DNA from: Vulcanimicrobiota bacterium
Lineage (GTDB): Bacteria; Vulcanimicrobiota; Vulcanimicrobiia; Vulcanimicrobiales; Vulcanimicrobiaceae
DNA length: 64,000 bases
Assembly: GCA_027307235.1 (NCBI GenBank)
Contig: DAHUXH010000008.1
Coordinates: 62,001 to 126,000, forward strand
Reading direction: 5' to 3'
In this document: positions 1-64,000 of the stretch, piece after piece
How positions within the stretch are numbered: position 1 is the first letter of the stretch
Layout: each line of letters starts with the position of its first letter
Translations under genes and position numbers: made by a program
Notes under the pieces: generated by a model
Seen by the model: the letters and a program-made list of their open reading frames with translations, nothing else
Database searches by the model: none
Told to the model about the DNA's origin: nothing

Positions 1-1
1 G

Positions 2-424
2 AACGACGAGGAGTTGCGCGCGGCCGCGCGCTTGGCCAACATCGACGACTTCATCATCTCGCTGCCCGACGGCTACGCGACGGTGGTCGGCGAGCGCGGT
101 CACAAACTCTCCGGCGGCGAGCGTCAGCGCCTAGCGATCGCCCGAGTCTTGCTGAAGGATCCGCGCATCCTCATTCTCGACGAAGCGACGAGCGCGCTCG
201 ACTCGCAAAATGAAGCCGCGATTCAGAGCGCGCTCGAGGTTGCGATGCGCGGGCGCACCACGCTCGCCATCGCGCACCGCCTTTCCACCATCGTCTCGGC
301 CGACGTCATCTTCGTCGTCGACGCCGGCCGCGTTATCGAGAGCGGGACGCACGCTGTGCTGCTCGCGCGCAACGGCCCGTACGCTCGCCTCTACCGGACT
401 CAGTACAGAGAAGCGGTGTCGTGA
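2..424 (+). CDS. ABC exporter, C-terminal part of nucleotide-binding domain (partial, cut by window start)
   Basis: The reading frame is open from base 2, so only the last ~140 residues of a longer protein are present. They contain, in order, the D-loop-side half of an ABC ATPase: signature [13 protein letters not shown], Walker [13 protein letters not shown], and the switch-His segment IAHRLST. The short tail after the ATPase (about 35 residues) is typical of ABC exporters in which an N-terminal six-helix membrane domain is fused to a C-terminal ATPase (MsbA/LmrA type). The membrane domain lies outside the window, so the substrate (lipid, peptide or drug) cannot be named. Seen: the motifs. 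Known: such half-transporters dimerise in the inner membrane. Inferred: exporter class, from the sequence style around the signature. Confidence 0.9.
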
Positions 425-432
425 CCGAACGC

Positions 433-684
433 TTATCGGGCGCCGGCCTGGATGCCGAGATTGACCTGCTCGATGGCTTCATTGGCGAGGTTGATCGCAT
501 TGACGCGGTGTCCGTCTTTGTCGGGGACCGCCATGTTCAACTGATTGACCGCTGACTGGAGTTGATTGTGCGCGGTCCACATGTGGCCCTGATAGGCGAA
601 GGCGACGCCGGTGAACGTCGAACCGAGAAGCAGGCCGAGGACGAAGAGAACGGGCGCAATCGCGCGGGAAGACAACTGACGCAT
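433..684 (-). CDS. small secreted helical protein
   Basis: An 83-residue protein. Start chosen at 684 because AAAGGAGC lies just upstream; an ATG seven codons earlier has no such site. Residues 1-31 form a signal peptide (basic RQLSSR, a long Leu/Val-rich core, then GVAFA before YQGHMW). The mature part is about 52 residues with amphipathic spacing: MWTAHNQLQSAVNQLN, then a polar turn PDKDGHR, then AINLANEAIEQVNLGI, suggesting a two-helix hairpin. The two His and the DKDGHR turn could bind metal, but this is speculation. It is convergent with the ABC exporter gene and 9 bp from its stop. I do not recognise a named family. Confidence 0.75.
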   Translation of the reverse strand: MRQLSSRAIAPVLFVLGLLLGSTFTGVAFAYQGHMWTAHNQLQSAVNQLNMAVPDKDGHRVNAINLANEAIEQVNLGIQAGAR

Positions 685-816
685 GGAAGCTCCTTTCGAT
701 AACATGAGTGCGTGTCATGACTCTACCTCGGCCCTGCGCACGGTGCAATGAAAACGCGATGAGATCGGCGCTCGCCGCGGACAGGCGCCGCCCGGGGCCG
801 CGTAGTAGAGACGGAA
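685..816. other. intergenic region, divergent promoters expected
   Basis: About 130 bases separate the leftward secreted-protein gene from the rightward ABC ATPase gene. It should hold promoters for both. I see no convincing sigma-70 box pair, no long dyad and no RNA gene. Confidence 0.4.
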
Positions 817-1517
<701 letters not shown>

Positions 1518-1521
<4 letters not shown>

Positions 1522-3071
1522 GCGATCTCGCCGCACTCGCCTACCTCGAATCACGCCGTTTTGTCAACGCCATGCGCGGCGTGCGGCGTTCGCCTTCCCG
1601 GTTGATTCTGTGGCTGCTCTTTGCGGTTTGGATATCGTTCACCATATTCGGACGTCTCCGCAATGTCACCAAGCTGGGAGTTTCGCTTCAAGATCCGGCG
1701 GGGTCGATCGTCGGGCTTGGCGCGATCGTGCTGCTCGCGGCCTCCGCGATCAACGGTGCGCGCGGAAGCATCGGCACGTTCAACGGCGCTGCCGACGCGC
1801 ATTTTCTCAACATGTCACGTCTGTCCGAGCGAACGGTCGTGCTGTGGCTGCAGGTGCGTTCGTCAGTCATGCTGCTGCTGCGCATCGGCATCGTTATTGT
1901 TTTTTATGCAGCGCTGTATACCAGGAGCAATGCCCCGGGCGCCGCGATCGCGATGATCCTCGTGGGCGCGCTCGCCATGCTTCTGCCGCTGCCGAGTTTT
2001 GAACTCGCCCGCCGCCTCGGACAAGCGCCGGTCATCGCGCTCGCCGCACTTGCAGGCGGCTCGGCCGCGATTTGCGTCGGCATCGTCGCGCTCGCGATCG
2101 CGATGCCGCAACTCGCGCCCTACGCAAACGCAGTCGAGCATCTGGGCATCGGGACGATCGTCACCGCGTTGTGGAGCGGAAACCCGCGAGACTTAGCGGT
2201 GCTCGCCGCAATCGCGATCGCCGTCCCGGTAGCCGGTGCATTCGATGCGCGCAATCTCTTCCCCGAACTCTACGTCGCGTCGCTGAAATCGAGAGCGCAC
2301 CGGCTGCGCGCCGGAACGTGGCGTCAATTCCAAAAACCCAAGAGCGGCGTGACCACCGCTGCGTCGGCAACCACGATGTTGAGCGGCCCGTTCACGGTCT
2401 TCTGGATGCAACGCATCACCCTGATGCGCTCGCCGGGTGCGCGCTTGATCTTGTTCGGCGGACTTGCGCTCGCGCTCGTCGGCGGCATCGCCGGCGGCAT
2501 GTATTCCAGACACGACCCGAGTGCCTTCTACAGCATACTGCTCACAAGCTTCTCCGTGCTGAACATCTTGCTCGCCATCTCCGGCGTCTCGCTCGCACAG
2601 GACCTCGGCAAGCCGATATGGTGGATGGGCTCCGGCTCCACGTTTGTCAAACTCGTGACCTGGTGTGTCGGAACATCGCTCCAGGCTTCCCTCGTTCTAT
2701 TGACCGCCGTTGTCAGCGCCGGCATCGCCGCGGGCGAGCCGGCGGCTACGGGGATCGCCGCCTGCGTCGCCATCTTGCTGCCGCCGATGGTTCGCGCGAT
2801 CGGCGTCGTGACGTTCTCGTTCTTCCCGGCGGCGATCGATCAGCGCGGTCCGCTCGCGGTCATCCGCGTCTTCACCATCTACGCGTTCTTCCTTCCGATC
2901 GCGATCGTCGGCGTGATCGCCGGAGTTCTGCTCAACAACATCCCGGCCGGCATCGTTTTCGGCACCTGCACCGCCGTCGCCGAGGGTCTGCTTTGTCTCT
3001 TCATCGCCGCACGCCGCATCGAAGAACACGGAGCCGAATACGCGGGCCCGGAGGCTTTGCAGCCCGCTTAA
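1518..3071 (+). CDS. ABC transporter membrane permease subunit
   Basis: A 517-residue polytopic membrane protein beginning [15 protein letters not shown]; the ATG at 1518 sits in an ATGA overlap with the ATPase gene, which fixes the start, although the frame is open far upstream. Hydrophobic segments are numerous, roughly ten to twelve, for example [16 protein letters not shown] near residue 30, [13 protein letters not shown] near 70, and a C-terminal pair around [20 protein letters not shown] cytoplasmic-looking basic stretch ([19 protein letters not shown]) lies near the middle, which suggests two membrane halves. It has no ATPase motifs. Role inferred from coupling to the ATPase: the pore of an exporter. 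It ends convergently, overlapping the scoB stop by four bases. Confidence 0.85.
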
Positions 3072-3736
3072 ACTCCGGCGGGTATGCGCATGCCGGTAGG
3101 CGGCGCCGAGATCAGGAGCTTGGCCCCGGTGGCGGATTGAACGTCGGCAGCGGTGACGCCGGGAGCGAGCTCGCGCAACACCAAACCCTCAGGCGTGACG
3201 TCGATCACCGCGAGATCGGAGATGATCTGATGCACGACGCGACGACCGGTGAGCGGGAGATCGCACTCGGTGACGATCTTGTGCGCGTTGCCCTTGGCGA
3301 CATGCTCCATCATCACGATGACGCGCTTGGCACCGTGCACCAAATCCATCGCGCCGCCCATGCCCTTGACCATCTTTCCGGGAATCATCCAGTTGGCGAG
3401 ATCGCCATGCTGCGATACCTGCATCGCACCGAGCACCGCGAGATCGATGTGTCCGCCGCGAATCATGCCGAACGAAAGCGATGAGTCGAAGAACGCCGCG
3501 CCCGCAAGCACGGTCACGGTCTCTTTTCCGGCGTTGATCAGATCGGGGTCTTCTTCACCCTCGTACGGATACGGCCCCATGCCCAAGATGCCGTTCTCGC
3601 TCTGCAATACAACGGTGATGCCCGGCGGCACGTAGTTGGGAATAAGCGTCGGAAGGCCGATGCCGAGATTGACGTACTGTCCGTCGCGCAGTTCTTGCGC
3701 GACCCGTGCGGCCAGTTGCGTGCGTGTCAACGCCAT
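3068..3736 (-). CDS. scoB: 3-oxoacid CoA-transferase subunit B
   Basis: A 222-residue beta subunit of the succinyl-CoA:3-ketoacid CoA-transferase type, which moves CoA from succinyl-CoA to acetoacetate or a similar ketoacid. The catalytic Glu is E47 in LQSENGILG, the thioester-forming residue of this family. The glycine-rich [11 protein letters not shown] segment at 23-33 and [18 protein letters not shown] are also family hallmarks. Start ATG 3736 is preceded by GGAGGGAAACTAAG, and the scoA stop lies one base upstream, so A and B are translated as a pair. With the divergent acyl-CoA dehydrogenase next door, the context is ketone-body or short-chain acyl-CoA catabolism. A closely related acetate or butyrate CoA-transferase specificity cannot be excluded. 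Confidence 0.93.
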
Positions 3737-3737
3737 C

Positions 3738-4496
3738 TTAGTTTCCCTCCCGCTTGCGCGTGGTCACGCGCTCGATGCGTTTCCCGCCGCTGCCGACGTG
3801 CACGACACGTTGAACGAAGATGCCGGGCAGATGCACGTCTTGCGGATCGATGGCGCCGGGTTCCACCAGTTCTTCGACTTCGGCTATGGTAATTTTTCCG
3901 GCCATCGCGCAGAGCGGATTGAAGTTGCGCGTCGCCTTGTGAAAGATCAGATTTCCCATGCGATCGCCGATCGACGCGCGCACGAGGGCGAAGTCGCAGA
4001 CGATGCCGCGCTCCATGACATACTCCTTGCCGTCGAACGTGCGCGTCTCTTTCTTGGGTGACGGAACGGCAACGCTGCCGTCGCCGTTGTAGCGCCACGG
4101 CAACCCGCCGTCGGCAACCTGGCTGCCGACTCCGGCCGGCGTGTAGAAGGCGGGAATGCCGCATCCGCCCGCGCGCAAGCGCTCGGCGAGCGTGCCTTGC
4201 GGAACGAGTTCGACTTCCAACTCACCGCAGAGATACTGGCGTTCGAATTCCTTGTTCTCGCCGACATACGAACCGGTGGTGCGCGCGATGCGCTTGTGGT
4301 CGAGCAGCACGCCGAGTCCCCAGCCGTCGACGCCGCAGTTGTTCGATACCGTCACGAGATCGGTCGCGCCGGTCGCGAGCAGCGCTTGGATCAGGTTGTG
4401 CGGAATGCCGTTGAGCCCGAAGCCGCCGACCGCGAGCGACGCCCCGCTGGGAATATCCGCCACGGCCTGGGCGCATGAGGCAAAGACCTTGTCCAT
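3738..4496 (-). CDS. scoA: 3-oxoacid CoA-transferase subunit A
   Basis: A 252-residue alpha subunit of the ketoacid CoA-transferase. Family marks are the N-terminal [17 protein letters not shown] (residues about 20-36), the [12 protein letters not shown] segment, the [16 protein letters not shown] glycine-rich stretch, and FDGKEYVME with [14 protein letters not shown] in the second half. It leads the scoA-scoB operon; scoB starts one base after this stop. The 89-base gap to the divergent acyl-CoA dehydrogenase gene must hold both promoters, so the two units may be co-regulated. Confidence 0.93.
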
Positions 4497-4585
4497 AGGT
4501 GTGCGAGATAGTCTCTTTTACCAAGAAAACCCTCGCGTTCGTAGAACCGTCATTCCGACCCGTCCCAGGAGTAAGGAACAACCCA
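4497..4585. promoter_or_regulatory. divergent promoter region, scoAB / acyl-CoA dehydrogenase
   Basis: An 89-base spacer between two divergent catabolic units. The sco side is open frame as well, but the CoA-dehydrogenase start at 4586 has a ribosome site CAGGAGTAAGG, so this stretch is non-coding. I cannot point to boxes with confidence; the region is inferred to be regulatory from geometry alone. Confidence 0.45.
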
Positions 4586-5749
4586 ATGGCTATGGCTATC
4601 GACCAACACGCAACGTCCGAAGAGGAAGCGATGATGCTCGCCGTCGTGCGCGACCTCGTTTCCGAAAAAGTCGCACCGCGCGCCGCCGAGATCGACGAGA
4701 GCGGCGAGTTTCCGTGGGACCTTAAGGAGCTATTTGCGCAGAACGACCTGCTCGGCATCCCGATTCCCGAGGAGTACGGTGGGCTCGGCGGCAGTTTCGT
4801 GACCTATGTGAAGGTGGTCGAGGAGATCGCCAAGGCATGCGCCTCGAGTTCGCTGATCGTCGCCGTTCAAGAACTCGGCATGCTGCCGATCCTTATCGGC
4901 GGCAATGACGAACAGAAGAAACGCCTCCTTCCTACCATCGCCTCCGGTAAAAAGATCGCCGCGTACGCGCTCACCGAGGTGTCGAGCGGCTCCGATGCGC
5001 TCGGCTCGATGCGAACGCGCGCCGAGAAGCAGGGCGAGAACTACGTCCTCAACGGGCAGAAGATTTGGATTACCAACGGAAGCGTGGCCGACGTCGTCTG
5101 CGTCTTCGCGGTGACCGACCCGTCGGCCGGATCGCGCGGCGTGAGCGCGTTCGTCGTCGAAAAGGGCATGCCGGGCTTCATCGTCGGTAAGAAAGAGAAA
5201 AAGATGGGCATTCGCGGGTCACCGACGGTCGAGCTCGTCTTCGACAACTGCGTGGTTCCGGCCAAGAATCGCCTCGGTGAGGAGGGCGAAGGCTTCAAGA
5301 TCGCCATGAAGGTGCTGGACAAATCGCGCCCCGGCATCGCCGCCCAAGCGCTGGGCATCGCGGCCGGTGCGCTCGAGTACGCGACCAACTACGCCAAGGA
5401 GCGCGAGGCCTTCGGCAAGCCGATCGGTCAGCATCAGGGCGTCGGGTTCATGCTCGCCGACATGAAGACCGAGGTCGAGGCCGCTCGCCTTCTGCTATAC
5501 GAGGCAGCCCGCAAATGCGACACGGGTGCGCCCGACGTCTCGCTTTGGGCGTCGATGGCCAAACTGAAGTGCGGCGACGTCGCCATGTCGGTGACGACCG
5601 ATGCGGTTCAGGTCCTCGGCGGCTTCGGCTATTCGGCCGAGTACCCGGTCGAGCGGATGATGCGCGACGCCAAGATCACGCAGATCTATGAAGGCACCCA
5701 GCAGATTCAGCGCCTGGTCATCGCGCGAGCGATGGTCGGCAAGAGGTAG
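4586..5749 (+). CDS. acyl-CoA dehydrogenase
   Basis: A 387-residue flavoprotein that introduces the alpha-beta double bond into an acyl-CoA, passing electrons to ETF. ATG 4586 is chosen because of the upstream CAGGAGTAAGG and because residue 1 then matches the usual family length; the open frame begins 29 codons earlier. Family segments: IPIPEEYGGLGG near 58, ALTEVSSGSDA near 132, ITNGSVADV near 160, RMMRDAKITQIYEGT near the end. The base is E369 in IYEGTQQIQR, the position used by short/medium-chain (and glutaryl- or butyryl-) dehydrogenases. Divergent from scoAB. Exact chain length is not readable. Confidence 0.95.
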   Translation: MAMAIDQHATSEEEAMMLAVVRDLVSEKVAPRAAEIDESGEFPWDLKELFAQNDLLGIPIPEEYGGLGGSFVTYVKVVEEIAKACASSSLIVAVQELGMLPILIGGNDEQKKRLLPTIASGKKIAAYALTEVSSGSDALGSMRTRAEKQGENYVLNGQKIWITNGSVADVVCVFAVTDPSAGSRGVSAFVVEKGMPGFIVGKKEKKMGIRGSPTVELVFDNCVVPAKNRLGEEGEGFKIAMKVLDKSRPGIAAQALGIAAGALEYATNYAKEREAFGKPIGQHQGVGFMLADMKTEVEAARLLLYEAARKCDTGAPDVSLWASMAKLKCGDVAMSVTTDAVQVLGGFGYSAEYPVERMMRDAKITQIYEGTQQIQRLVIARAMVGKR

Positions 5750-5773
5750 GGGCACCTCCCGGTCGAACCTTTC

Positions 5774-5809
5774 GGGCGTTGCGCTTCGTTGATTCGAAGT
5801 GCGGCGCCC
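5774..5809 (+). terminator. probable terminator hairpin after acyl-CoA dehydrogenase
   Basis: A 15-bp stem (5774-5788 with 5795-5809) around a six-base loop TTGATT, containing three G.T pairs on the + strand and no mismatch. It starts 24 bases after the stop at 5749. The following bases TTCATGTTTC are only weakly T-rich, so termination strength is uncertain. Confidence 0.6.
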
Positions 5810-5893
5810 TTCATGTTTCGGGAGCAGGCGGGCGTGCGTGCCGGTGCGAGAAGCACCGGGTTTTCACCATGGGTTGAAAGGGGGGAAATACAT

Positions 5894-6100
5894 ATGAAAA
5901 AGATGATCGCATCGTTCGCTGCCGCCGCGTTTCTGTTGACCGGCACGGCGATGGCCGCAGCTCCGGCGTCGCCGAAGCCCGCCGCCAAGACCACCACGAT
6001 GAAGTCGCACTCGATGATGAAGTCGGGCTCGATGATGAAGTCGCACTCGATGATGAAGTCGACGAAGAAACCGGCTGCCAAGCCCAGCTCGAAGCCGTAG
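5894..6100 (+). CDS. small secreted Met/Lys/Ser repeat protein
   Basis: A 68-residue protein. Start ATG 5894 is chosen because a purine-rich AAGGGGGGAAAT precedes it and a signal peptide then begins at residue 1 (KKMIASFAAAAFLLTGTAMA, cleavage about residue 20-22). The mature part is Ala/Pro/Lys rich and carries a six-residue repeat MKSHSM / MKSGSM / MKSHSM encoded by three 18-bp DNA repeats (5999-6052). Tandem Met/Lys motifs of this kind occur in small periplasmic proteins of unknown role; Met and His could bind copper, but nothing here proves it. It has its own hairpin terminator at 6142, so it is probably a monocistronic, abundant transcript. Confidence 0.8.
   Translation: MKKMIASFAAAAFLLTGTAMAAAPASPKPAAKTTTMKSHSMMKSGSMMKSHSMMKSTKKPAAKPSSKP
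5999..6052 (+). repeat. three tandem 18-bp coding repeats
   Basis: Three successive units of the form ATGAAGTCG(C/G)(A/G)CTCGATG at 5999-6016, 6017-6034 and 6035-6052, followed by a fourth partial unit. They encode the MKSxSM repeat and are near-identical at the DNA level, so they can slip and change copy number. Confidence 0.9.
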
Positions 6101-6141
6101 TTTCAACACCGCGACCGAACACAACGTCATTTTCCAAAATA

Positions 6142-6179
6142 AAACGGTGCGGACCCGACCGCGCCGTTTCTTATTTTTT
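6142..6179. terminator. bidirectional intrinsic terminator
   Basis: An 11-bp stem AAACGGTGCGG (6142-6152) with its partner at 6159-6169, loop ACCCGA, one G.T pair, then CTTATTTTTT. The other strand also has a T-run because the stem is flanked by AAAATAA on the left. It lies between the convergent repeat-protein gene and the VIT1-type gene and can serve both. Confidence 0.9.
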
Positions 6180-6184
6180 CACGT

Positions 6185-6946
6185 TCAGCCGCCGAGCGAG
6201 AGCGATTTCATGCCGAAGAGCGGCGGGATGAAATGACCGGCGAGAAACGACACCGCGAAGACGCACGAGCCCCACAACGCGATCTCGAGTCCGCGCAGCA
6301 CCGCATTTTTTGACGACAACCTGCCGGCGTAGAATCCCGTAATGAACAATCCCGCCAAGGCGAGCGCGGCACTCGCGATCAATAGCGAACGCTGCGATGC
6401 CGCGAAGAAATAGGGAAAGACCGGGAGCAGTGAACCGGCGGCGTACGACAATGCCATCGCGAACGCGGGACGGACGCTCGACGAGTCGGCGACGCGCGGG
6501 TCGATGCCGAACTCATCGCGCATCATCTCGTAGAGGTAGATTTCGGGGTTCTTCTCCAAGCGCTTGACGATCATGTGCGCTTCGTCCGCGCTGAAGCCTT
6601 TTTGCTTGTAGTACGCAACCTGCTCGGCGAACTCTTCGGCGGGATTGTCGGTCATCTCGCCTTGTTCGAGTTCGATCGCCGCGCGAACGACCTCGCGCTC
6701 CGATTTCGCTCCCTGATATTCGCCGACGCCCATCGAGAGCGCACCGGAGAGCAAGGCGAGCAGTCCGCTCATCAGCACGACTTCGTGATTGCTGGTCGCG
6801 ACGCCAAGACCGCTGACGATACCCATCGTCGTCAAAATACCGTCCTTGGCGCCGAAGACCACCTCTCGAACGTCGCGTTGGCGTTCCAGACGACGCCGTT
6901 GCGGCGTGTCGGGAATGCGCGGCTTGACCGCTCGCCAGCTATCCAC
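6185..6946 (-). CDS. VIT1/CCC1-family iron/manganese transporter
   Basis: A 253-residue membrane protein. The N-terminal third holds the family signature VVFGAKDGILTTMGIVSG (about residues 29-46), which is the first helix of VIT1/CCC1 metal:proton antiporters, followed by a helix LLALLSGALSMGVGEY. A cytoplasmic, Glu-rich segment (roughly residues 80-150, EREVVRAAIELEQGEM and EEFAEQVAYYKQK) resembles the metal-binding domain between TM2 and TM3. Three more helices follow from about 165. Likely moves Fe2+ or Mn2+ out of the cytoplasm for detoxification. Start is GTG 6946, sharing one base with the stop of the upstream peptidase gene (TAGTG), so the pair is coupled. Confidence 0.9.
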   Translation of the reverse strand: MDSWRAVKPRIPDTPQRRRLERQRDVREVVFGAKDGILTTMGIVSGLGVATSNHEVVLMSGLLALLSGALSMGVGEYQGAKSEREVVRAAIELEQGEMTDNPAEEFAEQVAYYKQKGFSADEAHMIVKRLEKNPEIYLYEMMRDEFGIDPRVADSSSVRPAFAMALSYAAGSLLPVFPYFFAASQRSLLIASAALALAGLFITGFYAGRLSSKNAVLRGLEIALWGSCVFAVSFLAGHFIPPLFGMKSLSLGG

Positions 6947-9066
6947 TACAGAGCCTGCTCCCAGAACTGCAGCATGCGCGTGAAGAGATGGCGGCGCTGC
7001 GCCAATCCCGCGATGCTGTGCGTCTTGCGCGGATAGACGTACAGATCGACGCCGGTCTTGTCCGCTTCGATGAACTTCTGCAGCAGGTCGATCGTGTTGG
7101 CCATATGCACGTTGTCATCGGAGGTGCCGTGGCTGAGCAGCAAACGTCCGTGAAGGTTGGCCGCGGCGGTCAGCACCGAACTCGTGTCGTAGGCTTGCGC
7201 CTGGGCGTCGGGCATGCCCATGTAGCGCTCGGTGTAGATGCTGTCGTAGAGGTGCCAATCGGTTACCGGAGCGACGGCCGCGCCCGCCTTCCACAGCGTC
7301 GAGTGCGTCAGCGCGAAGGTCGTCTCGTACCCGCCGAAACTCCATCCCCAGATGCCCAAGCGCGCCGGATCGACATACGGCAGCGACGACAGATAATGCG
7401 CGCCGATCTCTTGTCCGGCCAGTGATCCCGGGCCGAAGTTGTGATAGAGCACGCGAACGTGTTTGTCGCTGGAAACCTGCGAACCGGGACCGTCGATCGA
7501 GAAAACGATGAACCCGGCGCGCGCCAGCAGTTGATGGTAGAGCGCGGTCTGATAGCCGAAACCGTTCGTGGTGGTAGGCGCGTCCGGCCCGCCGTAAACG
7601 TACGTCACCACCGGGTACTTCTTGTGTTCGTCAAAGTTCGGCGGCAAGATCATCGTGGCATCGAGCGGGCCGTACGTCGAGGGCACTTCCAGCATCTTCA
7701 CCGGGAGCAAACTGCTCGCGAGATCGGCATCGCGCGGCGCGAGCATCATCGCGCTCATCGATGCTACGTCAACGAGCGTGGTCTGCGGCGGATCGTTGAG
7801 CGTTGAGTACGTGTCGGTGAACGCATCGGCCGTCGGCGCGAGCGACACCGAGTGGACGCCGGCCGTCGGGGTGAGGTTGCGCGGCGCGCCCGCGTCCAGC
7901 GGATAGGCGACGAGCGCGCGATCGCGGCGCGTCGGGTAAGCAACACTCGCGAATGCGACACCGTTGCGTGCGTCGATACCGCTGATCGAGAAGACGCGAT
8001 CGGTTCCCGAGAGCCGTTTGAGATCGCCTGCCGCACTGCGCACGTACAGCCCATCGGTGTCGTCACGATCGAGCAACCACACCGAACGCCCATCGGGCAG
8101 CCAATGCGGAAGCGGCTGCACGTCGACCCACGTGTCGCTGGATTGCGAATAGAGCGTCGCCGGCGTTCCGGTTGCGGCTTGCCAGTCGTCGAAGCGCACG
8201 TTGGTCTGCGCGCGATTGATGATCTCGGCGATCAGGTCCTTGGTGCCCGCTCGCCAGTCGAACGCAGCGATATACTCGTCACGCGGCGCCGCATCGTACA
8301 CCAAACGATCGTTGCCGCCGGTCGCATTGACGACGCGCAGCGAGACCTTCGGGTTGGCTTCACCCGAGAGCGGATAGCGCTCGTAGTGAATCACGTCGTC
8401 GGTCGGAATGAAATCAACGATCGGAAAATTCGTGACCGTACGCTCGTCGATGTGCAGATACGCGATCTGCTTGCCGTCGGACGACCATGCGAACCCGTGT
8501 CGAATGCTCAGTTCTTCCGGATACACCCAGTCGAGATCGGCATTGGTGGCAACCGTCGCTTTGCCGCCGGTGGTGATGCGATGTGTGGTCACCGACGCCC
8601 CGAGCGTCGCCACGTACAGATCGCCGTCGCGCACGAAGGCGACCGCGTCGCCCAGCGGCGACCAGCGCGGATCGCCCGCATCGGCGGCGATCAGCGTCGC
8701 CTTCGCGTCGGAGACTTCAAGTGCGTACAATTTGCCGGCAACATAGACCAGCAAACGGCTGCCGTCCGGCGACCAGCCCGCCGCGTTCGGCGTGCTCGCG
8801 GCGCCAAAGGCCTTCGTATCCAGCAGGACGCGCGATTGCTTCGTCGCGACGTCGTAGATGCGCAGCGGAACCGCGATCGACGTGTCCTGCTTGCCCTCGA
8901 CGTAGACGAACTGCTTGCCGTTGGGCGACCACTCCACGCCCCCCGGCTGCGCCCCCCAGGGCAACTCTTGGGAAAATACTGTGTCGAGCGTCAGCCCAGC
9001 GGCTGACGCGACCGAGCCGGCACACAAGAAGGCGACGGCGGTAGCGAACGCACGAAAGAACTTCAT
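6946..9066 (-). CDS. secreted dipeptidyl-peptidase IV-like S9 serine peptidase
   Basis: A 706-residue secreted peptidase. Residues 1-22 are a signal peptide (FFRAFATAVAFLCAGSVASA). Residues about 30-440 form a beta-propeller with repeated WSPxG/SPDG blades and the DPP IV substrate-recognition motif DWVYPEEL, whose Glu pair binds the free N-terminus. The alpha/beta-hydrolase domain holds S576 in WGWSFGGYE, D650 in HGTSDDNVH and H683 in KTHSI, with the spacing of DPP IV (S9B). It should remove N-terminal dipeptides in the periplasm or outside the cell. Together with the two S9 genes at 10.9-14.9 kb it suggests peptide scavenging. Its stop shares a base with the metal-transporter start. Confidence 0.93.
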   Translation of the reverse strand: MKFFRAFATAVAFLCAGSVASAAGLTLDTVFSQELPWGAQPGGVEWSPNGKQFVYVEGKQDTSIAVPLRIYDVATKQSRVLLDTKAFGAASTPNAAGWSPDGSRLLVYVAGKLYALEVSDAKATLIAADAGDPRWSPLGDAVAFVRDGDLYVATLGASVTTHRITTGGKATVATNADLDWVYPEELSIRHGFAWSSDGKQIAYLHIDERTVTNFPIVDFIPTDDVIHYERYPLSGEANPKVSLRVVNATGGNDRLVYDAAPRDEYIAAFDWRAGTKDLIAEIINRAQTNVRFDDWQAATGTPATLYSQSSDTWVDVQPLPHWLPDGRSVWLLDRDDTDGLYVRSAAGDLKRLSGTDRVFSISGIDARNGVAFASVAYPTRRDRALVAYPLDAGAPRNLTPTAGVHSVSLAPTADAFTDTYSTLNDPPQTTLVDVASMSAMMLAPRDADLASSLLPVKMLEVPSTYGPLDATMILPPNFDEHKKYPVVTYVYGGPDAPTTTNGFGYQTALYHQLLARAGFIVFSIDGPGSQVSSDKHVRVLYHNFGPGSLAGQEIGAHYLSSLPYVDPARLGIWGWSFGGYETTFALTHSTLWKAGAAVAPVTDWHLYDSIYTERYMGMPDAQAQAYDTSSVLTAAANLHGRLLLSHGTSDDNVHMANTIDLLQKFIEADKTGVDLYVYPRKTHSIAGLAQRRHLFTRMLQFWEQAL

Positions 9067-9099
9067 GTACGGGAGTTACGCACCGCGAGCCGAGAATAC

Positions 9100-9627
9100 A
9101 TGCCCGCGATGCCAGACCCGATGGATCCCGAATTCACCGCACAGAACCCGATCGTCGAAGCCGCGACGCGATTGCGGGCTCGCCGCGAACTCGCGGCCGC
9201 CATCGACGCGACGGCCGGCGAGGCCGCGGCCGCCCGCTTCGACGACGCGCAGGCCGCTCTGCGCGCTTTCGGCGATCAGCTCGCGCTCGGCTGCCGCCGC
9301 CTCGGCGCGATCCTCGGCAGCGGCAGCGTGAAGTTCATCCGGCTCGAACGGCCGCTGCGCCTGCGCCTGCGCTTTGCCGACGAGCGCGTGAGTCTCGAGC
9401 TAGACGACGTCCATCAATTGGTTCGCATCACCGGTATGGGGCTCGACGGAGACTATCAATTCGACCCGGCCGCAGATGTGCCATCGCTGATCAACATCTC
9501 CCAGCTCTCGACCGAAGCCGCCTACGGGCAGCGCCTGACCCCCTCGTCACTGCTCAAGCACGTCGCACGCGACGCGGAACTACCCCGCCCACCGCACCTC
9601 GGAGCTTCAGGTCCTCTGCAGTTCTAG
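9100..9627 (+). CDS. conserved-looking hypothetical protein
   Basis: A 175-residue soluble protein with no signal peptide or membrane segment. The first 75 residues are Ala/Arg/Glu rich and probably helical; the rest is more globular, with LELDDVHQLVRITGMGLDGDYQFD around residues 110-132 and SLINISQLSTEAAYG near 140. The coding bias (GC-rich third positions, no rare stretches) supports a real gene. I recognise no domain. The start at 9100 could also be the ATG at 9109. It is divergent from the DPP IV-like gene across 33 bases. Confidence 0.65.
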   Translation: MPAMPDPMDPEFTAQNPIVEAATRLRARRELAAAIDATAGEAAAARFDDAQAALRAFGDQLALGCRRLGAILGSGSVKFIRLERPLRLRLRFADERVSLELDDVHQLVRITGMGLDGDYQFDPAADVPSLINISQLSTEAAYGQRLTPSSLLKHVARDAELPRPPHLGASGPLQF

Positions 9628-9641
9628 GTGGGGGACGGCAG

Positions 9642-10175
9642 TTGAAGTACTTTTTATGTGCGCTGGCAGTAGTGCTCCTCGTCGGCTGCCGAGCCACTTC
9701 GTCGGGGTCCAGTAGCGACCAGTTCGCCGGTCAAGATACACCTGCTCCCACCGCGTGCCCAACGGCAACGTGTCGAAATATTCAGGAGGTGCGCGTTGGC
9801 TACGCCACGGCGTGCGAGGTGAACGGCGTCATTGGCCCGTCCAGCTTCCTCGCACGCGATGTAGGAAAGCCGGGCGTCCTTCAGCTTACGACCTCGGAAT
9901 CCAGGATGCTGAGGTCCATCATGAAGTACGTGCATTCAAGAACTCTGCGGTTTGCCTATATAGGCGGTCAATTTATCGTGTTCGATGCAACCGACGGTCC
10001 TTGCTCGGGTGGTGCGCGCTACTCGCTGCTCAATGACGCGTGCGGTAATGTCTTCTTTCAACCAACCGATTTCGTAACGGCTGAATCAATCGGAACACGA
10101 GCTGGGATCGCTGCGGCGCCTGGCCCATGCGCACCCGGAGCGAGACGATGGATGAAAACGCACCTCCAGTCCTAG
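9642..10175 (+). CDS. putative lipoprotein of unknown function
   Basis: A 177-residue protein with a lipoprotein signal: hydrophobic CALAVVLL then the lipobox LVGC, so C16 would be lipidated. Start is TTG 9642 preceded by GGTGGGGGACGG. The mature protein carries several Cys (CPTATC, ACEVNG, GPCSGGARY, NDACGN, GPCAPG), suggesting disulfides in the periplasm. No domain recognised. Codon use is visibly less GC-biased than the neighbours (more A/T third positions such as ATA, TTT, GAA), which hints at recent acquisition or weak selection. It ends 15 bases from the convergent nth stop. Confidence 0.7.
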   Translation: MKYFLCALAVVLLVGCRATSSGSSSDQFAGQDTPAPTACPTATCRNIQEVRVGYATACEVNGVIGPSSFLARDVGKPGVLQLTTSESRMLRSIMKYVHSRTLRFAYIGGQFIVFDATDGPCSGGARYSLLNDACGNVFFQPTDFVTAESIGTRAGIAAAPGPCAPGARRWMKTHLQS

Positions 10176-10190
10176 CGGGCGGCTGCAGGT

Positions 10191-10883
10191 TCACCGACGG
10201 GGAGACTTGCCTGTTTTGTTCTTCAGAACCGCTTTCCCGGTTGGGCAGATAGCCGAGACGGGGCAGCGTTCGCAGAGCGGGCGCGGGGCTTTGCAGATCG
10301 CGCGTCCGTGCAGAATGAGCCAGTGGTGCGCGAATCGCCACTTCTCGCGCGGCACGATCTTGGTGACGTCTTTCTCGACGTCGAGCGGCGTCTTTCCGGT
10401 GGTCAAGCCGAGGCGATGCGCGACGCGGAACACGTGTGTGTCCACCGCGAACGCAGCTTCGCCGAAAGCCACCGACATCACGACGCTCGCCGTCTTGCGT
10501 CCGACGCCGGCAAGCGATTCGAGATCTTCGCGCGCCTTCGGCACGTGCCCGTCATGCTTCTCGGCTAGATCGCGCGCAGCCGACACGATGCTCTTGGCCT
10601 TGGCACGATAGAAGCCGCACGACTTGATGATGCGCTCCACGTCGGAGAGCGGCGCTTTCGCTAAGTCGTGCGGCGTCGGATACTTGGCGAAGAGCGCCGG
10701 CGTCGTCATGTTGACGCGCGCGTCGGTGCATTGCGCCGAGAGTATCACCGCGATCAGCAGCTGAAAGGGATTGCGGTATTCGAGCGCCGTGACGGCGTGC
10801 GGATACGTGCGTTCGAGAATCGCAAGTTCCTCATGCGCTACCGCGGCACTGACCTTCTTCTTGGGAAACGGAATCGTCGCCAT
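10191..10883 (-). CDS. nth: endonuclease III (DNA glycosylase/AP lyase)
   Basis: A 230-residue base-excision enzyme that removes oxidised pyrimidines and cuts the abasic site. The helix-hairpin-helix LAGVGRKTA (124-132) carries the catalytic Lys K130; the catalytic Asp is D148 in VDTHVFR. The [4Fe-4S] loop has C197, C204, C207 and C213 in the exact CX6CX2CX5C spacing. SAQCTDARVN near residue 50 is the usual N-terminal family motif. It lies one base downstream of the S9 peptidase gene in the same direction and may be read with it, though functionally unrelated. The window also holds mutY, nfo and dinB, so most base-damage tools are here. Confidence 0.97.
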   Translation of the reverse strand: MATIPFPKKKVSAAVAHEELAILERTYPHAVTALEYRNPFQLLIAVILSAQCTDARVNMTTPALFAKYPTPHDLAKAPLSDVERIIKSCGFYRAKAKSIVSAARDLAEKHDGHVPKAREDLESLAGVGRKTASVVMSVAFGEAAFAVDTHVFRVAHRLGLTTGKTPLDVEKDVTKIVPREKWRFAHHWLILHGRAICKAPRPLCERCPVSAICPTGKAVLKNKTGKSPRR

Positions 10884-10884
10884 G

Positions 10885-12903
10885 CTACTTCAGGTAGCGA
10901 GCGATCCACTCGATCCAACGCCGATCGACGTCGAATGCGCGCACGGGATCGCCCGGAAAGTGCCCGCCGACCGGATACGCCCAAAATTCCACCGGCGTTC
11001 CGCGATCTTTGAGCGCATGATACATCTCATACGACTGCGGGATCGGCACGCGCTGATCGCCGACATCGCTCAAGATGAGCGTGGGGGTCGTGATATTCCA
11101 CGCGTACGTGATCGGCGATTGATCGATATAGGCTTGCAGCAGGTGCTTCGTCCACGGCGAGCCGCCCATGTTGTAGCGCCATCCGACGCCGTTGTCGCCA
11201 AGCGCATATTCGTCGACTAGATCGTTGACCGCCGCACCCGTGACCGCCGTCTTCCAGATGTGGTAGTGGCCGATCATCCACGACGTCATGTATCCGCCGT
11301 ACGACCAGCCCGAGACCGCAATGCGCGAGGTGTCGATCGGATAGGCTTTCTCGACCGCCGCGATACCGGCCATCACGTCACGGCCAGGCCCCGCGCCCGA
11401 ATCGGTGACGATCGCGTGCCAGTATTTTTCGCCCAAGTTGTCGCTGCCGCGATAGTTCGGGTTGAACACGATGTAGCCGCGCGCCGCCAGTAGTTGATTC
11501 AAACTCGAAAACGACGTGATCGACGCCGAGTTCGGGCCGCCGTGGATGACGAGGACCAGCGGGTAGCGTTTGTTCGAATCGTAGTTGGGCGGCAGCGTCA
11601 CCGTACCGTCTTCATCGAAGCCTTCGAGCGTCCACGCGATCGGTTTGACCGCGCCGAGGTCGAGTTTCGCGATCGAGTCGTTGTACGACGTCAGGCGTTT
11701 GGGAACGGCAGACGCGGAGGAAAGGTAGTAGAGTTCGGTCGGATGATTCGGCTCGCTCGCCGTGAACGCGATCGCGCCGGTCTTGCTGATCGACGCATCG
11801 AGCCAGAACGACTGCACGGGTTGCACGTCGCCGAGATCGAGCCGCTTGACCGCACCGCCGAGGGTCTTGATCCAGAGCGCCGCATCGGTGCCTTTGTGTC
11901 CGGAGATCAACAGCGACTGCCCGTCGGGCATCCACATCGCACGCTGCACGTTGGTGTCGATGTCGCTTGCGGTGACGTCGGTCCCATTCCCGCCGCTCGC
12001 CGGCGCGACGAAGATGTCGTTTTGAGCGGCACCGTCGCCTGCGAACGGATACCAATACAGAACATTCTTTCCGTCAGGCGAAAACTCGCCGAAACCTTCG
12101 AGCCCGCCGTGTGAAGTCAACGTGCGAATCGCGCCGCTCGCGACGTTGAGCACCGCGATGACTGCGTGGTCGGAATCGGCAACGTAGGCGTTGGGCATCT
12201 TGGTGAAGACGATCTCTTTGCCGTCGGGCGACCACGAGATCGGCGCGCCGGGCGAACTCGGCGGCTGTGCGCTCGGCAAACCCCACGCGCCGCTCGTCAA
12301 ACGCTTGGCGTCGCCGCCGTCAGCGGCGACCAGCCACAGATGATTGGGCGTCGGCGCGGCGCGATCGTCGAAGGCTTGATCGCCGACGACGAAGGCATCG
12401 AGGTGGTGCGCGATCTGCTTGGTGTTCGCCGGTTCATCGGGCGCGACAAATGCGATAGCCGCGCCGTCCGGACGCCACGCGAATTGTTGGACGCCCAGCG
12501 GCGCATGCGTGATCGGCGTCGGGTCGCCGCCGTGCATGTCCATCACGAAGAGCTGCTGCCGCGCATCGCTGCCCTCGCCCGCGAGCGCCAAGAACGCAAG
12601 CTTCTTGCCGTCCGGCGACCACGCCGGCGAGGCCAGCGCTTTGCGCGCGTAGGTGAGTGCGCGGTGTGTGCCGGTCGCGAGATCGAGGAGTTCGAGGGTG
12701 CGGTCGCTGCGATCTTCCTTCATGTTCACATGCGACACGATGTAGGCGATCGACGTGCCGTCAGGTGAAATCGTCGCGTCGCTGACGCCGGCGATGGCGG
12801 GCAAGTCGTCGTAGCCGATCGTGCGCGCCGAGGCGTTACCGGCGGCGGCGAGCGCGGCTACGAGCGCGAGTGATGGGATCAGTCGTTTCATCATCGTCGT
12901 CAT
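10885..12903 (-). CDS. secreted S9C-type acylaminoacyl/prolyl oligopeptidase
   Basis: A 672-residue secreted serine peptidase. ATG 12903 is chosen because it overlaps the upstream gene's stop as ATGA and starts the signal peptide MTTMMKRLIPSLALVAAL; the frame is open ten codons further. The propeller (about 25-400) has many SPDGTS/SPDGK blades (TolB/PD40 type). The hydrolase triad is S534 in SGWSYGGYMTSW, D616 in SDVGDQRVP and H648 in GGHFPGDP. It probably cleaves short peptides in the periplasm. It is a tandem paralogue of the next gene; both share the GWSYGGYM and HALKDxGT blocks. Confidence 0.92.
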   Translation of the reverse strand: MTTMMKRLIPSLALVAALAAAGNASARTIGYDDLPAIAGVSDATISPDGTSIAYIVSHVNMKEDRSDRTLELLDLATGTHRALTYARKALASPAWSPDGKKLAFLALAGEGSDARQQLFVMDMHGGDPTPITHAPLGVQQFAWRPDGAAIAFVAPDEPANTKQIAHHLDAFVVGDQAFDDRAAPTPNHLWLVAADGGDAKRLTSGAWGLPSAQPPSSPGAPISWSPDGKEIVFTKMPNAYVADSDHAVIAVLNVASGAIRTLTSHGGLEGFGEFSPDGKNVLYWYPFAGDGAAQNDIFVAPASGGNGTDVTASDIDTNVQRAMWMPDGQSLLISGHKGTDAALWIKTLGGAVKRLDLGDVQPVQSFWLDASISKTGAIAFTASEPNHPTELYYLSSASAVPKRLTSYNDSIAKLDLGAVKPIAWTLEGFDEDGTVTLPPNYDSNKRYPLVLVIHGGPNSASITSFSSLNQLLAARGYIVFNPNYRGSDNLGEKYWHAIVTDSGAGPGRDVMAGIAAVEKAYPIDTSRIAVSGWSYGGYMTSWMIGHYHIWKTAVTGAAVNDLVDEYALGDNGVGWRYNMGGSPWTKHLLQAYIDQSPITYAWNITTPTLILSDVGDQRVPIPQSYEMYHALKDRGTPVEFWAYPVGGHFPGDPVRAFDVDRRWIEWIARYLK

Positions 12904-14891
12904 CCTCGTACCTTCAGATAGCGGTCGAGCCAACCGAGCCAGCGCCGCGTGACGTCCTCGGAGCGAACCGGATCGGACGGAAAGTGGCCGGCAACCGGAT
13001 AGGCCACGAATTGCACGGCCGTCCCGTTGTCTTTGAGAGCGTGATAGAGCTTGAACGAGTTGGTGATCGGTACGTTGTTGTCGCCGATGTCACCCATGAT
13101 CAGCGTCGGCGTCGTGACCTGTGAAGCATATGCGATCGGCGACTGCGAACGCCACATCGCGGTGTACTTCGGATTCCACGGCACGCCGCCGAAGAACGGC
13201 ACGTCGGTGTACACGTAGAACGCGATATCGAAATCGTCGAACCAGTCGTCGAGCGACGCGCCGCTGACCGCCGCCTTCCACACGTGGTAGTTGCCGATCA
13301 GCCACGACGTCATGTATCCGCCGTACGACCAGCCCGACACGCCGATCCGCGACTCGTCGACGATGCCCATGCGTTCGACCGCCGCGAGCCCGGCCATCAC
13401 GTCTTTGCCGGGGCCGTCGCCGGCGTCGCGAGCGATGGCGTGCTGATACGAATCGCCAAGGTTGGTGCTGCCGCGATAGTTCGGCTCGAAGACGAGATAG
13501 CCGTGGGATGCGAAGATCTGCCGCTGCGTGCTCCACGCGATCGACGACGCTGATTGCGGTCCGCCGTGAATCAGCAGAATCAACGGCGTCTTGCCGCCTT
13601 TCCATCCCGGCGGGTATGTCAGCACGCCGTCTTCATGAAATCGACCTTTTGTCGCCGTCCAATCGACGCCGGCGCTGCGAGCGATCGGCACGTTCCGCAC
13701 AAACGCATTCTCAGCGGTGAGCGCCACCGGCCTCGATGCCGCCGAATTGAGGACATACACCTCGGCGGGATGCGAAGGCGTCGTCGCGACGAAGACGATC
13801 GTGCCGTTGCGCGCCGCATTGCCCAGCCGCGAGACCTGCACGTCGCCCGTGTCGATGCGCCGCGCACGACCGGCGACCGGAGCGTACCACAGGCCGATGT
13901 TCGTACCGTCGTGCGCGGTCATCCACACCGCGTCGCCCGCTGCATTCCACGCGTAGTCACCGACATTGCGATCGACGCCGGCGCGCACGTCGCGGCCGTC
14001 GCCGCCGCCGGGATGTGTGACGAAGAGTGCTATGCCGTTGGCGTAGTCGCCGTGCGTGTTGCGATTGTAGACGAGGGCATCGCCGTGCGGCGCGAACTGC
14101 GGACCATTCTGCAGGCCGCGCGATGTCGTCAACTGACGCATGCGGCCCGAAGCGACGTCGATCAATTCGATCGTCGACGTCAGCGAATCGCCGACGAACG
14201 GCGTCGGAAACCAGGTGATCGCAAGTGTTCTGCCGTCGGCCGACCATGACAGATCGCCGCCGCCGTCGGGCGAGACGTCGGCGATGCTCCACGCCCCCGA
14301 CGTCAAGCGGCGCGCATGCAAGCCGTCGGCACCGACGATCCACGCATGCACGGGCGGCGTCGCGGCACGGTGGAGATAGTCGTTGTCATGAACCTGGAAA
14401 GCGTCGCGGTGCGCGTCGACATCCTTCTGATCGGGAGCGTCGTCTGGCATCGCATAGGCGAAACGCGATCCGTCGGGGCTCCACGAGTAGTTGAAGACGC
14501 CGTTCTTCGCATGCGTCACCTGGCGCGCTTCGCCGCCGTCCATCGGCAGCACGAATATCTGCGACTGCGGATTCTTCTCGTCGGCGTCGTCGGCGAGAAA
14601 CGCAAGCGACGTGCCATCCGGCGACCAGCGCGGCATCGCGACGCCCTTGCGATCGTAGGTCAGCGCGCGCGAGCGACGGGTGCGCAGATCGACGAGCATG
14701 ATCTGCCGGAGCGTTCGGTCCTTTTCGTAGTCGGCCACCCCGCGAACGTAGACCGCGCGCGTGCCGTCCGGCGAAATTTGCGCATCGCCGATGCTCACCA
14801 CGCGGCGAGCGTCGGAGAAATCGAACGCGCGCGCCGGAGTTGCGGCACACACCGAAAAGGCGATCACCGCGAGTGTCAAGACGATCCGCAT
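12900..14891 (-). CDS. secreted S9C-type acylaminoacyl/prolyl oligopeptidase (paralogue)
   Basis: A 663-residue secreted peptidase with signal peptide MRIVLTLAVIAFSVCAATPARA, a PD40 beta-propeller (ISPDGTR, WSPDGTS, WSPDGSR, VSPDGGG blades) and a C-terminal alpha/beta hydrolase with S522 in GWSYGGYMT, D604 in GDIGDNNVP and H636 in AGHFPSDP. It is first in a coupled two-gene unit: its TGA overlaps the next ATG (ATGA at 12900-12903). The two copies probably arose by duplication and may differ in peptide preference: this one carries a FYVYTDVPFF insertion-like aromatic segment near the active site that the paralogue lacks. Confidence 0.92.
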   Translation of the reverse strand: MRIVLTLAVIAFSVCAATPARAFDFSDARRVVSIGDAQISPDGTRAVYVRGVADYEKDRTLRQIMLVDLRTRRSRALTYDRKGVAMPRWSPDGTSLAFLADDADEKNPQSQIFVLPMDGGEARQVTHAKNGVFNYSWSPDGSRFAYAMPDDAPDQKDVDAHRDAFQVHDNDYLHRAATPPVHAWIVGADGLHARRLTSGAWSIADVSPDGGGDLSWSADGRTLAITWFPTPFVGDSLTSTIELIDVASGRMRQLTTSRGLQNGPQFAPHGDALVYNRNTHGDYANGIALFVTHPGGGDGRDVRAGVDRNVGDYAWNAAGDAVWMTAHDGTNIGLWYAPVAGRARRIDTGDVQVSRLGNAARNGTIVFVATTPSHPAEVYVLNSAASRPVALTAENAFVRNVPIARSAGVDWTATKGRFHEDGVLTYPPGWKGGKTPLILLIHGGPQSASSIAWSTQRQIFASHGYLVFEPNYRGSTNLGDSYQHAIARDAGDGPGKDVMAGLAAVERMGIVDESRIGVSGWSYGGYMTSWLIGNYHVWKAAVSGASLDDWFDDFDIAFYVYTDVPFFGGVPWNPKYTAMWRSQSPIAYASQVTTPTLIMGDIGDNNVPITNSFKLYHALKDNGTAVQFVAYPVAGHFPSDPVRSEDVTRRWLGWLDRYLKVRG

Positions 14892-14909
14892 GCGTCATAC
14901 CTCGTATAT

Positions 14910-14947
14910 GAAAAGGACGCTATCTCAAGTGAGACAGCGACCTTTTC
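14910..14947 (-). terminator. hairpin terminating the VOC-ArsR-SRPBCC-YciI operon
   Basis: A long imperfect hairpin: GAAAAGG (14910-14916) pairs with CCTTTTC (14941-14947), CGCT with AGCG, and CTCA with TGAG around a two-base loop, with two single mismatches. Read leftward it follows the YciI stop at 14964 and ends in CCTTTTCATAT, so it can act as a terminator. It also lies 20 bases upstream of the S9 gene start, so a role in that leader cannot be excluded. Confidence 0.65.
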
Positions 14948-14963
14948 GGCATCTGCGCGTCGT

Positions 14964-15317
14964 CTACCCGGCGACCGGAATGGTCTGCGGCAACTCGGTC
15001 AGGAGCATCGCCTGGAACGGATACAAGCGCGCAGTCATCACGCCTTCGACGACGACCGGATCGCTCTCCATGATGGCCCGCGCTTCGTGTTCTGAGCCGG
15101 CACGGAACACGATGTGCGCGCAGCCCTCCTCACCCAAGAGCAGAATCCGGCCGGCGAAGATGAGCGTCTTCGTGGCGGCCAGTTCGAGCAGGCGCGCCCA
15201 GTGCCTCTTGACGACGGCCGCCTCGGCCGGCGTCGGCCCTTCGGTCTTGATGGCCGGGCGTTTGAGATGCAGCGTATACAGAAAAACGTTAGTCGGTTCC
15301 AAGAACGGATTTGACAC
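14964..15317 (-). CDS. YciI-like (YCII) domain protein
   Basis: A 117-residue single-domain protein of the YCII family, a ferredoxin-like alpha+beta fold. Characteristic features are the N-terminal strand NVFLYTLHLKRP, the HWARLLELAATKTLIFAGR segment, the EHEARAIMESDPVVVEGVM stretch (family EAxxIMxxDPxVxxGV) and the terminal LYPFQAML strand. It is the last gene of the operon that starts at 16490 and lies two bases after the SRPBCC stop. YCII proteins sit often with ArsR and SRPBCC genes; their reaction is usually unknown, so a small-molecule or detoxification role is inferred. Confidence 0.88.
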   Translation of the reverse strand: MSNPFLEPTNVFLYTLHLKRPAIKTEGPTPAEAAVVKRHWARLLELAATKTLIFAGRILLLGEEGCAHIVFRAGSEHEARAIMESDPVVVEGVMTARLYPFQAMLLTELPQTIPVAG

Positions 15318-15319
15318 TT

Positions 15320-15775
15320 CTATCCTCCGATTTCAGCAAAATTGCGCAGCCAGCCGAGAACGAGAACCCAGCCGTCGTCGTGGCCGTGTTTGGAATGTGC
15401 GTCGGCGAACCCGGAGTGCGTGACCTGAACGTGCGTCGCTCCGTCGCGTTCGTCGAGGTCGAAACGCACCACGGTCTGCGGATCACCGTCCTGCGCCCAT
15501 GAATACCGCCACGTGTATTCGAGCACGACAGGTGAGTCGATCGTGCGATACTCACCTTCCACGTAAAACTCTTCACCGGCGACGTCACGCCCCACGGTAC
15601 GCCAGCGTCCGCCGACGCGCACGTCGGCCTCCATGTTCGTTAGCCTATAAATGTTGTCATCGCCCCACCACCGGACCATTTGCTCGGGCTGCGTCAGCGC
15701 GGCGAACACCTTTGCCGCCGGTGCGTTGATTGAAATCTCGCGAACGATCGTCGTCGCGTCATCCAGTATAGTCAT
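15320..15775 (-). CDS. SRPBCC (AHSA1-like) domain protein
   Basis: A 151-residue START/SRPBCC-fold protein. Signature pieces are REISINAPAAKVFAALTQPEQMVRWWG (helix and the conserved Trp pair), DVRVGGRWR, the strand YEGEYRTIDSP-like VEGEYRTID, and a C-terminal helix GWVLVLGWLRNFAE. The fold makes a hydrophobic ligand pocket. It overlaps the ArsR stop by ATGA (15772-15775) and so is coupled to the regulator, as in many ArsR-SRPBCC pairs where the pair responds to an unidentified hydrophobic or toxic compound. Ligand unknown here. Confidence 0.9.
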   Translation of the reverse strand: MTILDDATTIVREISINAPAAKVFAALTQPEQMVRWWGDDNIYRLTNMEADVRVGGRWRTVGRDVAGEEFYVEGEYRTIDSPVVLEYTWRYSWAQDGDPQTVVRFDLDERDGATHVQVTHSGFADAHSKHGHDDGWVLVLGWLRNFAEIGG

Positions 15776-16134
15776 GGTGTATTCTCCACGTGAGCTTTGA
15801 GCCGTTCGAGACCTGAGGTCCAGAACGTCTTGTACAGTTCGAGCCAGCGATCGATACGCTGCAATGGTACGGCATTCAATTCACACATGCGTGTTGTTCC
15901 CTCCGCGCGACCGACGACCAACCCCGCGTTCTGCAGCAAGCGCAAATGCTTTGAGATAGCAGGGCGGCTGACACGAAAATTGCTGGCGATCTCACCGACC
16001 GAGCGGCGCCGCTCTCGCAAGAGCAAGAGTATCTCGCGTCGCGTCGGATCGGCGAGCGCCTTGAAGACCGCGTCTTCGGATTGTCGCCGCGCGCGCGGCC
16101 GCTCGGCCGCGCGCGCTCGTGTGTTCGCCCTCAA
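15772..16134 (-). CDS. ArsR-family winged-helix repressor
   Basis: A 120-residue regulator. The frame is open much further upstream but that part lies inside the VOC gene; the likely start is TTG 16134, overlapping the VOC stop as TTGA. The HTH region reads AVFKALADPTRREILLLL, then VGEIASNFRVSRPAISKHLRLLQNAGLV, a textbook ArsR winged helix. There is no CVC-type metal site, so it belongs to the non-metal-sensing ArsR group often paired with SRPBCC genes. Residues 4-20 are Arg/Ala rich and encoded by a 13-bp GC palindrome. The dyads near 16505-16547 are the expected operators, which would make it autoregulatory. Confidence 0.88.
   Translation of the reverse strand: MRANTRARAAERPRARRQSEDAVFKALADPTRREILLLLRERRRSVGEIASNFRVSRPAISKHLRLLQNAGLVVGRAEGTTRMCELNAVPLQRIDRWLELYKTFWTSGLERLKAHVENTP
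16089..16116. repeat. 13-bp perfect GC palindrome at the ArsR 5' end
   Basis: Bases 16089-16101 and 16104-16116 are perfect inverted repeats separated by CT. In the mRNA this gives a very stable 13-bp hairpin 18 bases inside the predicted ArsR TTG start. It may slow translation of ArsR relative to VOC, or it may be an accident of RARAAERPRAR codons. Confidence 0.8.
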
Positions 16135-16490
16135 GAAGGGTTGACGGGCTGCAGCAACCCGAAGACATTTCCCTCGGTATCGGCGGCGTATGCGAAGGCG
16201 CCGACCTCGGGAATATCCATCCGCTCCGAGAGCATGCGCCCGCCGTTGGCTTTGACGGCCGCCATCGCTTCGTCGAGCAACTTCACGTAGAGCGTGTTTG
16301 CCGGACTCTTCAACATGTCGCGCGTGGTGAACGCGCCTTTGATGCCCGCGCCTTCCGAGTGCGTGTCGATGACAAAGTAGTCCATGCCCGGATACTGCTC
16401 GACCGTCCAGCCGAACGCGCCTTTGTAGAACTCGCTGAGCTTCTTGGGATCGTTTGCGGGAATTTCGAACCACGAAACGTGAGCGCCCAT
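16131..16490 (-). CDS. VOC (glyoxalase/bleomycin-resistance) family protein
   Basis: A 119-residue single-chain VOC protein made of two beta-alpha-beta-beta-beta units. Typical marks: HVSWFEIPANDPKKLSEFYKGAFGW at the start, DYFVID, a central repeat beginning NTLYVKLLDEAMAAVKANGG, and the terminal DTEGNVFGLLQP. VOC proteins use a metal to act on small electrophiles, to bind toxic ligands, or as dioxygenases; the specific reaction is unknown. It is the first gene of the VOC-ArsR-SRPBCC-YciI operon, under the promoter at 16528-16556. Confidence 0.9.
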   Translation of the reverse strand: MGAHVSWFEIPANDPKKLSEFYKGAFGWTVEQYPGMDYFVIDTHSEGAGIKGAFTTRDMLKSPANTLYVKLLDEAMAAVKANGGRMLSERMDIPEVGAFAYAADTEGNVFGLLQPVNPS

Positions 16491-16504
16491 GCCTTCTCCT
16501 TATT

Positions 16505-16556
16505 GGAAACTATTTGGTTACGGATACATGGTAACCAAATGGTTTCCGACTGTCAA
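16505..16556 (-). promoter_or_regulatory. sigma-70-like promoter with paired ArsR-type operators
   Basis: On the minus strand TTGACA (16551-16556) is followed after exactly 17 bases by TACCAT (16528-16533), a good -35/-10 pair firing into the VOC gene at 16490. The same stretch holds a 17-bp inverted repeat (16505-16521 and 16531-16547, one mismatch, nine-base spacer). Each half is itself a dyad: AACTATTTGGTT at 16508-16519 and AACCAAATGGTT at 16534-16545, centres 26 bp apart. This is the layout expected for two ArsR dimers binding one face of the helix and blocking the promoter. Confidence 0.85.
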
Positions 16557-16563
16557 GCCGTCG

Positions 16564-17475
16564 TTAGTCGCGAAGTGCTATGGTCTCGCCGTCGGTTGCG
16601 ACCAGGCCATCGCTCACCAGCAGCGACACCAAGCGTTCCACGTCGCTCAAGCTGCGCTCGGGCATCAGCGGCGCGACCTCGCGATGAAGGTCGAGCAGCG
16701 AGATGCGCCGGCCGGGCGGAAGCTCGCGCAAACGGTCCACGATGCGCCCGCGCGCGTAGCGTGTCGTGAGCCGGAACGGAACCGGCGCAGCGGCCGGATT
16801 CTTCTTTCTTGCACGAACCCGAAGCACATCGAGTTGCGCTGCATCGATCGGAGCCGCGGCGCATTCGGTTTGCAGCGGGCACAGCCCGCACTTGGGCGCA
16901 CGCGCGCTGCAGATCGTCGCGCCCAAGTCCATCATCGCCGAGTTCCAATCGTGTCCGGTGCCGGGCGCGATCATCTCCTTGGCGCGCTCGTCGAGTTCGC
17001 GCAAGCTCGCGCGCGCCGGATGTTCGACACCAAAATACAGGCGATGAACAATGCGCCGGATGTTGGTGTCGAGCGCGGCGTCGTCGCAATCGTACGCGAA
17101 CGCGCGAATCGCGGCGACCGTGTACGGTCCGACGCCCGGCAGCGAGCGCAGCGCCTGCGGATCGCTCGGAATCCGCGCACCGAATCGTTCCACCACCGCT
17201 TGTGCGACGCTCTTGAGCCGCACGGCGCGCGAGTTATAGCCCAACCCCTGCCACGCGCGCAGCACGTCGGCCTGCGATGCGTTTGCGAGCGCGGTCACGT
17301 CGGGGAAGCGCTCGACGAAGGCATCGAACTTCAGCAGCACGCGCGCCACCTGCGTCTGCTGCAGCATGAACTCGCTGACCAGCGTGTAGTACGGATCGCG
17401 CACGACGCGCCACGGCAAGTGCGTTCTGCCGTGCCGCGCATACCACGCGAGCAGTTTCTGCGCGAGCGGGTTCAA
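16564..17475 (-). CDS. mutY: A/G-specific adenine glycosylase, short form
   Basis: A 303-residue MutY, which removes adenine opposite 8-oxoguanine. TTG 17475 overlaps the upstream regulator's stop as TTGA; the long open extension beyond it lies in that gene. Motifs: HLPWR at 19-23, SEFMLQQTQV with catalytic E35, GLGYNSRA at 77-84, HhH LPGVGPYT at 112-119, catalytic Asp D136 in LDTN, and the [4Fe-4S] set C189, C196, C199, C205. After residue 215 the usual Nudix-like 8-oxoG-reading domain is replaced by a shorter ~85-residue segment with RISLLDLHREVA and SDVERLVSLLVSDGLVAT, which looks like a winged helix. Confidence 0.92.
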   Translation of the reverse strand: MNPLAQKLLAWYARHGRTHLPWRVVRDPYYTLVSEFMLQQTQVARVLLKFDAFVERFPDVTALANASQADVLRAWQGLGYNSRAVRLKSVAQAVVERFGARIPSDPQALRSLPGVGPYTVAAIRAFAYDCDDAALDTNIRRIVHRLYFGVEHPARASLRELDERAKEMIAPGTGHDWNSAMMDLGATICSARAPKCGLCPLQTECAAAPIDAAQLDVLRVRARKKNPAAAPVPFRLTTRYARGRIVDRLRELPPGRRISLLDLHREVAPLMPERSLSDVERLVSLLVSDGLVATDGETIALRD

Positions 17476-18908
17476 GAGCGCAGCGCGTCGATCGCTTCGC
17501 CGATGCGACGAATGCCTTCGGCGATCTCGTCGCGCTTGACGGCAGTGAGCGCCAAGCGAAGGTGATGCTCGCCCCCCGGCATCGCGAAGAACGCTCCGCC
17601 GAAGAGAAATGAAGCGCCCAAACGCTCGGCGGCATCGAGCAAGGAGCGCGCCCGAATCTCGCGCGGGGTCGTCGCCCACAGATAGAATCCGCCGACGGGT
17701 TTGCTCGCACGAAAACTCGACGGCCAATACGTGGCGATCGCGCGGTCGGCGAGGGTGCGCCGCAGCAGCAGTTCTTCGCGCAGCAGCATGACGTGCTCGT
17801 CGTAGGCCCGCTCGAGGTAGTCGGTGACGGCAGCCTGCGCGTAGAGACTGGTCGCCATGTCATACGCCTGCTTGCGCAGCAGCAGCCGTTCCAAGATCGG
17901 GCGGGGCGCGCAGAGCCAGCCGACGCGCAGCCCCGGCGCGATCGTCTTCGAAAACGTGGAGAGATAGACGACATGCTCGGGCGCGAGTGCGACCAGCGGC
18001 GGCGCGTCGCCGGGCGCCAACGGACCGTAGGGATCGTCCTCGACGATCGGGACGCCGGCGCGCTTGGCGATCGTCACCAGCCGCTCGCGCCGGTCGGCAT
18101 TCATGGTCGCATTGGTCGGGTTGTGCAGCGACGGCATGGTATAGATGAAGCGCGGGCGGCGCGTGCGCAGCACCGCCTCGACGTGATCGACGCGCATGCC
18201 GTCATCGTCGACCGGAACGGCGATCGCGCGCAATCCGCAGATTTGAAAGATCTGCAGCGCACCCGGATACGATGGGCTCTCGACGATGATCTCGTCACCG
18301 GGTTCCGCGAGACTCTGCGCGACGATCATAATGCCTTGCGTCGATCCGGTGAGCACGATCGTGTTGGCGGCCTCGCGTTTGACGCCGCGCGCGCGCATCC
18401 GGGCCGCGATCGCGTCACGCAACGGCCCGTATCCTTCGGAATCCCCGTACGAGAGCACCAAGCGCGGATCGCTCGCGACGCGCGCGAACGACTTTGCGAG
18501 TTCGCCCAACGGAGACGGCTCATCGGGGGCGATGCCCTGCACGAACGAGATGCGCCCCAGGTCGTGCTTGGCCGCAAGCTCGCCGAGCACCATCGGATAT
18601 TCGCCGACCCGCCACGACGGGAGCGAGACCCACCACGGGATCGCCGCCGAGTGTTCTGCCGGCGCCGGGCGACCGCGCAGCGCCACGCGCGACCCCGCGC
18701 CGACGCGCTGCTCGATCAAACCGTCGACGACCAGTTCCCGGTACGCGCGCACGACGGTGCTGCGCGTGACGGCGAGGCGCTGGGCGAAGCTGCGCTCGGA
18801 CGGCAGGCGCGTGGAGGCAGGCAGCGTCCCCGTCAGGATCGCCTCACGCAGTTGTTCGTATATCTGCCGGTAGAGCGGCACGATGCTCTCTCGATCGAGG
18901 TCCGGCAT
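17472..18908 (-). CDS. MocR-type GntR/aminotransferase-like regulator
   Basis: A 478-residue fusion of a GntR winged helix (residues about 8-75; PLYRQIYEQLREAILTG, LPSERSFAQRLAVTRSTVVRAY) and a fold-type-I aminotransferase domain. The PLP lysine is in STFSKTIAPGLRVGWL. Start 18908 is chosen because the HTH then begins at the normal distance from residue 1; the frame is open 50 codons further. MocR proteins sense PLP or an amino compound; PdxR members control pdxST, and a pdxST pair exists in this window at 45-46 kb, though far away. It is divergent from lpdA, and mutY overlaps its stop. Confidence 0.9.
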   Translation of the reverse strand: MPDLDRESIVPLYRQIYEQLREAILTGTLPASTRLPSERSFAQRLAVTRSTVVRAYRELVVDGLIEQRVGAGSRVALRGRPAPAEHSAAIPWWVSLPSWRVGEYPMVLGELAAKHDLGRISFVQGIAPDEPSPLGELAKSFARVASDPRLVLSYGDSEGYGPLRDAIAARMRARGVKREAANTIVLTGSTQGIMIVAQSLAEPGDEIIVESPSYPGALQIFQICGLRAIAVPVDDDGMRVDHVEAVLRTRRPRFIYTMPSLHNPTNATMNADRRERLVTIAKRAGVPIVEDDPYGPLAPGDAPPLVALAPEHVVYLSTFSKTIAPGLRVGWLCAPRPILERLLLRKQAYDMATSLYAQAAVTDYLERAYDEHVMLLREELLLRRTLADRAIATYWPSSFRASKPVGGFYLWATTPREIRARSLLDAAERLGASFLFGGAFFAMPGGEHHLRLALTAVKRDEIAEGIRRIGEAIDALRS

Positions 18909-19084
18909 CACGCCCGACCATCCGCCCTTGCTCACGCGCGCCTTGTTCGCAAGACGGGCGCGGAAGGCTTGCCCGCCGGAGCCGAACCGGCGGGGGGACG
19001 GTGATTCAAGTCGGTGCCCCGGGACTTCCACTCTGATAGGCTGAAGGCTACGTCCCATTTTTCACCGAGAGTAGGAGCTTTTCA
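18909..19084. promoter_or_regulatory. divergent control region, MocR gene / lpdA
   Basis: A 176-base non-coding spacer. It contains a perfect 8-bp hairpin CCCGCCGG (18972-18979) with CCGGCGGG (18987-18994) and a seven-base loop, in the leader of the MocR gene. The lpdA side has a ribosome site GTAGGAGC just before GTG 19085. I cannot assign promoter boxes with confidence. Confidence 0.5.
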
Positions 19085-20536
19085 GTGGCGGAACATCAGG
19101 TCGACGCGGTCGTCATCGGTGCGGGTCCGGGCGGGTATCACGCAGCGATCCGTCTGGGTCAGCTCGGCAAGAAGGTCATCTGTGTCGATCGCGACGAGAT
19201 CGGCGGCGTCTGCCTCAACTGGGGCTGTATCCCGACCAAGGCGCTCCTGCACGTCGGAGAGGTGATTCGCCACATCGACCAGGCGAGCGCGATCGGCCTG
19301 AAGGTTCCAAAAGCCGAAGTCGACCGCGAAGGCGTCGCCAAGTTCAAGACCGAGGTCGTCAACGCCAACGTGGGCGGCGTGCGGACGCTCTTCAAAGCCA
19401 ACAACGTCCAGTTTCTCTACGGCGACGCCTCGTTCAAGAGCGCGAACGAGATCGTGTTGAAGAAAAAAGAAGGCGGCGAGGACACCATCAAGGCGCAGCA
19501 CGTCGTGATCGCAACCGGCTCCGCGCCGATCGACGTGAAGGCTTGGCCGCGCGACGGAGAGCAGATCGTCAACTCCGACGACGCCGTGCAGATGAAGCGT
19601 ATCCCGAAGAAGCTGCTCGTGATCGGCGGCGGCGTCATCGGTTTGGAATTCGCGACCGTCTACACGCGCGTCGGGGCTGAAGTGCTCGTCATCGAAGCGA
19701 TGCCGCAGCTCCTTACCGGCACCGATCTCGAAATCTCCAAGACGCTCGGACGCATCTTGAAGAAGCAAGGCGTCGAGATCATGCTCAACACCAAGGTCGG
19801 CGACCTGAAAAAAGAAGGCAAGATCGTCAAGGCGACCTTCAACGGCGAAGGCACGAGCGGCAAAGACGAGACGCGCGAATTCGACATGGTGCTGGTCGCC
19901 GTCGGACGCCGCCCGGTCACCGACTCGCTCAACCTCAAAGCGGCCGGACTCGCGGTCGACGACAAGGGCTTCATCGGCGTCGACGCACAGCTGCGCACGA
20001 AGGTCGCCAACGTCTTCGCGATCGGTGACGTCACCGGACAACCGCTGCTCGCGCACCGCGCGATGAAGCAAGGCGTCATTGCGGCCGAGGTCATCTCGGG
20101 CGATGCGTCAGCAGCGTACGATCCGCTCGCGATGCCCAACTGCGTCTACACCGATCCCGAAGTCGCGACCGTCGGCCTCTCCGAAGAAGAGGCCAAGGCC
20201 AAAGGCTACGAGGTTCGCATCGGCAAGTTTCCGCTCGCGGCGTCGGGCCGCGCGCGCACCATGCACGAGTCGGACGGCTTGATCAAGCTGGTCGGCGATG
20301 CCAAAACCGACCTGCTGCTCGGCATGCACATCGTCTCACCGCAAGCCGAGTCGCTCATCGGCGAAGGTGTCATGGCGCTTGAAATGGGAGCGACGCTGGA
20401 AGACATCGGCCTCTCGATTCATCCGCATCCCACGCTCGCCGAAGGCATCATGGATGCCGCCGAAGCCGCTCACTACAAAGCCATTCACATCGTGAATCAG
20501 AAGCCGAAAACGCCGGTCGCGGTAGGCGCGAAGTAG
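19085..20536 (+). CDS. lpdA: dihydrolipoyl dehydrogenase (E3)
   Basis: A 483-residue flavoprotein disulfide reductase that reoxidises dihydrolipoyl groups of the 2-oxoacid dehydrogenase and glycine-cleavage complexes with NAD+. FAD site GAGPGG at residues 12-17; redox disulfide C43/C48 in GGVCLNWGCIP; NAD site IGGGVIGLEF near 180; second FAD motif VFAIGDVTGQPLLAHRA; and the C-terminal His-Glu pair H448 and E453 in HPHPTLAE. GTG start with AGGAG seven bases upstream. It heads a run lpdA-lipB-lipA, so E3 and the enzymes that build its lipoyl substrate are made together; gcvPB at the right edge is a likely partner system. Confidence 0.97.
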   Translation: MAEHQVDAVVIGAGPGGYHAAIRLGQLGKKVICVDRDEIGGVCLNWGCIPTKALLHVGEVIRHIDQASAIGLKVPKAEVDREGVAKFKTEVVNANVGGVRTLFKANNVQFLYGDASFKSANEIVLKKKEGGEDTIKAQHVVIATGSAPIDVKAWPRDGEQIVNSDDAVQMKRIPKKLLVIGGGVIGLEFATVYTRVGAEVLVIEAMPQLLTGTDLEISKTLGRILKKQGVEIMLNTKVGDLKKEGKIVKATFNGEGTSGKDETREFDMVLVAVGRRPVTDSLNLKAAGLAVDDKGFIGVDAQLRTKVANVFAIGDVTGQPLLAHRAMKQGVIAAEVISGDASAAYDPLAMPNCVYTDPEVATVGLSEEEAKAKGYEVRIGKFPLAASGRARTMHESDGLIKLVGDAKTDLLLGMHIVSPQAESLIGEGVMALEMGATLEDIGLSIHPHPTLAEGIMDAAEAAHYKAIHIVNQKPKTPVAVGAK

Positions 20537-20559
20537 CGGCGAATGATGCAAGGCCCGCC

Positions 20560-21216
20560 ATGACGCAGGCGCGGCTGCTCGATTTGGGCGTGCGCGCGTA
20601 TCGTGAAGTGTGGGAGATTCAGCACACGCTTCACGAGCGCGTGCGCGACGGCGCCGATCCCGACACGTGGATCGTCGTCGAGCATACACCCGTGATCACC
20701 CTCGGACGGCAAGCCAAGCGCGAGAACGTCTTGCTCTCCGAAGCGGCGCTCGCAGCGCGCGGCGTCGATCTGGTGGCCATCGAGCGCGGCGGCGACGTGA
20801 CCTACCACGGTCCGGGGCAACTCGTCGTCTACCCGATTCGCAAGCTCGAACGTTTCCGCGAAGTCGTCCCGCTCGTGCGCGCGCTCGAAGGCGCGGTCAT
20901 CCAGACGTGCGCGCGCTTCGGCGTAGCCGCCGAGCGCTGGAGCGAGCACGCCGGCGTGTGGGTCGGCACCGGCCAAATCTGTGCCATCGGCCTCTCGGTC
21001 AAGCAGATGACGTCGTTCCACGGCATCGCCTTCAATGCGTGCACGGCGCTCGATTACGACGCCTTGATCAACCCGTGCGGTCTGCGCGAGCGCGGCATCA
21101 CCTCGCTGAGCGAGCAAACCGGGCGCCACGTGAGCGTCGCCGAACTCAAAACGGTGCTCGTGGACGAACTGGCGAAGACGTTCGACACCGAATTCGTAAT
21201 GGAACAAACCGTATAA
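20560..21216 (+). CDS. lipB: octanoyltransferase (LipB), with the usual catalytic Lys replaced
   Basis: A 218-residue enzyme that moves octanoyl from acyl carrier protein to lipoyl domains. Family segments: TLGRQAKRENVL near 47-58, the signature RGGDVTYHGPGQLVVYP (76-92) and catalytic Cys C173 in LINPCGL. The second catalytic residue, a Lys in the G-x-K-[IV]-x-x-[IL]-G segment of known LipB proteins, is Gln here (Q139 in GTGQICAIG); the next Lys is K148 nine residues on. So either another Lys serves, or activity is altered. It follows lpdA by 23 bases and precedes lipA by 4. Confidence 0.92.
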   Translation: MTQARLLDLGVRAYREVWEIQHTLHERVRDGADPDTWIVVEHTPVITLGRQAKRENVLLSEAALAARGVDLVAIERGGDVTYHGPGQLVVYPIRKLERFREVVPLVRALEGAVIQTCARFGVAAERWSEHAGVWVGTGQICAIGLSVKQMTSFHGIAFNACTALDYDALINPCGLRERGITSLSEQTGRHVSVAELKTVLVDELAKTFDTEFVMEQTV

Positions 21217-21220
21217 ATTC

Positions 21221-22120
21221 ATGGCCATCGAGATAAGTCTGATCGGCGCCGCGCAACCGGCGCGCCACGCGCGCAAGCCGGATTGGTTGCGCGTGATGCT
21301 TCCGCACGGCGATGACTATGAGCGGGTCAAGGCCGAAGTCAACGCCCTCAAGCTGAACACCGTCTGCAAGGAAGCCGCGTGTCCGAACATCGCGGAGTGC
21401 TGGGGAGCCGGTACCGCGACGATCATGATCCTCGGCGACACCTGCACCCGCGGTTGCCGTTTCTGCAATGTGAAGACCGGCAATCCGCGCGGCGAAGTCG
21501 ACTGGATGGAACCGGTTCGCGTGGCCGAAGCCGTGCGCGATCTCGGCTGGAAGTATCTGGTGCTGACCGCAGTCGACCGCGACGACCTCGCCGACGGCGG
21601 CGCGCTGATCTTCGCCAACACCGTGCGTGCGATTCACGAGCGCGTGCCCGGTGCGAAGGTCGAGATTCTCAGCGGCGACTATCGCGGCGATCTGGATGCG
21701 CTCGACATCGTGATGGACGCGCAGCCTGAGGTCTTCGCGCACAACCTCGAAACCGTGCGCCGTCTCACGCCGGCGGTGCGCGACAAGCGCGCGACCTACG
21801 ACCAATCGTTGCGTATTCTCGACCATGCCAAGGCGCGCGCGCCGCAACGCTACACGAAGACCTCGCTCATGATTGGGCTCGGCGAGCGCGACGACGAGAT
21901 AGAACGCAGCATGGAGGACGCCCGAAACGTGGGCGTCGACATCTTCACCTTGGGCCAGTACCTGCAGCCCACGAAGAAGCATCTTCCGGTGGTCGAGTTC
22001 GTCCCGCCCGAGAAGTTCGCGCAGCTCGGCGAACTCGCGAAGACCAAAGGTTTCCATCAAGTCGTGAGCAGCCCGCTCTCCCGGTCATCGTACCACGCGG
22101 AACAGGCATTTCCGGCGTAG
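21221..22120 (+). CDS. lipA: lipoyl synthase
   Basis: A 299-residue radical-SAM enzyme that inserts two sulfurs into protein-bound octanoyl groups. The auxiliary cluster cysteines are C49, C54 and C60 (CKEAACPNIAEC) and the radical-SAM set is C75, C79 and C82 (CTRGCRFC), both in canonical spacing. The C-terminal SPLSRSSYHAEQAF carries the conserved RSSYHA, whose Ser ligates the auxiliary cluster. It is four bases after lipB and is followed by a strong hairpin at 22144, so the lpdA-lipB-lipA unit probably ends here. Confidence 0.97.
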   Translation: MAIEISLIGAAQPARHARKPDWLRVMLPHGDDYERVKAEVNALKLNTVCKEAACPNIAECWGAGTATIMILGDTCTRGCRFCNVKTGNPRGEVDWMEPVRVAEAVRDLGWKYLVLTAVDRDDLADGGALIFANTVRAIHERVPGAKVEILSGDYRGDLDALDIVMDAQPEVFAHNLETVRRLTPAVRDKRATYDQSLRILDHAKARAPQRYTKTSLMIGLGERDDEIERSMEDARNVGVDIFTLGQYLQPTKKHLPVVEFVPPEKFAQLGELAKTKGFHQVVSSPLSRSSYHAEQAFPA

Positions 22121-22143
22121 GTTCCGCCGCGCGAATTTTCCGT

Positions 22144-22166
22144 CGGCGAGCGTGCAACGCTCGCCG
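22144..22166 (+). terminator. strong hairpin between lipA and the RND gene
   Basis: A perfect 10-bp stem CGGCGAGCGT / ACGCTCGCCG with a three-base loop GCA, 23 bases after the lipA stop, followed by TTGCTTTG. The T-run is broken, so it may be a weak terminator or an mRNA processing or attenuation barrier before the pump gene. Confidence 0.65.
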
Positions 22167-22190
22167 TTGCTTTGAGGTCAAAGGATCGTC

Positions 22191-25100
22191 GTGACGAGTG
22201 TATTTCTCCGCCGCCCCATTTTGGCGACCGTCTGTTCGCTGGTCATCCTCATCGCGGGACTGGTGGTCATTCCAACGCTGCCGATCGCGCAATACCCGCA
22301 GATCGCGCCCCCCGTCGTTTCGGTATCGGCGTCCTACGTCGGCGCGAGCCCGCAAGCGGTCGAAGCCCAGGTCACGACCCCGCTCGAAAACGCGCTCAAC
22401 ACGGTGCAAGGTCTGCGCTACATCACCTCGACGAGTGCGCAAGGCGTCTCGACCGTCACCTGCACGTTCAACCTCGGGACCGATCTCGACATCGCTGCGG
22501 CGGACGTTCAAAATGCCGTGCAATCGGCGCTCGGTCAGCTTCCCGCGACCGTGCAGCAAGTCGGTGTCACGGTCTCCAAGAACGCCGGCACGTTCGTGAT
22601 GGCGATCGCGCTGCAATCGGATTCCTCAAAATACGACACGCTCTTCCTCAGCAATTACGCGCAGCTCAACGTCGTCAACGATCTCTCGCGCATTCCCGGC
22701 GTCTCGCAGATTCGCATCTTCGGTCAGCGGCGCTATGCCATGCGCATCTGGCTCAATCCGCGGAAACTAGCCGCCCAGGGTCTCGCCACCAGCGACGTCG
22801 TCTCGGCGCTTCAGGAACAAAACGTCGAGGTGGCCGCCGGCAGCATCGGCTCGGCGCCTGAGTCACCCAATCAGCCCTACACCTACACGATCAACGCCGT
22901 CACGCAGCTTTCGCAGCCCAGCGAATTCGCCAACATCATCTTACGCACCAATCCCGACGGCGGCTTCACGCGTCTGGGCGACGTCGCGCGCGTGGAACTT
23001 GGTGCCCAGGACTACTCGAATGCACTGCGCTTCGACGGTGGAACCAACGTCGTCGGACTGGGCATTCTGCAGTACCCCGACGCAAACGCCCTGCAAGTCT
23101 CCAAAGGCATTCTCGAACGGATGAACGAGCTTGCCAAAACCTTCCCGGCCGGCATCCATTATCAGGTGGCCTTCGACACGACCACGTTCGTGCAAGAGTC
23201 GATCCGCGAGGTCGTGCTAACCCTGCTGCTCTCGATCGTGCTGGTCGTGCTCGTCATCTACTTGTTTCTTCAAGATCCGAAGTCGACGCTGATTCCGGCC
23301 GCGACGATCCCGGTCTCGCTGATCGGGACGTTCTTCGTGATGAAGATCTTCGGATTCACGATCAACACGATCACGTTGTTCGGATTGACGCTCGCAACCG
23401 GCCTCGTCGTCGACGACGCGATCGTAGTCATCGAAAACATCGCGCGTTTCATGACGGAAAGAAAACTGCGCGGCATCGAAGGCGCCGAGCCCGCCATGCG
23501 CGAGATTCAGAGCGCCGTGGTCGCATCGTCGCTCGTCCTGCTGGCCGTCTTCGTCCCGGTCGCGTTCTTCCCGGGAACGACCGGACAGCTCTACAAGCAG
23601 TTCGCGCTGACCATCGCCGCGTCGATTTCGATCTCGCTCTTCATGGCGCTCACGCTCTCACCGGTGATGTCGGCGCGGCTGCTGAGCGGACAAGTTGAGT
23701 CGAATTGGGTCTTCTTTCATTGGTTCAACGAAGGCTTCCACCGCTTTCGCGATTGGTACAAGCGAATTTTACCGCGCCTCTTCCGTCGCCGGTGGGCGGT
23801 CTTCGGGGCCTTCGCGCTCGCGCTGTTTCTGACCGCGCTGCTCTCGCGCACGACGCCGAACGCATTCATTCCCGATGAAGACCAGGGCTATTTCATCGTG
23901 CTCGTCCAAGCGCCCGAAGGCACCTCGCTGGCCGGCGAACAGACGATCGCGCAAACCGCCGAGCGCATCATTCTGAGTCAGCCCGAAGTCAGCGATCTCT
24001 TCGATGTCGGCGGATTTAGTTTCACCGGCGCCGCGCCGAATCGCGGCCTGATGTTCGCGCGTTTGAAACCGTGGGGCGAACGCGGCGGTGTCGAGCACAG
24101 CATCGACGCCGTGCTGCAGCGCGTGAATTTCGGGTTCTTCCAAAAAATTCCGCAAGCGCAAGTGTTCGCGCTCAACCCACCCGCGATCAATGGCGTCGGC
24201 AGCTTCGGCGGCTTTCAATTCGAGCTGGAAGACCGCGGCAATCTCGGTCTGCCCGCGCTGATGGGAAGCGCCTACGGCATGATGGGCGCCGCCGCGAAGG
24301 ACCCGCGCCTGGTTCGCGTCTTCACGCAGTTCCGCATCAACTCACCGCAGTTGGCGGTGGACATCGACCGCAACAAGGTCAAGGCGATCGGTGCCTCGCT
24401 GACCGACGTCTTCAACACCATGCAAGTCGATCTCGGATCGCTGTTCGTCAACAATTTCACGTACCTCAATCGCTCGTGGCAGGTGCAAGTGCAGGCCGAC
24501 ATGCCGTACCGCGACCGCGTCTCCGCGTTGCAGCAGATGTACGTTCGTTCGAATGCGCCGCACAACTCCGACCTGCGAACCAACACGAACGCGACCGGCG
24601 CCGGCATGACGCCGGTGAGTTCCCTCGTGAACGTGCGCCGGACGCTGGATGCCCCGGTCATCACCCACTACAACCTCTACCGGAATATCGAACTCAACGG
24701 CAGCGCCGCGCCCGGACACGGTTCGGGCGAATCGCTGACCGCGATGACGCAGATCGCGCAGCAGGTGATGCCGCCGGGGATAAATTTCGAGTGGTCGGGC
24801 TTGCAGCTCGATGAGTTGGCGGCGGGCGGACAGAGCGCGCTGATCTTCGCGCTCGGGCTGATCTTCGTCTTCCTCGTCCTCTCCGCGCAGTACGAGAGCT
24901 TCGTCGACCCGCTCATCGTTTTGCTGGCGGTGCCGGCCGCGCTCTTTGGGGCGCTGCTCTTCATCAACGTCCGCCATCTGCCGATCCCCGGGCTGTTCGC
25001 GCCGAGCCTGGCGCAGGACGCCTACGCGCAAGTCGGCTACGTCATGCTGATCGGCCTCGCGAGCAAGAGCGCCATCCTGATCGTCGAGTTCGCGAACCAG

Positions 25101-25373
25101 CAGATGCGCGCCGGCGCCGACGTGGTCACCGCGGCGCTGCGAGCCGCGCAGACGCGGCTCCGTCCGATCCTGATGACCTCGATCGCGTTCGTGATCGCGG
25201 TCCTTCCGCTGGTCTTCGCGACCGGGGCGGGTTCGGCGGCGCGCCATTCGCTCGGGACCGTCGTCTTCGGCGGGATGCTCGTCTCGACGTTCTTAAACTT
25301 GGCGATCACGCCGGTGCTCTACGTCATTATCAAGTCGCTCACGGGACGCGCCCGAGGCCGCCGGACGGCGTAA
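22191..25373 (+). CDS. RND-family efflux pump inner-membrane subunit (HAE1 type)
   Basis: A 1060-residue AcrB/MexB-like transporter. The N-terminus SVFLRRPILATVCSLVILIAGL is TM1; IAQYPQIAPPVVSVSASYVGAS begins the first periplasmic loop. The proton-relay pair D408/D409 is present in TGLVVDDAIVVIEN (TM4), and PAATIPVSLIGTF and FNEGFHRF are family blocks. The second half repeats the layout, ending with TM10-12 (MLIGLASKSAILIVEF). GTG start at 22191 lies 70 bases after lipA beyond a hairpin. No periplasmic adaptor or TolC-like gene is adjacent, so it must borrow these from elsewhere. Substrates unknown. Confidence 0.94.
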   Translation: MTSVFLRRPILATVCSLVILIAGLVVIPTLPIAQYPQIAPPVVSVSASYVGASPQAVEAQVTTPLENALNTVQGLRYITSTSAQGVSTVTCTFNLGTDLDIAAADVQNAVQSALGQLPATVQQVGVTVSKNAGTFVMAIALQSDSSKYDTLFLSNYAQLNVVNDLSRIPGVSQIRIFGQRRYAMRIWLNPRKLAAQGLATSDVVSALQEQNVEVAAGSIGSAPESPNQPYTYTINAVTQLSQPSEFANIILRTNPDGGFTRLGDVARVELGAQDYSNALRFDGGTNVVGLGILQYPDANALQVSKGILERMNELAKTFPAGIHYQVAFDTTTFVQESIREVVLTLLLSIVLVVLVIYLFLQDPKSTLIPAATIPVSLIGTFFVMKIFGFTINTITLFGLTLATGLVVDDAIVVIENIARFMTERKLRGIEGAEPAMREIQSAVVASSLVLLAVFVPVAFFPGTTGQLYKQFALTIAASISISLFMALTLSPVMSARLLSGQVESNWVFFHWFNEGFHRFRDWYKRILPRLFRRRWAVFGAFALALFLTALLSRTTPNAFIPDEDQGYFIVLVQAPEGTSLAGEQTIAQTAERIILSQPEVSDLFDVGGFSFTGAAPNRGLMFARLKPWGERGGVEHSIDAVLQRVNFGFFQKIPQAQVFALNPPAINGVGSFGGFQFELEDRGNLGLPALMGSAYGMMGAAAKDPRLVRVFTQFRINSPQLAVDIDRNKVKAIGASLTDVFNTMQVDLGSLFVNNFTYLNRSWQVQVQADMPYRDRVSALQQMYVRSNAPHNSDLRTNTNATGAGMTPVSSLVNVRRTLDAPVITHYNLYRNIELNGSAAPGHGSGESLTAMTQIAQQVMPPGINFEWSGLQLDELAAGGQSALIFALGLIFVFLVLSAQYESFVDPLIVLLAVPAALFGALLFINVRHLPIPGLFAPSLAQDAYAQVGYVMLIGLASKSAILIVEFANQQMRAGADVVTAALRAAQTRLRPILMTSIAFVIAVLPLVFATGAGSAARHSLGTVVFGGMLVSTFLNLAITPVLYVIIKSLTGRARGRRTA

Positions 25374-25485
25374 AGCGCCGCATTCTGCGACAAACGTGCG
25401 AGGGTTTTAATCTTCTTAAGCCCAACACATGGCAAACCGGCAATTGATAGATGTAATAGTCCGGTTCCATGCGTTGGAGAACTAC

Positions 25486-26658
25486 ATGCACAAGAACGTC
25501 TTCCGCACGACTGTAGCCGCGCTTTTGGCGGCGTCGTTCGGCTTTTCGGCCGTCCCGGCGTCGGCGGACGGCACCGGCAACGTCTACGGCACGGGCGTCG
25601 TCGCGGGCGCGAATGCCGCCATCAAGGCGGCGATGACCCGCGATCAGCATCAGCACCCGAACCAAGTCGCGCAGGTGCCGCCGGTCAAACAACATCCCAT
25701 CGGCGGCCCCGCCGCGATCGGGCTCCCCACGGGTCTCACCTACGACGTCGATTTTTCATTGGCGTATCCGTACGGCAACATCGGACAGACCGGGAAACAA
25801 TGGCTGCCGGGCGGCTTCGATGCGATCGTCGGCTACGGCTTCGACGCCACGACGCGTTTCGTCGCCAACTATTATGAATTGCAGCACTATCCGGCAGGCT
25901 TCAACTCCGGAACGGTGCCGCTCTACCTGCAAGGCTTCGCGAACCCGATCGGAACCGTGCCGCTCGGACCGCCGTCGCCCCAGCAGATCCTCGCGACGAA
26001 GGACCGCTTCTACCTCTTCAATTTCGAAAAGCTGATCCTGATCAAGAACGCGCTCAAAGGACGGACGCTTCCGATCGTGGTGACGCCGACCTACGTCGCG
26101 CGCTCGTCACACATCGCGGCTTCGCCCTCCAACGACGACATCGTGCCGATCGCTCCGGTTCCCGGCGGCCCGCCGGTGCTCGACGTCAAGACGCGCACCG
26201 CGCAGGTCGATTCGATCGCGTTCACGCTGCCGATCCTGAAGACGCCGAAGATGTTCGGCACGTTCACGGCCGCGCCGTCGTGGCTGACGCATCCCAACGG
26301 GTTCAACCAGGTCAACAAGGCGCAACTCTATCAGATCCTCTACCTCGAATACACGCCGACCGATCGGACGAAGTTCTTCTTCGAACCGCAAAGCTCGCGC
26401 GACTATCTGCCGAGCGACCGATTCGCGCAGCATTTGATGGCGTATTTCCTCGGCGCTTCGCAGCGCGTCGGAAAGAATGGGTTCGTGCAGGTCGTGCTCA
26501 ACAGCGGCGGCCCGACGAACGAGACACCGTACGGCATCTCGGCGCTCACCTGCACCGACGTGACCTGCCGCAATGCCATTCCCACCGTCGGCGGTCTCAA
26601 GGCCACGCAGGTGCAGGTCGAATTCGGTCTCGGTTCGCCGACCATCATCCAGTTCTAA
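25486..26658 (+). CDS. putative outer-membrane beta-barrel protein
   Basis: A 390-residue exported protein. ATG 25486 is chosen: GGAG lies six bases upstream and a signal peptide starts at once (MHKNVFRTTVAALLAASFGFSAVPASA); a longer in-frame start at 25429 would bury it. The mature part has alternating aromatic/polar strands (FVANYYELQHYP, YLFNFEKLILI, LYLEYTPTDRTKFFFEP) and ends in Phe (SPTIIQF), as barrel proteins recognised by the BAM machinery do. No domain is recognised. It lies 9 bases before the SGNH lipoprotein gene, so the two are probably co-expressed envelope proteins. Confidence 0.75.
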   Translation: MHKNVFRTTVAALLAASFGFSAVPASADGTGNVYGTGVVAGANAAIKAAMTRDQHQHPNQVAQVPPVKQHPIGGPAAIGLPTGLTYDVDFSLAYPYGNIGQTGKQWLPGGFDAIVGYGFDATTRFVANYYELQHYPAGFNSGTVPLYLQGFANPIGTVPLGPPSPQQILATKDRFYLFNFEKLILIKNALKGRTLPIVVTPTYVARSSHIAASPSNDDIVPIAPVPGGPPVLDVKTRTAQVDSIAFTLPILKTPKMFGTFTAAPSWLTHPNGFNQVNKAQLYQILYLEYTPTDRTKFFFEPQSSRDYLPSDRFAQHLMAYFLGASQRVGKNGFVQVVLNSGGPTNETPYGISALTCTDVTCRNAIPTVGGLKATQVQVEFGLGSPTIIQF

Positions 26659-26667
26659 AGCAAGGTT

Positions 26668-28257
26668 GTGACGAAAATGAAGTTTGAACAGATATCCAAG
26701 GCGTTCGCCTTCGTTGCCGCCGCTTCGCTTGCGGCATGCGGCGGTGGCGGCGGCGCGACGCCGCCTCCCGCTCCGGCGCCTCAAACGGGTGCGAACGTGC
26801 TCACCACGATCGTCGGCATCGGCGACAGCCTGACGGCCGGCTTCCAATCCGACGGCTTCCTCGGCGCACCGGTGGGATCGATTCCTAACCCGCTGGCCGC
26901 CGGAACACCGGCCGCAGCGCTCGGCGTCCCGCCAGGTCAAGAGAGCGGATTCTGGTCGCAGCTCTACATGGCGGCCAAGGGCGCGAACTACGGGACGATG
27001 GCAAATCAATCGACCTCGCCGCTGCCGCTCATCGCCGCACCAGGACTCGGCAATCAGATCGTTCCCGCCAATCCGGCGGTCGTGGGAACGCCGTTCGGCC
27101 AACTCCCCACGCGCAGCAACTGCGATACGTTCAACGCCGCCGCCTACGCGCTCAATCAGCTGACGACGGTTCGCGAGAATCCCAAAGGCACGGTGCTCGA
27201 CCTCGCCGTCCCCGGCATCACCTTGCACGAAGCCCTCACGCTCACGCAGCCGCCGGTGCCGACCTGTAACGCCCAAGCCTTGGCCGGCGCGCCGCTCGGT
27301 ATGCTGGCTCCGCTTCTGAGCGAGAGCGGAAACTTCTATCCAGTACTCGGCGGGTTCGGACCGAACGCGACGATGCTGAGTGCGGCTACCTCGCTGCATC
27401 CGACGCTGACCACGGTGTGGCTCGGCGCCAACGACCTGCTCCACTACGCGTTGAGCGGCGGGGCCTTCACCGGTTCGGACGGTTTGGGCAACAACGTCGG
27501 TCAAGTGCAGCAGGACATGGTCTCGATCATCAGCACGCTGCAGAAGGCCGGCTCGCAGGTCGTGGTCGCAAATCTGCCCGACATCTTGCAGACGCCGTTC
27601 TTCGCTCAAGTGGCGGGACCGCCGTCGCCGGCAGCCTGCTCAGTGCAGACGTTCTTGGTCTGTGAACTCTCCCAGTTCCCGGCCCCCATCGGAACCAACG
27701 CTGCCGCCATCGACGCGGCGATCGCCGCGCTTCCCAACGGTCCCGGCGCCAACGGCATCGTCACCGAAGCGGGCTTGCTGACCATCATCGGCGAGTTGAC
27801 GAAGGGCGTTCCGATCAACCAGCTCACCCTCGATCCGGCTGGTCCCGGCAGCGGTCTCGGGCAGAACTACCTTACGCAAACGTTTGCCGCGAGCGTGCAG
27901 CAGCTCAACGACACGCTCAACACAGGCATCGCCAACGCCGCTTCGCAAACAAAGGTCCCGCTCGTCGACGTTCACACGATCTTCGCGGGCCTGGCCAGCG
28001 GCAATTTCAGCAACCAGTTCTTCGCCCAAGCGGCCAGCATCAATCCGGGCAAGTGCTGCACGCTCGCGTTCGGCGGCGGTCTGGTCAGCTTCGACGGGCT
28101 TCACCCCTCGAACACCGGCTACGCGTTCATCGCCAGCGCCTTCGTCCAAACCATCAACACCGCGTTCGGCAACCCGATCGCCGGAACGGTCAACCCCGCC
28201 AGCGAGTACAACGGTGTGGGCGCGATTCCATTCCCCGACCCATACGCCCAGCATTAG
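26668..28257 (+). CDS. SGNH/GDSL hydrolase, lipoprotein
   Basis: A 529-residue lipid-anchored hydrolase. Signal with lipobox SLAAC (C24), then a Gly and Pro linker (GGGGGATPPPAPAPQ). SGNH blocks: nucleophile S54 in VGIGDSLTAG, block III N255 in WLGANDLL, and block V D476/H479 in SFDGLHPSN. The ~220 residues between are longer than in minimal SGNH enzymes and contain many Gly/Pro/Asn turns. Likely an outer-membrane or periplasmic esterase, substrate unknown. GTG 26668 or ATG 26677 could be the start. Its TAG stop lies inside the arm of palindromic element 1. Confidence 0.9.
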   Translation: MTKMKFEQISKAFAFVAAASLAACGGGGGATPPPAPAPQTGANVLTTIVGIGDSLTAGFQSDGFLGAPVGSIPNPLAAGTPAAALGVPPGQESGFWSQLYMAAKGANYGTMANQSTSPLPLIAAPGLGNQIVPANPAVVGTPFGQLPTRSNCDTFNAAAYALNQLTTVRENPKGTVLDLAVPGITLHEALTLTQPPVPTCNAQALAGAPLGMLAPLLSESGNFYPVLGGFGPNATMLSAATSLHPTLTTVWLGANDLLHYALSGGAFTGSDGLGNNVGQVQQDMVSIISTLQKAGSQVVVANLPDILQTPFFAQVAGPPSPAACSVQTFLVCELSQFPAPIGTNAAAIDAAIAALPNGPGANGIVTEAGLLTIIGELTKGVPINQLTLDPAGPGSGLGQNYLTQTFAASVQQLNDTLNTGIANAASQTKVPLVDVHTIFAGLASGNFSNQFFAQAASINPGKCCTLAFGGGLVSFDGLHPSNTGYAFIASAFVQTINTAFGNPIAGTVNPASEYNGVGAIPFPDPYAQH

Positions 28258-28359
28258 GAAATCCTGATTTCCGCCATGCCTTCGTTGCGGAGAGGCTCGT
28301 GTACCGTAGTACACTTCGCCTCTCCGCGCCTCGGCCTGACGAAAATCAGGACTTCCTAA
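28254..28359 (-). repeat. stop-adjacent palindromic element, copy 1
   Basis: A 106-bp palindrome. Its left end TTAGGAA contains the TAG stop of the SGNH gene. Read on the minus strand (the orientation in which the loop is C(TACG)G) it has: copy-specific outer arms of about 12 bp; a shared inner arm GATTTTCGTCAGGCC / GGCATGGCGGAAATC; an internal loop (GAGGC opposite AACGA); a perfect 10-bp stem GCGGAGAGGC / GCCTCTCCGC; a small bulge; and GTGTAC-TACG-GTACAC. In that strand three non-Watson-Crick arm positions are G.T pairs and one is G.A. No coding sense in either strand. The AACGA-bearing arm faces the gene. Confidence 0.95.
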
Positions 28360-28376
28360 GGGGGCTATCGAGATAA

Positions 28377-28408
28377 AAAAACGGCGGGCATTACACCCCG
28401 CCGTTTTT
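28377..28408. terminator. bidirectional intrinsic terminator between two palindromic elements
   Basis: A perfect 12-bp stem AAAAACGGCGGG (28377-28388) with CCCGCCGTTTTT (28397-28408), loop CATTACAC, with T-runs on both strands. It ends both the SGNH gene from the left and gdhA from the right. Palindromic copies 1 and 2 flank it in mirror orientation. Confidence 0.95.
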
Positions 28409-28432
28409 CTTTTCATTCCGTGATCGCTCACC

Positions 28433-28532
28433 GAGAAGTTCTGATTTTCGTCAGGCCGAGGCGCGGAGGGGCGACGTGTTACGGTACACGAGCCGCTCCG
28501 CAACGACGGCATGGCGGAAATCAGGACTTCTC
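28433..28532 (+). repeat. stop-adjacent palindromic element, copy 2
   Basis: A 100-bp copy ending on the first base of the gdhA stop triplet (28532-28534, minus strand). Outer arms GAGAAGTTCT / AGGACTTCTC are specific to this copy and include one G.T pair. The inner arm equals copy 1; the 10-bp stem has one G.G mismatch; the tip is shortened by two bases (GTGTTACGGTACAC). Orientation is the mirror of copy 1, so here too the AACGA-bearing arm faces its gene. Confidence 0.93.
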
Positions 28533-29791
28533 TACGCGTAGATGCCGCGGAGTTTGGATGTGCGCACCACGCGGTCGATGGCGAGTTGGTAGGCGGCGAC
28601 GCGCAGTGTGGTGTTGTGGGTTTTCGCGAGTTTTTGGAGCTGGTGGAGATTTTCGAGCAGGGTTTCTTCCAGGCGCGCGTTGACTTCCGATTCCTTCCAG
28701 AAGTAGCCCATGCGGTCTTGTGCCCACTCGAAGTATGACACGGTCACGCCGCCGGCGTTGGCCATGATGTCGGGAATCACGACGATGCCCTTCTCGTTGA
28801 AAATACGATCGGCTTCGGGGGTCGTCGGACCGTTCGCGCCTTCGACGATCAGCTTCGCCTTGACTTTTGAAGCGTTCTCGACGGTGAAAACCTTTTCGAG
28901 CGCGGCCGGCACGAGGACGTCGCAGTCGCTGGTCAACAGCTCGCTGTTACTGATCTTGTCGCCGCCCTTGAAGCCGTCGAGCGTCCGATTTGCGCCCACG
29001 TATTCGACGGCGTGCGCGATGTCGATGCCCTTGTCATTGTAGTAGGCGCCGGTCACGTCGGAGATGCCGACGACTTTGCAGCCGCGCTCCGCGAACAGTT
29101 TAGCCGCATACATTCCGACGTTGCCGAAGCCTTGCACGACAATCGAGACCTTTTTGGGATCGAGTCCCATCGCAGCCATTTGATCGAGCGCGCAGATCGT
29201 CACGCCGCGCCCGGTCGCTTCAGTGCGGCCACGCGAACCGCCGATCTCGAGCGGCTTACCGGTGACGACGCCCGGCACGTTCTGACGAACGTGCATCGAG
29301 TACGTGTCCATGAACCATGCCATGATCTGCGGAGTCGTGTTGACGTCGGGGGCCGGAACGTCTTTATCCGGTCCGACGACTTCGACGAGTTCGGCCGCGT
29401 AACGGCGCGTGATGCGTTCGAGTTCGTTGGTTGAAAGCTGGCTCGGGTCGCAGGTCACGCCGCCTTTGCCGCCACCGAACGGCAAGTCGACCACCGCGCA
29501 CTTCCAGGTCATCCAGAAAGCGAGCGCCGTGACCTCGTCGAGCGTCACACCGGGATGGTAGCGGATACCGCCTTTGGCCGGGCCGCGTGCGAAGTTGTAC
29601 TGCACGCGATAGCCCGTGTAGACTTCGAAGTCACCGGTGTCGCGTTGGAACGGGATCGAGAAGATGATCTGGCGCGACGGATGCGTCAGGATGCGGCGCA
29701 TGGATGAATCGAGTTCCAGCAAGTCGGCAGCCTGGTTGAAATAGGAGATGCCGTCACCGAAAACCGAGACGTCGCGCGTAGTGGTCGACAT
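28532..29791 (-). CDS. gdhA: glutamate dehydrogenase
   Basis: A 419-residue enzyme of the small hexameric class that interconverts glutamate and 2-oxoglutarate plus ammonium. Substrate lysines lie in PAKGGIRYHP (K73), MTWKCAV (K97) and the catalytic PFGGGKGG (K109); the catalytic Asp is D149 in VPAPDVNT. The nucleotide fold has VQGFGNVG near 220. Residue choice after the second strand (VVGISDVTG) ends in Asp, favouring NAD over NADP. Length and sequence style match the 415-430-residue Glu/Leu/Phe dehydrogenase group. Monocistronic: an upstream hairpin separates it from ychF, and a shared terminator lies beyond element 2. Confidence 0.95.
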   Translation of the reverse strand: MSTTTRDVSVFGDGISYFNQAADLLELDSSMRRILTHPSRQIIFSIPFQRDTGDFEVYTGYRVQYNFARGPAKGGIRYHPGVTLDEVTALAFWMTWKCAVVDLPFGGGKGGVTCDPSQLSTNELERITRRYAAELVEVVGPDKDVPAPDVNTTPQIMAWFMDTYSMHVRQNVPGVVTGKPLEIGGSRGRTEATGRGVTICALDQMAAMGLDPKKVSIVVQGFGNVGMYAAKLFAERGCKVVGISDVTGAYYNDKGIDIAHAVEYVGANRTLDGFKGGDKISNSELLTSDCDVLVPAALEKVFTVENASKVKAKLIVEGANGPTTPEADRIFNEKGIVVIPDIMANAGGVTVSYFEWAQDRMGYFWKESEVNARLEETLLENLHQLQKLAKTHNTTLRVAAYQLAIDRVVRTSKLRGIYA

Positions 29792-29821
29792 AGACAGATG
29801 GAGCCTCCGATGGACTAAATA

Positions 29822-29848
29822 GCCCTGGAAGGTTGGTGCTTCTAGGGC
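29822..29848 (-). terminator. probable terminator hairpin after ychF
   Basis: A 10-bp stem (29822-29831 with 29839-29848) with one G.T pair and a seven-base loop. Read leftward it lies 42 bases after the ychF stop and is followed by TATTTAG. It also sits 30 bases upstream of gdhA, so a leader function is possible. Confidence 0.6.
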
Positions 29849-29890
29849 GAACTACCTTGCTTCAAATGTCGTGATCGGCCGCCCGTGTGC

Positions 29891-30985
29891 TCACACGTTG
29901 AAGCGGAAATTGACGACGTCACCCTCTTGCATGACGTACTCCTTGCCCTCGCTGCGGACCAGCCCGGCCGCGCGCAGCGCATCCATGGTCTTGTACGTCA
30001 CGTAGTCGCCGTACGACACGATCTCCGCGCGGATGAAGCCGCGCTCGATGTCACTGTGAATCTTGCCGGCGGCCGCCGGAGCCTTCGTCGCCTTGGCAAT
30101 CGTCCAGGCCCGGACTTCCTTCTCGCCCGCCGTGAGAAACGTCATCAGGCCGAGGAGATCGTATGCGGTCAGGGCCAGTTCGTCCAGACCGCTGCGTTCG
30201 ATGCCGAGTTCCCGGCAGAACTCCTGCGCCTCCTCGTCGGAGAGGCCAGCGAGTTCAGCCTCGATCTTGCCGCAGAGCACGACCACGGGGCTGCCCTCGG
30301 AAGCGGCGACGGCACGCACCTTCTCGACGAGCGGGCCCGGCCGGCCGATTTGGGCGTCGTCGATGTTCGCCACATAGAGCAACGGCTTGGCGGTGAGAAG
30401 GAAGGATTCGCGCGCCATCTCGCCTTCGAGCGAGTCGGGGGCAAACGATCGGGCCGGCTTTCCCTCTTCGAGCGCGGCGGCCACCCGATTGGCGGCATCG
30501 AGCGACGGACGGAGCTTGGGATTGGCCCTCGCCTCGCGTTCCAGCTTTTCCAGCCGCTTGCGTATCGTCGCAAGGTCGGCGAGCGCCAGTTCGATGTTGA
30601 TGATCTCGATGTCGCGGGCCGGGTCGGGATCGCCTTCAACGTGCGTGACGTTGGGATCTTCGAAGCAACGAACGACCATGGCGATCGCATCCGTTTCCCG
30701 GATGTGGCTCAAGAACGCATTGCCGAGTCCCTGACCCGCACTCGCGCCGCGAACCAGCCCTGCGATATCGACGAAGCGGACCGTCGCCGGGACGATCCGT
30801 TCGCCGTTCACGAGTCCTTGCAAGACGCGCAAGCGCTCGTCGGGCACCGGAACCTCGCCGACGTTGGGTTCGATCGTCGCAAACGGGTAGTTGGCCGCGA
30901 GAGCTTGCGCGGAACGAGTAAGGGCGTTGAAAATCGTGGACTTGCCGACGTTCGGCAAACCGACGATGCCACAAGAAAGCGCCAT
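29891..30985 (-). CDS. ychF: redox-regulated ribosome-associated ATPase YchF
   Basis: A 364-residue Obg-like P-loop protein (OLA1/YchF) that prefers ATP and binds ribosomes. G1 is GLPNVGKST (9-17), G3 is FVDIAGLV, and the G4 position reads VANIDD rather than NKxD, the hallmark of this ATP-using subfamily. A coiled-coil segment (ALADLATIRKRLEKLEREA) follows at about 130-150, and the C-terminal TGS domain contains TIAKATKAPAAAGKIHSDIERGFIRAEI. Single gene, divergent from the nuclease-domain gene at 31071. Confidence 0.97.
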   Translation of the reverse strand: MALSCGIVGLPNVGKSTIFNALTRSAQALAANYPFATIEPNVGEVPVPDERLRVLQGLVNGERIVPATVRFVDIAGLVRGASAGQGLGNAFLSHIRETDAIAMVVRCFEDPNVTHVEGDPDPARDIEIINIELALADLATIRKRLEKLEREARANPKLRPSLDAANRVAAALEEGKPARSFAPDSLEGEMARESFLLTAKPLLYVANIDDAQIGRPGPLVEKVRAVAASEGSPVVVLCGKIEAELAGLSDEEAQEFCRELGIERSGLDELALTAYDLLGLMTFLTAGEKEVRAWTIAKATKAPAAAGKIHSDIERGFIRAEIVSYGDYVTYKTMDALRAAGLVRSEGKEYVMQEGDVVNFRFNV

Positions 30986-31070
30986 AATGAACCGCGCTCC
31001 GTTCGTCCGTTCGGCACCTTCGCCCTACCGCGAGCAAGAGAAACGGTCGCGGGCGTAGGATAGGTTAGCC

Positions 31071-31547
31071 ATGCGACAGATGAAGGTCGACAAGCTCGGG
31101 ATCGACCTGCTCACGCACGACCCGGTCGTGATCCTCAAAGACGTTGACGGTCCGCACTACTTGCCGATCCTGATCGGGCCGTTCGAAGCGACGGCGATCG
31201 CGGTCGCGATCGAAGGCCAGGCCGTCCCGCGCCCGCTCTCTCACGACCTGATGCGCAACATCTTGGAATCGCTCGACGCGCAGCTCGAACAAGTCGTCAT
31301 TCACGACATCCGCGAATCGACGTTCTTCGCCAAGCTGGTCGTGCGCCGGAACGGCGAGCTGCAAGAGATCGACGCTCGCCCCTCCGACGGCATCGCGCTT
31401 GCGCTGCGCATGAGCGCGCCCATCTACGTGACCGACAAGATCGTCCTGGAAGAGGCGGCGACGGAGAACAAGGAATCCGAGGACGCATCGGTCGAGCGGT
31501 TCAAGAAGTTTCTGGAAGATCTCAAACCGTCCGATTTCAACCGCTGA
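31071..31547 (+). CDS. bifunctional nuclease (DUF151/BFN) domain protein
   Basis: A 158-residue protein whose first ~130 residues are a DUF151/BFN domain: PVVILKDVDGPHYLPILIGPFEATAIAVAIEG, then RPLSHDLMRNILESL and DARPSDGIALALRMSAPIYV, all standard. Some members have RNase and DNase activity; others are uncharacterised. The acidic, Lys-rich tail (ENKESEDASVERFKKFLEDLKP) is a typical terminal helix. It begins close behind a TAGGAT hexamer at 31057, which could be a -10 box of a very short leader. It is followed 48 bases later by mtnP. Confidence 0.93.
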   Translation: MRQMKVDKLGIDLLTHDPVVILKDVDGPHYLPILIGPFEATAIAVAIEGQAVPRPLSHDLMRNILESLDAQLEQVVIHDIRESTFFAKLVVRRNGELQEIDARPSDGIALALRMSAPIYVTDKIVLEEAATENKESEDASVERFKKFLEDLKPSDFNR

Positions 31548-31595
31548 CGTTAGGAACCGAGGGGTGCGCGCTTTCCTCTTCGAAAGCTGCCGCCC

Positions 31596-32393
31596 ATGAA
31601 TACCAACGAACGCGCCGACATCGGCGTTTTTGGCGGATCGGGATTCTATTCCCTGATCGAAAATGCTCGCGAAGTGTGGGTCGAGACGCCGTACGGCGCG
31701 CCGACCGACAAGATCGCGCTCGGCGAGATCGCCGGAAAAAAAGTCGCCTTCCTGCCTCGCCACGGCAAGGACCACCGCTTCCCGCCGCAGTCGATCAACT
31801 ATCTCGCAAACGCCTATGCGATGAAGATGCTCGGTGTGAAGTTCATCATCGGGCCCAATGCGTGCGGCTCGCTCGCGCAGCACGTGAAGCCGGGCTCAAT
31901 GGTGGTGTGCGATCAGGTCGTCGATCGCACTTCCGGACGCAAGGACACGTTTTTCGACGGTCCGGTCACCACGCACGTCAGCTTCGCCGACCCGTACTGC
32001 CCGACGTTGCGTCCGATCGCCGTCGAATCGCTGAGATCGCTCGGCATCGACACGCACGACCGCGGCACGGTGGTTGTCATTCAAGGACCGCGCTTCTCCA
32101 CGCGTTCGGAGTCTCGCTGGTTTCAGAGCCAAGGCTGGGAAGTCATCAACATGACGCAGTACCCGGAATGCTACCTGGCTCGCGAACTCGAGATGTGCTA
32201 CGTGAACATTTCGCTTATCACCGACTACGACGTCGGGTTGGAAGGCATGAAGCCGGTCTCGCACCACGAGGTCATAGAAATCTTCAACAAAAACAATGAG
32301 CGCGTCCGGGGCGCAATCGGAAAGATCATCGAGAAGATCGATGTCACCAAGGACTGCTCGTGCCACCACGCGCTCGACGGAGCGCGCGCGTAA
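31596..32393 (+). CDS. mtnP: S-methyl-5'-thioadenosine phosphorylase
   Basis: A 265-residue purine-nucleoside phosphorylase-fold enzyme that splits methylthioadenosine (from polyamine synthesis) with phosphate into adenine and methylthioribose-1-phosphate. Family pieces: GVFGGSGFYS at the start (phosphate-binding), FLPRHGKDHRFPPQSINYLAN, GPNACGSLAQHVKPG, VVIQGPRFSTRSES and VINMTQYPECYLARELEMCYVNISLITDYD. The arginine/lysine-type decarboxylase at 38.7 kb would feed polyamine synthesis and so generate its substrate. The next gene starts one base after this stop. Confidence 0.95.
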   Translation: MNTNERADIGVFGGSGFYSLIENAREVWVETPYGAPTDKIALGEIAGKKVAFLPRHGKDHRFPPQSINYLANAYAMKMLGVKFIIGPNACGSLAQHVKPGSMVVCDQVVDRTSGRKDTFFDGPVTTHVSFADPYCPTLRPIAVESLRSLGIDTHDRGTVVVIQGPRFSTRSESRWFQSQGWEVINMTQYPECYLARELEMCYVNISLITDYDVGLEGMKPVSHHEVIEIFNKNNERVRGAIGKIIEKIDVTKDCSCHHALDGARA

Positions 32394-32394
32394 C

Positions 32395-33096
32395 GTGAAG
32401 CGGCTGCGGCACGCCGATCTCGGCATCTACCCGCGAGCGCTTGTGTCGCTTGTGCGTCATCCCGCCATCATCGTCGTGCCGCTCCTCGCGGCTGTTGTCT
32501 CCCTCCTCCTCGAACAACTGCAAAACCTCGCGACCGACCCGTTGGGCGGTGCCGGAGGTTCCATCTTCGGGTTGATCGTGCAGATGGTCTACGGTTTTTC
32601 GTTTGGCGTTGCGATCATGTACGCAAACGACGTTCAGCGCTCACGCCGCACGAACTTCGACAGCATTTGGGAAGAAGCGCGCCGCAAGGCGGGCGGCATA
32701 CTCCTGGCAACGATCGGGTTCTACTTCGTCCTCTACGTCGCGGGTCTCGTGGGCGGGTTGATCGGCGGATTCGGCTCGATCATCCTACAGCTCGTCGCCG
32801 CGTACTTTCTCATCTACACCGTACCGGCGGCGGCCATCGGCGGCATGCCGGGATCGCTCGCGCTCTCCGCTTCGATTCGGGCCGTGAAGAACGACTATGT
32901 GGGGACGGCGATTCTCGCCGTCGTCTTCATCGCGCTGTGGATCGCACTTCCGCAGTTTGCCGTCGCGTGGCTTGCGCCGTTCGGGTATTACGCAGCGATA
33001 TTCGGTCTTGCAGCCTTGCACGCGATCGTACTCGGCTACCTCGCGTTCCCGTTCTCAAAACAGTACGACGACATCGCGTTCACGCGCTTCTGGTAG
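32395..33096 (+). CDS. integral membrane protein of unknown function
   Basis: A 233-residue membrane protein. GTG 32395 is chosen because it lies directly after the mtnP TAA; the open frame upstream is the mtnP shadow. About six helices: HPAIIVVPLLAAVVSLLL, GLIVQMVYGFSFGVAIMYA, ILLATIGFYFVLYVAGLVGGLIGG, IILQLVAAYFLIYTVPAAA, GTAILAVVFIALWIALP and YAAIFGLAALHAIVLGYLAF. The Arg/Lys-rich loop RSRRTNFDSIWEEARRKAG is probably cytoplasmic. The pattern resembles DUF975/YesL-like families of uncharacterised bacterial membrane proteins; I cannot assign a job. It overlaps the convergent holB stop by 17 bases. Confidence 0.75.
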   Translation: MKRLRHADLGIYPRALVSLVRHPAIIVVPLLAAVVSLLLEQLQNLATDPLGGAGGSIFGLIVQMVYGFSFGVAIMYANDVQRSRRTNFDSIWEEARRKAGGILLATIGFYFVLYVAGLVGGLIGGFGSIILQLVAAYFLIYTVPAAAIGGMPGSLALSASIRAVKNDYVGTAILAVVFIALWIALPQFAVAWLAPFGYYAAIFGLAALHAIVLGYLAFPFSKQYDDIAFTRFW

Positions 33097-34102
33097 TAGC
33101 GGCGCCCGTGATCGCCATGCGAACGAGATCGCTCACCATCGCCGGACTGACGTTGCTCTGCGCCACGCGTTGCGCGGCGGCGACGCGCGCCAAGATCGCT
33201 TCCGACGCGGCGATGTCGATTGCACCCAGCCGGCGCAACTCCGCCTCGTAATCCGACGCACACAGTTCCACGCCGCCCAGACCGAGCACCAGCCAGTCGC
33301 GCACCAGCATCTTGATCGTGTTCAAGCCGTCTTCCAGCGTGTCGCGCGTCGCCCACGGCGTCTGCGGCGTGCCGCCGGACACCGCTTCGAAGAACCAGTC
33401 CGCGACCAGCGCGCGCAGCGGCTGCTCGTCGCCGCCGATGGCCGCGATCGCGCCCGACACACTTCCCGGCGTGATCTTCACGGCGCGCGCGACATCCTCG
33501 CTCGCATAGCCGAGTCCGCTCAACACCTCGGAGACCTGCCCGGCCGCGAGCGGCGGAAAGACGAGTTCGATGACGCGCGACCGGATGGTCGGAAGGATGC
33601 GCGCGGGCGTGGCGGTCGTGATCATCAGCACCACTCCCGAGGGAGGTTCTTCGAAGAATTTCAGCAAGGCGTTGGCAGCGTGGTGGGTGGCAAAGTCGAG
33701 ATCGCCCAGCAAGAGCACGCGCATGCCGCCTTCGTATGACTGCATCGACAGCAACCGCACGAGATCGCGTGCGGTGAGGTCGTCGCTCTCGTAAAATCCC
33801 GCGCCGCCGTCACCTTCGCCGATCTTCAGCGTGCCGACATGTTCGAGAAAATCGGGGTGCCGCGTCGCGTCTCCGGCGGAGAAGAGCTTACACGACGTGC
33901 AGGTGCCGTCGTAGCCGAGCACACCGTGCGGATGGGGCGCTTCGCACAACAACGATTGCGCGAGCCTGCGGGCAAAAGTCTTCTTGCCGACGCCGGCCGG
34001 ACCCGAGAAGAGATAGGCGTGCGCCAACTCCGCGCGCGTCATGCGCGAAAAATATCGCTTTGGCCCCTCGGCTCCGGCGACGCCGAAGTGCAGGTCGCTC
34101 AC
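33080..34102 (-). CDS. holB: DNA polymerase III delta' subunit
   Basis: A 340-residue clamp-loader AAA+ subunit. Walker A-like GPAGVGKKT at 34-42, a zinc-module region with Cys residues (LLCEAPHPHG and GTCTSCKLF), Walker B-like RVLLLGDLDFA, a sensor-1 ATPARILPTIRSRVIEL stretch carrying the SRC-like SR, and a C-terminal collar region. GTG start 34102 overlaps the tmk stop as GTGA. The tmk-holB pairing is common in bacteria and supports the call over a generic DnaX homologue. Confidence 0.9.
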   Translation of the reverse strand: MSDLHFGVAGAEGPKRYFSRMTRAELAHAYLFSGPAGVGKKTFARRLAQSLLCEAPHPHGVLGYDGTCTSCKLFSAGDATRHPDFLEHVGTLKIGEGDGGAGFYESDDLTARDLVRLLSMQSYEGGMRVLLLGDLDFATHHAANALLKFFEEPPSGVVLMITTATPARILPTIRSRVIELVFPPLAAGQVSEVLSGLGYASEDVARAVKITPGSVSGAIAAIGGDEQPLRALVADWFFEAVSGGTPQTPWATRDTLEDGLNTIKMLVRDWLVLGLGGVELCASDYEAELRRLGAIDIAASEAILARVAAAQRVAQSNVSPAMVSDLVRMAITGAATTRSA

Positions 34103-34707
34103 GCGACGTAGTCCGCAATCGCCTGCAAGGCTTCGTCGACGAGCGTCTGGGCCTGCGCGGTCCCGTCGAGCATGACGATCCGGTTGGACTGAGCCGCGAG
34201 CGCAAGGAAACCGCCGCGCACTCGCTCGTGAAAGGCCAGGCTCTCGCCTTCAATGCGATCCACGTGCCCACGCCGCTGCGCGGTGCGCAGGCGCGAGACT
34301 TCAATCGGCACGTCGAGAAGGAACGTGACGTCGGGGATCAGTTGGCCGGTCGCCGTATCGCAGATCGCTTGCAGAGCGCCCAAATCGAGGCCGCGGCCGA
34401 ACCCCTGGTAGGCAAGTGTCGAGTCAGTATATCGGTCGCAGAGCACGGTCTCGCCCGCTGCCAACGCCGGCCGGATGACCTCGCCCACGAGCTGGGCTCG
34501 CGAGGCGTTCACGAGTAAAACTTCGGTCATCGGAAGCTGCTGGGAGCCGGGTTCCAGAAAGAGCTGTCGAATCGCATCGCCGATTAGGGTGCCGCCGGGT
34601 TCGCGTGTCGTAAGGACACGCCGCCCTGCGGCGCGCAAGCGGTCGGCCACACCTGCGAGGAGCGTGGATTTTCCGCTCCCCTCGATGCCCTCGATGGTAA
34701 TGAACAT
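34099..34707 (-). CDS. tmk: thymidylate kinase
   Basis: A 202-residue nucleoside-monophosphate kinase converting dTMP to dTDP. P-loop EGIEGSGKST at 6-15, the TREPGGTLIGDAIR segment (dTMP site) near 34-47, CDRYTDSTLAYQGFGRGLD with the DR(Y/F) motif near 90, and a lid region RTAQRRGHVDRIEG. All are canonical for bacterial type TMPK. It is translationally coupled to holB by GTGA. Divergent from the PilZ-like gene across 30 bases. Confidence 0.96.
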   Translation of the reverse strand: MFITIEGIEGSGKSTLLAGVADRLRAAGRRVLTTREPGGTLIGDAIRQLFLEPGSQQLPMTEVLLVNASRAQLVGEVIRPALAAGETVLCDRYTDSTLAYQGFGRGLDLGALQAICDTATGQLIPDVTFLLDVPIEVSRLRTAQRRGHVDRIEGESLAFHERVRGGFLALAAQSNRIVMLDGTAQAQTLVDEALQAIADYVA

Positions 34708-34737
34708 GAGAGACTCGCTTCGACAAATGAGAACACT

Positions 34738-35427
34738 ATGACTTTCGGCGGCTCACTCCTCGGCGATGTCATCGAGTGGTTCCTCACGCGCGTGGGGGAT
34801 CGACGCCAGTACAAGCGCAGAGCCGGCGCCTTCCACATGTGGTGGCTCCCGGAAAACCAGGCGCCGGTGCAGGGCATCGGCATGGAACTCTCGCCCAACG
34901 GGATCGTCTTCATCATCAAAGCCGGCATTCAGGCGCCCGAGTTCAACATCCGCATGCGCATACGCGAGCAGATGCTGCCAGCCCGCGTCAAGCGCGTCCG
35001 GTACGACGTCATGGACTATAAAGGCGAGAAGTTCAACCGCTACGTGTGCGAGCTTCAGGGCATCGCCGCCGACCATTGGGATGCGATCGTCCGTTACGTC
35101 AACGACACACCCGAGCCGATCGACCGTCGCAAACAGCAGAACCAAGAGATGTCCAACCGCGTCGACGACGCTTATCGTCTGCTGCCGATGGCGATCCAGC
35201 AGAAGCTCATCGACCTGCTCGTCGGCCAGCGCAAGCTCGAAGCGCCCGCACCCGGCCAGACGCCCTTGATCAAGCTTTTTTACGGAGGGCTCGTGAACGT
35301 TCCGGGCAAGGGCAAAGCGCACCGCGTCAACGTCCACAGCCGCATCAAGGTCAACGACGACATGATGGCCTACGACTCACGCTTTTTGGTGACAGAACCC
35401 GGCGGCGAAATCATCCAACAATCGTGA
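34738..35427 (+). CDS. PilZ-like domain protein
   Basis: A 229-residue soluble protein. The N-terminal ~100 residues look PilZ-like: RRQYKRR provides an RxxxR pair at about 22-28, followed by a strand and GMELSPNGIVFIIK, which fits the (D/N/E)xSxxG half of the c-di-GMP site. The remainder has MLPARVKRVRYDVMDYKGEKFNRYVCELQGI, a barrel-like strand series, then a helical linker (RRKQQNQEMSNRVDDAYRLL) and a C-terminal segment not recognised. Function as a c-di-GMP receptor is inferred and should be treated as moderate. Its TGA stop is inside the arm of the half copy of the palindromic element. Confidence 0.6.
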   Translation: MTFGGSLLGDVIEWFLTRVGDRRQYKRRAGAFHMWWLPENQAPVQGIGMELSPNGIVFIIKAGIQAPEFNIRMRIREQMLPARVKRVRYDVMDYKGEKFNRYVCELQGIAADHWDAIVRYVNDTPEPIDRRKQQNQEMSNRVDDAYRLLPMAIQQKLIDLLVGQRKLEAPAPGQTPLIKLFYGGLVNVPGKGKAHRVNVHSRIKVNDDMMAYDSRFLVTEPGGEIIQQS

Positions 35428-35475
35428 CGGGGGCTGATTTCCGCCAGGCCGTCGTTGCGAAGAGGCTCGTGTACC
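35424..35475 (-). repeat. half copy of stop-adjacent palindromic element (52-bp tandem duplication)
   Basis: Bases 35424-35475 repeat, with one G/T difference, the left half of copy 3 at 35476-35527, joined head to tail with a period of 52 bp. It contains only the gene-facing arm (GTGACGGGGG, GATTTCCGCCAGGCC, TTCGCAACG complement, stem half) and stops at the tip of the hairpin. The PilZ-like gene stop TGA is at 35425-35427, inside it. Confidence 0.93.
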
Positions 35476-35581
35476 GTGACGGGGGCTGATTTCCGCCAGG
35501 CCTTCGTTGCGAAGAGGCTCGTGTACCGTAGTACACTTCGCCTCTTCGCGCCTCGGCCTGACGAAAATCAGACCCCGTCAC
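35476..35581 (-). repeat. stop-adjacent palindromic element, copy 3
   Basis: A complete 106-bp copy. Outer arms GTGACGGGG / CCCCGTCAC are copy-specific. Minus-strand reading gives the C(TACG)G tip, a perfect 10-bp stem GCGAAGAGGC / GCCTCTTCGC, and an inner arm with two G.T pairs. The stem differs from copies 1 and 6 by a compensating A-T for G-C change. The gene-facing arm is on the left, toward the PilZ-like gene. Confidence 0.94.
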
Positions 35582-35592
35582 TAGATCAAGAT

Positions 35593-35629
35593 GGCGCGTT
35601 GCTTACTGCTGACGCGCTGTTTTGCTTTT
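35593..35629 (+). terminator. intrinsic terminator between palindromic copies 3 and 4
   Basis: A stem GGCGCGT (35593-35599) with ACGCGCT (35612-35618), one G.T pair, 12-base loop, followed by GTTTTGCTTTT. It would end transcription of the PilZ-like gene. As at 28.3 kb, the terminator lies between two mirror-image palindromic elements. Confidence 0.75.
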
Positions 35630-35648
35630 GGAAGGGGAGAGGCTTGTC

Positions 35649-35748
35649 GGAAGGTTTGATTTTCGTCGGGCCTAGGCGCGGTGAGGCGACGTGTACTGTG
35701 GTACACGAGCCTCTCCGCAACGACGGCCTGGCGAAAATCAAACCTTCC
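35649..35748 (+). repeat. stop-adjacent palindromic element, copy 4
   Basis: A 100-bp copy with perfect outer arms GGAAGGTTT / AAACCTTCC, ending on the first base of the TAG stop triplet (35748-35750, minus strand) of the R3H ATPase gene. Inner arm GATTTTCGTCGGGCC / GGCCTGGCGAAAATC has two G.T pairs; the 10-bp stem has one T.T mismatch; the loop is TGTG instead of TACG. The AACGA-bearing arm faces the gene. Confidence 0.94.
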
Positions 35749-37286
35749 TACTCGGACTTGAAGATTCTTACGCGGCGGTTCGGCTCCAAGCCGGTGCTTC
35801 TTGATTGCACTCGGTATTTTTCGGCGAGTTGGTGTTGTTGACGGCGGACGTACGACGTCTGGGGTGAGAGTTCGATGGCCTTGTTGGTCAACATGACCTG
35901 ATAGATCGCTTCCTCGGTCTCGCGCAACGCAATCTCTTCGTTATCGATGGCGCCGAGGTGAAACACGTCGCGCAACGCAGTTTGAATTTGCGTCGTGGTG
36001 TTGGTCTTGATCGAGTAGATCGGCACGTTGTCGGATGCGATCTGCTTGAGTTTCGGCTGCTGCTTGCGTTCGAGTGTCTTGAGCGTCAGCACGACGTCGG
36101 CTTCGTCCCACGCGCGAGCGATCGTCGCGTGGATGCGCAGGTTGTGGACGGCGCGCTCGATCTTGTTGCGCGAAACGCCGTACGGAAAGATCGAGATCGG
36201 TTTCTCGCCTTCTTCGACCTCATGATGGTCCTCGCCGTACGCCTCGGCGATCTGCGGCATCGATTCCGGAACGGCTTCCTGAACGATCGCCACTTGGCCG
36301 GTCGCGGTGCGCTGGCGAATCTCCGGCTGCGGTTGATAGCCGCGCAGGAGAGCATCGACCACCTCGCCGACGTTCTTGTGAATGGCGAGACGATCGCGGT
36401 CGATGATCTCGACGACCACGTCGAACGTCGGAGGAGCTTTGCGCTCGAGCACGGTCTTGCGCGTGCCGCGGCGGCGCGCTTCCTCGTCGGAAAGTGTGAC
36501 CGCGCTGATGCCGCCGACCAGATCGGAGAGCGTCGGATTCATGAGGAGATTTTCGAGCGTCTGACCGTGCGCGGTCCCGATCAACGTCACGCCGCGTTCG
36601 GCGATCGTGCGCGCAGCCACAGCTTCGGCTTCCGTGCCGATCTCGTCGATCACGATGACCTGCGGCATGTGGTTCTCGACGGCTTCGATCATGACGGCGT
36701 GCTGCAGCGCCGGATCGGCGACTTGCATGCGGCGGGCCGTCCCGATGCCCGGATGCGGAATGTCGCTGTCACCGGCGATTTCGTTCGACGAGTCGACGAT
36801 GACGACGCGCTTGCGCTCCTCGCTCAGAATGCGCGCGCACTCGCGCAGCATCGTCGTCTTACCGACGCCCGGGCGGCCGAGCAGGCAGATTGACTGTCCG
36901 CTGCGCAGCACGTCGAGCACGATGTCGATGGTTCCGTACACGGCGCGGCCCACACGACAGGTCAATCCGACGATCTTGCCGGTGCGATTGCGGATCGCGC
37001 TGATGCGATGCAGTGTTTGTTCGATACCCGCGCGATTGTCCGCGCCGAACGGTGAGATGCGCGAACTGACGTGGGCGATATCTTCGTTGGTGACCGACGT
37101 GTCGCTCAGATAGACAAAATCGTGCTCGAAACGAGCCTCGGGCGGACGCCCGAGATCGAGCACGACCTCAATGATGGATTCGAGATTGGGGAGTCTTACG
37201 AGCGCTTGCCGGATCGGCAGGGGGAAGATATCGAGGAGTTGACTGAGCTCCCAGCCGGGGGCGATGGATTCCGCCTTGACCGCCAA
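35748..37286 (-). CDS. SpoIIIAA/Ycf45-like AAA ATPase with C-terminal R3H domain
   Basis: A 512-residue ATPase. Residues about 130-300 form a SpoIIIAA-like secretion-ATPase fold: Walker A LLGRPGVGKTTML, a VVIVDSSNEIAGDSDIPHPGIG segment, Walker B VIVIDEIG, and a TAHGQTLENLL switch. Residues about 350-440 include a central region with PYGVSRNKIERAVHNL and DEADVVLTLK. The C-terminus holds an R3H single-strand-nucleic-acid domain with RRQQH (RxxxH) and ends GLEPNRRVRIFKSE. This layout matches cyanobacterial/plastid Ycf45 and related proteins, whose role is not established. A nucleic-acid-linked motor is inferred. The N-terminal ~100 residues (SpoIIIAA-like) precede. Confidence 0.88.
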   Translation of the reverse strand: MAVKAESIAPGWELSQLLDIFPLPIRQALVRLPNLESIIEVVLDLGRPPEARFEHDFVYLSDTSVTNEDIAHVSSRISPFGADNRAGIEQTLHRISAIRNRTGKIVGLTCRVGRAVYGTIDIVLDVLRSGQSICLLGRPGVGKTTMLRECARILSEERKRVVIVDSSNEIAGDSDIPHPGIGTARRMQVADPALQHAVMIEAVENHMPQVIVIDEIGTEAEAVAARTIAERGVTLIGTAHGQTLENLLMNPTLSDLVGGISAVTLSDEEARRRGTRKTVLERKAPPTFDVVVEIIDRDRLAIHKNVGEVVDALLRGYQPQPEIRQRTATGQVAIVQEAVPESMPQIAEAYGEDHHEVEEGEKPISIFPYGVSRNKIERAVHNLRIHATIARAWDEADVVLTLKTLERKQQPKLKQIASDNVPIYSIKTNTTTQIQTALRDVFHLGAIDNEEIALRETEEAIYQVMLTNKAIELSPQTSYVRRQQHQLAEKYRVQSRSTGLEPNRRVRIFKSE

Positions 37287-37376
37287 TACTGACCCTCTCT
37301 TCCCAGATGAGTCCGTTTTAAAAACAGTTGCACGGCCGCAGGCGGTTCCCTGCCGCGTGCAATCGAAGAAACGCGC
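37287..37376. other. short divergent intergenic region
   Basis: Ninety bases between the R3H ATPase and glycosyltransferase starts. It contains TTTTAAAAACAG near 37316, an AT-rich patch unusual for this DNA that could be part of a promoter. Nothing else is seen. Confidence 0.35.
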
Positions 37377-38522
37377 ATGCGTGTGCTTTTCGTTCCGCGC
37401 GGCGACGTCGAACGCGCCTTCGGCGGCGACATTTTACAAATGAGCGCGACCGCGCACCGGCTGCGCGACCTCGGCGTCGAACTGGACGTCGGTCCGCCGG
37501 AGCGCGCGCTGGCCGAGCGCTACGACGTCGTGCATCTTTGGACGCCGTTGCAGTTTCCCGAACAGCTCCTCGCGCAGCTCGACGAACTCCAACCCGTTCG
37601 GCACCATAGCAAAGTCGTGCTCTCGACCATTTGGGCGCCGTTTACCACGATGGCATGGATGCGGGCGGCAAAAGGCTGGTTGTACGGACGCAGCCCCGAT
37701 CTCGGGGCGCTCGACATCTTTTCCGCCGAGCACGATCTGCGCCAACTCGCCAATCGCGAACTGCAGTTCTCGGTGGACGGATCGTATGTGTATCCGTACG
37801 CGGCCCATCCCGGCGCCGCGCTGTGCCGTCACGTGATCGAGCGCGTCGATGCGATGTTGCCCAACGCCTACATGGAAGCGCAAGCAATCTTTACCAACAT
37901 GGGCGTGCACTGCGACTTCTTTGTCGTGCCCAACGCTGTCGACGTCGAGTTGTTCTCGGCCGCCGATCCGCAAGCGGTTCCGGCCGAGATTCGCGATCGT
38001 CCGTTCGCGATGATGAGCGCGCGTTTCGACAGCCGCAAGCAACAAGATTTCGTGTTGCTCGCACTCAAGCATCTCGACGTCCCGCTCGTGTTCGTGGGCG
38101 GCATCGGCGACGTCGAGACGTTTCATCGGTTCAAGGCAATAGGAGCCACGCGCAGGGCTCCCGTCTTTCTGCTCCCGATGATGCCGCAGGACCAGCTACG
38201 CAATCTCTATGCCGCCGCAAGCGTGCATCTCATGCCGAGTCTGTTCGAATCTCCGGGCCTCGCCTCGCTCGAAGCCGCGCTGCTGGATTGCAGCCTCGTG
38301 GTCGGCGGTCTCGGGTATGAAACCGAATACTTCCGCGAAGAGGCCTATTATTGCGACCCGTGCGATGCGTTTTCGATCGCGCGCGCCGTCGAGCGCGCCT
38401 TCGCCAACCACGAGGCCGACAGTGAACGGCGCGCATCCCTGCGTGACCGGATTACGCGCGACTACACGTGGCTTGCCGCCGCCCAAGCCACCGCCCGCGC
38501 CTACGAACGAGTAACGCGCTAG
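37377..38522 (+). CDS. GT-B fold glycosyltransferase (GT4-like)
   Basis: A 381-residue cytosolic glycosyltransferase. N-terminal Rossmann half starts MRVLFVPRGDVERAFGGD with the glycine-rich acceptor loop; the second half has PNAVDVELF (near 185), FAMMSARFDSRKQQDFVLLALK, and the donor-site block MPSLFESPGLASLEAALLDC carrying the E(x7)E motif of GT4 retaining enzymes. An unusual insert-like region (STIWAPFTTMAWMRAAKGWLYGRS) follows strand 3. Likely transfers a sugar from a nucleotide donor onto a surface polymer or lipid; the acceptor is not readable and no other surface-polysaccharide genes lie nearby. Confidence 0.9.
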   Translation: MRVLFVPRGDVERAFGGDILQMSATAHRLRDLGVELDVGPPERALAERYDVVHLWTPLQFPEQLLAQLDELQPVRHHSKVVLSTIWAPFTTMAWMRAAKGWLYGRSPDLGALDIFSAEHDLRQLANRELQFSVDGSYVYPYAAHPGAALCRHVIERVDAMLPNAYMEAQAIFTNMGVHCDFFVVPNAVDVELFSAADPQAVPAEIRDRPFAMMSARFDSRKQQDFVLLALKHLDVPLVFVGGIGDVETFHRFKAIGATRRAPVFLLPMMPQDQLRNLYAAASVHLMPSLFESPGLASLEAALLDCSLVVGGLGYETEYFREEAYYCDPCDAFSIARAVERAFANHEADSERRASLRDRITRDYTWLAAAQATARAYERVTR

Positions 38523-38696
38523 CGTCCAGGAAGCCGCCATCAACGCGCGACGCGCGACGCGCGAACGGCGTTATCGACGAGGTCTGCGATGCGGTTGCGG
38601 CGTTACCATCGATCGCGCGCGATCTCGGCGTGACGCGCGCAACCTTGCACGAAGTCACTCGCGCGACGGCCGAACAGCTCGCGCTGGTACGAACCG
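38523..38696 (+). other. intergenic region with an orphan protein-like reading frame
   Basis: After the glycosyltransferase stop a frame (stop at 38705-38707) reads GVIDEVCDAVAALPSIARDL and then GVTRATLHEVTRATAEQLAL, helical in look, but it has no ATG, GTG or TTG at a sensible position after the upstream gene. It also carries a short CGCGA repeat (38543-38562). It may be the decayed 3' end of a gene, or chance coding in GC-rich DNA. Confidence 0.3.
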
Positions 38697-40181
38697 CTAT
38701 TCCTTGACGACGCGGATGATCTTGAGTTCGTCGTCGTAGGGGCCTTGGATGCGGGTGCCCGCTTTCATCTCCAAACGCAGATAGTCGATCAGCCCGTCTG
38801 TGATCTCTTCTCCGGGGGAGAGCACAGGGATGCCCGGCGGGTAAGGCGAGATCGTCTCGGCGCAGATGCGTCCCTTGCTCTCGCGAAACTTGACGAACTC
38901 GGTCTGCGCGAGAAACGCGTCGCGCGGAAGCATCCGCATCGGCGGAATCTCGGGCAACCGGTACGAGCCCTTCTTCAAGCGCTGCTGGAGCACGCCCGAG
39001 GGCGCGTAGAGATCGACCGGGCGTTCGTCGCGTGCGAGTTCTTCGAAGGCAGCGACGAAGCGGTCCGCCGCATCGCTGGTCGTGCCGATCGTGAAGAGCG
39101 CGACGACGTTGAACAAGTCCGCCAGCTCGACTTGAATGTTGTAACGGCGGCGCAGAATCTCCGACGCCTCGTAGCCCGTGTAGCCGAGACCTTTGACGGC
39201 GACGGTGATCTTCGTCGGATCGAGATTGAAGACACCGTGACGCCCGCGAATCTCTTCACCGAAGCAGTAGATACCGGCGATGCGGTTCAGGCGGCGCCGC
39301 GTCTCTTGCGCGAGGTCGATCGTGCGCGAAAGCAGCGCCGCCCCGTTGGTTGCCATCTGCATGCGTGCTACGTCGAGCGAGGCGACCATCGGCAGATTGG
39401 GCGACGTCGACAAGAACATCTTGAGGACCGACTTCAAGCGATCGACCCGGACGCGATCGCCGATCTGGTGAAGCATTGCACACTGCGAAAATGCCGAGAG
39501 CATCTTGTGCGTCGAATTGATGCACATGTCGGCGCGGGCTTGCGTCGCCGAGATCGGCAATGCGGGATGAAACTGGAAGTGCGGTCCCCAGGCCTCGTCG
39601 ACGAGCAGCAGTTTTCCGGCATCGTGAACGATGCGTTCGATCGCCTGAAGATCCGCCGCGACACCGTAATACGTCGGTGAAACAACGTACACAGCCTTGA
39701 TGTCCGGATGCTCGTCCAGCGTGCGCGCGATCGTGTCGGGCGTCACGCAATGATCCATGTGCATCTCTTGATCAACGGCGGGCTGCATATAGATCGGATG
39801 CGCGCCGCTCATCACCAGGCCGCCGAGCATCGACTTGTGCGAATTGCGCGGGACGGCGATCTTGTCGCCGGGATTGATCGCGGTCATCATCATGCACTGA
39901 TTGCCGCTGGTCGAACCGTTGATGAGGAAGAACGTGCGGTCGGCGCCGTAGGCTTCGGCGGCGAGTTCTTGCGCCTCTCTGATCGACTCAGTCGGCTGCA
40001 GCAGATCGTCGATGCCCGGCATGGGCGTTAAGTCGATCGCGCAGATGTTGTCGCCGACGAATTCGCGGAACGAGCGCTCCATGCCGATGCCCTGCATGTG
40101 GCCCGGCGTGTGAAACGGGATGACGCCTGAGTCGACATAGTCGAGCAGCGCCTGAAAGTAGGGCGTTTTGGTTTGGTCCAC
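38697..40181 (-). CDS. Orn/Lys/Arg decarboxylase family, short form
   Basis: A 494-residue fold-type-I PLP enzyme. PLP-binding K226 lies in CINSTHKMLSAFSQ; other family blocks are IPFHTPGHMQGIG at 21-33, TFFLINGSTSGNQ near 84 and the C-terminal AETISPYPPGIPVLSPGE typical of this group. It lacks the N-terminal wing domain of inducible enterobacterial enzymes, as in the Bacillus SpeA (arginine decarboxylase) type. Arg versus Lys as substrate cannot be settled. It starts 13 bases after bioB and so is probably the fifth gene of the biotin operon. Polyamine synthesis links to mtnP. Confidence 0.9.
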   Translation of the reverse strand: MDQTKTPYFQALLDYVDSGVIPFHTPGHMQGIGMERSFREFVGDNICAIDLTPMPGIDDLLQPTESIREAQELAAEAYGADRTFFLINGSTSGNQCMMMTAINPGDKIAVPRNSHKSMLGGLVMSGAHPIYMQPAVDQEMHMDHCVTPDTIARTLDEHPDIKAVYVVSPTYYGVAADLQAIERIVHDAGKLLLVDEAWGPHFQFHPALPISATQARADMCINSTHKMLSAFSQCAMLHQIGDRVRVDRLKSVLKMFLSTSPNLPMVASLDVARMQMATNGAALLSRTIDLAQETRRRLNRIAGIYCFGEEIRGRHGVFNLDPTKITVAVKGLGYTGYEASEILRRRYNIQVELADLFNVVALFTIGTTSDAADRFVAAFEELARDERPVDLYAPSGVLQQRLKKGSYRLPEIPPMRMLPRDAFLAQTEFVKFRESKGRICAETISPYPPGIPVLSPGEEITDGLIDYLRLEMKAGTRIQGPYDDELKIIRVVKE

Positions 40182-40193
40182 CGCCGGTCGCGC

Positions 40194-41177
40194 CTAGGCC
40201 AGAATTTCGAAGCCGAGGCGATCGAGCATCGCGAAGTCGTCGGCGTCCCGGCGACCTTGCGTCGTCAAGTAGTTCCCGAGCACGATTCCGCTCGCGCCGC
40301 TGCGCATGCCGAGGTCTTGCAGCCCTTGCAGCGTGATCTCACGGCCGCCCGCGAAGCGCACGAGCGCGCGCGGCAGAGCCAGACGCGCCGCCGCGACGAA
40401 GCGCAGCGCCTGCGTCGGTTCCACGACTGAACGATCGCCGAACGGCGTTCCTTCGCGCGGGTTCAGGAAATTGATCGGCACCTCTTGCGGTTCGAGGTGC
40501 TGCAACGCACACAAGAACTCGACGCGGTCTTCGATCGTCTCGCCCATGCCAATGATGCCGCCGCAGCACAGTTCGAGGCCGTGCGCCTTCACGCTCTGAC
40601 ACGTCTCCCAGCGCTCATCGTAGGTGTGCGTGGTGCAGACCGACGGAAAGTACCGGCGAGAAGTTTCGAGATTGTGATTGACTTTGTCGACGCCCGCCTC
40701 GACGAGCTTTGCCAGATGCTCTTCGCGCAAAATGCCGAGCGAGACCGCGACCGTGAGCGGCAATTCCGCTTTGATGATGCGTACTGCTTCGCAGACGCGA
40801 TCGATCAGCTTCATCGAAGGACCGCGCACCGCGACCACGATGCAAAACTCGCTTGCGCCGCGCAGACGCGCGTCCCGCGCAGCCTCGACAAAGCCTTCAA
40901 CGCTCGAGAGCGGCTCGGGCGAAACATCGGTTGCATAGCGCGCGGATTGCGAACAGAAGTTGCAATCCTCCGAACAGCCGCCTTTCTTGGCGTTGTAGAG
41001 CACTTCGACGGCGATGCCGTTGCCGCAAAACTTCTCACGCACTTCGTCAGCCAGCGCGAGCAGAGCGGGAACGTCGCTATCGGGAAGACGCATGATCGCG
41101 TCGAGCAGGTCGCGATCGGCGGGAAGACCGTTTTCAAGAACGCGCTCACGAGCGCGTTCGAGGATGCTGTGGGGCAC
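40194..41177 (-). CDS. bioB: biotin synthase
   Basis: A 327-residue radical-SAM enzyme that converts dethiobiotin to biotin. The radical cluster is C68, C72 and C75 in GGCSEDCNFC. Downstream the family keeps the [2Fe-2S] cysteines (SEFCIVVAV, HNLETSRRYF context, ELCCGGIIGMGET) and the NFLNPREGTPF and RFAGGRE segments, the last with the unusual Arg ligand. Fourth in bioA-bioF-bioD-bioB; 21 bases separate it from bioD. Confidence 0.97.
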   Translation of the reverse strand: MPHSILERARERVLENGLPADRDLLDAIMRLPDSDVPALLALADEVREKFCGNGIAVEVLYNAKKGGCSEDCNFCSQSARYATDVSPEPLSSVEGFVEAARDARLRGASEFCIVVAVRGPSMKLIDRVCEAVRIIKAELPLTVAVSLGILREEHLAKLVEAGVDKVNHNLETSRRYFPSVCTTHTYDERWETCQSVKAHGLELCCGGIIGMGETIEDRVEFLCALQHLEPQEVPINFLNPREGTPFGDRSVVEPTQALRFVAAARLALPRALVRFAGGREITLQGLQDLGMRSGASGIVLGNYLTTQGRRDADDFAMLDRLGFEILA

Positions 41178-41198
41178 GAGCGTTTCGGTTACCTCGAA

Positions 41199-41846
41199 TT
41201 AATGGATCAGCGAACCGAAGAGTCGCGCGCCGGCTTCGACGGCGCTGCTTTCATCGCTCGCAAACGGCAGAATCCCCACTCGCGGCGCGATTCCCTGCAA
41301 CGCCCGCTCAACGTCGCGCCGGTAGGCGGGCTGCGCACTCCCCCAGCGCTCGCAGAGCACGACAAAAGCCACGCGCAGGTCGGCGTGCTCGCACGCTTCG
41401 AGCGTCAGCCGCGCGTGGTTGATGCAGCCCAGCCGAAGCCCGACGACGAGCACGGTCGCGAGGCCCGCCGGACCGGCGACGTGGCGAAAATCCTCACGCG
41501 CGTTGAGCGGCACGAGCAGCCCGCCCGCCCCCTCCGCGACGAGCGGCCCGGGGCGCTCGCGCAAGCGAGCGCGCAGATCGCCTGCCGCGACCGGTGTACG
41601 GCCTTCGGCAAGCGCTGCGCTCCAGGGATCGGCCGGTGCGGCGAAGCGCGCGTACTCGATGCCTTCGCATCCCGAGAGCGCCGCCGCACGCTGCGCATCG
41701 CCCGGGTCACCGCCGGCGACCCCGGTCTGCACGAGTTTCACGATCGCCGGCGTGAGCGCGGCTTCGCGCAGCGCGCGTGCCAGCGACGCGCTCACGATCG
41801 TCTTGCCGACATCGGTGTCGGTGCCGGTTACGAAGTAGCGATGCAC
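41199..41846 (-). CDS. bioD: dethiobiotin synthetase
   Basis: A 215-residue ATP-dependent carboxylase closing the ureido ring from diaminopelargonate and CO2. P-loop GTDTDVGKTIVS at 8-19; substrate segment VKLVQTGVAGGD; LVAEGAGGLLVPL near 102-114; and VGLRLGCINHARLTLEA. The start overlaps the 3' end of bioF by 19 bases. Canonical size. Confidence 0.95.
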   Translation of the reverse strand: MHRYFVTGTDTDVGKTIVSASLARALREAALTPAIVKLVQTGVAGGDPGDAQRAAALSGCEGIEYARFAAPADPWSAALAEGRTPVAAGDLRARLRERPGPLVAEGAGGLLVPLNAREDFRHVAGPAGLATVLVVGLRLGCINHARLTLEACEHADLRVAFVVLCERWGSAQPAYRRDVERALQGIAPRVGILPFASDESSAVEAGARLFGSLIH

Positions 41847-42931
41847 CGCTGCAGTTCGCGCAAGAAGATGTCGAGGTGCTCGTCGGTATGATCGGCGCGT
41901 ACAGCCAGACGCAGACGTGACGCTCCCGGAGGAACGGTGGGCGGACGCACGGCCGGCGCGTAGATGCGCTTCTCCAACAGCGCGCGCGAGAGGTTGAGCG
42001 CATGCGTCTCGGTGCCGAGCAGGATGGGAACGATCGGTGATCGTTCATCGCCGCACGTCACAGCGCCGACTTCACGCAGACCGCTTCTCATCAGTTGTGA
42101 CGCTCTGACCAAGCGCGAGCGGCTTTCGTCTGCTTGGCGCGCGATGGCAAGCGCGACGCGGGCCGCGAGCGCCAACTGCGGCGGCAGCGCGGTGTCGAAG
42201 ATGAACGTGCGCGCGGTGCTGATCAGCAGTTCGATGACGCGCGCGGGACCGGCGACGAAACCGCCGAGCCCGCCCAACGCTTTGGAGAGTGTCCCGAACA
42301 CGACGATGCGCGGATCGTCGAGTCCGTGTGCCAATCCGGCGCCTTCACGACCGAACACGCCGAGCGCGTGCGCCTCGTCCAGCAGCAGCACGTCGTCGGG
42401 TCCGAGTTGTGCGAGCAGCGCGGCCGGTTCGACGCGGTCGCCGTCCATGCCGAAGAGCGTCTCACTGACGACCATCGTCGCCGCCGGACGCCTTTCTCGC
42501 CCCGGCAGCGCTCCGTGCGGATAGATGGTGCGCGCGACCTTGGTGAGACGGATGCCGTCGATGAACGAGGCGTGCGTGAGCGCGTCGGACGCAATGGCAT
42601 CCACGACCGGGGCAAGCGCGGTGACGGCCCCGATCGCTGCGAGATAGCCGGACGAGAAGAGCAGCGCGCGCTCGCGCCCGAGCCACGCGGCAAGCTCTTC
42701 TTCCAACAACGAGTGTTCCCGGTGGCGTCCCCCGAGCAGACGCGCGCCACCCGATCCGACCCGGCGCGCGCGTTTGAGCGCCTCGACCACGCGAGGATCG
42801 GCGGCCAGTCCGAGATAGTCGTTGCTTGCGAAGTCGATGACGTTCTCGACCTGATACGCTTGCAGTTCGCGCGTCCGATGCTGCGCCGCGATCTGCGCGA
42901 GCCGCTCCTCGATCCGCCCGATATAGCTCAC
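41828..42931 (-). CDS. bioF: 8-amino-7-oxononanoate synthase
   Basis: A 367-residue alpha-oxoamine synthase condensing pimeloyl-thioester with alanine. PLP lysine K217 in FGTLSKALGGLGG; substrate and cofactor blocks FASNDYLGLAADPRV, GSGGARLLGGRHREHSLLEEELAAWLG and LLLDEAHALGVFG. GTG start overlaps the bioA stop as GTGA. Slightly shorter than E. coli BioF but complete. A related AONS-family function (for example aminobutyrate-CoA ligase) is unlikely given the bio neighbours. Confidence 0.95.
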   Translation of the reverse strand: MSYIGRIEERLAQIAAQHRTRELQAYQVENVIDFASNDYLGLAADPRVVEALKRARRVGSGGARLLGGRHREHSLLEEELAAWLGRERALLFSSGYLAAIGAVTALAPVVDAIASDALTHASFIDGIRLTKVARTIYPHGALPGRERRPAATMVVSETLFGMDGDRVEPAALLAQLGPDDVLLLDEAHALGVFGREGAGLAHGLDDPRIVVFGTLSKALGGLGGFVAGPARVIELLISTARTFIFDTALPPQLALAARVALAIARQADESRSRLVRASQLMRSGLREVGAVTCGDERSPIVPILLGTETHALNLSRALLEKRIYAPAVRPPTVPPGASRLRLAVRADHTDEHLDIFLRELQRCIATS

Positions 42932-44145
42932 TGCGACAACTCTTCCGTGAGCGCGTCGAAGAAGCCGTCGATCTCCGCGGTCGTCGAGGAGAGCGGCGGA
43001 ACGAGCTGCACCACATCACCGATCGGTCGCGTGAAATATCCGCGCTCGTAGAGACCGTTCGCGACCCGCCACGCCGCCGTCGGTGCGCCCGCCGCGTCGA
43101 GCACGCCGGCATCGAGTTCGATGCCGCACATCAGGCCCCGAGCGCGAACTTCACGGACACCGGGATGCTTATCCAGTTCGCGCAGTCGCGCGGCGACGTG
43201 TGACGACAGCGCGCCGACGCGCTCCAAGACGCGTTCTTCCGCAAACAGGTCGAGGGAGGCTAGCGCAGCCGCGCATGCGATCGGGTTTCCCGCGTAGGAA
43301 TGACCGTGAAAGAAGTGGCGGTGCTCTGCATGCGCGCCGAGAAACGCATCGTGAACGCGCGCGCGCACGATCGTCGCCGAGAGCGCCAGCGCCCCGCCGG
43401 TCAGCCCTTTGCCGGCACAGACGACGTCAGGCCGCAGCGCCGTTTGCTCGTACGCGAACATCGTCCCGGTTCGGCCGAAGCCGGTCGCGATCTCGTCGAC
43501 GATGAGCAGCGGGGTGATGTCGCGCAATGCGTCGTACCGGTCTGCGGGCACTAGACGCATGCCCGCCGAGGCTTGCACCAGGGGTTCGACGATCACCGCG
43601 GCGACGTCCGGATCGTTCACCACGCCCGGCGCTTCGTCGAATGAGACGACGTCGAAGGTGATCGCTGAAAAACGCGCCTTGAACACTGCGATGTCCGAGA
43701 CGCTCATTGCGCCGGCGGTATCGCCGTGATATGCGTCATGTAATCGGACGAAGCGGGTGCGCTGCGGTTCACCGACGTTCTGCCAATACTGCAGCGACAT
43801 TTTCAGCGCTGCCTCGACGGCGCTTGCGCCGTCGCTTGCGAAGAACGCGACGTCGAGCGCGGTCAGCGCACACAAGCGCGAGGCCAAGGTTTCGGCGACC
43901 GGATTGGTCGCACCGAGCAGTGTCGCGTGATCCAGCAGCGCTGCCTGCGCGGCTATCGCGGCGACGATGCGCGGATGCGAATGCCCGTGAATCGTCGTCC
44001 AAATCGAACTGACCGCATCGAATACCCGATTGCCGCGGACATCATACAAATAGTTCCCCTCGCCGCGCGTGAACGTGCGCGACGAGCGATCGAACGATGC
44101 CGCCTGAGTGAAGGGCAGCCACAGCGCACTGCGATCCGAAGCCAT
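42928..44145 (-). CDS. bioA: adenosylmethionine-8-amino-7-oxononanoate aminotransferase
   Basis: A 405-residue class-III aminotransferase, first enzyme of the operon. ATG 44145 (MASDRSALWLPFTQ) is the start: the motif WLPFTQ is N-terminal in BioA, and the open frame above it is non-family sequence. K246 in VCAGKGLTGGALALSATI binds PLP; LIVDEIATGFGRTG precedes it. HGHSYAGNPIACAAALASLDLF is the usual C-half mark. No bioC, bioH or bioW is near, so pimeloyl supply is encoded elsewhere. A dyad GAGGTGAACCTC upstream may be the control site. Confidence 0.95.
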   Translation of the reverse strand: MASDRSALWLPFTQAASFDRSSRTFTRGEGNYLYDVRGNRVFDAVSSIWTTIHGHSHPRIVAAIAAQAALLDHATLLGATNPVAETLASRLCALTALDVAFFASDGASAVEAALKMSLQYWQNVGEPQRTRFVRLHDAYHGDTAGAMSVSDIAVFKARFSAITFDVVSFDEAPGVVNDPDVAAVIVEPLVQASAGMRLVPADRYDALRDITPLLIVDEIATGFGRTGTMFAYEQTALRPDVVCAGKGLTGGALALSATIVRARVHDAFLGAHAEHRHFFHGHSYAGNPIACAAALASLDLFAEERVLERVGALSSHVAARLRELDKHPGVREVRARGLMCGIELDAGVLDAAGAPTAAWRVANGLYERGYFTRPIGDVVQLVPPLSSTTAEIDGFFDALTEELSQ

Positions 44146-44190
44146 GCGGCCCACGTTCTTCGCGCAGATCGCAACAGAGCCTCGCAAACC

Positions 44191-44202
44191 GAGGTGAACC
44201 TC
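44191..44202. promoter_or_regulatory. candidate operator dyad upstream of the biotin operon
   Basis: A perfect 12-bp dyad GAGGTGAACCTC 46 bases upstream of the bioA start, in the stretch where its promoter must lie. It is not the BirA box (TTGTTAAC-type). Evidence is only position and symmetry. Confidence 0.35.
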
Positions 44203-44220
44203 TCGTTCTACAACCAAGCC

Positions 44221-44328
44221 GCTAGGAAGCGTTGATTTCCGTCAGGCCGAGGCGCGAAGAGGCGAAGTGTACTACGGTACACGAGCCGCTTCGCAACGAA
44301 GGCCTGGCGGAAATCAACGCTTCCTAGC
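44221..44328 (+). repeat. stop-adjacent palindromic element, copy 5
   Basis: A 108-bp copy with the longest arms: the left 28 bases from GCTAGGAAGCG pair with the right 28 with a single G.T pair. The TAG stop of the HNH gene (44324-44326, minus strand) lies in the right arm. Tip GTGTAC-TACG-GTACAC is intact; the 10-bp stem has one A.G mismatch. This is the only copy between tandem genes: it separates the HNH gene's end from the bioA promoter region. Confidence 0.95.
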
Positions 44329-44851
44329 CGATGCGTTCTTCGATGGAGACGTTGTAGAGGAATAGGAACTTGCCCCACTCGTCGGGGAGCGTGTTGCGCT
44401 TGATCTGAATCCACGGGATGTACTTGGGCTGCTTGGGCTTGCGGCGCAGCGCCATGTTCGCCTCGTCAGGCGTGCGATTGTTCTTGCGGTTGTTGCAGCG
44501 CATACATGCCGCCACCAGGTTTTCCCATGTTGACGGGCCGCCTTTGCTCTTGGGAACGACGTGATCGACCGTCATCAGCTTCTCGCCGTGGAGTCCGCAA
44601 TACTGGCACATGTGATCGTCGCGAATGAGGACGTTCTTCTTGGTCAGCGCGACCTTTTGCATCGGGCGCCGGATGTAGTAGAGCATGCGGATGATCGAGG
44701 GCATGCGCATGGCGAAGGTCTGCGCGCCGATCAGCCGGTCGCGATCGTGCACGATCTCCGCTTTCCCGGCGAAAATCAACTTGACGGCGCGCTGAAAACT
44801 GGTGATGTTGAGCGCCTCGTAGGTGAAGTTCAAGACCAGGACTTCCGTCAC
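44324..44851 (-). CDS. HNH endonuclease-domain protein
   Basis: A 175-residue protein. GTG 44851 is preferred: GGAGG lies nine bases upstream and the family begins with a short strand (VTEVLVLNFTYEALNITSFQRAVKLI). The zinc/HNH core is MCQYCG, TVDHVVPKSKGG, NLVAACMRCNNRKNNR: two CxxC pairs with the HNH catalytic His in DHV. The C-terminal third is basic (RRKPKQPKYIPWIQ). This compact 5-methylcytosine-restriction-like HNH type is very common and mostly uncharacterised; a DNA-repair or restriction role is inferred. Its stop sits in element 5. Confidence 0.9.
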   Translation of the reverse strand: MTEVLVLNFTYEALNITSFQRAVKLIFAGKAEIVHDRDRLIGAQTFAMRMPSIIRMLYYIRRPMQKVALTKKNVLIRDDHMCQYCGLHGEKLMTVDHVVPKSKGGPSTWENLVAACMRCNNRKNNRTPDEANMALRRKPKQPKYIPWIQIKRNTLPDEWGKFLFLYNVSIEERIG

Positions 44852-44915
44852 GGTCGGCGTCCTCCAAGCGTCGTGTGTGCGGTAGCAGCGTCCATTAATG
44901 CACGAAAGCGAGGCA

Positions 44916-45203
44916 TCACGTGCCTCGCTTTCTGACAAAGGTCATGCGGGTTTCGGTTAGCATCTGCGCCATTGCCAACCGTTCATCGGGCCGTAACCTC
45001 TCTTTTACCCTCTCGAAGGCAGCCGACGCGATGTCGATCGCGATCGCCGCGGCCTCGAGGTCCGGCTCGCGGCCTTCCTGATCGGCGAGGTAGGCATGTG
45101 CCGCCAGCGCCATCGTCGCGACGACTTCGCTTGCAAGCGGTTCGATGGTGGGAACCGCCCCTTGCTCGGCAATCGTCTGGCGCGTCGGTGTCTGCGCACT
45201 CAT
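44916..45203 (-). CDS. DUF1844-like small protein
   Basis: A 95-residue helical protein. The segment VVATMALAAHAYLADQEGREPDLEAAAIAIDIASAAFERVK and the ending LRPDERLAMAQMLTETRMTFV follow the DUF1844 pattern (a first helix, a turn with DLEAA, a second helix, then a terminal helix ending RxxFV). No biochemical role is known for that family. It precedes HNH by 64 bases in the same direction and follows pdxT by 13 bases, so it may be read with pdxST. Confidence 0.7.
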   Translation of the reverse strand: MSAQTPTRQTIAEQGAVPTIEPLASEVVATMALAAHAYLADQEGREPDLEAAAIAIDIASAAFERVKERLRPDERLAMAQMLTETRMTFVRKRGT

Positions 45204-45216
45204 GGTGCGGGAAGGA

Positions 45217-45831
45217 TTAAGCGGCGTCGCGGCTGTTCCCTACGGTCGGCGTCTGCTCGACCATCGAAAGGAAGTAGCGGTGTACGCGATCGTCGCTCGT
45301 AAGTTCGGGGTGAAACGACGTACCCAGCACCTGACCCTCACGCACCATGACGCCGTGGCCGTCGCGCTCGGCGAGCACCTCGACATGCGGCCCGGCACGT
45401 TCAATCCACGGCGCGCGAATGAAGATCGCCGGAAATGGCCGCGAACCGAGCGCAGGAATCGTGAGATCGACCTCCGCCGACTCGTTCTGCCGCCCGAACG
45501 CATTGCGGCGGACGGTGACGTCGATCAAGCCGAGCGTCGGCTGGTCGAGATCGGCGACCTCGCGCGCGGCGACGATCATGCCCATGCAGGTACCCCACAG
45601 CGGCATGCCCGCACGCACGCGCGTCGCGATCGGTTCAGCGAGTCCAAAGCGAGAGAGCAGCTTCATCACGGTGGTCGACTCACCACCGGGAATCACCAAA
45701 CCGCCGACGCTCGCCAGTTGCGCCGCCGTCTTCACCGCGATCGCGTTCGCTCCGGCCCGCTCGAGTGCGCGCAGATGCTCGCCGACGTCGCCTTGAAGCG
45801 CGAGAACGCCGATTGTTTTCTTAGTTGCCAC
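45217..45831 (-). CDS. pdxT: pyridoxal 5'-phosphate synthase glutaminase subunit
   Basis: A 204-residue class-I glutamine amidotransferase giving ammonia to PdxS. GTG 45831 ([15 protein letters not shown]) overlaps the last 11 bases of pdxS; the long open frame above it is the pdxS shadow. Triad: C82 in WGTCMGM, H174 and E176 in SFHPEL. GGESTTV near 49-55 forms the oxyanion/glutamine site. Coupled overlap ensures PdxS:PdxT balance. Confidence 0.96.
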
Positions 45832-46717
45832 GCGGCGCGAGCAATTCGCTCTCGGGAAGCTTGCGAAGGTCGATGCCTTCCATCGCGAGCGCGTCCTTCC
45901 CAAGTGCCTTACTGACCTCGGCAACCGTCTTGGGATCCTCGAAATGCGTCGTCGCATCGACGATCGCTTTCGAAAACGCCTTGGGATTGTTCGATTTGAA
46001 GATGCCGCTGCCGACGAAGATGCCTTCGGCGCCAAGCTGCATCATCAACGCGGCGTCGGCCGGCGTCGAGACGCCGCCCGCGCAGAACAAGACGACCGGA
46101 AGCTTGCCGTGTTCGGCCACATACGCAACGAGTTCGAGCGGCGCGCCGAGGTCGCGCGCGCGCGCCACGAGTTCTTCCTTCGGCGCGACCGTCAGTTCGC
46201 GGATGCCGTCGTTGATCGCGCGGATGTGACGCACGGCTTCGACGATATTGCCGCTCCCGGCCTCGCCCTTGCTGCGAATCATCGCCGCGCCTTCGGCGAT
46301 GCGGCGCAGCGCTTCGCCAAGGTCGCGCGCGCCGCAGACGAACGGCGTGGTGTACTCGTGTTTGGAGATATGGTACTTGTCGTCAGCCGGGGTGAGCACT
46401 TCGGACTCGTCGATGAAATCGACGCCGATCGCCTGCAGCACTTGCGCCTCGGCGAAATGCCCGATGCGCACCTTCGCCATCACCGGAATCGTGACCGCAT
46501 CCATGATCGACTGGATCAATTCGAGGTTGCTCATGCGCGCGACGCCGCCCATGGCGCGAATGTCGGCCGGGATGCGTTCGAGGGCCATGACGGCAACCGC
46601 GCCAGCATCCTGGGCGATGACGGCTTGTTCGGGCGTAACCACGTCCATGATCACGCCGCCCTTGAGCATCTGCGCGAGCCCGCGCTTGACGGTGACGGTG
46701 CCGGTCTGCTGTTCCAC
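45821..46717 (-). CDS. pdxS: pyridoxal 5'-phosphate synthase subunit PdxS
   Basis: A 298-residue TIM-barrel enzyme that makes PLP from ribose-5-phosphate, glyceraldehyde-3-phosphate and ammonia. Active-site D25 in GVIMDVV, K82 in [10 protein letters not shown], and K150 in SKGEAGSGN are present, as is [15 protein letters not shown]. This deoxyxylulose-independent route replaces PdxA/PdxJ. The many PLP enzymes here (bioA, bioF, gcvPB, decarboxylase, MocR) depend on it. First gene of pdxS-pdxT. Confidence 0.97.
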
Positions 46718-46794
46718 GATCTCTCCTACTCTGGACTCTATCCCCCTATCCTAGCAGGCCGGTCCAACTCACGACCCGTGGACTTGTCGCAGGA

Positions 46795-47205
46795 TCATCC
46801 GCCGTTGGTCGCTCCGGGTTCCGGTGTCGCAGTCGGCTTCAGGCGCGGAAAGGGCGCCTGATCCCAAATTGGGATATTTGGATTGGGCGTCGGGGTAAGG
46901 CCAGGGGTGCGGACGACTTGCGGAGGCAGCGTCGGCAACGGTTGCGGCGGGACGCGCGGGTCGGGGAAACGCGGGTCGGGCGCCGCCGACAGCACCTGCT
47001 CGTGGCTCCATCCGTATCCGTAGGTGCCGCCGGTGGAGACGGGTCCGGGCGTCACCGTCACGACGGGGACGTACACGGCCCCGTCCAGCGTCCCATGGGT
47101 GAGCACGCGGTCGCCGATGCGCTCGCCTAGGACGAGCGCGACCAGAAAGACGGCGATGCCGGCCGCCATGATGAGCGTGGACAAGCGTTTGGAGGGGTCG
47201 AGCAC
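46795..47205 (-). CDS. membrane-anchored proline-rich protein
   Basis: A 136-residue protein with one N-terminal helix (LIMAAGIAVFLVALVLG, residues 11-27) and then a mature region rich in Pro, Thr and Gly (VTVTPGPVSTGGTYGYG, PRVPPQPLPTLPPQ, LTPTPNPNIP, KPTATPEPG). It looks like an extracytoplasmic, disordered, single-span protein. No family recognised. It lies between pdxS and the large glycosidase gene, 26 bases after the latter in the same direction, so it may share its transcript. Confidence 0.7.
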   Translation of the reverse strand: MLDPSKRLSTLIMAAGIAVFLVALVLGERIGDRVLTHGTLDGAVYVPVVTVTPGPVSTGGTYGYGWSHEQVLSAAPDPRFPDPRVPPQPLPTLPPQVVRTPGLTPTPNPNIPIWDQAPFPRLKPTATPEPGATNGG

Positions 47206-47231
47206 GGGCCTGCCGCTTCGGCGCGGTGTCC

Positions 47232-49670
47232 CTAGACGCCCGCCGGAACGTCCCGGCGATGCGCGCGGGCCAAGCGCAACGACGGCTTTCCGGCCGTGTC
47301 GACCTGATGCACCTCTCCGGAATCAAGCTTCACGCGCCAGGTCTTTCCGCGAAACTCGGCCACGGCGTTACGCGGACGGTCGTTCCAGTTGCACAGGAAC
47401 AAGCGCACCCCGCCGGCGTCGTCTTCGAACGCGATCGCGCCGACTTCGACCGGTGAGACCGTCACCTCATCGCTGACGTCGCGCCCCGCGAACACGCACG
47501 TGTAGGGTTCCTCAGCCGAGAGTTCAGCGAGATTGGCGTAGATCGTCTTGGCGCGAACGTCGATGAGATACGTGCAGGAACGGCCGCCCCAGCGGACGCG
47601 GGCGCCCGCCACCCACTGCCAAGCTTGCGGAACGAGCGGGTTGAGGTGAGGTCGGCCGCTCGTGCGGTAGCCGTCGAGCCCGCCGACCGTCTCGGCAACC
47701 GCCCACAAGAACTTCGCGCCCGTCCAGGGCGAGAGATACATGCCGCGGTTGGTCAGCGAGCCGCCGTCGAACCACTCCGCGAACTCACCGGGAACGGTGT
47801 TGCGCGCCGAACCCGCTTCGACCGCACGGTACACTGCCTCCAGGTAGTGGACGGCGATGGCGATGGCGTCGTTGCGCGCCAGCGCGACGACGAACCAGAG
47901 CGTGAGGTCCGGCCAGACGCCGCCGAGCAACCCGTAGCCGTACGAGGGAAAGTACCACGAATCGGCCAGCGAGATCGTGCGCAAGCCGACGTCGGTGACG
48001 AAATCGGGCTCGCACAATCTCCGCAGAATCGACCGCCGCTGATCGGAGTCGGCGACGTTGAAGAGCACCGGGAAGACTTCGTCGGCGGTGAAGTTGTCCT
48101 GAAAGTTGTTGTCCTGGTCGTAGTTGAGCACGAAGGCGCCGGTATCGTCGTCGTAGAGCAGATCGAGCATGGCGCTGCGCAGGCTTTGCGCCTCATTGGA
48201 ATACTTTTCCCAATGCTCGTGATCGCCGGCGACCGCGCACAGCATCGCGGCCGCTTCGAGCGAAAAATACGATTCGGAGTTGATCTCGGTGACCGCTCCG
48301 TCGAGCACATATCCCGGAATGATGTTGCGCCATGACGAGATGCCGAAGAGTTCGACGCCCTTGGCGCGACAAAAGACCAAGCCTTTGTCGTCACGCTGAC
48401 TCAGCAGGTAATCCGCGATCTTGACGATCAGCGGCAGCCATTGCTTGACCCATGCGTCGTCCAGCGTCGCATTGTAGTGATGCAGCATGGCAATGAGGTG
48501 CAGCGGCGTGTCGTCGTTGATGTTCAGCTCGTACGACGTCTTGTATGCGGTGACGCCGCGCACGTACTCGATCATCTGCCCGCTCGGCTCGACGAACCTA
48601 TTGAAGACTTCCAGCGAGTCGCGGCTAAACTCCGGCATGAAGTAGTCGTAGCCGTGAACGAACCACGAGGTGTCGCGCGAGACCAGGATGTCGGAGGGCG
48701 GTGAGTTGGTGGATCCCCACCCGTGCGGATATTCCTTGACGATGCGCAGCATGTTGGCTTTGGCCCACACGACGCCGCGGCTGATCGCCGGGGACGGCGT
48801 CAGGAAACGCGCGTCGGCCAACTTCTCGGCGAAGAAACGCTGCGTCTCATGCAGTGCTTCTCGATCGTGAAGCAAGGCTTCGAGCATCGGCCGGGATTTT
48901 TCGGTTCCGTCTTTGTGAAACACGACCGCGATGCGCAGCGTCTCGCGCGCGCCGGGTTCAACTGCGACACGATACTCGAACGCACCGAAGATGCGGCGGC
49001 CTGCCGTCGTGGCTTGCTGCGCGGTCACTTCTTCGAGGTAGACCGCCGACTGCACGTCAACGGAACCTTCGCGGATGTCGCGCAGAATCGTGCCTTCGCG
49101 CAGCGAGACGATGGCCGCGAACGGCGCACGGTTCGCACCCCACCACCGTTCGCTGCCGGTCTGTTCATTCTGCGAGCAGATGTAGTTGCCGTCCACCCAC
49201 GCGCGCACCTCATGCTCGGGCTCGCCGTAGAAGTGCTGGCCGACCAGCAGCGCCCACGGAAAGATCGCGATGTCGACCTTCTGCGCGCCGGGGTTGTAGA
49301 GCGTGATGTCGATGACGAAGGCAACCGCTCGATCGTACGTCGCGCCGTGCGGAACGTAAAAGGCCTCGGTGACGTTCACACGATGCTCGAGCGTGAATTC
49401 CGAAATCTGCGCGTACGGAAGAAACGTGAAATCGCGCGTGATCTGGCGCGGAAACAGGGTGCGATCGGAGTCGAGCAGGCGATATGCGATCTGGTGGGTG
49501 CCGAAGATGATTTGGTCGGTGTCGGCATCCCACAAGCCGCGCACCGCGCCCTTCGCGGTCGACTGCGCGTACGACTTGAAGTTACCCAGCAACAGACCGT
49601 ACGGCGTCTGCGCCTCGTTGAGCACGTACGCGCAAAACTCGTTACGTTGCGCATCGTACGTCGCTTCCAT
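47232..49670 (-). CDS. large six-hairpin-type glycosidase (glycogen-debranching-like)
   Basis: An 812-residue cytosolic protein without signal peptide. The N-terminal ~290 residues form a beta-rich domain (GLLLGNFKSYAQSTAKGAVRGLWD, TLEHRVNVTEAFYVP) and the middle is a helical toroid seen in amylo-1,6-glucosidase and trehalase-like families: WAKANMLRIVKEYPHGWG, SRDTSWFVHGYDYF, YELNINDDTPLHLIAMLHHY, GAVTEINSESYFSLEAAAML, DQDNNFQDNFTADEVFP and YGLLGGVWPDLTLWFVVALARND. The INDDTP and AVTEINSE acids are the candidate acid/base. Likely cleaves alpha-glucosidic polymers; exact GH family unassigned. The last ~60 residues form another beta domain. Confidence 0.8.
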   Translation of the reverse strand: MEATYDAQRNEFCAYVLNEAQTPYGLLLGNFKSYAQSTAKGAVRGLWDADTDQIIFGTHQIAYRLLDSDRTLFPRQITRDFTFLPYAQISEFTLEHRVNVTEAFYVPHGATYDRAVAFVIDITLYNPGAQKVDIAIFPWALLVGQHFYGEPEHEVRAWVDGNYICSQNEQTGSERWWGANRAPFAAIVSLREGTILRDIREGSVDVQSAVYLEEVTAQQATTAGRRIFGAFEYRVAVEPGARETLRIAVVFHKDGTEKSRPMLEALLHDREALHETQRFFAEKLADARFLTPSPAISRGVVWAKANMLRIVKEYPHGWGSTNSPPSDILVSRDTSWFVHGYDYFMPEFSRDSLEVFNRFVEPSGQMIEYVRGVTAYKTSYELNINDDTPLHLIAMLHHYNATLDDAWVKQWLPLIVKIADYLLSQRDDKGLVFCRAKGVELFGISSWRNIIPGYVLDGAVTEINSESYFSLEAAAMLCAVAGDHEHWEKYSNEAQSLRSAMLDLLYDDDTGAFVLNYDQDNNFQDNFTADEVFPVLFNVADSDQRRSILRRLCEPDFVTDVGLRTISLADSWYFPSYGYGLLGGVWPDLTLWFVVALARNDAIAIAVHYLEAVYRAVEAGSARNTVPGEFAEWFDGGSLTNRGMYLSPWTGAKFLWAVAETVGGLDGYRTSGRPHLNPLVPQAWQWVAGARVRWGGRSCTYLIDVRAKTIYANLAELSAEEPYTCVFAGRDVSDEVTVSPVEVGAIAFEDDAGGVRLFLCNWNDRPRNAVAEFRGKTWRVKLDSGEVHQVDTAGKPSLRLARAHRRDVPAGV

Positions 49671-49720
49671 GAGCAGAGACTACGCCCGGAGGCGGCACCC
49701 ACCTGTTGACGGAACATCGA

Positions 49721-50593
49721 ATGGTGATCTTTCGCGCTCCGGCAAAATTGAATCTCACCCTCGAAGTGCTCAACCGCCGCGCTGACGGCTACCATCTCCT
49801 GCGATCGCTGATGGTGCCGATCGACCTGTACGACGAGGTCGAGATCGCCCCAAGCGCCGCCGGCTTTCGCTTTGCCTGCGACGTCGCCGAACTCGCGCAC
49901 GAGAATCTGGCGGAGAAGGCCTTCCGGGCGCTCGAACCGCCGGCGGGCGACTGGGCCATCACGCTTCGCAAGCGGATTCCGACGCAGGCCGGGCTCGGCG
50001 GCGGTTCGAGCGACGCCGCAACCGTTCTCATCGCCGCCATGAACGGCGCCTTCGGCGCGATCGGCGAACGGGACTTCGTCGGGATGGCACGGACCCTCGG
50101 TTCCGATGTCCCGTTCTTCCTCGCGCAAACGGGGGCGCTGGTCGAAGGAACCGGCGAGCGCGTCGTGCCCGTCGGCGAGCTGGCGTCTTGGCACGTGCTG
50201 CTGGTCAAGCCGCCGGTATCGATCTCGACCGCGCCCGCCTATGCGCGCATCGACGCACACGACCGCCCGACCCGGGCGCGCGGCACGTCGGTGACGCTCG
50301 AAGCGCTTGCCGCACTGCAGCGCGGCGACTTCGCAACCGTGCAGCGCTGTCTTTCAAACGATTTTCACGACGTGCTGGCCGAGTCGACACCCGAGATTGC
50401 GCAGGCACTGCGCGCGCTGCGCTCCGCCGGAGCGGAGAAGCCGCTCTTGACCGGCTCGGGTTCGTGTGTCTTCGCGCTGTTTGCCACGCGCGAGCAGCGC
50501 GATGAGGTCGCGCAAGCGCTGCTCGTTCCCAAAGACTTTCTCATCTATCGCGCGGCTTTGGTCGCAAGCGACGCATGGCGCTGCGCAGCGTGA
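49721..50593 (+). CDS. ispE: 4-diphosphocytidyl-2-C-methyl-D-erythritol kinase
   Basis: A 290-residue GHMP kinase of the MEP isoprenoid pathway. Start 49721 (MVIFRAPAKLNLTLEV) is used because the substrate motif PAKLNLTL belongs at residues 6-13; a TTG five codons upstream is less likely. GHMP ATP loop PTQAGLGGGSSDAATV near 88-103, and the third motif LTGSGSCVFALF near 242. So isoprenoids are made from pyruvate and glyceraldehyde phosphate rather than mevalonate. The next gene overlaps its end by 19 bases. Confidence 0.95.
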   Translation: MVIFRAPAKLNLTLEVLNRRADGYHLLRSLMVPIDLYDEVEIAPSAAGFRFACDVAELAHENLAEKAFRALEPPAGDWAITLRKRIPTQAGLGGGSSDAATVLIAAMNGAFGAIGERDFVGMARTLGSDVPFFLAQTGALVEGTGERVVPVGELASWHVLLVKPPVSISTAPAYARIDAHDRPTRARGTSVTLEALAALQRGDFATVQRCLSNDFHDVLAESTPEIAQALRALRSAGAEKPLLTGSGSCVFALFATREQRDEVAQALLVPKDFLIYRAALVASDAWRCAA

Positions 50594-51378
50594 AACCGAT
50601 CGACGCCGTCGTCTTGGCGGGCGGACCGCCCGATGACGTCGCAGCCGTCGAGTCCGGCGCACCCAACAAAGCGTTCATTCACATCGGCGGGATGACGCTG
50701 GTCGAACGTACGCTGCGCGCCCTGCGTTCAGCGCCGTCGATCGCGCGCATCATCGTCGTCGCACCGGCCATCACGCGCACCGACACCACCTTGAAGCTCG
50801 CCGACGAACGGCGCCCCGACGGACTTCGTATTCGCGATAGCCTCGCCAACGGTCTGGCCGGCCTGCCGCTCGGCGACGACGTGCTGATCGCGGCTTCCGA
50901 CATGCCGATTCTTACGCCGGACTCCATTGACGATTTCGTCACGCGCGTGCACGACGCCGCCGCCGACATTTGCTATGGCTGCGTCGAACAAACGTGTCAT
51001 CGCGAGCAGTTTCCCGACGTGCCGCACACCTGGGTACGGCTGCGCGAGGGCACGTTCTGCGGCGCCGGCCTCGTTGCGCTGAAGCCGCGCGCATGGCCGG
51101 CGCTCGAAGCCTTCATCGAGCGCCTCGGCGCGGCACGCAAGAATCCGCTGCGCCTTGCACGATTGTTCGGACCCGACATCCTTCTGAAATATGCGTTGCG
51201 GCGGCTCTCGATCGCCGACGCGGAAGAACGCGCCGCACGTCTGCTTGGCGTTCACGCGCGCGCGATAATCTCGCCGTTTCCTCAAATCGCCGTCAACGTG
51301 GATCGCGTGAGCGACGTCGCGCTCGCACGCGCGATCATCACCCGGTCTTCGACGGACCCGGTGTCTCCCAACGTTTGA
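50575..51378 (+). CDS. MobA-like nucleotidyltransferase domain protein
   Basis: A 267-residue NTP-transferase-3-like protein. The N-terminal loop AVVLAGGPPDDV replaces the usual LAGGxxxRMG, NKAFIHIGGMTLVERTL carries the substrate Lys, and DDVLIAASDMPILTPDSI holds the metal Asp (DMP). A C-terminal half (LFGPDILLKYALRRLSIADAEERAARLL and INVD-like AVNVDRVSD) is reminiscent of CofC/MobA-type guanylyltransferases. It overlaps ispE by 19 bases; a role in isoprenoid or cofactor metabolism follows only from context. It ends convergently, overlapping ubiX by 41 bases. Confidence 0.75.
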   Translation: MALRSVKPIDAVVLAGGPPDDVAAVESGAPNKAFIHIGGMTLVERTLRALRSAPSIARIIVVAPAITRTDTTLKLADERRPDGLRIRDSLANGLAGLPLGDDVLIAASDMPILTPDSIDDFVTRVHDAAADICYGCVEQTCHREQFPDVPHTWVRLREGTFCGAGLVALKPRAWPALEAFIERLGAARKNPLRLARLFGPDILLKYALRRLSIADAEERAARLLGVHARAIISPFPQIAVNVDRVSDVALARAIITRSSTDPVSPNV

Positions 51379-51919
51379 ACAGATGGCGTTCGATGCCGAA
51401 TTGATCGAGCGCTTTGGCGACCGTGTGCGCGACCACGTCGTCGACGGTCTGCGGCTTGGCGTACATCGCCGGCATCGGCGGCAGAATCACCGCACCGATC
51501 TCGGCAAGCTGCGTGAGCGTGCGCAGGTGGCCCAGGTGCAGTGGTGTCTCACGCACGACCAGGACGAGTTTGCGCCGTTCCTTGAGGCAGACGTCGGCGG
51601 CACGGACCAGCAACGTGTCGTTGAGCGAGTAGGCGATCGCGGCGGCGCTCTTCATCGAGCACGGAATGACGATCATGCCTTCGGTGACGAACGATCCGCT
51701 GGAAATCGACGATGCGAGATCATCATCGTGATGGACGACGTCGGCCAAAGCCTCGAAATCGGCGATGCGCTCGTGCATCTCGAGTTCGATGGTTCGAGCG
51801 GCGGAGGCGGTATGCACGAGGTGTGTCTCCACGCCCTCCACTCCGCGCAATGCCTGCAGCAAGCGGTACCCGTAGACGCTCCCGCTCGCGCCGCTGATGC
51901 CGATGATGATGCGTCGCAT
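51338..51919 (-). CDS. ubiX: flavin prenyltransferase UbiX
   Basis: A 193-residue enzyme attaching dimethylallyl to FMN to make the prenyl-FMN cofactor of UbiD decarboxylases. N-terminal IIIGISGASGSVYGYRLL is the FMN-phosphate loop; VIPCSMKSAAAIAYSLNDTLLVRAADVCLKERRKLVLVVRETPLHLGHLRTL is the family core with the RETPL segment; PPMPAMYAKPQTVDDVV ends it. No ubiD is in the window. Leftward, convergent with the MobA-like gene. Confidence 0.93.
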   Translation of the reverse strand: MRRIIIGISGASGSVYGYRLLQALRGVEGVETHLVHTASAARTIELEMHERIADFEALADVVHHDDDLASSISSGSFVTEGMIVIPCSMKSAAAIAYSLNDTLLVRAADVCLKERRKLVLVVRETPLHLGHLRTLTQLAEIGAVILPPMPAMYAKPQTVDDVVAHTVAKALDQFGIERHLFKRWETPGPSKTG

Positions 51920-51981
51920 GCACGTACCTTAGGCATGTGCCCGCGCCGTGCCTTGATTGCTCCGGAGCGGAGGGGCGCGTG

Positions 51982-53250
51982 GTGATAGCGCCAACGATGG
52001 GGACCGTGATCGACTCGTCGTACGCCGCGTTCGCCGACGATCTCGCGGCGTGGTGCACGCAACGAGATGATGCCGCGTTGCGGCGCGCGGCGAGCTCTCA
52101 CCATTCCCGACTGCCGTTGGAAGCCGTTGCCGCGGCGAGCGCGCTCGCCAAAGACGACCGCACCTTTATCGAAGCCGGCCTGGAGATTGGCCGCCATCTC
52201 CCCGACGCGCTCCACGACGTGTTGCTCGCATTCATACGCACGATCGAAACGCTGGCGGCCGGCGATATCGCGACCTGTTTTCCGCCGCTTGAACGCACGC
52301 GCCGCAAACACGACGCTGCGCTGTCGCTCGCGCCGCCGAACCGGCGAGAAACGCCCGGCTCCGTCCCGACGCGGGTCACGCGCTTCTCCGCGTCGGCCTT
52401 GAACGCATACGCGGAGTGCCCGCGCAAATGGTTCTACCGCTATGCGTGCGGCGCGGTCGAGGACGACGGCTCATCGGCGGCCACCTACGGCACGGCGTTC
52501 CACGCCGCGCTCGAAGATTTTCACGGCGACGTACTCCATCCGAGCGACGTTCCGGCAAGCGCCCTGCGTGATGGACTCGCGCGCCAGATCGACCGAGCAT
52601 TCGAGCGCTACAGCACGAAGTTCGATTCGGAGCTGGAACGCGAACTCCAGCGGCGGCGCGCGCACCGCACCGCCAAACGCTACATCGCGTGGCTGATCGA
52701 CCATGCGCGGCGCGCGCCGTTCGCCACGGTCGGGCGCGAGTTGCCGGTGCGGCTGGAGATTGACGGCTTTCCGTTCGTCGGCTACATCGATCGGCTCGAC
52801 CGCGATGACAACAGCGGTGAGGTCGCTGTTTTCGACTATAAAACCGGAACGATCGCGGAGAGCGCGGTTGAGTACCGCGAGCGCATCCGGCGCGGTCAGG
52901 AGTTCCAGCTTCCATTCTACTATTGGGCATGCACGATCTCCGGCGAGCGCGTGCGCAGCATCGCGTTGTTGCCGCTCAAGAGCCACCTGGTCGAGGTGCG
53001 TCCGATTGAGCTGCTCGTGACCGAGTCGTCGTCGGCAAGAACCAACGGGAAAGAAGCACCGCGCGGAGAGATTACGGTGAGCGATCTGGAAGCGGCGCGC
53101 GCCGGCATGATCGATCTGTGCCGCGAGCTGACCTCAGGTGAGATTCGTGAGTTCGCCGTGACCGACGACCCCGAAGCCTGCACGTACTGCGCCTACGCAA
53201 CCGCATGCCGCATGCGGCCGATTCCGCCCGAGGATCGTTTCGGGCGATGA
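51982..53250 (+). CDS. PD-(D/E)XK nuclease with Fe-S cysteines (AddB/Cas4-like)
   Basis: A 422-residue protein. Start GTG 51982 is chosen for GGAGG eight bases upstream. The first ~130 residues are not recognised. The nuclease domain follows: SASALNAYAECPRKWFYRYACG with C146, GTAFHAALEDFH with H174, FVGYIDRLDR with D270, VAVFDYKTG with D285/K287, and EFQLPFYYW as the QLxxY motif. The terminal cysteines C400, C403 and C409 (CTYCAYATAC) plus C146 give the AddB/Cas4 Fe-S pattern. First gene of a coupled operon with a UvrD-like helicase, so a RecBCD/AddAB-like end-processing pair is inferred. Confidence 0.88.
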   Translation: MIAPTMGTVIDSSYAAFADDLAAWCTQRDDAALRRAASSHHSRLPLEAVAAASALAKDDRTFIEAGLEIGRHLPDALHDVLLAFIRTIETLAAGDIATCFPPLERTRRKHDAALSLAPPNRRETPGSVPTRVTRFSASALNAYAECPRKWFYRYACGAVEDDGSSAATYGTAFHAALEDFHGDVLHPSDVPASALRDGLARQIDRAFERYSTKFDSELERELQRRRAHRTAKRYIAWLIDHARRAPFATVGRELPVRLEIDGFPFVGYIDRLDRDDNSGEVAVFDYKTGTIAESAVEYRERIRRGQEFQLPFYYWACTISGERVRSIALLPLKSHLVEVRPIELLVTESSSARTNGKEAPRGEITVSDLEAARAGMIDLCRELTSGEIREFAVTDDPEACTYCAYATACRMRPIPPEDRFGR

Positions 53251-55418
53251 GTGCGCACGGCTGCGCTCCCTGTCATGCGATCACCGGGCCGCCGCGCAGC
53301 GGAAAAACCTCTGCGCTGATCGCTCGCGTCGCATCCGCCCTCGACGACGACCGCGAGCGCTCGGCACTCGTGCTCGTACCGGCGAGCGTTTCACTCGATG
53401 CGATACGTGTCACGCTCGCCCAAGACGTCGCCGCGCATCATGCTGCGCGCATCATCCTCGCGACGCCGGGGACGCTGGCCCGTGAGGTGCTGCGCGCGTA
53501 TGCGCCGGCGATGCCCGCCATCATCGACGAGGCGCAGGCAGCGCTGCTCTTCGAAGCGTCAGCCGCGTCGCTGCTCTCACTGCAGTGGCCGGAACTGCTC
53601 GACGGGTCGCTCGATCCCGACGTCGCCGGCCTGCGCTCGCCGCAGCGGTTCTTGGAAGCGGCGCTGCGACTCATCGGCAAGTTGCGCGATGCGAACGTCA
53701 CGCCGGAGATGTTCTTGGAAAGCGGGCTGCGCGGCGCCGCCGACTTCTACGCGAACCTGCCCAACTTCGCGAACACCGACTTGCTGCTCTACACCAAGGA
53801 CGTCTATCGCGACTCACTCGCGGTCGATGCCCGGGAACTGCAGCGTCAGTACCGCCGTGACATCGACTTGACGAAGGTGCTGGCCCGCCTCTATCGCGAT
53901 TATTTGAATGCGCTCGACGCCGGCGGTGTCATGACCGAGCGCGATGCGATCAACCGCGCGACCGCTCTTCTTGCATCGCGCGGCGAACCGGAACGAACGT
54001 ACGCAATCGTCGCCATCGACGAAGTCCAGGAGCTGCGCCTGGGAGAGATCGCCTTCTTGCAGCGCGCGCTCAACGAGCGCTTCGACGGCGTCGTGCTGGC
54101 GGGCGATCTGCGTGCGGCTACCAGCACCTTCCGCGGGGCACGCCCTGAACGCGCATTCTCGCTGGCGCAGACCAAAGAACACCTCGACACAACGTTTCTT
54201 CCGCCCCTTGCCGCAACGCTCTGGCGTCGTCTCACCGGCGATGCTGCCTGCGCGATCGACGGGGATCCGGCCGGCATGGAGGTTCGCCGCGAAGCCACGC
54301 AGGCCGGCGAAGCGGCGTATCTCGCCGACTACGTACGCTTTCACCTCGATCGCGGCGCGGCCGCACACGAGATCGGCGTGCTCTTTCGTTCTGTCGAGAA
54401 CGTGCGCGTGTATGAGGAAGCCTTGCTTGCGCGCGACGTCGCGGTGCATGTCGTAGGCGACGCGAATGTCTTTCTCGATCCACGCGCGCACGATGCGCTG
54501 GCGCTGCTCTGGAACGTCTGGGACCCGTTTCGGCACGATTGGCTTCTGCGAACGCTCGAAGCGCCGGCGCTCGCCCTCTCGGACGCGACGCTTGCGATCC
54601 TGTGCGGCGATCCGCCCAGCCCGCAGACGATGCTCTTTGCCGACGAGCCTGAGATTGCTCCGCCGCAAGAGAGTCACAGCGGTGCAATGCGGCGCGTCCT
54701 GCTCGGCCTTGCCGTTCTCTACGGCGCGCACGACGAACGCCTCTCGGAACTCGCGCGCGAACGGCTCGCGCGGTTTCGCGCGATGCGCGAGCGATGGGTC
54801 GACGCGTCATCGCGCATGACGATTGCTTCGCTCGCCATCAACGTCTGGAACGAGGGGCTCGCGCTCGACGGAGGCGAGAATTCGGGCCGTTCCACCGCCC
54901 AGCGCATCGTGCTCGAGCGCCTGCTCGAACGCATCGAACGCTTTGAAAGCGAACATCCGGAGGCGACGCTTGGAGCGTTTCTCGCCTATGCGGAGCAACG
55001 CATGAGCAGTCCATACGAAAGCTGCGAGCACGACGGCCGCCACGGCGCGGTCGTCCTCGCATCCATCGATGCCGTGCGCGGCCGATCGTTCGAGTATGTT
55101 GCTCTCCCGAACGCGCGTGCCGGTACCTTTCCGCGCTGGTACGTCCCCGACGCGTTTCTCTACAGCCCGAGTCTGGGAATCGTCGCGCGCGAGAATGCCG
55201 GTGATGCCACCGCGTCGCGCACCGCGAAGTTCACCTACTATCTGTTTCGCATGAAGACGCGCGAGCACTACAATGCCGAGGAGCGCCGTGCGTTCGCCTA
55301 CGCGCTCACCCGCGCACGACGCGGACTCCTCATTACGGCGAGCGGTCGCGCCACACGTGGGACCACCGCGCCTGAGTTCGTCGAGGAACTCTCCGCGATG
55401 CTGCGCGAGATGCGCTGA
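53247..55418 (+). CDS. UvrD/AddA-like superfamily-1 helicase
   Basis: A 723-residue helicase without a nuclease domain. ATG 53247 overlaps the nuclease stop as ATGA. Motif I GPPRSGKT at 14-21; motif II VAIDEVQEL; motif III LAGDLRAATSTFRGA; then GAVVLASIDAVRGRSFEYVA, which corresponds to the usual HxAKGLEF block but with AVRGRS; and motif VI ERRAFAYALTRARRGLLITA. So the ATPase set looks complete. Paired with the preceding Fe-S nuclease it resembles a split AddAB-type break-resection machine; a defence role is an alternative. Confidence 0.88.
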   Translation: MSAHGCAPCHAITGPPRSGKTSALIARVASALDDDRERSALVLVPASVSLDAIRVTLAQDVAAHHAARIILATPGTLAREVLRAYAPAMPAIIDEAQAALLFEASAASLLSLQWPELLDGSLDPDVAGLRSPQRFLEAALRLIGKLRDANVTPEMFLESGLRGAADFYANLPNFANTDLLLYTKDVYRDSLAVDARELQRQYRRDIDLTKVLARLYRDYLNALDAGGVMTERDAINRATALLASRGEPERTYAIVAIDEVQELRLGEIAFLQRALNERFDGVVLAGDLRAATSTFRGARPERAFSLAQTKEHLDTTFLPPLAATLWRRLTGDAACAIDGDPAGMEVRREATQAGEAAYLADYVRFHLDRGAAAHEIGVLFRSVENVRVYEEALLARDVAVHVVGDANVFLDPRAHDALALLWNVWDPFRHDWLLRTLEAPALALSDATLAILCGDPPSPQTMLFADEPEIAPPQESHSGAMRRVLLGLAVLYGAHDERLSELARERLARFRAMRERWVDASSRMTIASLAINVWNEGLALDGGENSGRSTAQRIVLERLLERIERFESEHPEATLGAFLAYAEQRMSSPYESCEHDGRHGAVVLASIDAVRGRSFEYVALPNARAGTFPRWYVPDAFLYSPSLGIVARENAGDATASRTAKFTYYLFRMKTREHYNAEERRAFAYALTRARRGLLITASGRATRGTTAPEFVEELSAMLREMR

Positions 55419-56407
55419 TGGCGGAAGTTCTCGCACGGCCCGGGTCGTTGCGCTTGCGCGAGATCGCGGCGGATGCCTATGCGCGGCTGGTGCTGCCGCT
55501 AACGGCGGAACTCTGGGCAGGACGTCGCGATTTCGACACCTACGTTCGGCAGACGCGCGACATCGCGCACTCCGGGTATGGCCGGCGCGCGTACCGGACC
55601 ATCGGACTTTTCGACGGCGAGCACTTGCTCGCGTCGTGCAAGACGTACGAACGCACGGTCAAAGACGGTCGATTGCGATTGCGCGCACTCGGTATCGGCG
55701 CGGTATTCACTCCCGTCGAGCAGCGCGGATGCGGCTATGCAAGCGCGATGCTCGCCATGCTGCTCGACCGGTGCGCGAGCGACGGCCACGACCTCGCCTT
55801 TCTCTATTCCGACATCCGGCCGGCGTTCTACGCTGACCTCGGATTCATCGAACTGCCGTCGCGGTCGATTTCGTTCCGTGCCGATCTGCTGCCGAAATCG
55901 CGCGTCGAAGTCGATACGCTGCGCGATACCGATTGGGCGGCGATCCGTTCGTGCTACGCCGCCTTCGAGCGCCTGACGGAGCGCGGCTTCACGCGGCCGC
56001 CGCTGGTGTGGGAGTGGATTCGGCTGCGCGTGCGGCACGACTCCGAGCACACGCGCGGCACGCCTGCTAATCTCGTCATCCGCGACAATGGTTCGGTTGC
56101 CGCGTACGTCTTCGGCGTGCGCATCCCCGAACGCGACGCTTACGTGTTCGACGAATTCGGCTTCGCTGACGCCCGTTGGCGAGAACTCGTCGCGCCGCTG
56201 CTGCGCAGCGCCGCCGGCGATTTGCAGCGCGTCGCCGGTTGGCTGCCGCCTGCGGGCGCGCGAGAACTCATTCCACGAGGCTCGGTGAGAAAACGCACCG
56301 ATGCCATCCTGATGATGGCTCCGGTGTCGCCGCACGCACGCCGCATGGCCGCGGCGATCGCAGCGCGGCGCGCCGACGACTTCGCTTGGAGTACCGACCA
56401 CATCTAA
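55418..56407 (+). CDS. GNAT-family acetyltransferase, two-domain form
   Basis: A 329-residue protein whose N-terminal 160 residues are a GNAT fold: LRALGIGAVFTPVEQRGCGYASAMLAMLLDRC is the acetyl-CoA site (the usual V-xPxxRGxG-xG form), then FLYSDIRPAFYADLGFIEL. The second half (DTLRDTDWAAIRSCY and VAAYVFGVRIPERDAYVFDEFGF) looks like a second, degenerate GNAT-type domain as in Eis-like proteins. Its ATG overlaps the helicase TGA (TGATG), so it is coupled to the nuclease-helicase pair, though the link in function is unclear. Confidence 0.85.
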   Translation: MAEVLARPGSLRLREIAADAYARLVLPLTAELWAGRRDFDTYVRQTRDIAHSGYGRRAYRTIGLFDGEHLLASCKTYERTVKDGRLRLRALGIGAVFTPVEQRGCGYASAMLAMLLDRCASDGHDLAFLYSDIRPAFYADLGFIELPSRSISFRADLLPKSRVEVDTLRDTDWAAIRSCYAAFERLTERGFTRPPLVWEWIRLRVRHDSEHTRGTPANLVIRDNGSVAAYVFGVRIPERDAYVFDEFGFADARWRELVAPLLRSAAGDLQRVAGWLPPAGARELIPRGSVRKRTDAILMMAPVSPHARRMAAAIAARRADDFAWSTDHI

Positions 56408-57468
56408 GAGACGATCTGCGGGGCCGCCTCAAACAGACTGGTCTGTTTTTCCATGCCGGCGACGAGCGAGCCGACGCGCAAACCCAGCAAGCGCACCGGA
56501 GCGCCATTGAGCGCGGCGCGCGTCAAGCAGTGCCCGGCAGCGGCGAAGATGCGCTCGGCGTCGCGCGTCGGAACCGCCAGCCGGGTCTGACGACCGAACA
56601 CACGGAAGTCGGCGCGCTTGATCTTGATACCGACGGTCGCGGCGCTGAGGTCTTCGAGTTCGAGCTTGCGCGCCACGTCGAACGCTTGCTCGCGCAACAC
56701 CTCGCGCAGACGCGCCTCGTCGCGAACGTCGAACTCGAACGTCTCTTCGCTCGAGATGGACTTCGTTTCGCGGTCGGGCTCGACGCGGCGGCGATCGACT
56801 CCGCGCGCCAATTCACGCACGTTGTCGAACCACGACCCGAAGAGCGCGCGTGCGCGCGCATCATCCAATGTCGCGACGTCGGCAATCGTCGTCACGCCGG
56901 CCTGCGCCAAACGCGCCTGCGTCTTTGGGCCGATACCCCACAAACGCCCGGCGGGGAGCGGCGCCAGAAACGCTCGCTCATCGCCCGGAGGTACCGCCAG
57001 CATCCCGTTGGGCTTGCACTGGTCCGACGCGATCTTTGCGATCATCTTCCCGGTCGCGATGCCGACACTGATCGTCAGCCCGGTGCGCGCCAGCACGTCG
57101 GTGCGCAGCTTCACCACTTCGGCCACCGCGGTTTCGCTGCCGGCCTCACCCAAATCGATAAACGCTTCATCGAGTGAGAGCGCCTCGACCGGATATCCGC
57201 GCTCGGCGACGATGTCGAAAATCTGTCGCGAAACGGCTTTGTACTTCGCCATGTCGGGTGCGACGACGATCAGGTGCGGACACAGTTCGAGTGCGCGATA
57301 CAGCGGGACGGCGGACCGCACGCCGTAAGGGCGGGCTTCATACGATGCGGTGAGCACGACCGCGCGACGGCTCGATCCGGCGATCGCCACCGGTTTGCCG
57401 CGCAGGCTCGGATCGTCGCGGATCGCGACGCTCGCGTAGAACGCGTCGACGTCGAAGTGCGCGATCAC
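56404..57468 (-). CDS. dinB: DNA polymerase IV (Y family)
   Basis: A 354-residue translesion polymerase. Catalytic D6 in FDVDAFYASV, the SLDEAFIDL acidic pair (near 98-106), the steric/metal region VGIATGKMIAKIASDQCKPNG, HhH LWGIGPKTQARLAQAGV, and a little-finger domain. The C-terminus carries QTSLFE at 342-347, a good beta-clamp-binding motif. GTG start overlaps the nfo stop as GTGA, so repair endonuclease and bypass polymerase are co-translated. It is convergent with the GNAT gene, overlapping it by 4 bases. Confidence 0.95.
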   Translation of the reverse strand: MIAHFDVDAFYASVAIRDDPSLRGKPVAIAGSSRRAVVLTASYEARPYGVRSAVPLYRALELCPHLIVVAPDMAKYKAVSRQIFDIVAERGYPVEALSLDEAFIDLGEAGSETAVAEVVKLRTDVLARTGLTISVGIATGKMIAKIASDQCKPNGMLAVPPGDERAFLAPLPAGRLWGIGPKTQARLAQAGVTTIADVATLDDARARALFGSWFDNVRELARGVDRRRVEPDRETKSISSEETFEFDVRDEARLREVLREQAFDVARKLELEDLSAATVGIKIKRADFRVFGRQTRLAVPTRDAERIFAAAGHCLTRAALNGAPVRLLGLRVGSLVAGMEKQTSLFEAAPQIVS

Positions 57469-58307
57469 GCCGCCTCGGTGAGCAACTCCCGGATGGCCGC
57501 CAGGTTACGCATGTCGTCTTCTTCTTCGCCGGGAGTCTCAAGGATTGCCGTCTTGTCGCGCAGTTCCGCATGCGCCACGAGCGCGCGAAACCCGTCGAGG
57601 CCGATGTTGCCGCGTCCGATGTGAAAGTGCCGGTCGCGATTTCCGCCGAGCGGCACTTCGGTGTCGTTGAAATGAAACATGTGGATGCGATCGATACCGA
57701 TCTTCGTGCCGGCCTCGTCGACGAAGGCGTTCGCACCGGCTTCAGTGTGGATGTCGTAGCCCGCGGCCCAGGCGTGCGCCGTGTCCAGACAGACGCCGAG
57801 TTGCGGATGGCCGATCGTCTTCACGAACGCTCCCAGCTCTTCGAGCGTTCCGCCGGCGAGCGCCCCGGCTCCGGCCGAATTTTCCATGATCAGGTAGACG
57901 CCCGGCTTGATATCCTCGAGGGCCGCTTCAAGCTTCTTGCAGATGGCGACGAAACTCTCGTTGCGATCGCGTTTGCCGTGCGAACCCAAGTGCGTGTTGA
58001 CCAGCCGAATCTTCCCGATGGCAGCGACTTCCAGATCGTGCTTGAGCAGTCCGAGCGACCCGTAAGAAATTTTGTTGTCTTCGCTGCCGAGGTTGATCAA
58101 GTACGAGGTATGGATGACGCACGGATCGATGCCGGCTTCGGCTCGCAGTTTCGCGAATTCAAGCAGCGCCGCTTCGTCGATCGGGGTCTTCCGGTAGCTG
58201 CGCGGATTGCTCGAAAAAATCTGCACCGCGTCGCAGCCGAGGCGCTTGGCATAATCGAGCGCCGCCGGATACCCGTCACCGATGCGCACGTGGACGCCGA
58301 TTCGCAT
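57465..58307 (-). CDS. nfo: deoxyribonuclease IV (AP endonuclease)
   Basis: A 280-residue TIM-barrel zinc enzyme cutting at abasic sites. Three-zinc ligands lie in the family blocks IHTSYLINLGS, LVNTHLGSHGK, YLIMENSAGAG, GVCLDTAHAWAAGYD, HMFHFNDTEVPLGGNRDRH and HIGRGNIGLDGF. It completes a base-excision set with nth and mutY in the window. Eight bases downstream of the methyltransferase gene and coupled to dinB. Confidence 0.96.
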   Translation of the reverse strand: MRIGVHVRIGDGYPAALDYAKRLGCDAVQIFSSNPRSYRKTPIDEAALLEFAKLRAEAGIDPCVIHTSYLINLGSEDNKISYGSLGLLKHDLEVAAIGKIRLVNTHLGSHGKRDRNESFVAICKKLEAALEDIKPGVYLIMENSAGAGALAGGTLEELGAFVKTIGHPQLGVCLDTAHAWAAGYDIHTEAGANAFVDEAGTKIGIDRIHMFHFNDTEVPLGGNRDRHFHIGRGNIGLDGFRALVAHAELRDKTAILETPGEEEDDMRNLAAIRELLTEAA

Positions 58308-58315
58308 GATAAATC

Positions 58316-59041
58316 CTACTGCTTGGTTCCCAGATAGAGGTACTGCGTGTAGCTGATCGGGAGCATGAAATCATCGCTGCCGAAACGCTCTTGCAGACGT
58401 TTACGTAACTCGGCGATATACTGCGGCACGCGCGCACCGAATGCCTGACGCACGTCGATACGCTCGGCTTCGATTGCGAGGAACTTCTCCACCTGAATGA
58501 AGACCCTCCAAGGAAGCACTCTCAACGTCGGGTTCACGAGCCCTGCCGCGTAGAACTCGCGGAATCCGCCGGTGAGGCCGCCCGAGACCGGTTCGCTCCC
58601 GAGCGCCCGCGCCGACGCTTCGCTCAGCGATCGCGTGGCGTCGTCGCTCATGTTGTACTTCCACCACACGGCGATGCGGCCGCCCGGCTTGAGGACGCGC
58701 ACCATCTCGCCCAATGCGATCACTCGGTCGAAGCGATGCAGCGCCTGCGCGCTGATGACGGCGTCGAAATCATTCGCTCCGAACGGCAAACGATCGAGTT
58801 CAACTTTGGTGAAGGTCGCGCTCGGCATGCGCGTTCGCGCGGCCGCAAGGGTCTCGTCATTCTCGCCGACACCGGTGACTTGATAGCGGTTACTGACCAG
58901 CGGTTCGCTCGCGACGCCGAAGCCGCATGCGTAGTCGAGCACCCGCATGCCGGGCCGAATACCATACTGGAAGAGCGCGTCATACAACTCCCGCGAATAC
59001 CCGGCGCGCGCATCGTAGAGAAAATCGACGGTATTGGTCAT
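58316..59041 (-). CDS. class I SAM-dependent methyltransferase
   Basis: A 241-residue enzyme with a Rossmann-type SAM domain: motif I VLDYACGFGVASEPL (near 35-49), motif II VTGVGENDETL, motif IV FDAVISAQALHRFD, motif V VLKPGGRIAVWWKYN. The C-terminal part (VFIQVEKFLAIEAERIDV) is specific to no family I know; acceptor unknown. The start overlaps the scpB stop by four bases. Small-molecule methylation is more likely than RNA, but this is a guess. Confidence 0.88.
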   Translation of the reverse strand: MTNTVDFLYDARAGYSRELYDALFQYGIRPGMRVLDYACGFGVASEPLVSNRYQVTGVGENDETLAAARTRMPSATFTKVELDRLPFGANDFDAVISAQALHRFDRVIALGEMVRVLKPGGRIAVWWKYNMSDDATRSLSEASARALGSEPVSGGLTGGFREFYAAGLVNPTLRVLPWRVFIQVEKFLAIEAERIDVRQAFGARVPQYIAELRKRLQERFGSDDFMLPISYTQYLYLGTKQ

Positions 59042-59739
59042 GAGCCCGCGGCGGTTTCCTCGGCGTGGGCGTCCACTGGAACGTCGGCAGCAGCATTCGC
59101 CGCAGCCATCTGCGCGGCTATTCCCGCGGTCAGGAGATCGAGTTCGAGCGGCTGCCCGGCTTCAAGTTCGAGTTGCGGAAGATCGTCGAGCGAGCGCAGC
59201 CCGAACGATTCCAAGAACGCCGGCGTCGTTTCGTACTGCATCGGACGCCCTACCACGTCTTTGCGCCCGGCTTCAGCGATCAAGCCGCGTTCGAGTAACG
59301 TGCTCAGGACGCTGTCGGAGTTGACGCCGCGTATCGCCTCGATCTCCCCGCGCGTCGACGGCTGCGTGTATGCAACGATCGCCAGCGTTTCGAGCGCGGG
59401 TGTGGAGAGCGTGCTCTTGGGCGGAAGCAGGTACGCTTCGACGACATCTCGCGCGAGCGGCGAACTCGCGAAGCGAAACCCGCCGGCGACCTGCCGAAGC
59501 ACGATGCCGCGGTCAACATAGGTTTCTTCTAAGCGCGCCAGCGTCGCCGCTACTTCTCGTTCTTCCGAGCGAACGAGCTTTGCGATCTGCTTGATCGACA
59601 GCGGCTCGCTCGCGACAAAGAGCAGCGCCTCGATCGGCGTCTGCAACCGCGCAACCGCTTGTTCAAGCAGCACTGCTTCGTCGACGTGGTCGAATTCTTC
59701 AGAGAGGACCGGTTCGAGTTCAACTTCTTCCGTGATCAC
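59038..59739 (-). CDS. scpB: segregation and condensation protein B
   Basis: A 233-residue ScpB with two winged helices, partner of ScpA in the SMC condensin. GTG 59739 overlaps the scpA stop as GTGA; the long open frame above is scpA antisense-free read-through and not ScpB. Blocks: ALLFVASEPLSIKQIAKLV, GGFRFASSPLARDVVEAYL, LSTPALETLAIVAYTQPSTRGEIEAIRGVNSDSVLSTLLERGLI and VGRPMQYETTPAFLESFGL. The Ala-rich tail (AAANAAADVPVDAHAEETAAGS) is an extension. Confidence 0.95.
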   Translation of the reverse strand: MITEEVELEPVLSEEFDHVDEAVLLEQAVARLQTPIEALLFVASEPLSIKQIAKLVRSEEREVAATLARLEETYVDRGIVLRQVAGGFRFASSPLARDVVEAYLLPPKSTLSTPALETLAIVAYTQPSTRGEIEAIRGVNSDSVLSTLLERGLIAEAGRKDVVGRPMQYETTPAFLESFGLRSLDDLPQLELEAGQPLELDLLTAGIAAQMAAANAAADVPVDAHAEETAAGS

Positions 59740-60503
59740 GATGTGCCTTCGGGGTGAGTGAGGACGGCAAACAAACGAATGTCGTCGAAGAGTTCGGCCT
59801 GTTCGTAGGCGACTCGACGGCGACGGATCAGTTCCAGAATCGCAAGAAAGGTCACGATGATCGACTCGCGACCCAATTCGGCGCACAGCGCCGAGAACAG
59901 CACCTCGCCGGTCTCGCGAATACGCCGCGCGATATAGTCCATCTGCGCGAGCAAGGTGACGCGTTCGCGGGCGATCGAGCGTTTTTCCGGGCGCGCCGTC
60001 TTGAGCATCGAGATGAAGGCACGCACCAACTTGTCGGCATCGATGCGATAGCGCTGCACAAGCTCGCTGCTCGGGTCGCCCGAATCGCGATAGAAAAACG
60101 CGGAGGCTTCGAGCGCGCGGCTGCGCAGGTCCTCGCCGATCTCTCGATACTGCGAGTAGGCGATCAACCGTTGGCGCAGCCGCTCTTCGACTTGCTCGGG
60201 CGAGTCGTCACCTTCGTCGAGCAGTTCGGTCGGGATGGGCGGCAGCAGCGCCTTCGATTTCAGGAAGACCAGCGTAGCGGCGATGACCAGGTACTCGGCG
60301 GCAACCTCGACGTCGATCGACTCCATCAGCGAGATGTAGTCGAGATACTGAGCGGCCACCGACGCGAGCGGCACGGTCGCGATGTCGAGCTGCTTCTCCT
60401 TGACGAGATGAAGCAAGAGATCGAGCGGTCCGTCAAAGACCGCGAGTTGGACATGGCATGCGCGCTCATCCGTGGCGGCACCGTCGTTCGGGCGGGCGTC
60501 CAT
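59736..60503 (-). CDS. scpA: segregation and condensation protein A
   Basis: A 255-residue kleisin. ATG 60503 (MDARPNDGAATDERACHVQLAVFDGPLDLLLHLVKEKQLDIATV) is chosen because ScpA starts about 20 residues before the FDGPLDLLLHL motif; the frame is open far upstream inside the Nudix gene. Other blocks: YLDYISLMESIDVEVAAEYLVIAATLVFLKSKALLP and the C-terminal VTFLAILELIRRRRVAYEQAELFDDI. Together with scpB it closes the SMC ring. Confidence 0.95.
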   Translation of the reverse strand: MDARPNDGAATDERACHVQLAVFDGPLDLLLHLVKEKQLDIATVPLASVAAQYLDYISLMESIDVEVAAEYLVIAATLVFLKSKALLPPIPTELLDEGDDSPEQVEERLRQRLIAYSQYREIGEDLRSRALEASAFFYRDSGDPSSELVQRYRIDADKLVRAFISMLKTARPEKRSIARERVTLLAQMDYIARRIRETGEVLFSALCAELGRESIIVTFLAILELIRRRRVAYEQAELFDDIRLFAVLTHPEGTS

Positions 60504-60526
60504 GGGCGTGTCGTGGGCGAGGATGC

Positions 60527-61006
60527 TCAAGAGGTCTTCTGTTCGATCGCTCGTGCCACGATCGGCACGTCGCCGAATGCAGCCGGATTCGCGCTCACGT
60601 ATTCGATTGCCAAGTCGATCAGGCGCTTCTCGTTGACGTAGCGCAAGGCTCTGCGCGCTGCCCCGATGTCGAACCAGCGGGCCTCGTCGACCTCGTGATC
60701 GTGGTTGGCGACGTCGCCCGAGAGGTAGCGCATAAGGAAGAACGTGACGCTCTTCTTGTGCTTGGCCTGATTGACGTAGAACCAATACGAAATCTCGTTG
60801 AGGCGCATCAGGATCTCTCCCCAGCACCCGGTCTCCTCGCGCACTTCGCGAATGGCCGCTTGCTCTTTGGATTCGCGCGGTTCCACGTGCCCTTTGGGCA
60901 AGGTCCAAACGCGCGGCGAACCGCGCCCGATCAAAAGCGCATCAAAGCCGGACTCGTGCGGTCGTAACACGAGCCCACCGGCCGAAACCTCGTACTTGAT
61001 ACGCAT
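60527..61006 (-). CDS. Nudix hydrolase
   Basis: A 159-residue Nudix protein. ATG 61006 is chosen: it lies seven bases after AGGGG, and the domain starts immediately (MRIKYEVSAGGLVLRP). The Nudix box GHVEPRESKEQAAIREVREETG fits Gx5Ex7REUxEExGU. LLIGRGSPRVWTLPKGHVE and the later WFYVNQAKHKKSVTFFLMRYL suggest the Ap4A/8-oxo-dGTP-type group, substrate uncertain. The frame stays open 73 codons further, through a 12-bp tandem repeat. scpA starts 23 bases later. Confidence 0.92.
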   Translation of the reverse strand: MRIKYEVSAGGLVLRPHESGFDALLIGRGSPRVWTLPKGHVEPRESKEQAAIREVREETGCWGEILMRLNEISYWFYVNQAKHKKSVTFFLMRYLSGDVANHDHEVDEARWFDIGAARRALRYVNEKRLIDLAIEYVSANPAAFGDVPIVARAIEQKTS

Positions 61007-61181
61007 CACCAGACCCCTTAGAGGTGCGGCAAGGGCGCCCGAACGGTGCGCCCTGATTACCCCCATTATAGCGCCCGCCACCAAGAAGAGCCTGCCAGAA
61101 GGATCATCCTCTTTTTGCGCGAGGGCCTCCGCTCGGGCGTCCCGGAAAGACGACCTGATTGAGGATCGCGTGCCAGTCCGG

Positions 61182-61229
61182 TCGGCCAAGAGATCGGCCA
61201 AGACATCGGCCAAAGTATCGGCCACCTAC
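61182..61229 (+). repeat. four tandem 12-bp repeats
   Basis: Units beginning TCGGCCAAGAGA at 61182, 61194, 61206 and 61218, the last one diverged after TCGGCCA. Being a multiple of three, the repeat is in frame on the minus strand, reading LAD(V/T/L)LAD. Confidence 0.9.
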
Positions 61230-61256
61230 ACATCGACACCGAGGGTTTTTCTAGGA

Positions 61257-61262
61257 TATACT
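61257..61262 (+). promoter_or_regulatory. candidate -10 box for a leaderless Fic transcript
   Basis: TATACT (61257-61262), preceded by TAGGA, ends seven bases before GTG 61270. Transcription from here would begin at or next to the start codon, so the mRNA would be leaderless; no ribosome-binding site is present before the GTG. No clear -35 is seen. Confidence 0.5.
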
Positions 61263-61269
61263 TGGCTCT

Positions 61270-62496
61270 GTGAGCCAGAAGAGACCGGCCAATCTCAAAG
61301 AAGATGAGTCGCCACAGCGGATCGAGCCGACGATGCTCGACAATCCCAACACAGCAATCCGTGACCTACTCGTGGAGGTTGCCCGCTCTTCCAATGAGCT
61401 AGGAACCCGCCTTCATCCCATGACGGCGGCGAGCCTCGCTGCGCTCGTGCGCATTATGAACGCGTACTACAGCAACCTCATCGAAGGGCATAACACGCTG
61501 CCGCGCGATATCGCGTGCGCGCTCGTCGGTAAACTCTCCGACGTCCCTGAACGCCGAATACTTCAACTCGAAGCCGCGTCACACGTGCGAGTACAGGCGC
61601 AGATCGATCAGATGGCGGCCGAAGGGTCGCTTCCGGAACCCGCGTCGAGCAAATTCATCACCTGGATTCATCGCTCATTCTACGAGAATGCGCCGGAAGA
61701 ACTGCTCCACGTTCGCGAAAACGACCCGGATTATCGTATGCTGCCTGGCGCCTTTCGGCACGAGCGCAAAGAGGATGTTGTCGTTGGCCGGCACCAGCCG
61801 CCAACGAGCGTCATGATCGGCCGATTCATGCGGTACTTCGAGGAGCGATATCGCTTCGAGCAGATGGGGCCCTCAGATCGGATACTCTCCATTGCCGCTG
61901 CGCATCATCGATTCAACTACATCCACCCCTTCCCCGATGGCAACGGTCGCGTCAGTCGGCTGATGAGCCACGCCATGGCGCATGCAGCCGGTATCGGGTC
62001 TCATGGATTGTGGTCCATCTCGCGAGGGTTAGCGCGCGGGCTTTCCTCGCGCACAGAGTACAAGACAAAACTCGATGAAGCCGACACGCCACGCCGCGGC
62101 GAGCTCGATGGTCGCGGAAATCTCTCCCGTGACGCGCTTGCGCGGTTCACGGAGTGGTTTCTAACGGTTGAGCTTGATCAGATCACGTTCATGGCAAGCC
62201 TTTTTGACCTTCAGAAACTTTCCGAGCGCTTACGTCATTTCGTTGATCGTCACGAACAGCTCAAGCGGGAGTCGTATCTGTTGCTTGACGCCGCACTTAC
62301 GCGCGGCGAATTCGCTCGCGGAATGGCCCCATCGATCACCGGCCTTCCTGAACGCACCTCTCGTCGCCTCTTGGAAGACCTGCTCAAAGAGGAGCTGCTG
62401 GCATCCGCAACGCCAAAGGGTCCGGTGTCGCTGCGCTTCCCGCAACCCCACGCCGAGTGGCTCTTTCCGCGCCTGTTCGATCCTACAGTGACTTGA
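61270..62496 (+). CDS. class II Fic-domain protein (probable AMPylase)
   Basis: A 408-residue protein. The N-terminal segment AYYSNLIEGHNT contains the inhibitory helix motif S68-x3-E72-G73 typical of class II Fic proteins. The catalytic loop is HPFPDGNGRVSR at 219-230, complete with H219 and N225/G226/R227. The C-terminal ~100 residues contain LPERTSRRLLEDLLKEELL, a winged-helix-like end. It transfers AMP (or another NMP) to a hydroxyl of a target and is self-inhibited by E72. GC content and codon use are lower than in the neighbours, suggesting a mobile accessory gene. No antitoxin-like gene adjoins. Confidence 0.92.
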   Translation: MSQKRPANLKEDESPQRIEPTMLDNPNTAIRDLLVEVARSSNELGTRLHPMTAASLAALVRIMNAYYSNLIEGHNTLPRDIACALVGKLSDVPERRILQLEAASHVRVQAQIDQMAAEGSLPEPASSKFITWIHRSFYENAPEELLHVRENDPDYRMLPGAFRHERKEDVVVGRHQPPTSVMIGRFMRYFEERYRFEQMGPSDRILSIAAAHHRFNYIHPFPDGNGRVSRLMSHAMAHAAGIGSHGLWSISRGLARGLSSRTEYKTKLDEADTPRRGELDGRGNLSRDALARFTEWFLTVELDQITFMASLFDLQKLSERLRHFVDRHEQLKRESYLLLDAALTRGEFARGMAPSITGLPERTSRRLLEDLLKEELLASATPKGPVSLRFPQPHAEWLFPRLFDPTVT

Positions 62497-62525
62497 AAGA
62501 GTCCATTGTCTCAAACCATGACGCA

Positions 62526-62630
62526 GGGGAAGCCCTGATGTACGTCAGGCCGAGGCGCGGAGAGGCGAAGTGTACTACGGGTACACGAGCCTCTCCGCAA
62601 CGACGGCCTGGCTTACATCAAGGCTTCCCC
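62526..62630 (+). repeat. stop-adjacent palindromic element, copy 6
   Basis: A 105-bp copy with outer arms GGGGAAGCC / GGCTTCCCC. Inner arms have changed on both sides: GATGTA pairs with TACATC where other copies have GATTTC or GATTTT with GAAATC or GAAAATC. The tip carries an extra G (TACGG). The right arm overlaps the last codons of gcvPB (GGG AAG CCT, Gly-Lys-Pro) and its TGA stop (62618-62620). Confidence 0.94.
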
Positions 62631-64000
62631 GGGTGCCAGCGGAGGTCGGGGTGGCGTGCCGCGCGCGTCTCGTCGACGCGACCGACGACAGTGTTCTTCG
62701 GCGCGTCGAGAATCGATTGCGGATCGGTCTTCGCGGTCGCGACGATCTCGCGCAGCGCCGCGATGAAGACGTCGAGCGTCTCTTTCGATTCCGTCTCGGT
62801 CGGTTCGATCATCAGACATTCAGGCACGATCAGCGGGAAGTACATCGTCGGCGCCATGAAGCCACGATCGAGCAGCGCTTTGGCGATGTCGAGTGCGCGC
62901 ACGCCGGTCTCTTTTTTGAGTTCCTGCGCGGAAGCCACGAACTCGTGGCGACAGATCTCGTCGTACGGCGTCGTCAGCACGTCGCGCACGTTCACGCGAA
63001 TGTAGTTCGCGTTGAGCACGGCAAGCGCAGAGACTTTCTTGAGGCCCTCGGCTCCGTTGGCGTAGATGTACGCGAGCGCGCGCACCGCGTGCGCGAAGTT
63101 CGACCAGAACGAGCGCATCGGACCGATCGATTTCGGGCGGTCGAAGTCGAGGGTGAACGTGAGCCGGTCGCTCGGAGCGGTGCTTGCGTCGCCGTTGGAG
63201 CGTTGCTTGGCGACGACCACCGGTGTCGGCAGGTAGTCGATCAGGTGCGCCGCGACGCCGACCGGACCGTGACCCGCGCCGCCGCCGCCGTGCGGGATCG
63301 TGAACGTCTTGTGCGTGTTGAGATGCATCAGGTCGAAACCCATGTCGCCGGGACGCGCGTTGCCCATCAGCGCGTTGGCGTTGGCTCCGTCGTAATACAT
63401 CAATCCGCCCGCAGCGTGAACGGCCGCCGTGATCTCGTGGACGTGATCTTCAAAGAGACCGAGCGTGTTTGGATTGGTCATCATGCACACGGCCGTATCC
63501 GGGCCGAGCACCTTCTTGATCTCATCGACGCTCACGCGTCCGCGCGCGTCGCTCGGAATCGAGATGACCTTGAATCCGCACATCGCCGCCGACGCGGGAT
63601 TGGTCCCATGCGCGGTGTCCGGAACGATCACTTTGTCGCGGTGGGTCTCGCCGCGATCTTTGAAGTATTTCTTGGCGATGAGCAGCGCCGCGAGTTCGGC
63701 GTGCGCGCCTGCCGACGGATTCAGGCTGAACGCCGCCATGCCGAACAACGATGCAAGCGATCGTTCCAGTTCATACATGACTTGCAGCGCGCCCTGCGAG
63801 AGTTCATCCGGCGCGTACGGATGCAGATCGCGAAAACCCGGAAGGTTCGCCATCGCGTCGTTGATGCGCGGATTGTATTTCATCGTGCAGGAGCCGAGGG
63901 GATAGAAGCCCAGATCAATGCCGAACGTGCGCTGCGACAGGCGTGTGAAGTGACGCACCACATCGAGTTCGCTGTTGTCGGGCAGCGGCAGGTCATCGCG
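62618..64000 (-). CDS. gcvPB: glycine dehydrogenase (decarboxylating) subunit 2 (partial at right edge)
   Basis: The C-terminal 460 residues of GcvPB, open to the last base of the window, so the N-terminus is outside. GcvPB with GcvPA forms the P-protein of the glycine-cleavage system. Marks: GIDLGFYPLGSCTMKYNPRIND, FSLNPSAGAHAELAALLIAKKYF, NPNTLGLFE, YYDGANANALMG, the PLP lysine in HLNTHKTFTIPHGGGGAGHGPVGV, and MYFPLIVPECLMIEPTETE. It ends LRWHPGKP, whereas relatives usually stop shortly after LRW; the last three residues lie in the palindromic element arm. Confidence 0.96.
   Translation of the reverse strand, partial: RDDLPLPDNSELDVVRHFTRLSQRTFGIDLGFYPLGSCTMKYNPRINDAMANLPGFRDLHPYAPDELSQGALQVMYELERSLASLFGMAAFSLNPSAGAHAELAALLIAKKYFKDRGETHRDKVIVPDTAHGTNPASAAMCGFKVISIPSDARGRVSVDEIKKVLGPDTAVCMMTNPNTLGLFEDHVHEITAAVHAAGGLMYYDGANANALMGNARPGDMGFDLMHLNTHKTFTIPHGGGGAGHGPVGVAAHLIDYLPTPVVVAKQRSNGDASTAPSDRLTFTLDFDRPKSIGPMRSFWSNFAHAVRALAYIYANGAEGLKKVSALAVLNANYIRVNVRDVLTTPYDEICRHEFVASAQELKKETGVRALDIAKALLDRGFMAPTMYFPLIVPECLMIEPTETESKETLDVFIAALREIVATAKTDPQSILDAPKNTVVGRVDETRAARHPDLRWHPGKP

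What the first reader, a model, noticed from the sequence alone, without database searches (positions are those of the whole stretch)
35424..35527. 52-bp head-to-tail duplication of exactly one half of the palindrome
Bases 35424-35475 and 35476-35527 are the same arm, with one base different, and the join is at the tip of the hairpin. A duplication with its end at the hairpin centre is what replication slippage or strand switching at a cruciform would leave. It shows the elements are actively rearranging and supports template switching as the source of self-matched outer arms.
Basis: partly seen in the sequence, partly recalled or inferred. Interest (0 to 1): 0.66.

Follow-up and report, generated by a model that had tools for sequence, protein, structure and literature searches.

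The report
Duplicated hairpin arm beside stop codon
One arm of a long DNA hairpin has been copied twice in a row, and the same accident is seen at three other copies of this hairpin, which sits at the ends of about seventy genes in one bacterium and whose two arms are kept matching by what looks like DNA copying from one arm to the other.

Summary
Bases 35424-35475 and 35476-35527 are a direct tandem duplication of the left arm of a ~106-nt imperfect palindrome, one base different, joined inside the apical tetraloop. It is not unique: 4 of 69 examined copies in this genome carry the same left-arm duplication (spacing 52, 52, 53, 52), each with its own outer-arm sequence; no right-arm equivalent was found. 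The extra arm keeps letters found only in left arms, so it was re-copied directly and not folded back from the right arm.

The palindrome is a dispersed element with about 70 full copies in what is probably a Candidatus Eremiobacterota genome. It usually begins at the stop codon of the gene before it. Its outer ten bases match within a copy but not between copies, do not follow core ancestry and show no G-U bias, which favours arm-to-arm copying at the DNA level. At one locus the right arm copies 26 bases of the left side, including the host gene's coding end. Active rearrangement is supported; slippage or strand switching is plausible but not separated from end joining or a recombinase. No Y1/RAYT transposase was found in this genome. 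Function and mover are unknown.

The parts
35424..35475 (+). left arm, first (extra) copy; begins at the TGA stop of the upstream gene, ends at the hairpin tip
35476..35527 (+). left arm, second copy (98% identical to the first); 5' arm of the intact hairpin
35527..35530 (+). apical tetraloop CGTA where the duplication join maps
   Evidence: DNA fold
35531..35581 (+). right arm of the hairpin, single copy
34738..35427 (+). upstream gene (229 aa) whose stop lies in the duplicated arm
35645..35752 (-). second element, opposite orientation, base at the stop of gene 35748-37286 (-)
28253..28360 (+). further copy of the element, base at the TAG stop of gene 26668-28257 (+)
28430..28535 (-). further copy, base at the TAG stop of gene 28532-29791 (-)
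44221..44328 (-). further copy, base at the TAG stop of gene 44324-44938 (-)
62524..62632 (-). further copy, its own TGA ends gene 62618-63961 (-)

Best explanation
The feature is an in-place direct tandem duplication of one arm (base to tip) of a dispersed ~106-nt DNA hairpin element that sits at the 3' ends of genes. Shown: the element, its copy number, its placement at stop codons, the duplication, its recurrence at four loci with locus-specific outer arms, and left-arm identity of the extra copy. Inferred: when the palindrome extrudes or forms a hairpin during replication, synthesis or repair that has reached the tip restarts at the hairpin base, so the left arm is laid down twice. Microhomology at the join is short (3, 1, 0 and 0 nt), so this resembles hairpin-provoked re-copying or end joining more than slippage between pre-existing repeats. 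Separately, the two arms of each copy are kept complementary by copying from one arm to the other (quasipalindrome correction) at the DNA level; that copying can run past the element into the host gene's stop codon and last codons.
For:: four left-arm duplications at model positions 1-3 to 52-55, none of the right arm; the extra arm has left-only loop letters. Each locus shares its private outer arm between both left copies; 145 of 195 left-arm deviations matched on the right; sense wobble 19 against mirror 27 (own), 25 against 33 (relatives); outer-arm identity unrelated to core identity (Spearman 0.0005). L035 right arm is an inverted copy of 26 nt including the end of a TolC-like coding sequence.
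Against: No reads, no strain comparison and no experiment. The strict left-only pattern (4 to 0) is not predicted by simple symmetric slippage, and 4 events are few. The fixed unit (52-53 nt) could equally reflect cutting by a recombinase at the element edge and tip. No consistent relation to GC skew. Matched arms could also be kept by selection acting on both strands.
Confidence: 0.6

Rival explanations
1. The half copies come from the element's own mobilisation: an unknown recombinase cuts at the element edge and at the tip, and aberrant joining leaves left-left-right products.
For: Fixed unit with edges at model positions 1-3 and 52-55 in all four cases; at L035 the paired region reaches 15 nt beyond the usual edge, yet the unit starts at the usual edge; near-invariant internal loops could be a protein site.
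Against: No Y1 transposase in the genome, no target-site duplication, no candidate enzyme identified; both left copies share the private outer arm, as expected of an in-place event.
Confidence: 0.2
2. The arms stay matched because a hairpin is needed (for example a two-way transcription terminator or mRNA end between convergent genes), so selection on structure, not template switching, explains them; the half duplication is an unrelated accident.
For: Placement at stop codons (51 of 58 gene-like upstream frames); many gene-like convergent neighbours (52 of 69); strong covariation; selection on both strands would also give no net wobble bias.
Against: No U-tract after the right arm in the printed copies. 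Arms ten bases long change completely while the core stays about 90% alike and the two do not correlate. The 26-nt match at L035 runs into coding sequence.
Confidence: 0.3
3. The duplication is an assembly artefact.
For: The genome is a draft of 20 contigs and long hairpins are hard to assemble.
Against: Four loci with different outer arms; three of the four pairs differ at one or more bases (54/55, 52/53, 49/52; the fourth 52/52); the unit is short enough for single reads to span.
Confidence: 0.05
4. The element is a REP/RAYT-type palindrome dimer and the extra arm is an extra REP unit.
For: REPs lie close to 3' ends of genes and form head-to-head dimers (PMC3733652, sections 6 and 15 read).
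Against: Neither half folds on its own better than shuffles (z -0.18 and -0.15); no Y1 transposase in this genome; the extra arm carries the private outer arm of its locus.
Confidence: 0.05

Closest known systems
REP elements, REP dimers and REPINs (GTAG- and CGTC-tagged families, incl. RPE-4/RPE-6 of Rickettsia; PMC3733652, sections 6 and 15 and passages read)
   Same: Dispersed palindromes, close to the 3' ends of genes, often supplying or touching the stop codon, in many copies per genome; CGTC families also lack a dedicated transposase.
   Different: REPs are 20-40 bp with 5-13-bp stems and a fixed tag. This is one ~106-nt hairpin with two conserved internal loops, halves that do not fold alone, a sequence-free outer stem of fixed length, and no Y1 transposase in the genome.
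Quasipalindrome template-switch mutations (PMC8794818: outline, abstract and passages read; PMC7202029: search listing only)
   Same: Arms of an imperfect palindrome made to match by copying one arm from the other; new stems can arise in one step.
   Different: That mechanism gives inverted copies. The extra arm at 35424-35475 is a direct copy of the left arm.
Integron attC sites (recalled, no call)
   Same: Imperfect DNA palindromes placed directly after a stop codon, with structure conserved more than sequence.
   Different: In attC the conserved boxes lie near the ends and copies lie in cassette arrays. Here the conserved letters are internal and the copies are scattered singly.

Membership tests
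RAYT-mobilised REP / REPIN | Y1 (IS200/IS605-like) transposase in the genome | tested here: not met
   PF01797: 0 matches in G000; 2 of 21 genomes searched, both in another family of the class
GTAG or CGTC REP (single unit or dimer) | 20-40-bp unit that forms its own short hairpin | tested here: not met
   left half z -0.18, right half z -0.15 against shuffles
GTAG or CGTC REP (single unit or dimer) | conserved terminal GTAG or CGTC tag; for CGTC, stems starting with complementary AT | tested here: not met
   outermost positions are free in sequence; GTAG at the tip varies between copies; by eye, not by a tag search
GTAG or CGTC REP (single unit or dimer) | close to 3' ends of genes | tested here: met
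   51 of 58 gene-like upstream stops within -2 to +14 of the model start
Quasipalindrome template-switch products | arms match within a copy by paired changes | tested here: met
Quasipalindrome template-switch products | extra sequence is an inverted copy of the other arm | tested here: not met
   the extra arm at 35424-35475 is a direct left-arm copy
Known Rfam RNA family | match above the gathering score | tested here: not met
   none over the window; only weak chance hits to animal miRNA models near the element
Intrinsic transcription terminator | transcript 3' ends at the hairpin | not testable with these tools
   no RNA data; no U-tract seen after the right arm in the copies printed
Transposable element (MITE-like) | target-site duplication | tested here: not met
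   best excess 5 of 69 against 1.25 expected among many offsets tried
Transposable element (MITE-like) | presence/absence at orthologous sites | tested here: met
   absent after 8 orthologues of the focal gene and 24 of the L035 gene; gain and loss not separated

The most novel reading that the evidence does not exclude
A mobile DNA hairpin, found in Eremiobacterota and as scattered relatives in Alphaproteobacteria, Holosporaceae, Burkholderiales and Fibrobacter assemblies, that settles at stop codons without a Y1 transposase. Only its core is inherited; its outer arms are written anew at each site by copying the host sequence around the stop codon into the opposite arm. Left-left-right forms are by-products of the same hairpin processing.
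Probability: 0.2. Interest if true: 0.8.

Novelty: new variant of a known kind. Interest (0 to 1): 0.5.

Why it matters
It gives a natural set of about 70 copies of one long hairpin in one genome, in which arm correction and arm duplication can be counted. That makes the question of whether template switching, and not only selection, keeps stems paired directly testable. If the element is mobile, both its mover and its stop-codon targeting are unknown.

Tried and rejected
Fold-back origin of the extra arm: rejected, because it keeps left-arm-only letters. RAYT REP: rejected. Known RNA family: none (the loci gave only tRNAs). Phage or plasmid origin: no match in phages or plasmids, no pattern match in viral contigs. 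Pre-existing terminator hairpins across stop codons as insertion targets: by eye most other gene ends in the window show none (one exception at 44905-44931). Replication direction: no consistent skew at the four duplicated loci. A wide pattern search of Alphaproteobacteria found only the starting genome (1 of 385), so the spread outside Eremiobacterota is thin. Literature: searches gave no description of this element that I recognised; 'not described' rests on these searches of an open-licence library only. Papers: PMC3733652 sections 6 and 15 plus passages; PMC8794818 outline, abstract and passages; PMC12306157 passages; all others search listings only.

Rows dropped: from 71 nhmmer hits, 54 with score 60 or more that span at least 76 model positions were kept. 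L014-L016 were left out because they repeat window copies. Own copies number 69 after adding 15 loci. Only 54 copies of exactly 108 nt entered the arm/core test and the deviation count. In one search, 65 of 69 and 43 of 45 copies passed the 60% pairing filter. The model census scored at most 64 candidates per genome and is a lower bound. The relatives' copies (45) are a choice of the better hits, not all of them.

Full report
Observation. The window holds a 52-bp direct tandem duplication at 35423/4-35526/7 with one difference, 35451 G against 35503 T. The second copy is the left arm of a ~106-nt imperfect palindrome. The stretch 35475-35582 folds as DNA at -41.2 kcal/mol, z -10.2. The join falls at the four-base loop at the tip. 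Either half alone has no fold beyond shuffles.

The element. Searches of the window's own genome (2.41 Mb, 20 contigs) found many copies. Separate patterns for the left and right half gave 75 and 70 hits, of which 67 pair up. Three more full copies (at C20:215070, C3:15735 and C11:3024) fail only one of the two patterns, so there are about 70. Consensus folding of 54 copies gives 39 pairs, 22 with at least one compensated change. Two asymmetric internal loops are nearly invariant. That the window itself is Eremiobacterota is an inference from this.

Placement. In 51 of 54 copies a sense frame of 100 codons or more ends near the left base. With a codon-composition filter, 58 of 69 own copies have a gene-like upstream frame, and 51 of those 58 stops end between -2 and +14 of the model start. 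On the right side only 14 of 52 gene-like convergent stops do so. The stop TGA 35425-35427 lies inside the duplicated arm. In relatives, 28 of 39 copies with an upstream frame have the stop at -2 to +14 (counted from the list).

Recurrence of the half duplication. A scan for direct repeats touching 69 own and 45 relative copies found the left-arm unit at four own loci: window, L023, L029 and L035, with spacing 52, 52, 53 and 52 and identities 54/55, 52/52, 49/52 and 52/53. Each locus has its own outer arm, shared by both left copies, so each event happened in place. No right-arm equivalent was found. Other forms exist: a left piece after the right arm at offset 94 (L040, L081, L119, L121), an 87-bp triplication (L021), a 34-nt base piece (L028) and several right-arm pieces. 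In all, 17 of 69 own and 6 of 45 relative copies have some direct duplication. In the window and in L035 the two left copies differ at the same site, G then T. This site is polymorphic between copies (T 34, G 19, A 1), so a repeated change there is plausible but unproven.

Matched outer arms. Outside the core, bases pair within their own copy at 0.80-0.96 for offsets 1-10 but at only 0.26-0.79 between copies, with a sharp end at 11-12. Of 195 left-arm departures from consensus, 145 have a Watson-Crick partner on the right. Sense wobble (19) is no commoner than its antisense mirror (27) in own copies, and the same holds in relatives (25 against 33). This argues against selection on one RNA strand alone. 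Outer-arm identity does not rise with core identity (Spearman 0.0005, 54 copies; pairs are not independent). Matches that run 4 nt or more past the edge occur in 2 of 69 own copies (L049, L086) and 0 of 44 relatives, against a control rate of about 0.001-0.002. At L035, which that test misses because of its extra arm, the right arm is an inverted copy of 26 nt at the first left arm, 15 nt beyond the usual edge, including the coding end of a TolC-like gene. By eye that protein end is of the kind shared by 24 orthologous loci, none of which has the element after the gene (one, L210, has an element elsewhere). So at L035 the copying most likely ran from left to right.

Mobility. Eight orthologues of the gene before the focal element (48-62% identity) have no element at the stop, while a distant relative of the gene in G010 does (L195). 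At some loci related genes in other genera both carry an element (L117 and L048, L135 and window 28430, L099 and L087, L100 and L049), so retention or repeated gain also occurs. The model finds the element in 27 of 60 genomes, all in two families of one order. No Y1 transposase is present in G000, and no target-site duplication is seen.

Wider spread. An exact pattern of the core with 22 fixed bases hit 19 stretches in the genome collection: 6 Eremiobacterota, 4 Alphaproteobacteria, 4 Holosporaceae, 2 Burkholderiales and 3 Fibrobacter (organism names are the record titles). With the model, 8 of the 13 outside Eremiobacterota score E 0.001 or better, partly by construction. Three of 13 have a long frame ending within 5 bases of the hairpin base (L138, L147, L154). 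A related pattern hit 10 of 148 genomes of the phylum and 1 of 385 of the alphaproteobacterial class, the centre itself.

Judgement. The half duplication is real, recurrent and tied to the geometry of the hairpin. The likeliest cause is re-copying or mis-joining at an extruded hairpin; a recombinase acting at edge and tip is the main rival. The more interesting finding is the element itself: a conserved core, arms that seem set by the site, and stop-codon placement. Placement near 3' ends is known for REPs (PMC3733652, sections 6 and 15 read; PMC12306157, passages read), so the family is filed as a new variant of a known kind.

Noticed in passing
44905-44931: An 11-bp perfect hairpin spans the TGA stop of the frame 44916-45203 (-), a different stop-codon hairpin without the element core.
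   Followed up: no
L021 600-857 (G000 C10:72598-72857): An element body repeated three times at 87-bp spacing, 157 of 159 identical.
   Followed up: partly
11210-11479 and 13234-13503: Two neighbouring genes (10885-12933 and 12900-14891) share stretches 74-81% alike at a 2024-bp spacing, a likely old gene duplication.
   Followed up: no
5998-6061: 18-bp tandem repeat, 3.6 copies, inside frame 5707-6081 (-).
   Followed up: no
61182-61224: 12-bp tandem repeat, 3.6 copies.
   Followed up: no
L177 and L192 (G006): A different ~64-nt hairpin follows the focal gene's orthologue in another genus.
   Followed up: no
L140, L152, L153 (Holosporaceae): The element core there lies inside longer outer palindromes whose arms are alike between copies.
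   Followed up: no
L019 610-649: A lone left half with no right half.
   Followed up: no

Follow-up and report, generated by a model that had tools for sequence, protein, structure and literature searches.

Can a dispersed repeat supply the last residues of a protein together with its stop codon, and, where it does so, does the protein end record an invasion of the gene by the repeat? This question is raised by one gene junction in the window (the whole 64,000-nucleotide stretch of DNA that was analyzed). Here the gene for glycine dehydrogenase subunit GcvPB (gcvPB; minus strand, positions 62618-64000 and extending past the window) ends within an imperfect palindrome, element 6. The original prediction took this arrangement as direct evidence that the element had invaded the gene end. 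We examined the junction, the family of repeats to which element 6 belongs, and its counterparts in related genomes.

Element 6 and the end of gcvPB

Element 6 is an imperfect palindrome of approximately 105 nt, located on the plus strand at 62526-62630 (arms, 62526-62552 and 62604-62630); the piece originally described ran to 62640, beyond the true end at 62630. Its 26-bp outer stem (62526-62551 paired with 62605-62630) encloses an internal loop (GAGGC/AACGAC), a 10-bp stem, a GAA/GA loop and a GTGTAC/GTACAC apical stem. The left outer arm (62526-62544) reads GGGGAAGCCCTGATGTACG and has the variant GATGTA, and the right outer arm (62613-62630) reads TTACATCAAGGCTTCCCC, with TACATC; the minus-strand reading of the latter starts GGGGAAGCCTTGATGTAA. 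Single-strand folding of the element is far above that of shuffled sequence (z = -10.2). The element is located between a plus-strand Fic-domain gene and the minus-strand gcvPB.

The identity of gcvPB is based on a match to the NCBIfam model NF003346 (675 bits, cut-off 441), with the start of the gene located beyond the window. Its reading frame runs into the right arm as CAC CCG GGG AAG CCT TGA, so that the open reading frame ends in LRWHPGKP. The gene and element overlap at 62618-62630 (minus strand), which comprises the third base of Pro457, the codons GGG AAG CCT, and the TGA, i.e., a stop offset of +13. Thus, the arm indeed encodes exactly the C-terminal Gly-Lys-Pro and the stop codon, as had been proposed.

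It had also been proposed that members of the GcvPB family usually end just after LRW. This holds for the NCBIfam model, whose match stops at Trp455 of LRW (profile position 487 of 487). It does not hold for the 29 relatives (none of the same genus) that lack the element at this place, in which LRW is followed by 1-21 unconserved residues with a median of 5, the length of the tail found here. None of the 29 proteins ends in HPGKP, the ending that the original prediction did not expect in such relatives, and one of them (G008) terminates as LRWHP. These observations bear on the possibility that HPGKP is the native end of GcvPB, in which case the arm would be host sequence and only the other arm would have been copied from it. 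The length of the tail and the LRWHP end are in favor of this possibility, as is a copy described below at a TonB-receptor-like gene, but GGGGAAGCCTTGATG in gcvPB matches the family-wide arm consensus nnGGAAGnnnTGATTT seen at unrelated genes, and we consider a native origin of HPGKP very unlikely. When the gcvPB flanks were joined without the element, the resulting protein ended in LRWHPCVMV or LRWHPASWFETMDSFKSL, neither of which is recognizable as a native end.

The neighborhood of gcvPB also differs from that in relatives. A NUDIX gene (60527-61225, minus strand) follows gcvPB in 16 of the 29 relatives, within 200 nt in 11 of them. In the window, these two genes are separated by 1.4 kb that contains element 6 and the Fic-domain gene (PF02661; 61270-62496, plus strand), which converges on gcvPB and whose stop codon lies at a distance of 29 nt from the left end of element 6. 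No Fic gene was found at the gcvPB junction in the 29 relatives compared, and relative to these genomes the Fic-domain gene at 61270-62496 is an insertion between gcvPB and the NUDIX gene. The native gcvPB end may have been lost in this event. It is even conceivable that insertion of the Fic segment remade the gcvPB end, that the element came with it or after it, and that GKP reflects the rearrangement; this is unlikely, since the same relation of element to stop codon is seen at dozens of loci and several other genes have an offset of +13.

The tail has the median length of those in relatives, an HP end exists in one of them, and this junction has also received a Fic gene. Taken by itself, the protein tail is therefore no proof of invasion, and the claim of direct evidence was too strong. 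The suggestion that HPGKP resulted from an element entering at or over the old stop codon fared better as regards position, because the location at stop codons proved to be general. It is this family-wide rule, and not the gcvPB tail, that favors invasion.

A family of palindromic repeats in the genome

The 2.41-Mb genome (20 contigs) was searched for additional copies of the element. Candidatus Eremiobacterota metagenome-assembled genomes are among the named neighbors of its GcvPB, so that the genome probably belongs to this phylum. A BLAST search at the DNA level gave 48 matches, and a covariance model built from 43 copies detected 69 distinct near-full copies, nearly all of them 104 nt in length. 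The family structure consists of a 26-bp outer stem, an internal loop GAGGC/AACGAA, a 10-bp stem, a GAA/GA loop and an apical stem GTGTAC/GTACAC closed by TACG. The copies are dispersed, and the conserved part of the repeat is apical, with variable outer arms. Changes on both sides were observed in 23 of the 42 structure pairs, compared to a shuffle mean of 10.1 (+/- 2), and sliding the partner by one column reduced paired cells from 96% to 42-43%. Pairing ends sharply at the element end: the last pair is formed in 35 of 43 copies, and a pair two bases further out in 9 of 43. The last two bases of the element are nearly random in sequence in spite of their pairing.

Other copies in the window are located at 28255-28358 (minus strand; stop codon of the incoming gene at offset +3), 28432-28533 (plus strand; +2), 35477-35580 (minus strand), 35647-35750 (plus strand; +3) and 44223-44326 (plus strand; +3). 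The copy at 35477-35580 has a replaced outer arm (TGACGGGGTC) and is preceded by a 52-nt half-duplication at approximately 35425-35476. Such tandem duplications of about 52 nt, extending from the hairpin apex (CGGTACAC) to the right end of the element, were found at four loci (window 35425-35580, C11:51135-51287, C10:170155-170309 and C10:307929). Inverted pairs of copies, approximately 70-80 nt apart, occur between convergent genes at 28255-28533 and 35477-35750, and the first of these pairs has a terminator-like hairpin between its copies. At C10:72589-72864 (L021, L147), three copies are arranged in tandem and are partly truncated. The window also contains direct repeats of about 127-129 nt with 2024-nt spacing (11210-13503; families D4 and D5).

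Anchoring at stop codons

To locate the stop codons at the elements, the best-scoring frame entering each element end was taken, using a home-made codon model trained on the window, with which single calls may err. A gene could be called at the right end of 52 copies, and in 51 of these its stop codon lies within -3 to +13 nt of that end (47 directly and four after subtraction, by hand, of the 52-nt half-duplication), with one exception. At the left end, a stop codon was found in the same range in 9 of 43 (Fisher p = 2.5e-16 for right versus left). Calls of no gene are not all true, as C12:180463 has a cytochrome-c-like open reading frame ending at the boundary. TAG is enriched among the stop codons at elements, with 23 of 39 near the elements compared to 27 of 93 elsewhere.

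Apart from a single case at +10, the offsets cluster either at -3 to +4 or at +13, which is the pattern expected from use of the TGA within the arm. The +13 class uses the arm-borne TGA, in the motif GGAAGnnnTGA, and 42 of the 69 right arms have a stop trinucleotide at +13. Most arms carry a TGA ten bases in, and it acts as the stop codon when a gene enters in that frame. It serves at least seven genes, including gcvPB. The caller assigned six genes to this class: C9:175633, C12:65489, C15:8631, C10:315297, C3:9812 and gcvPB, with the tails GKL, EKL, GSL, MRV, SVD and GKP, respectively. An FhlB-like gene (C10:185687; GKL) and a gene for a small membrane protein (C12:210465; GKS) were added by inspection.

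We compared these element-encoded tails with the ends of homologous proteins. A TonB-receptor-like protein of the +13 class and most of its homologs stop at the same alignment column (LTEKL versus LTLQYRL and VTYKL), and the FhlB-like protein ends in DAGKL versus DAGQR or DAGSSP. In neither of these two genes is the element-encoded tail longer than those found naturally in orthologs. This resemblance to the ends of homologs implies that element-encoded tails are tolerated in protein ends that are variable anyway, and GKP of GcvPB is probably a tolerated by-product of this kind.

Occurrence in related genomes

A DNA search of 99 genomes of the same family, with genera counted for well-assembled genomes, detected the element in 23 genomes and 12 of 38 genera; at the threshold used, the other 76 genomes had no matches. 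The covariance model matched 10 of 14 chosen genomes, among them a genome from a second family (f2) of the order, with two weaker matches. In 40 copies from 17 genomes, the outer 20 pairs were Watson-Crick in 83% of cases, compared to 23-34% when slid, and the core loops were the same. Element length, core loops and polarity recur in several genera and in family f2. For 36 of the 50 listed copies from relatives, a gene could be called at the right end, and its stop codon was at -2 to +4 in 23 of these cases. One locus (L246 in G016) showed no fold or match and was left out; it is probably cut at a contig end, with shifted coordinates. Another locus (L061, JANYGA010000035.1), titled Rhodospirillales, has a gcvPB end and downstream region identical to those of the Eremiobacterota-family genome G007 (L054) and is probably a mislabeled metagenome-assembled genome.

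Variation of the arms

Over the 69 copies, columns 1-16 contained 221 cells that were non-modal yet Watson-Crick paired, versus 123 mismatches. Swaps in the outer arms were of the transversion type in 111 cases and of the transition type in 110; G.T states (37) did not significantly outnumber A.C states (26; p = 0.21), and mismatches remained flat with arm divergence (rho 0.02 in the 69 copies). Several copies (C9:206806, C10:76291, C13:50096 and C10:163795) have arms that are largely replaced and still complementary. The nearly free variation of the outer arms, combined with their continued complementarity, suggests copying from one arm to the other. Template switching is one proposed means by which hairpins are created and maintained (PMC8794818).

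The arms of element 6 would fit this pattern. The original prediction stated that three inner-arm base pairs had changed on both sides; a compensated change is indeed present, but it involves two pairs. From GATTTC to GATGTA, a T-A pair became G-C, and C-G (or the usual T.G wobble) became A-T, whereas the pair next to these two is a new C:T mismatch. The commonest left arm among the copies is GATTTT, not GATTTC, and gives a T.G wobble at one position. As TGATGTA is also found in copies from two other genera (L234 of G009 and L264 of G016), GATGTA need not be peculiar to element 6. GATGTA/TACATC would be an ordinary case of arm-from-arm copying.

Selection on the hairpin could also yield compensated arms, and a functional RNA or DNA hairpin might be selected at the 3' end of each gene, where its effect might be, for example, on ribosomes at termination, on mRNA ends or on converging transcription. 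This is the meaning one would give to the fixed position and polarity at stop codons and to the maintenance of core loops, length and polarity across genera and in a second family; moreover, E. coli REPs within 15 nt of the stop codon are reported to stall ribosomes (PMC12306157). Nevertheless, we regard such a function as rather unlikely. G.U-type states are not enriched in the outer arms, transversion swaps equal transitions, and the 76 of 99 family genomes without a match at the threshold used also argue against it. In addition, the sense (mRNA) strand folds worse: RNA antisense to the gene with the stop codon is the more stable in 63 of the 69 copies. The inner stem has a corresponding strand bias (G.T 92 versus A.C 5), which comes mainly from two inherited columns, 17 and 20. 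Absence from Rfam points the same way; there was no gathering match in the window, and nothing convincing was found at a relaxed threshold in 10 loci. As to transcription termination, inspection by eye revealed no T-run after the copies, so that the element is not an intrinsic terminator, and an origin of the outer arms from pre-existing host terminators was ruled out for most copies, since the arms share GGAAGnnnTGATTT.

Probable origin and spread of the element

Candidate mobilizers were searched for in several ways. The Y1 transposase (PF01797) had no matches in this genome or in nine relatives, and a reverse transcriptase was not found in this genome. Inspection by eye of the sequences bordering the listed copies revealed no direct repeat indicative of a target-site duplication. 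The region between two close copies on C12 was considered as a transposase carrier; it contains cytochrome-c-like, undecaprenyl-diphosphatase-like and unassigned open reading frames, none of them transposase-like by eye.

Copies of approximately 104 nt sit at gene 3' ends in one orientation, with the right end on the stop codon. We believe that element 6 probably represents a dispersed, non-autonomous palindromic element of Eremiobacterota that is REP/MITE-like in its behavior, its mobility being suggested by the dispersal of copies. Its spread would have involved insertion at stop codons or immediately upstream of them, the inserting form may be a hairpin made by the strand that is antisense to the host gene, and insertions that disturb the protein would be removed by selection. 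The outer arms would arise mainly by copying across the hairpin, through a template switch or fold-back synthesis, and not by slow two-step compensatory mutation. A broader proposal, that hairpins of about 104 nt target stop codons in one direction across the order, independently of any REP transposase or reverse transcriptase, and have arms regenerated by copying, is more tentative, and we place it somewhat below an even chance.

Palindromic repeats near gene ends are common; one-sided anchoring at stop codons and arms that stay complementary as they lose their sequence are unusual. If the outer arms are copied, their sequence would drift freely, with complementarity and length fixed. As this small genome has some 70 near-identical copies and relatives have divergent ones, two questions become testable, i.e., how elements find gene ends, and whether arms evolve by arm-to-arm copying or by compensatory mutation. 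Furthermore, the element-supplied C-termini (GKP, GKL, EKL and GSL) illustrate that a repeat can rewrite protein ends.

Comparison with known palindromic elements

A literature search found no description of such elements in Eremiobacterota. Among known systems, GTAG REPs, with their REP-associated tyrosine transposases (RAYTs), are also dispersed palindromes with imperfect stems beside gene 3' ends, and their termini often provide TAG stop codons (PMC3733652). However, GTAG REPs are 20-40 bp in length with an unpaired GTAG tag, whereas the element described here is 104 nt and has no conserved GTAG at either end. It further differs in having variable outer arms, a strictly polar relation to the stop codon and no detected Y1 transposase. 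CGTC-type REPs have no known dedicated transposase (PMC3733652), and the left arm of our element usually has CGTC before the core stem. Yet CGTC REPs have an 8-9 bp stem, a 4-5 nt loop and a CCA tail, whereas CGTC in the element is internal, paired within the 26-bp stem and not conserved across genera, which sets it apart from this class.

YPAL/RU-2 and ERIC-like repeats are similar as miniature palindromic elements of 100-170 bp, and YPAL targets sites at or beside dyad symmetry and is co-translated with upstream genes (PMC2229807). As judged by description, YPAL differs in making target duplications of 3-26 bp, none of which were seen for our element. Rickettsia palindromic elements insert into coding sequences and are known for this intragenic position, whereas the copies described here sit at stop codons. 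In other respects they are similar, being palindromes of 105-146 bp that can be translated in frame with their host genes (PMC2229807). MITEs of DDE transposons have fixed terminal inverted repeats, in contrast to the nearly free though complementary terminal bases of the element, and integron attC sites have conserved outer R boxes in a tandem cassette array, in contrast to its conserved apex, variable outer arms and dispersed copies. Overall, the element belongs with the dispersed palindromic elements and shares the location of REPs but not the defining features of the GTAG or CGTC types, and its anchoring at stop codons is unusually strict and polar.
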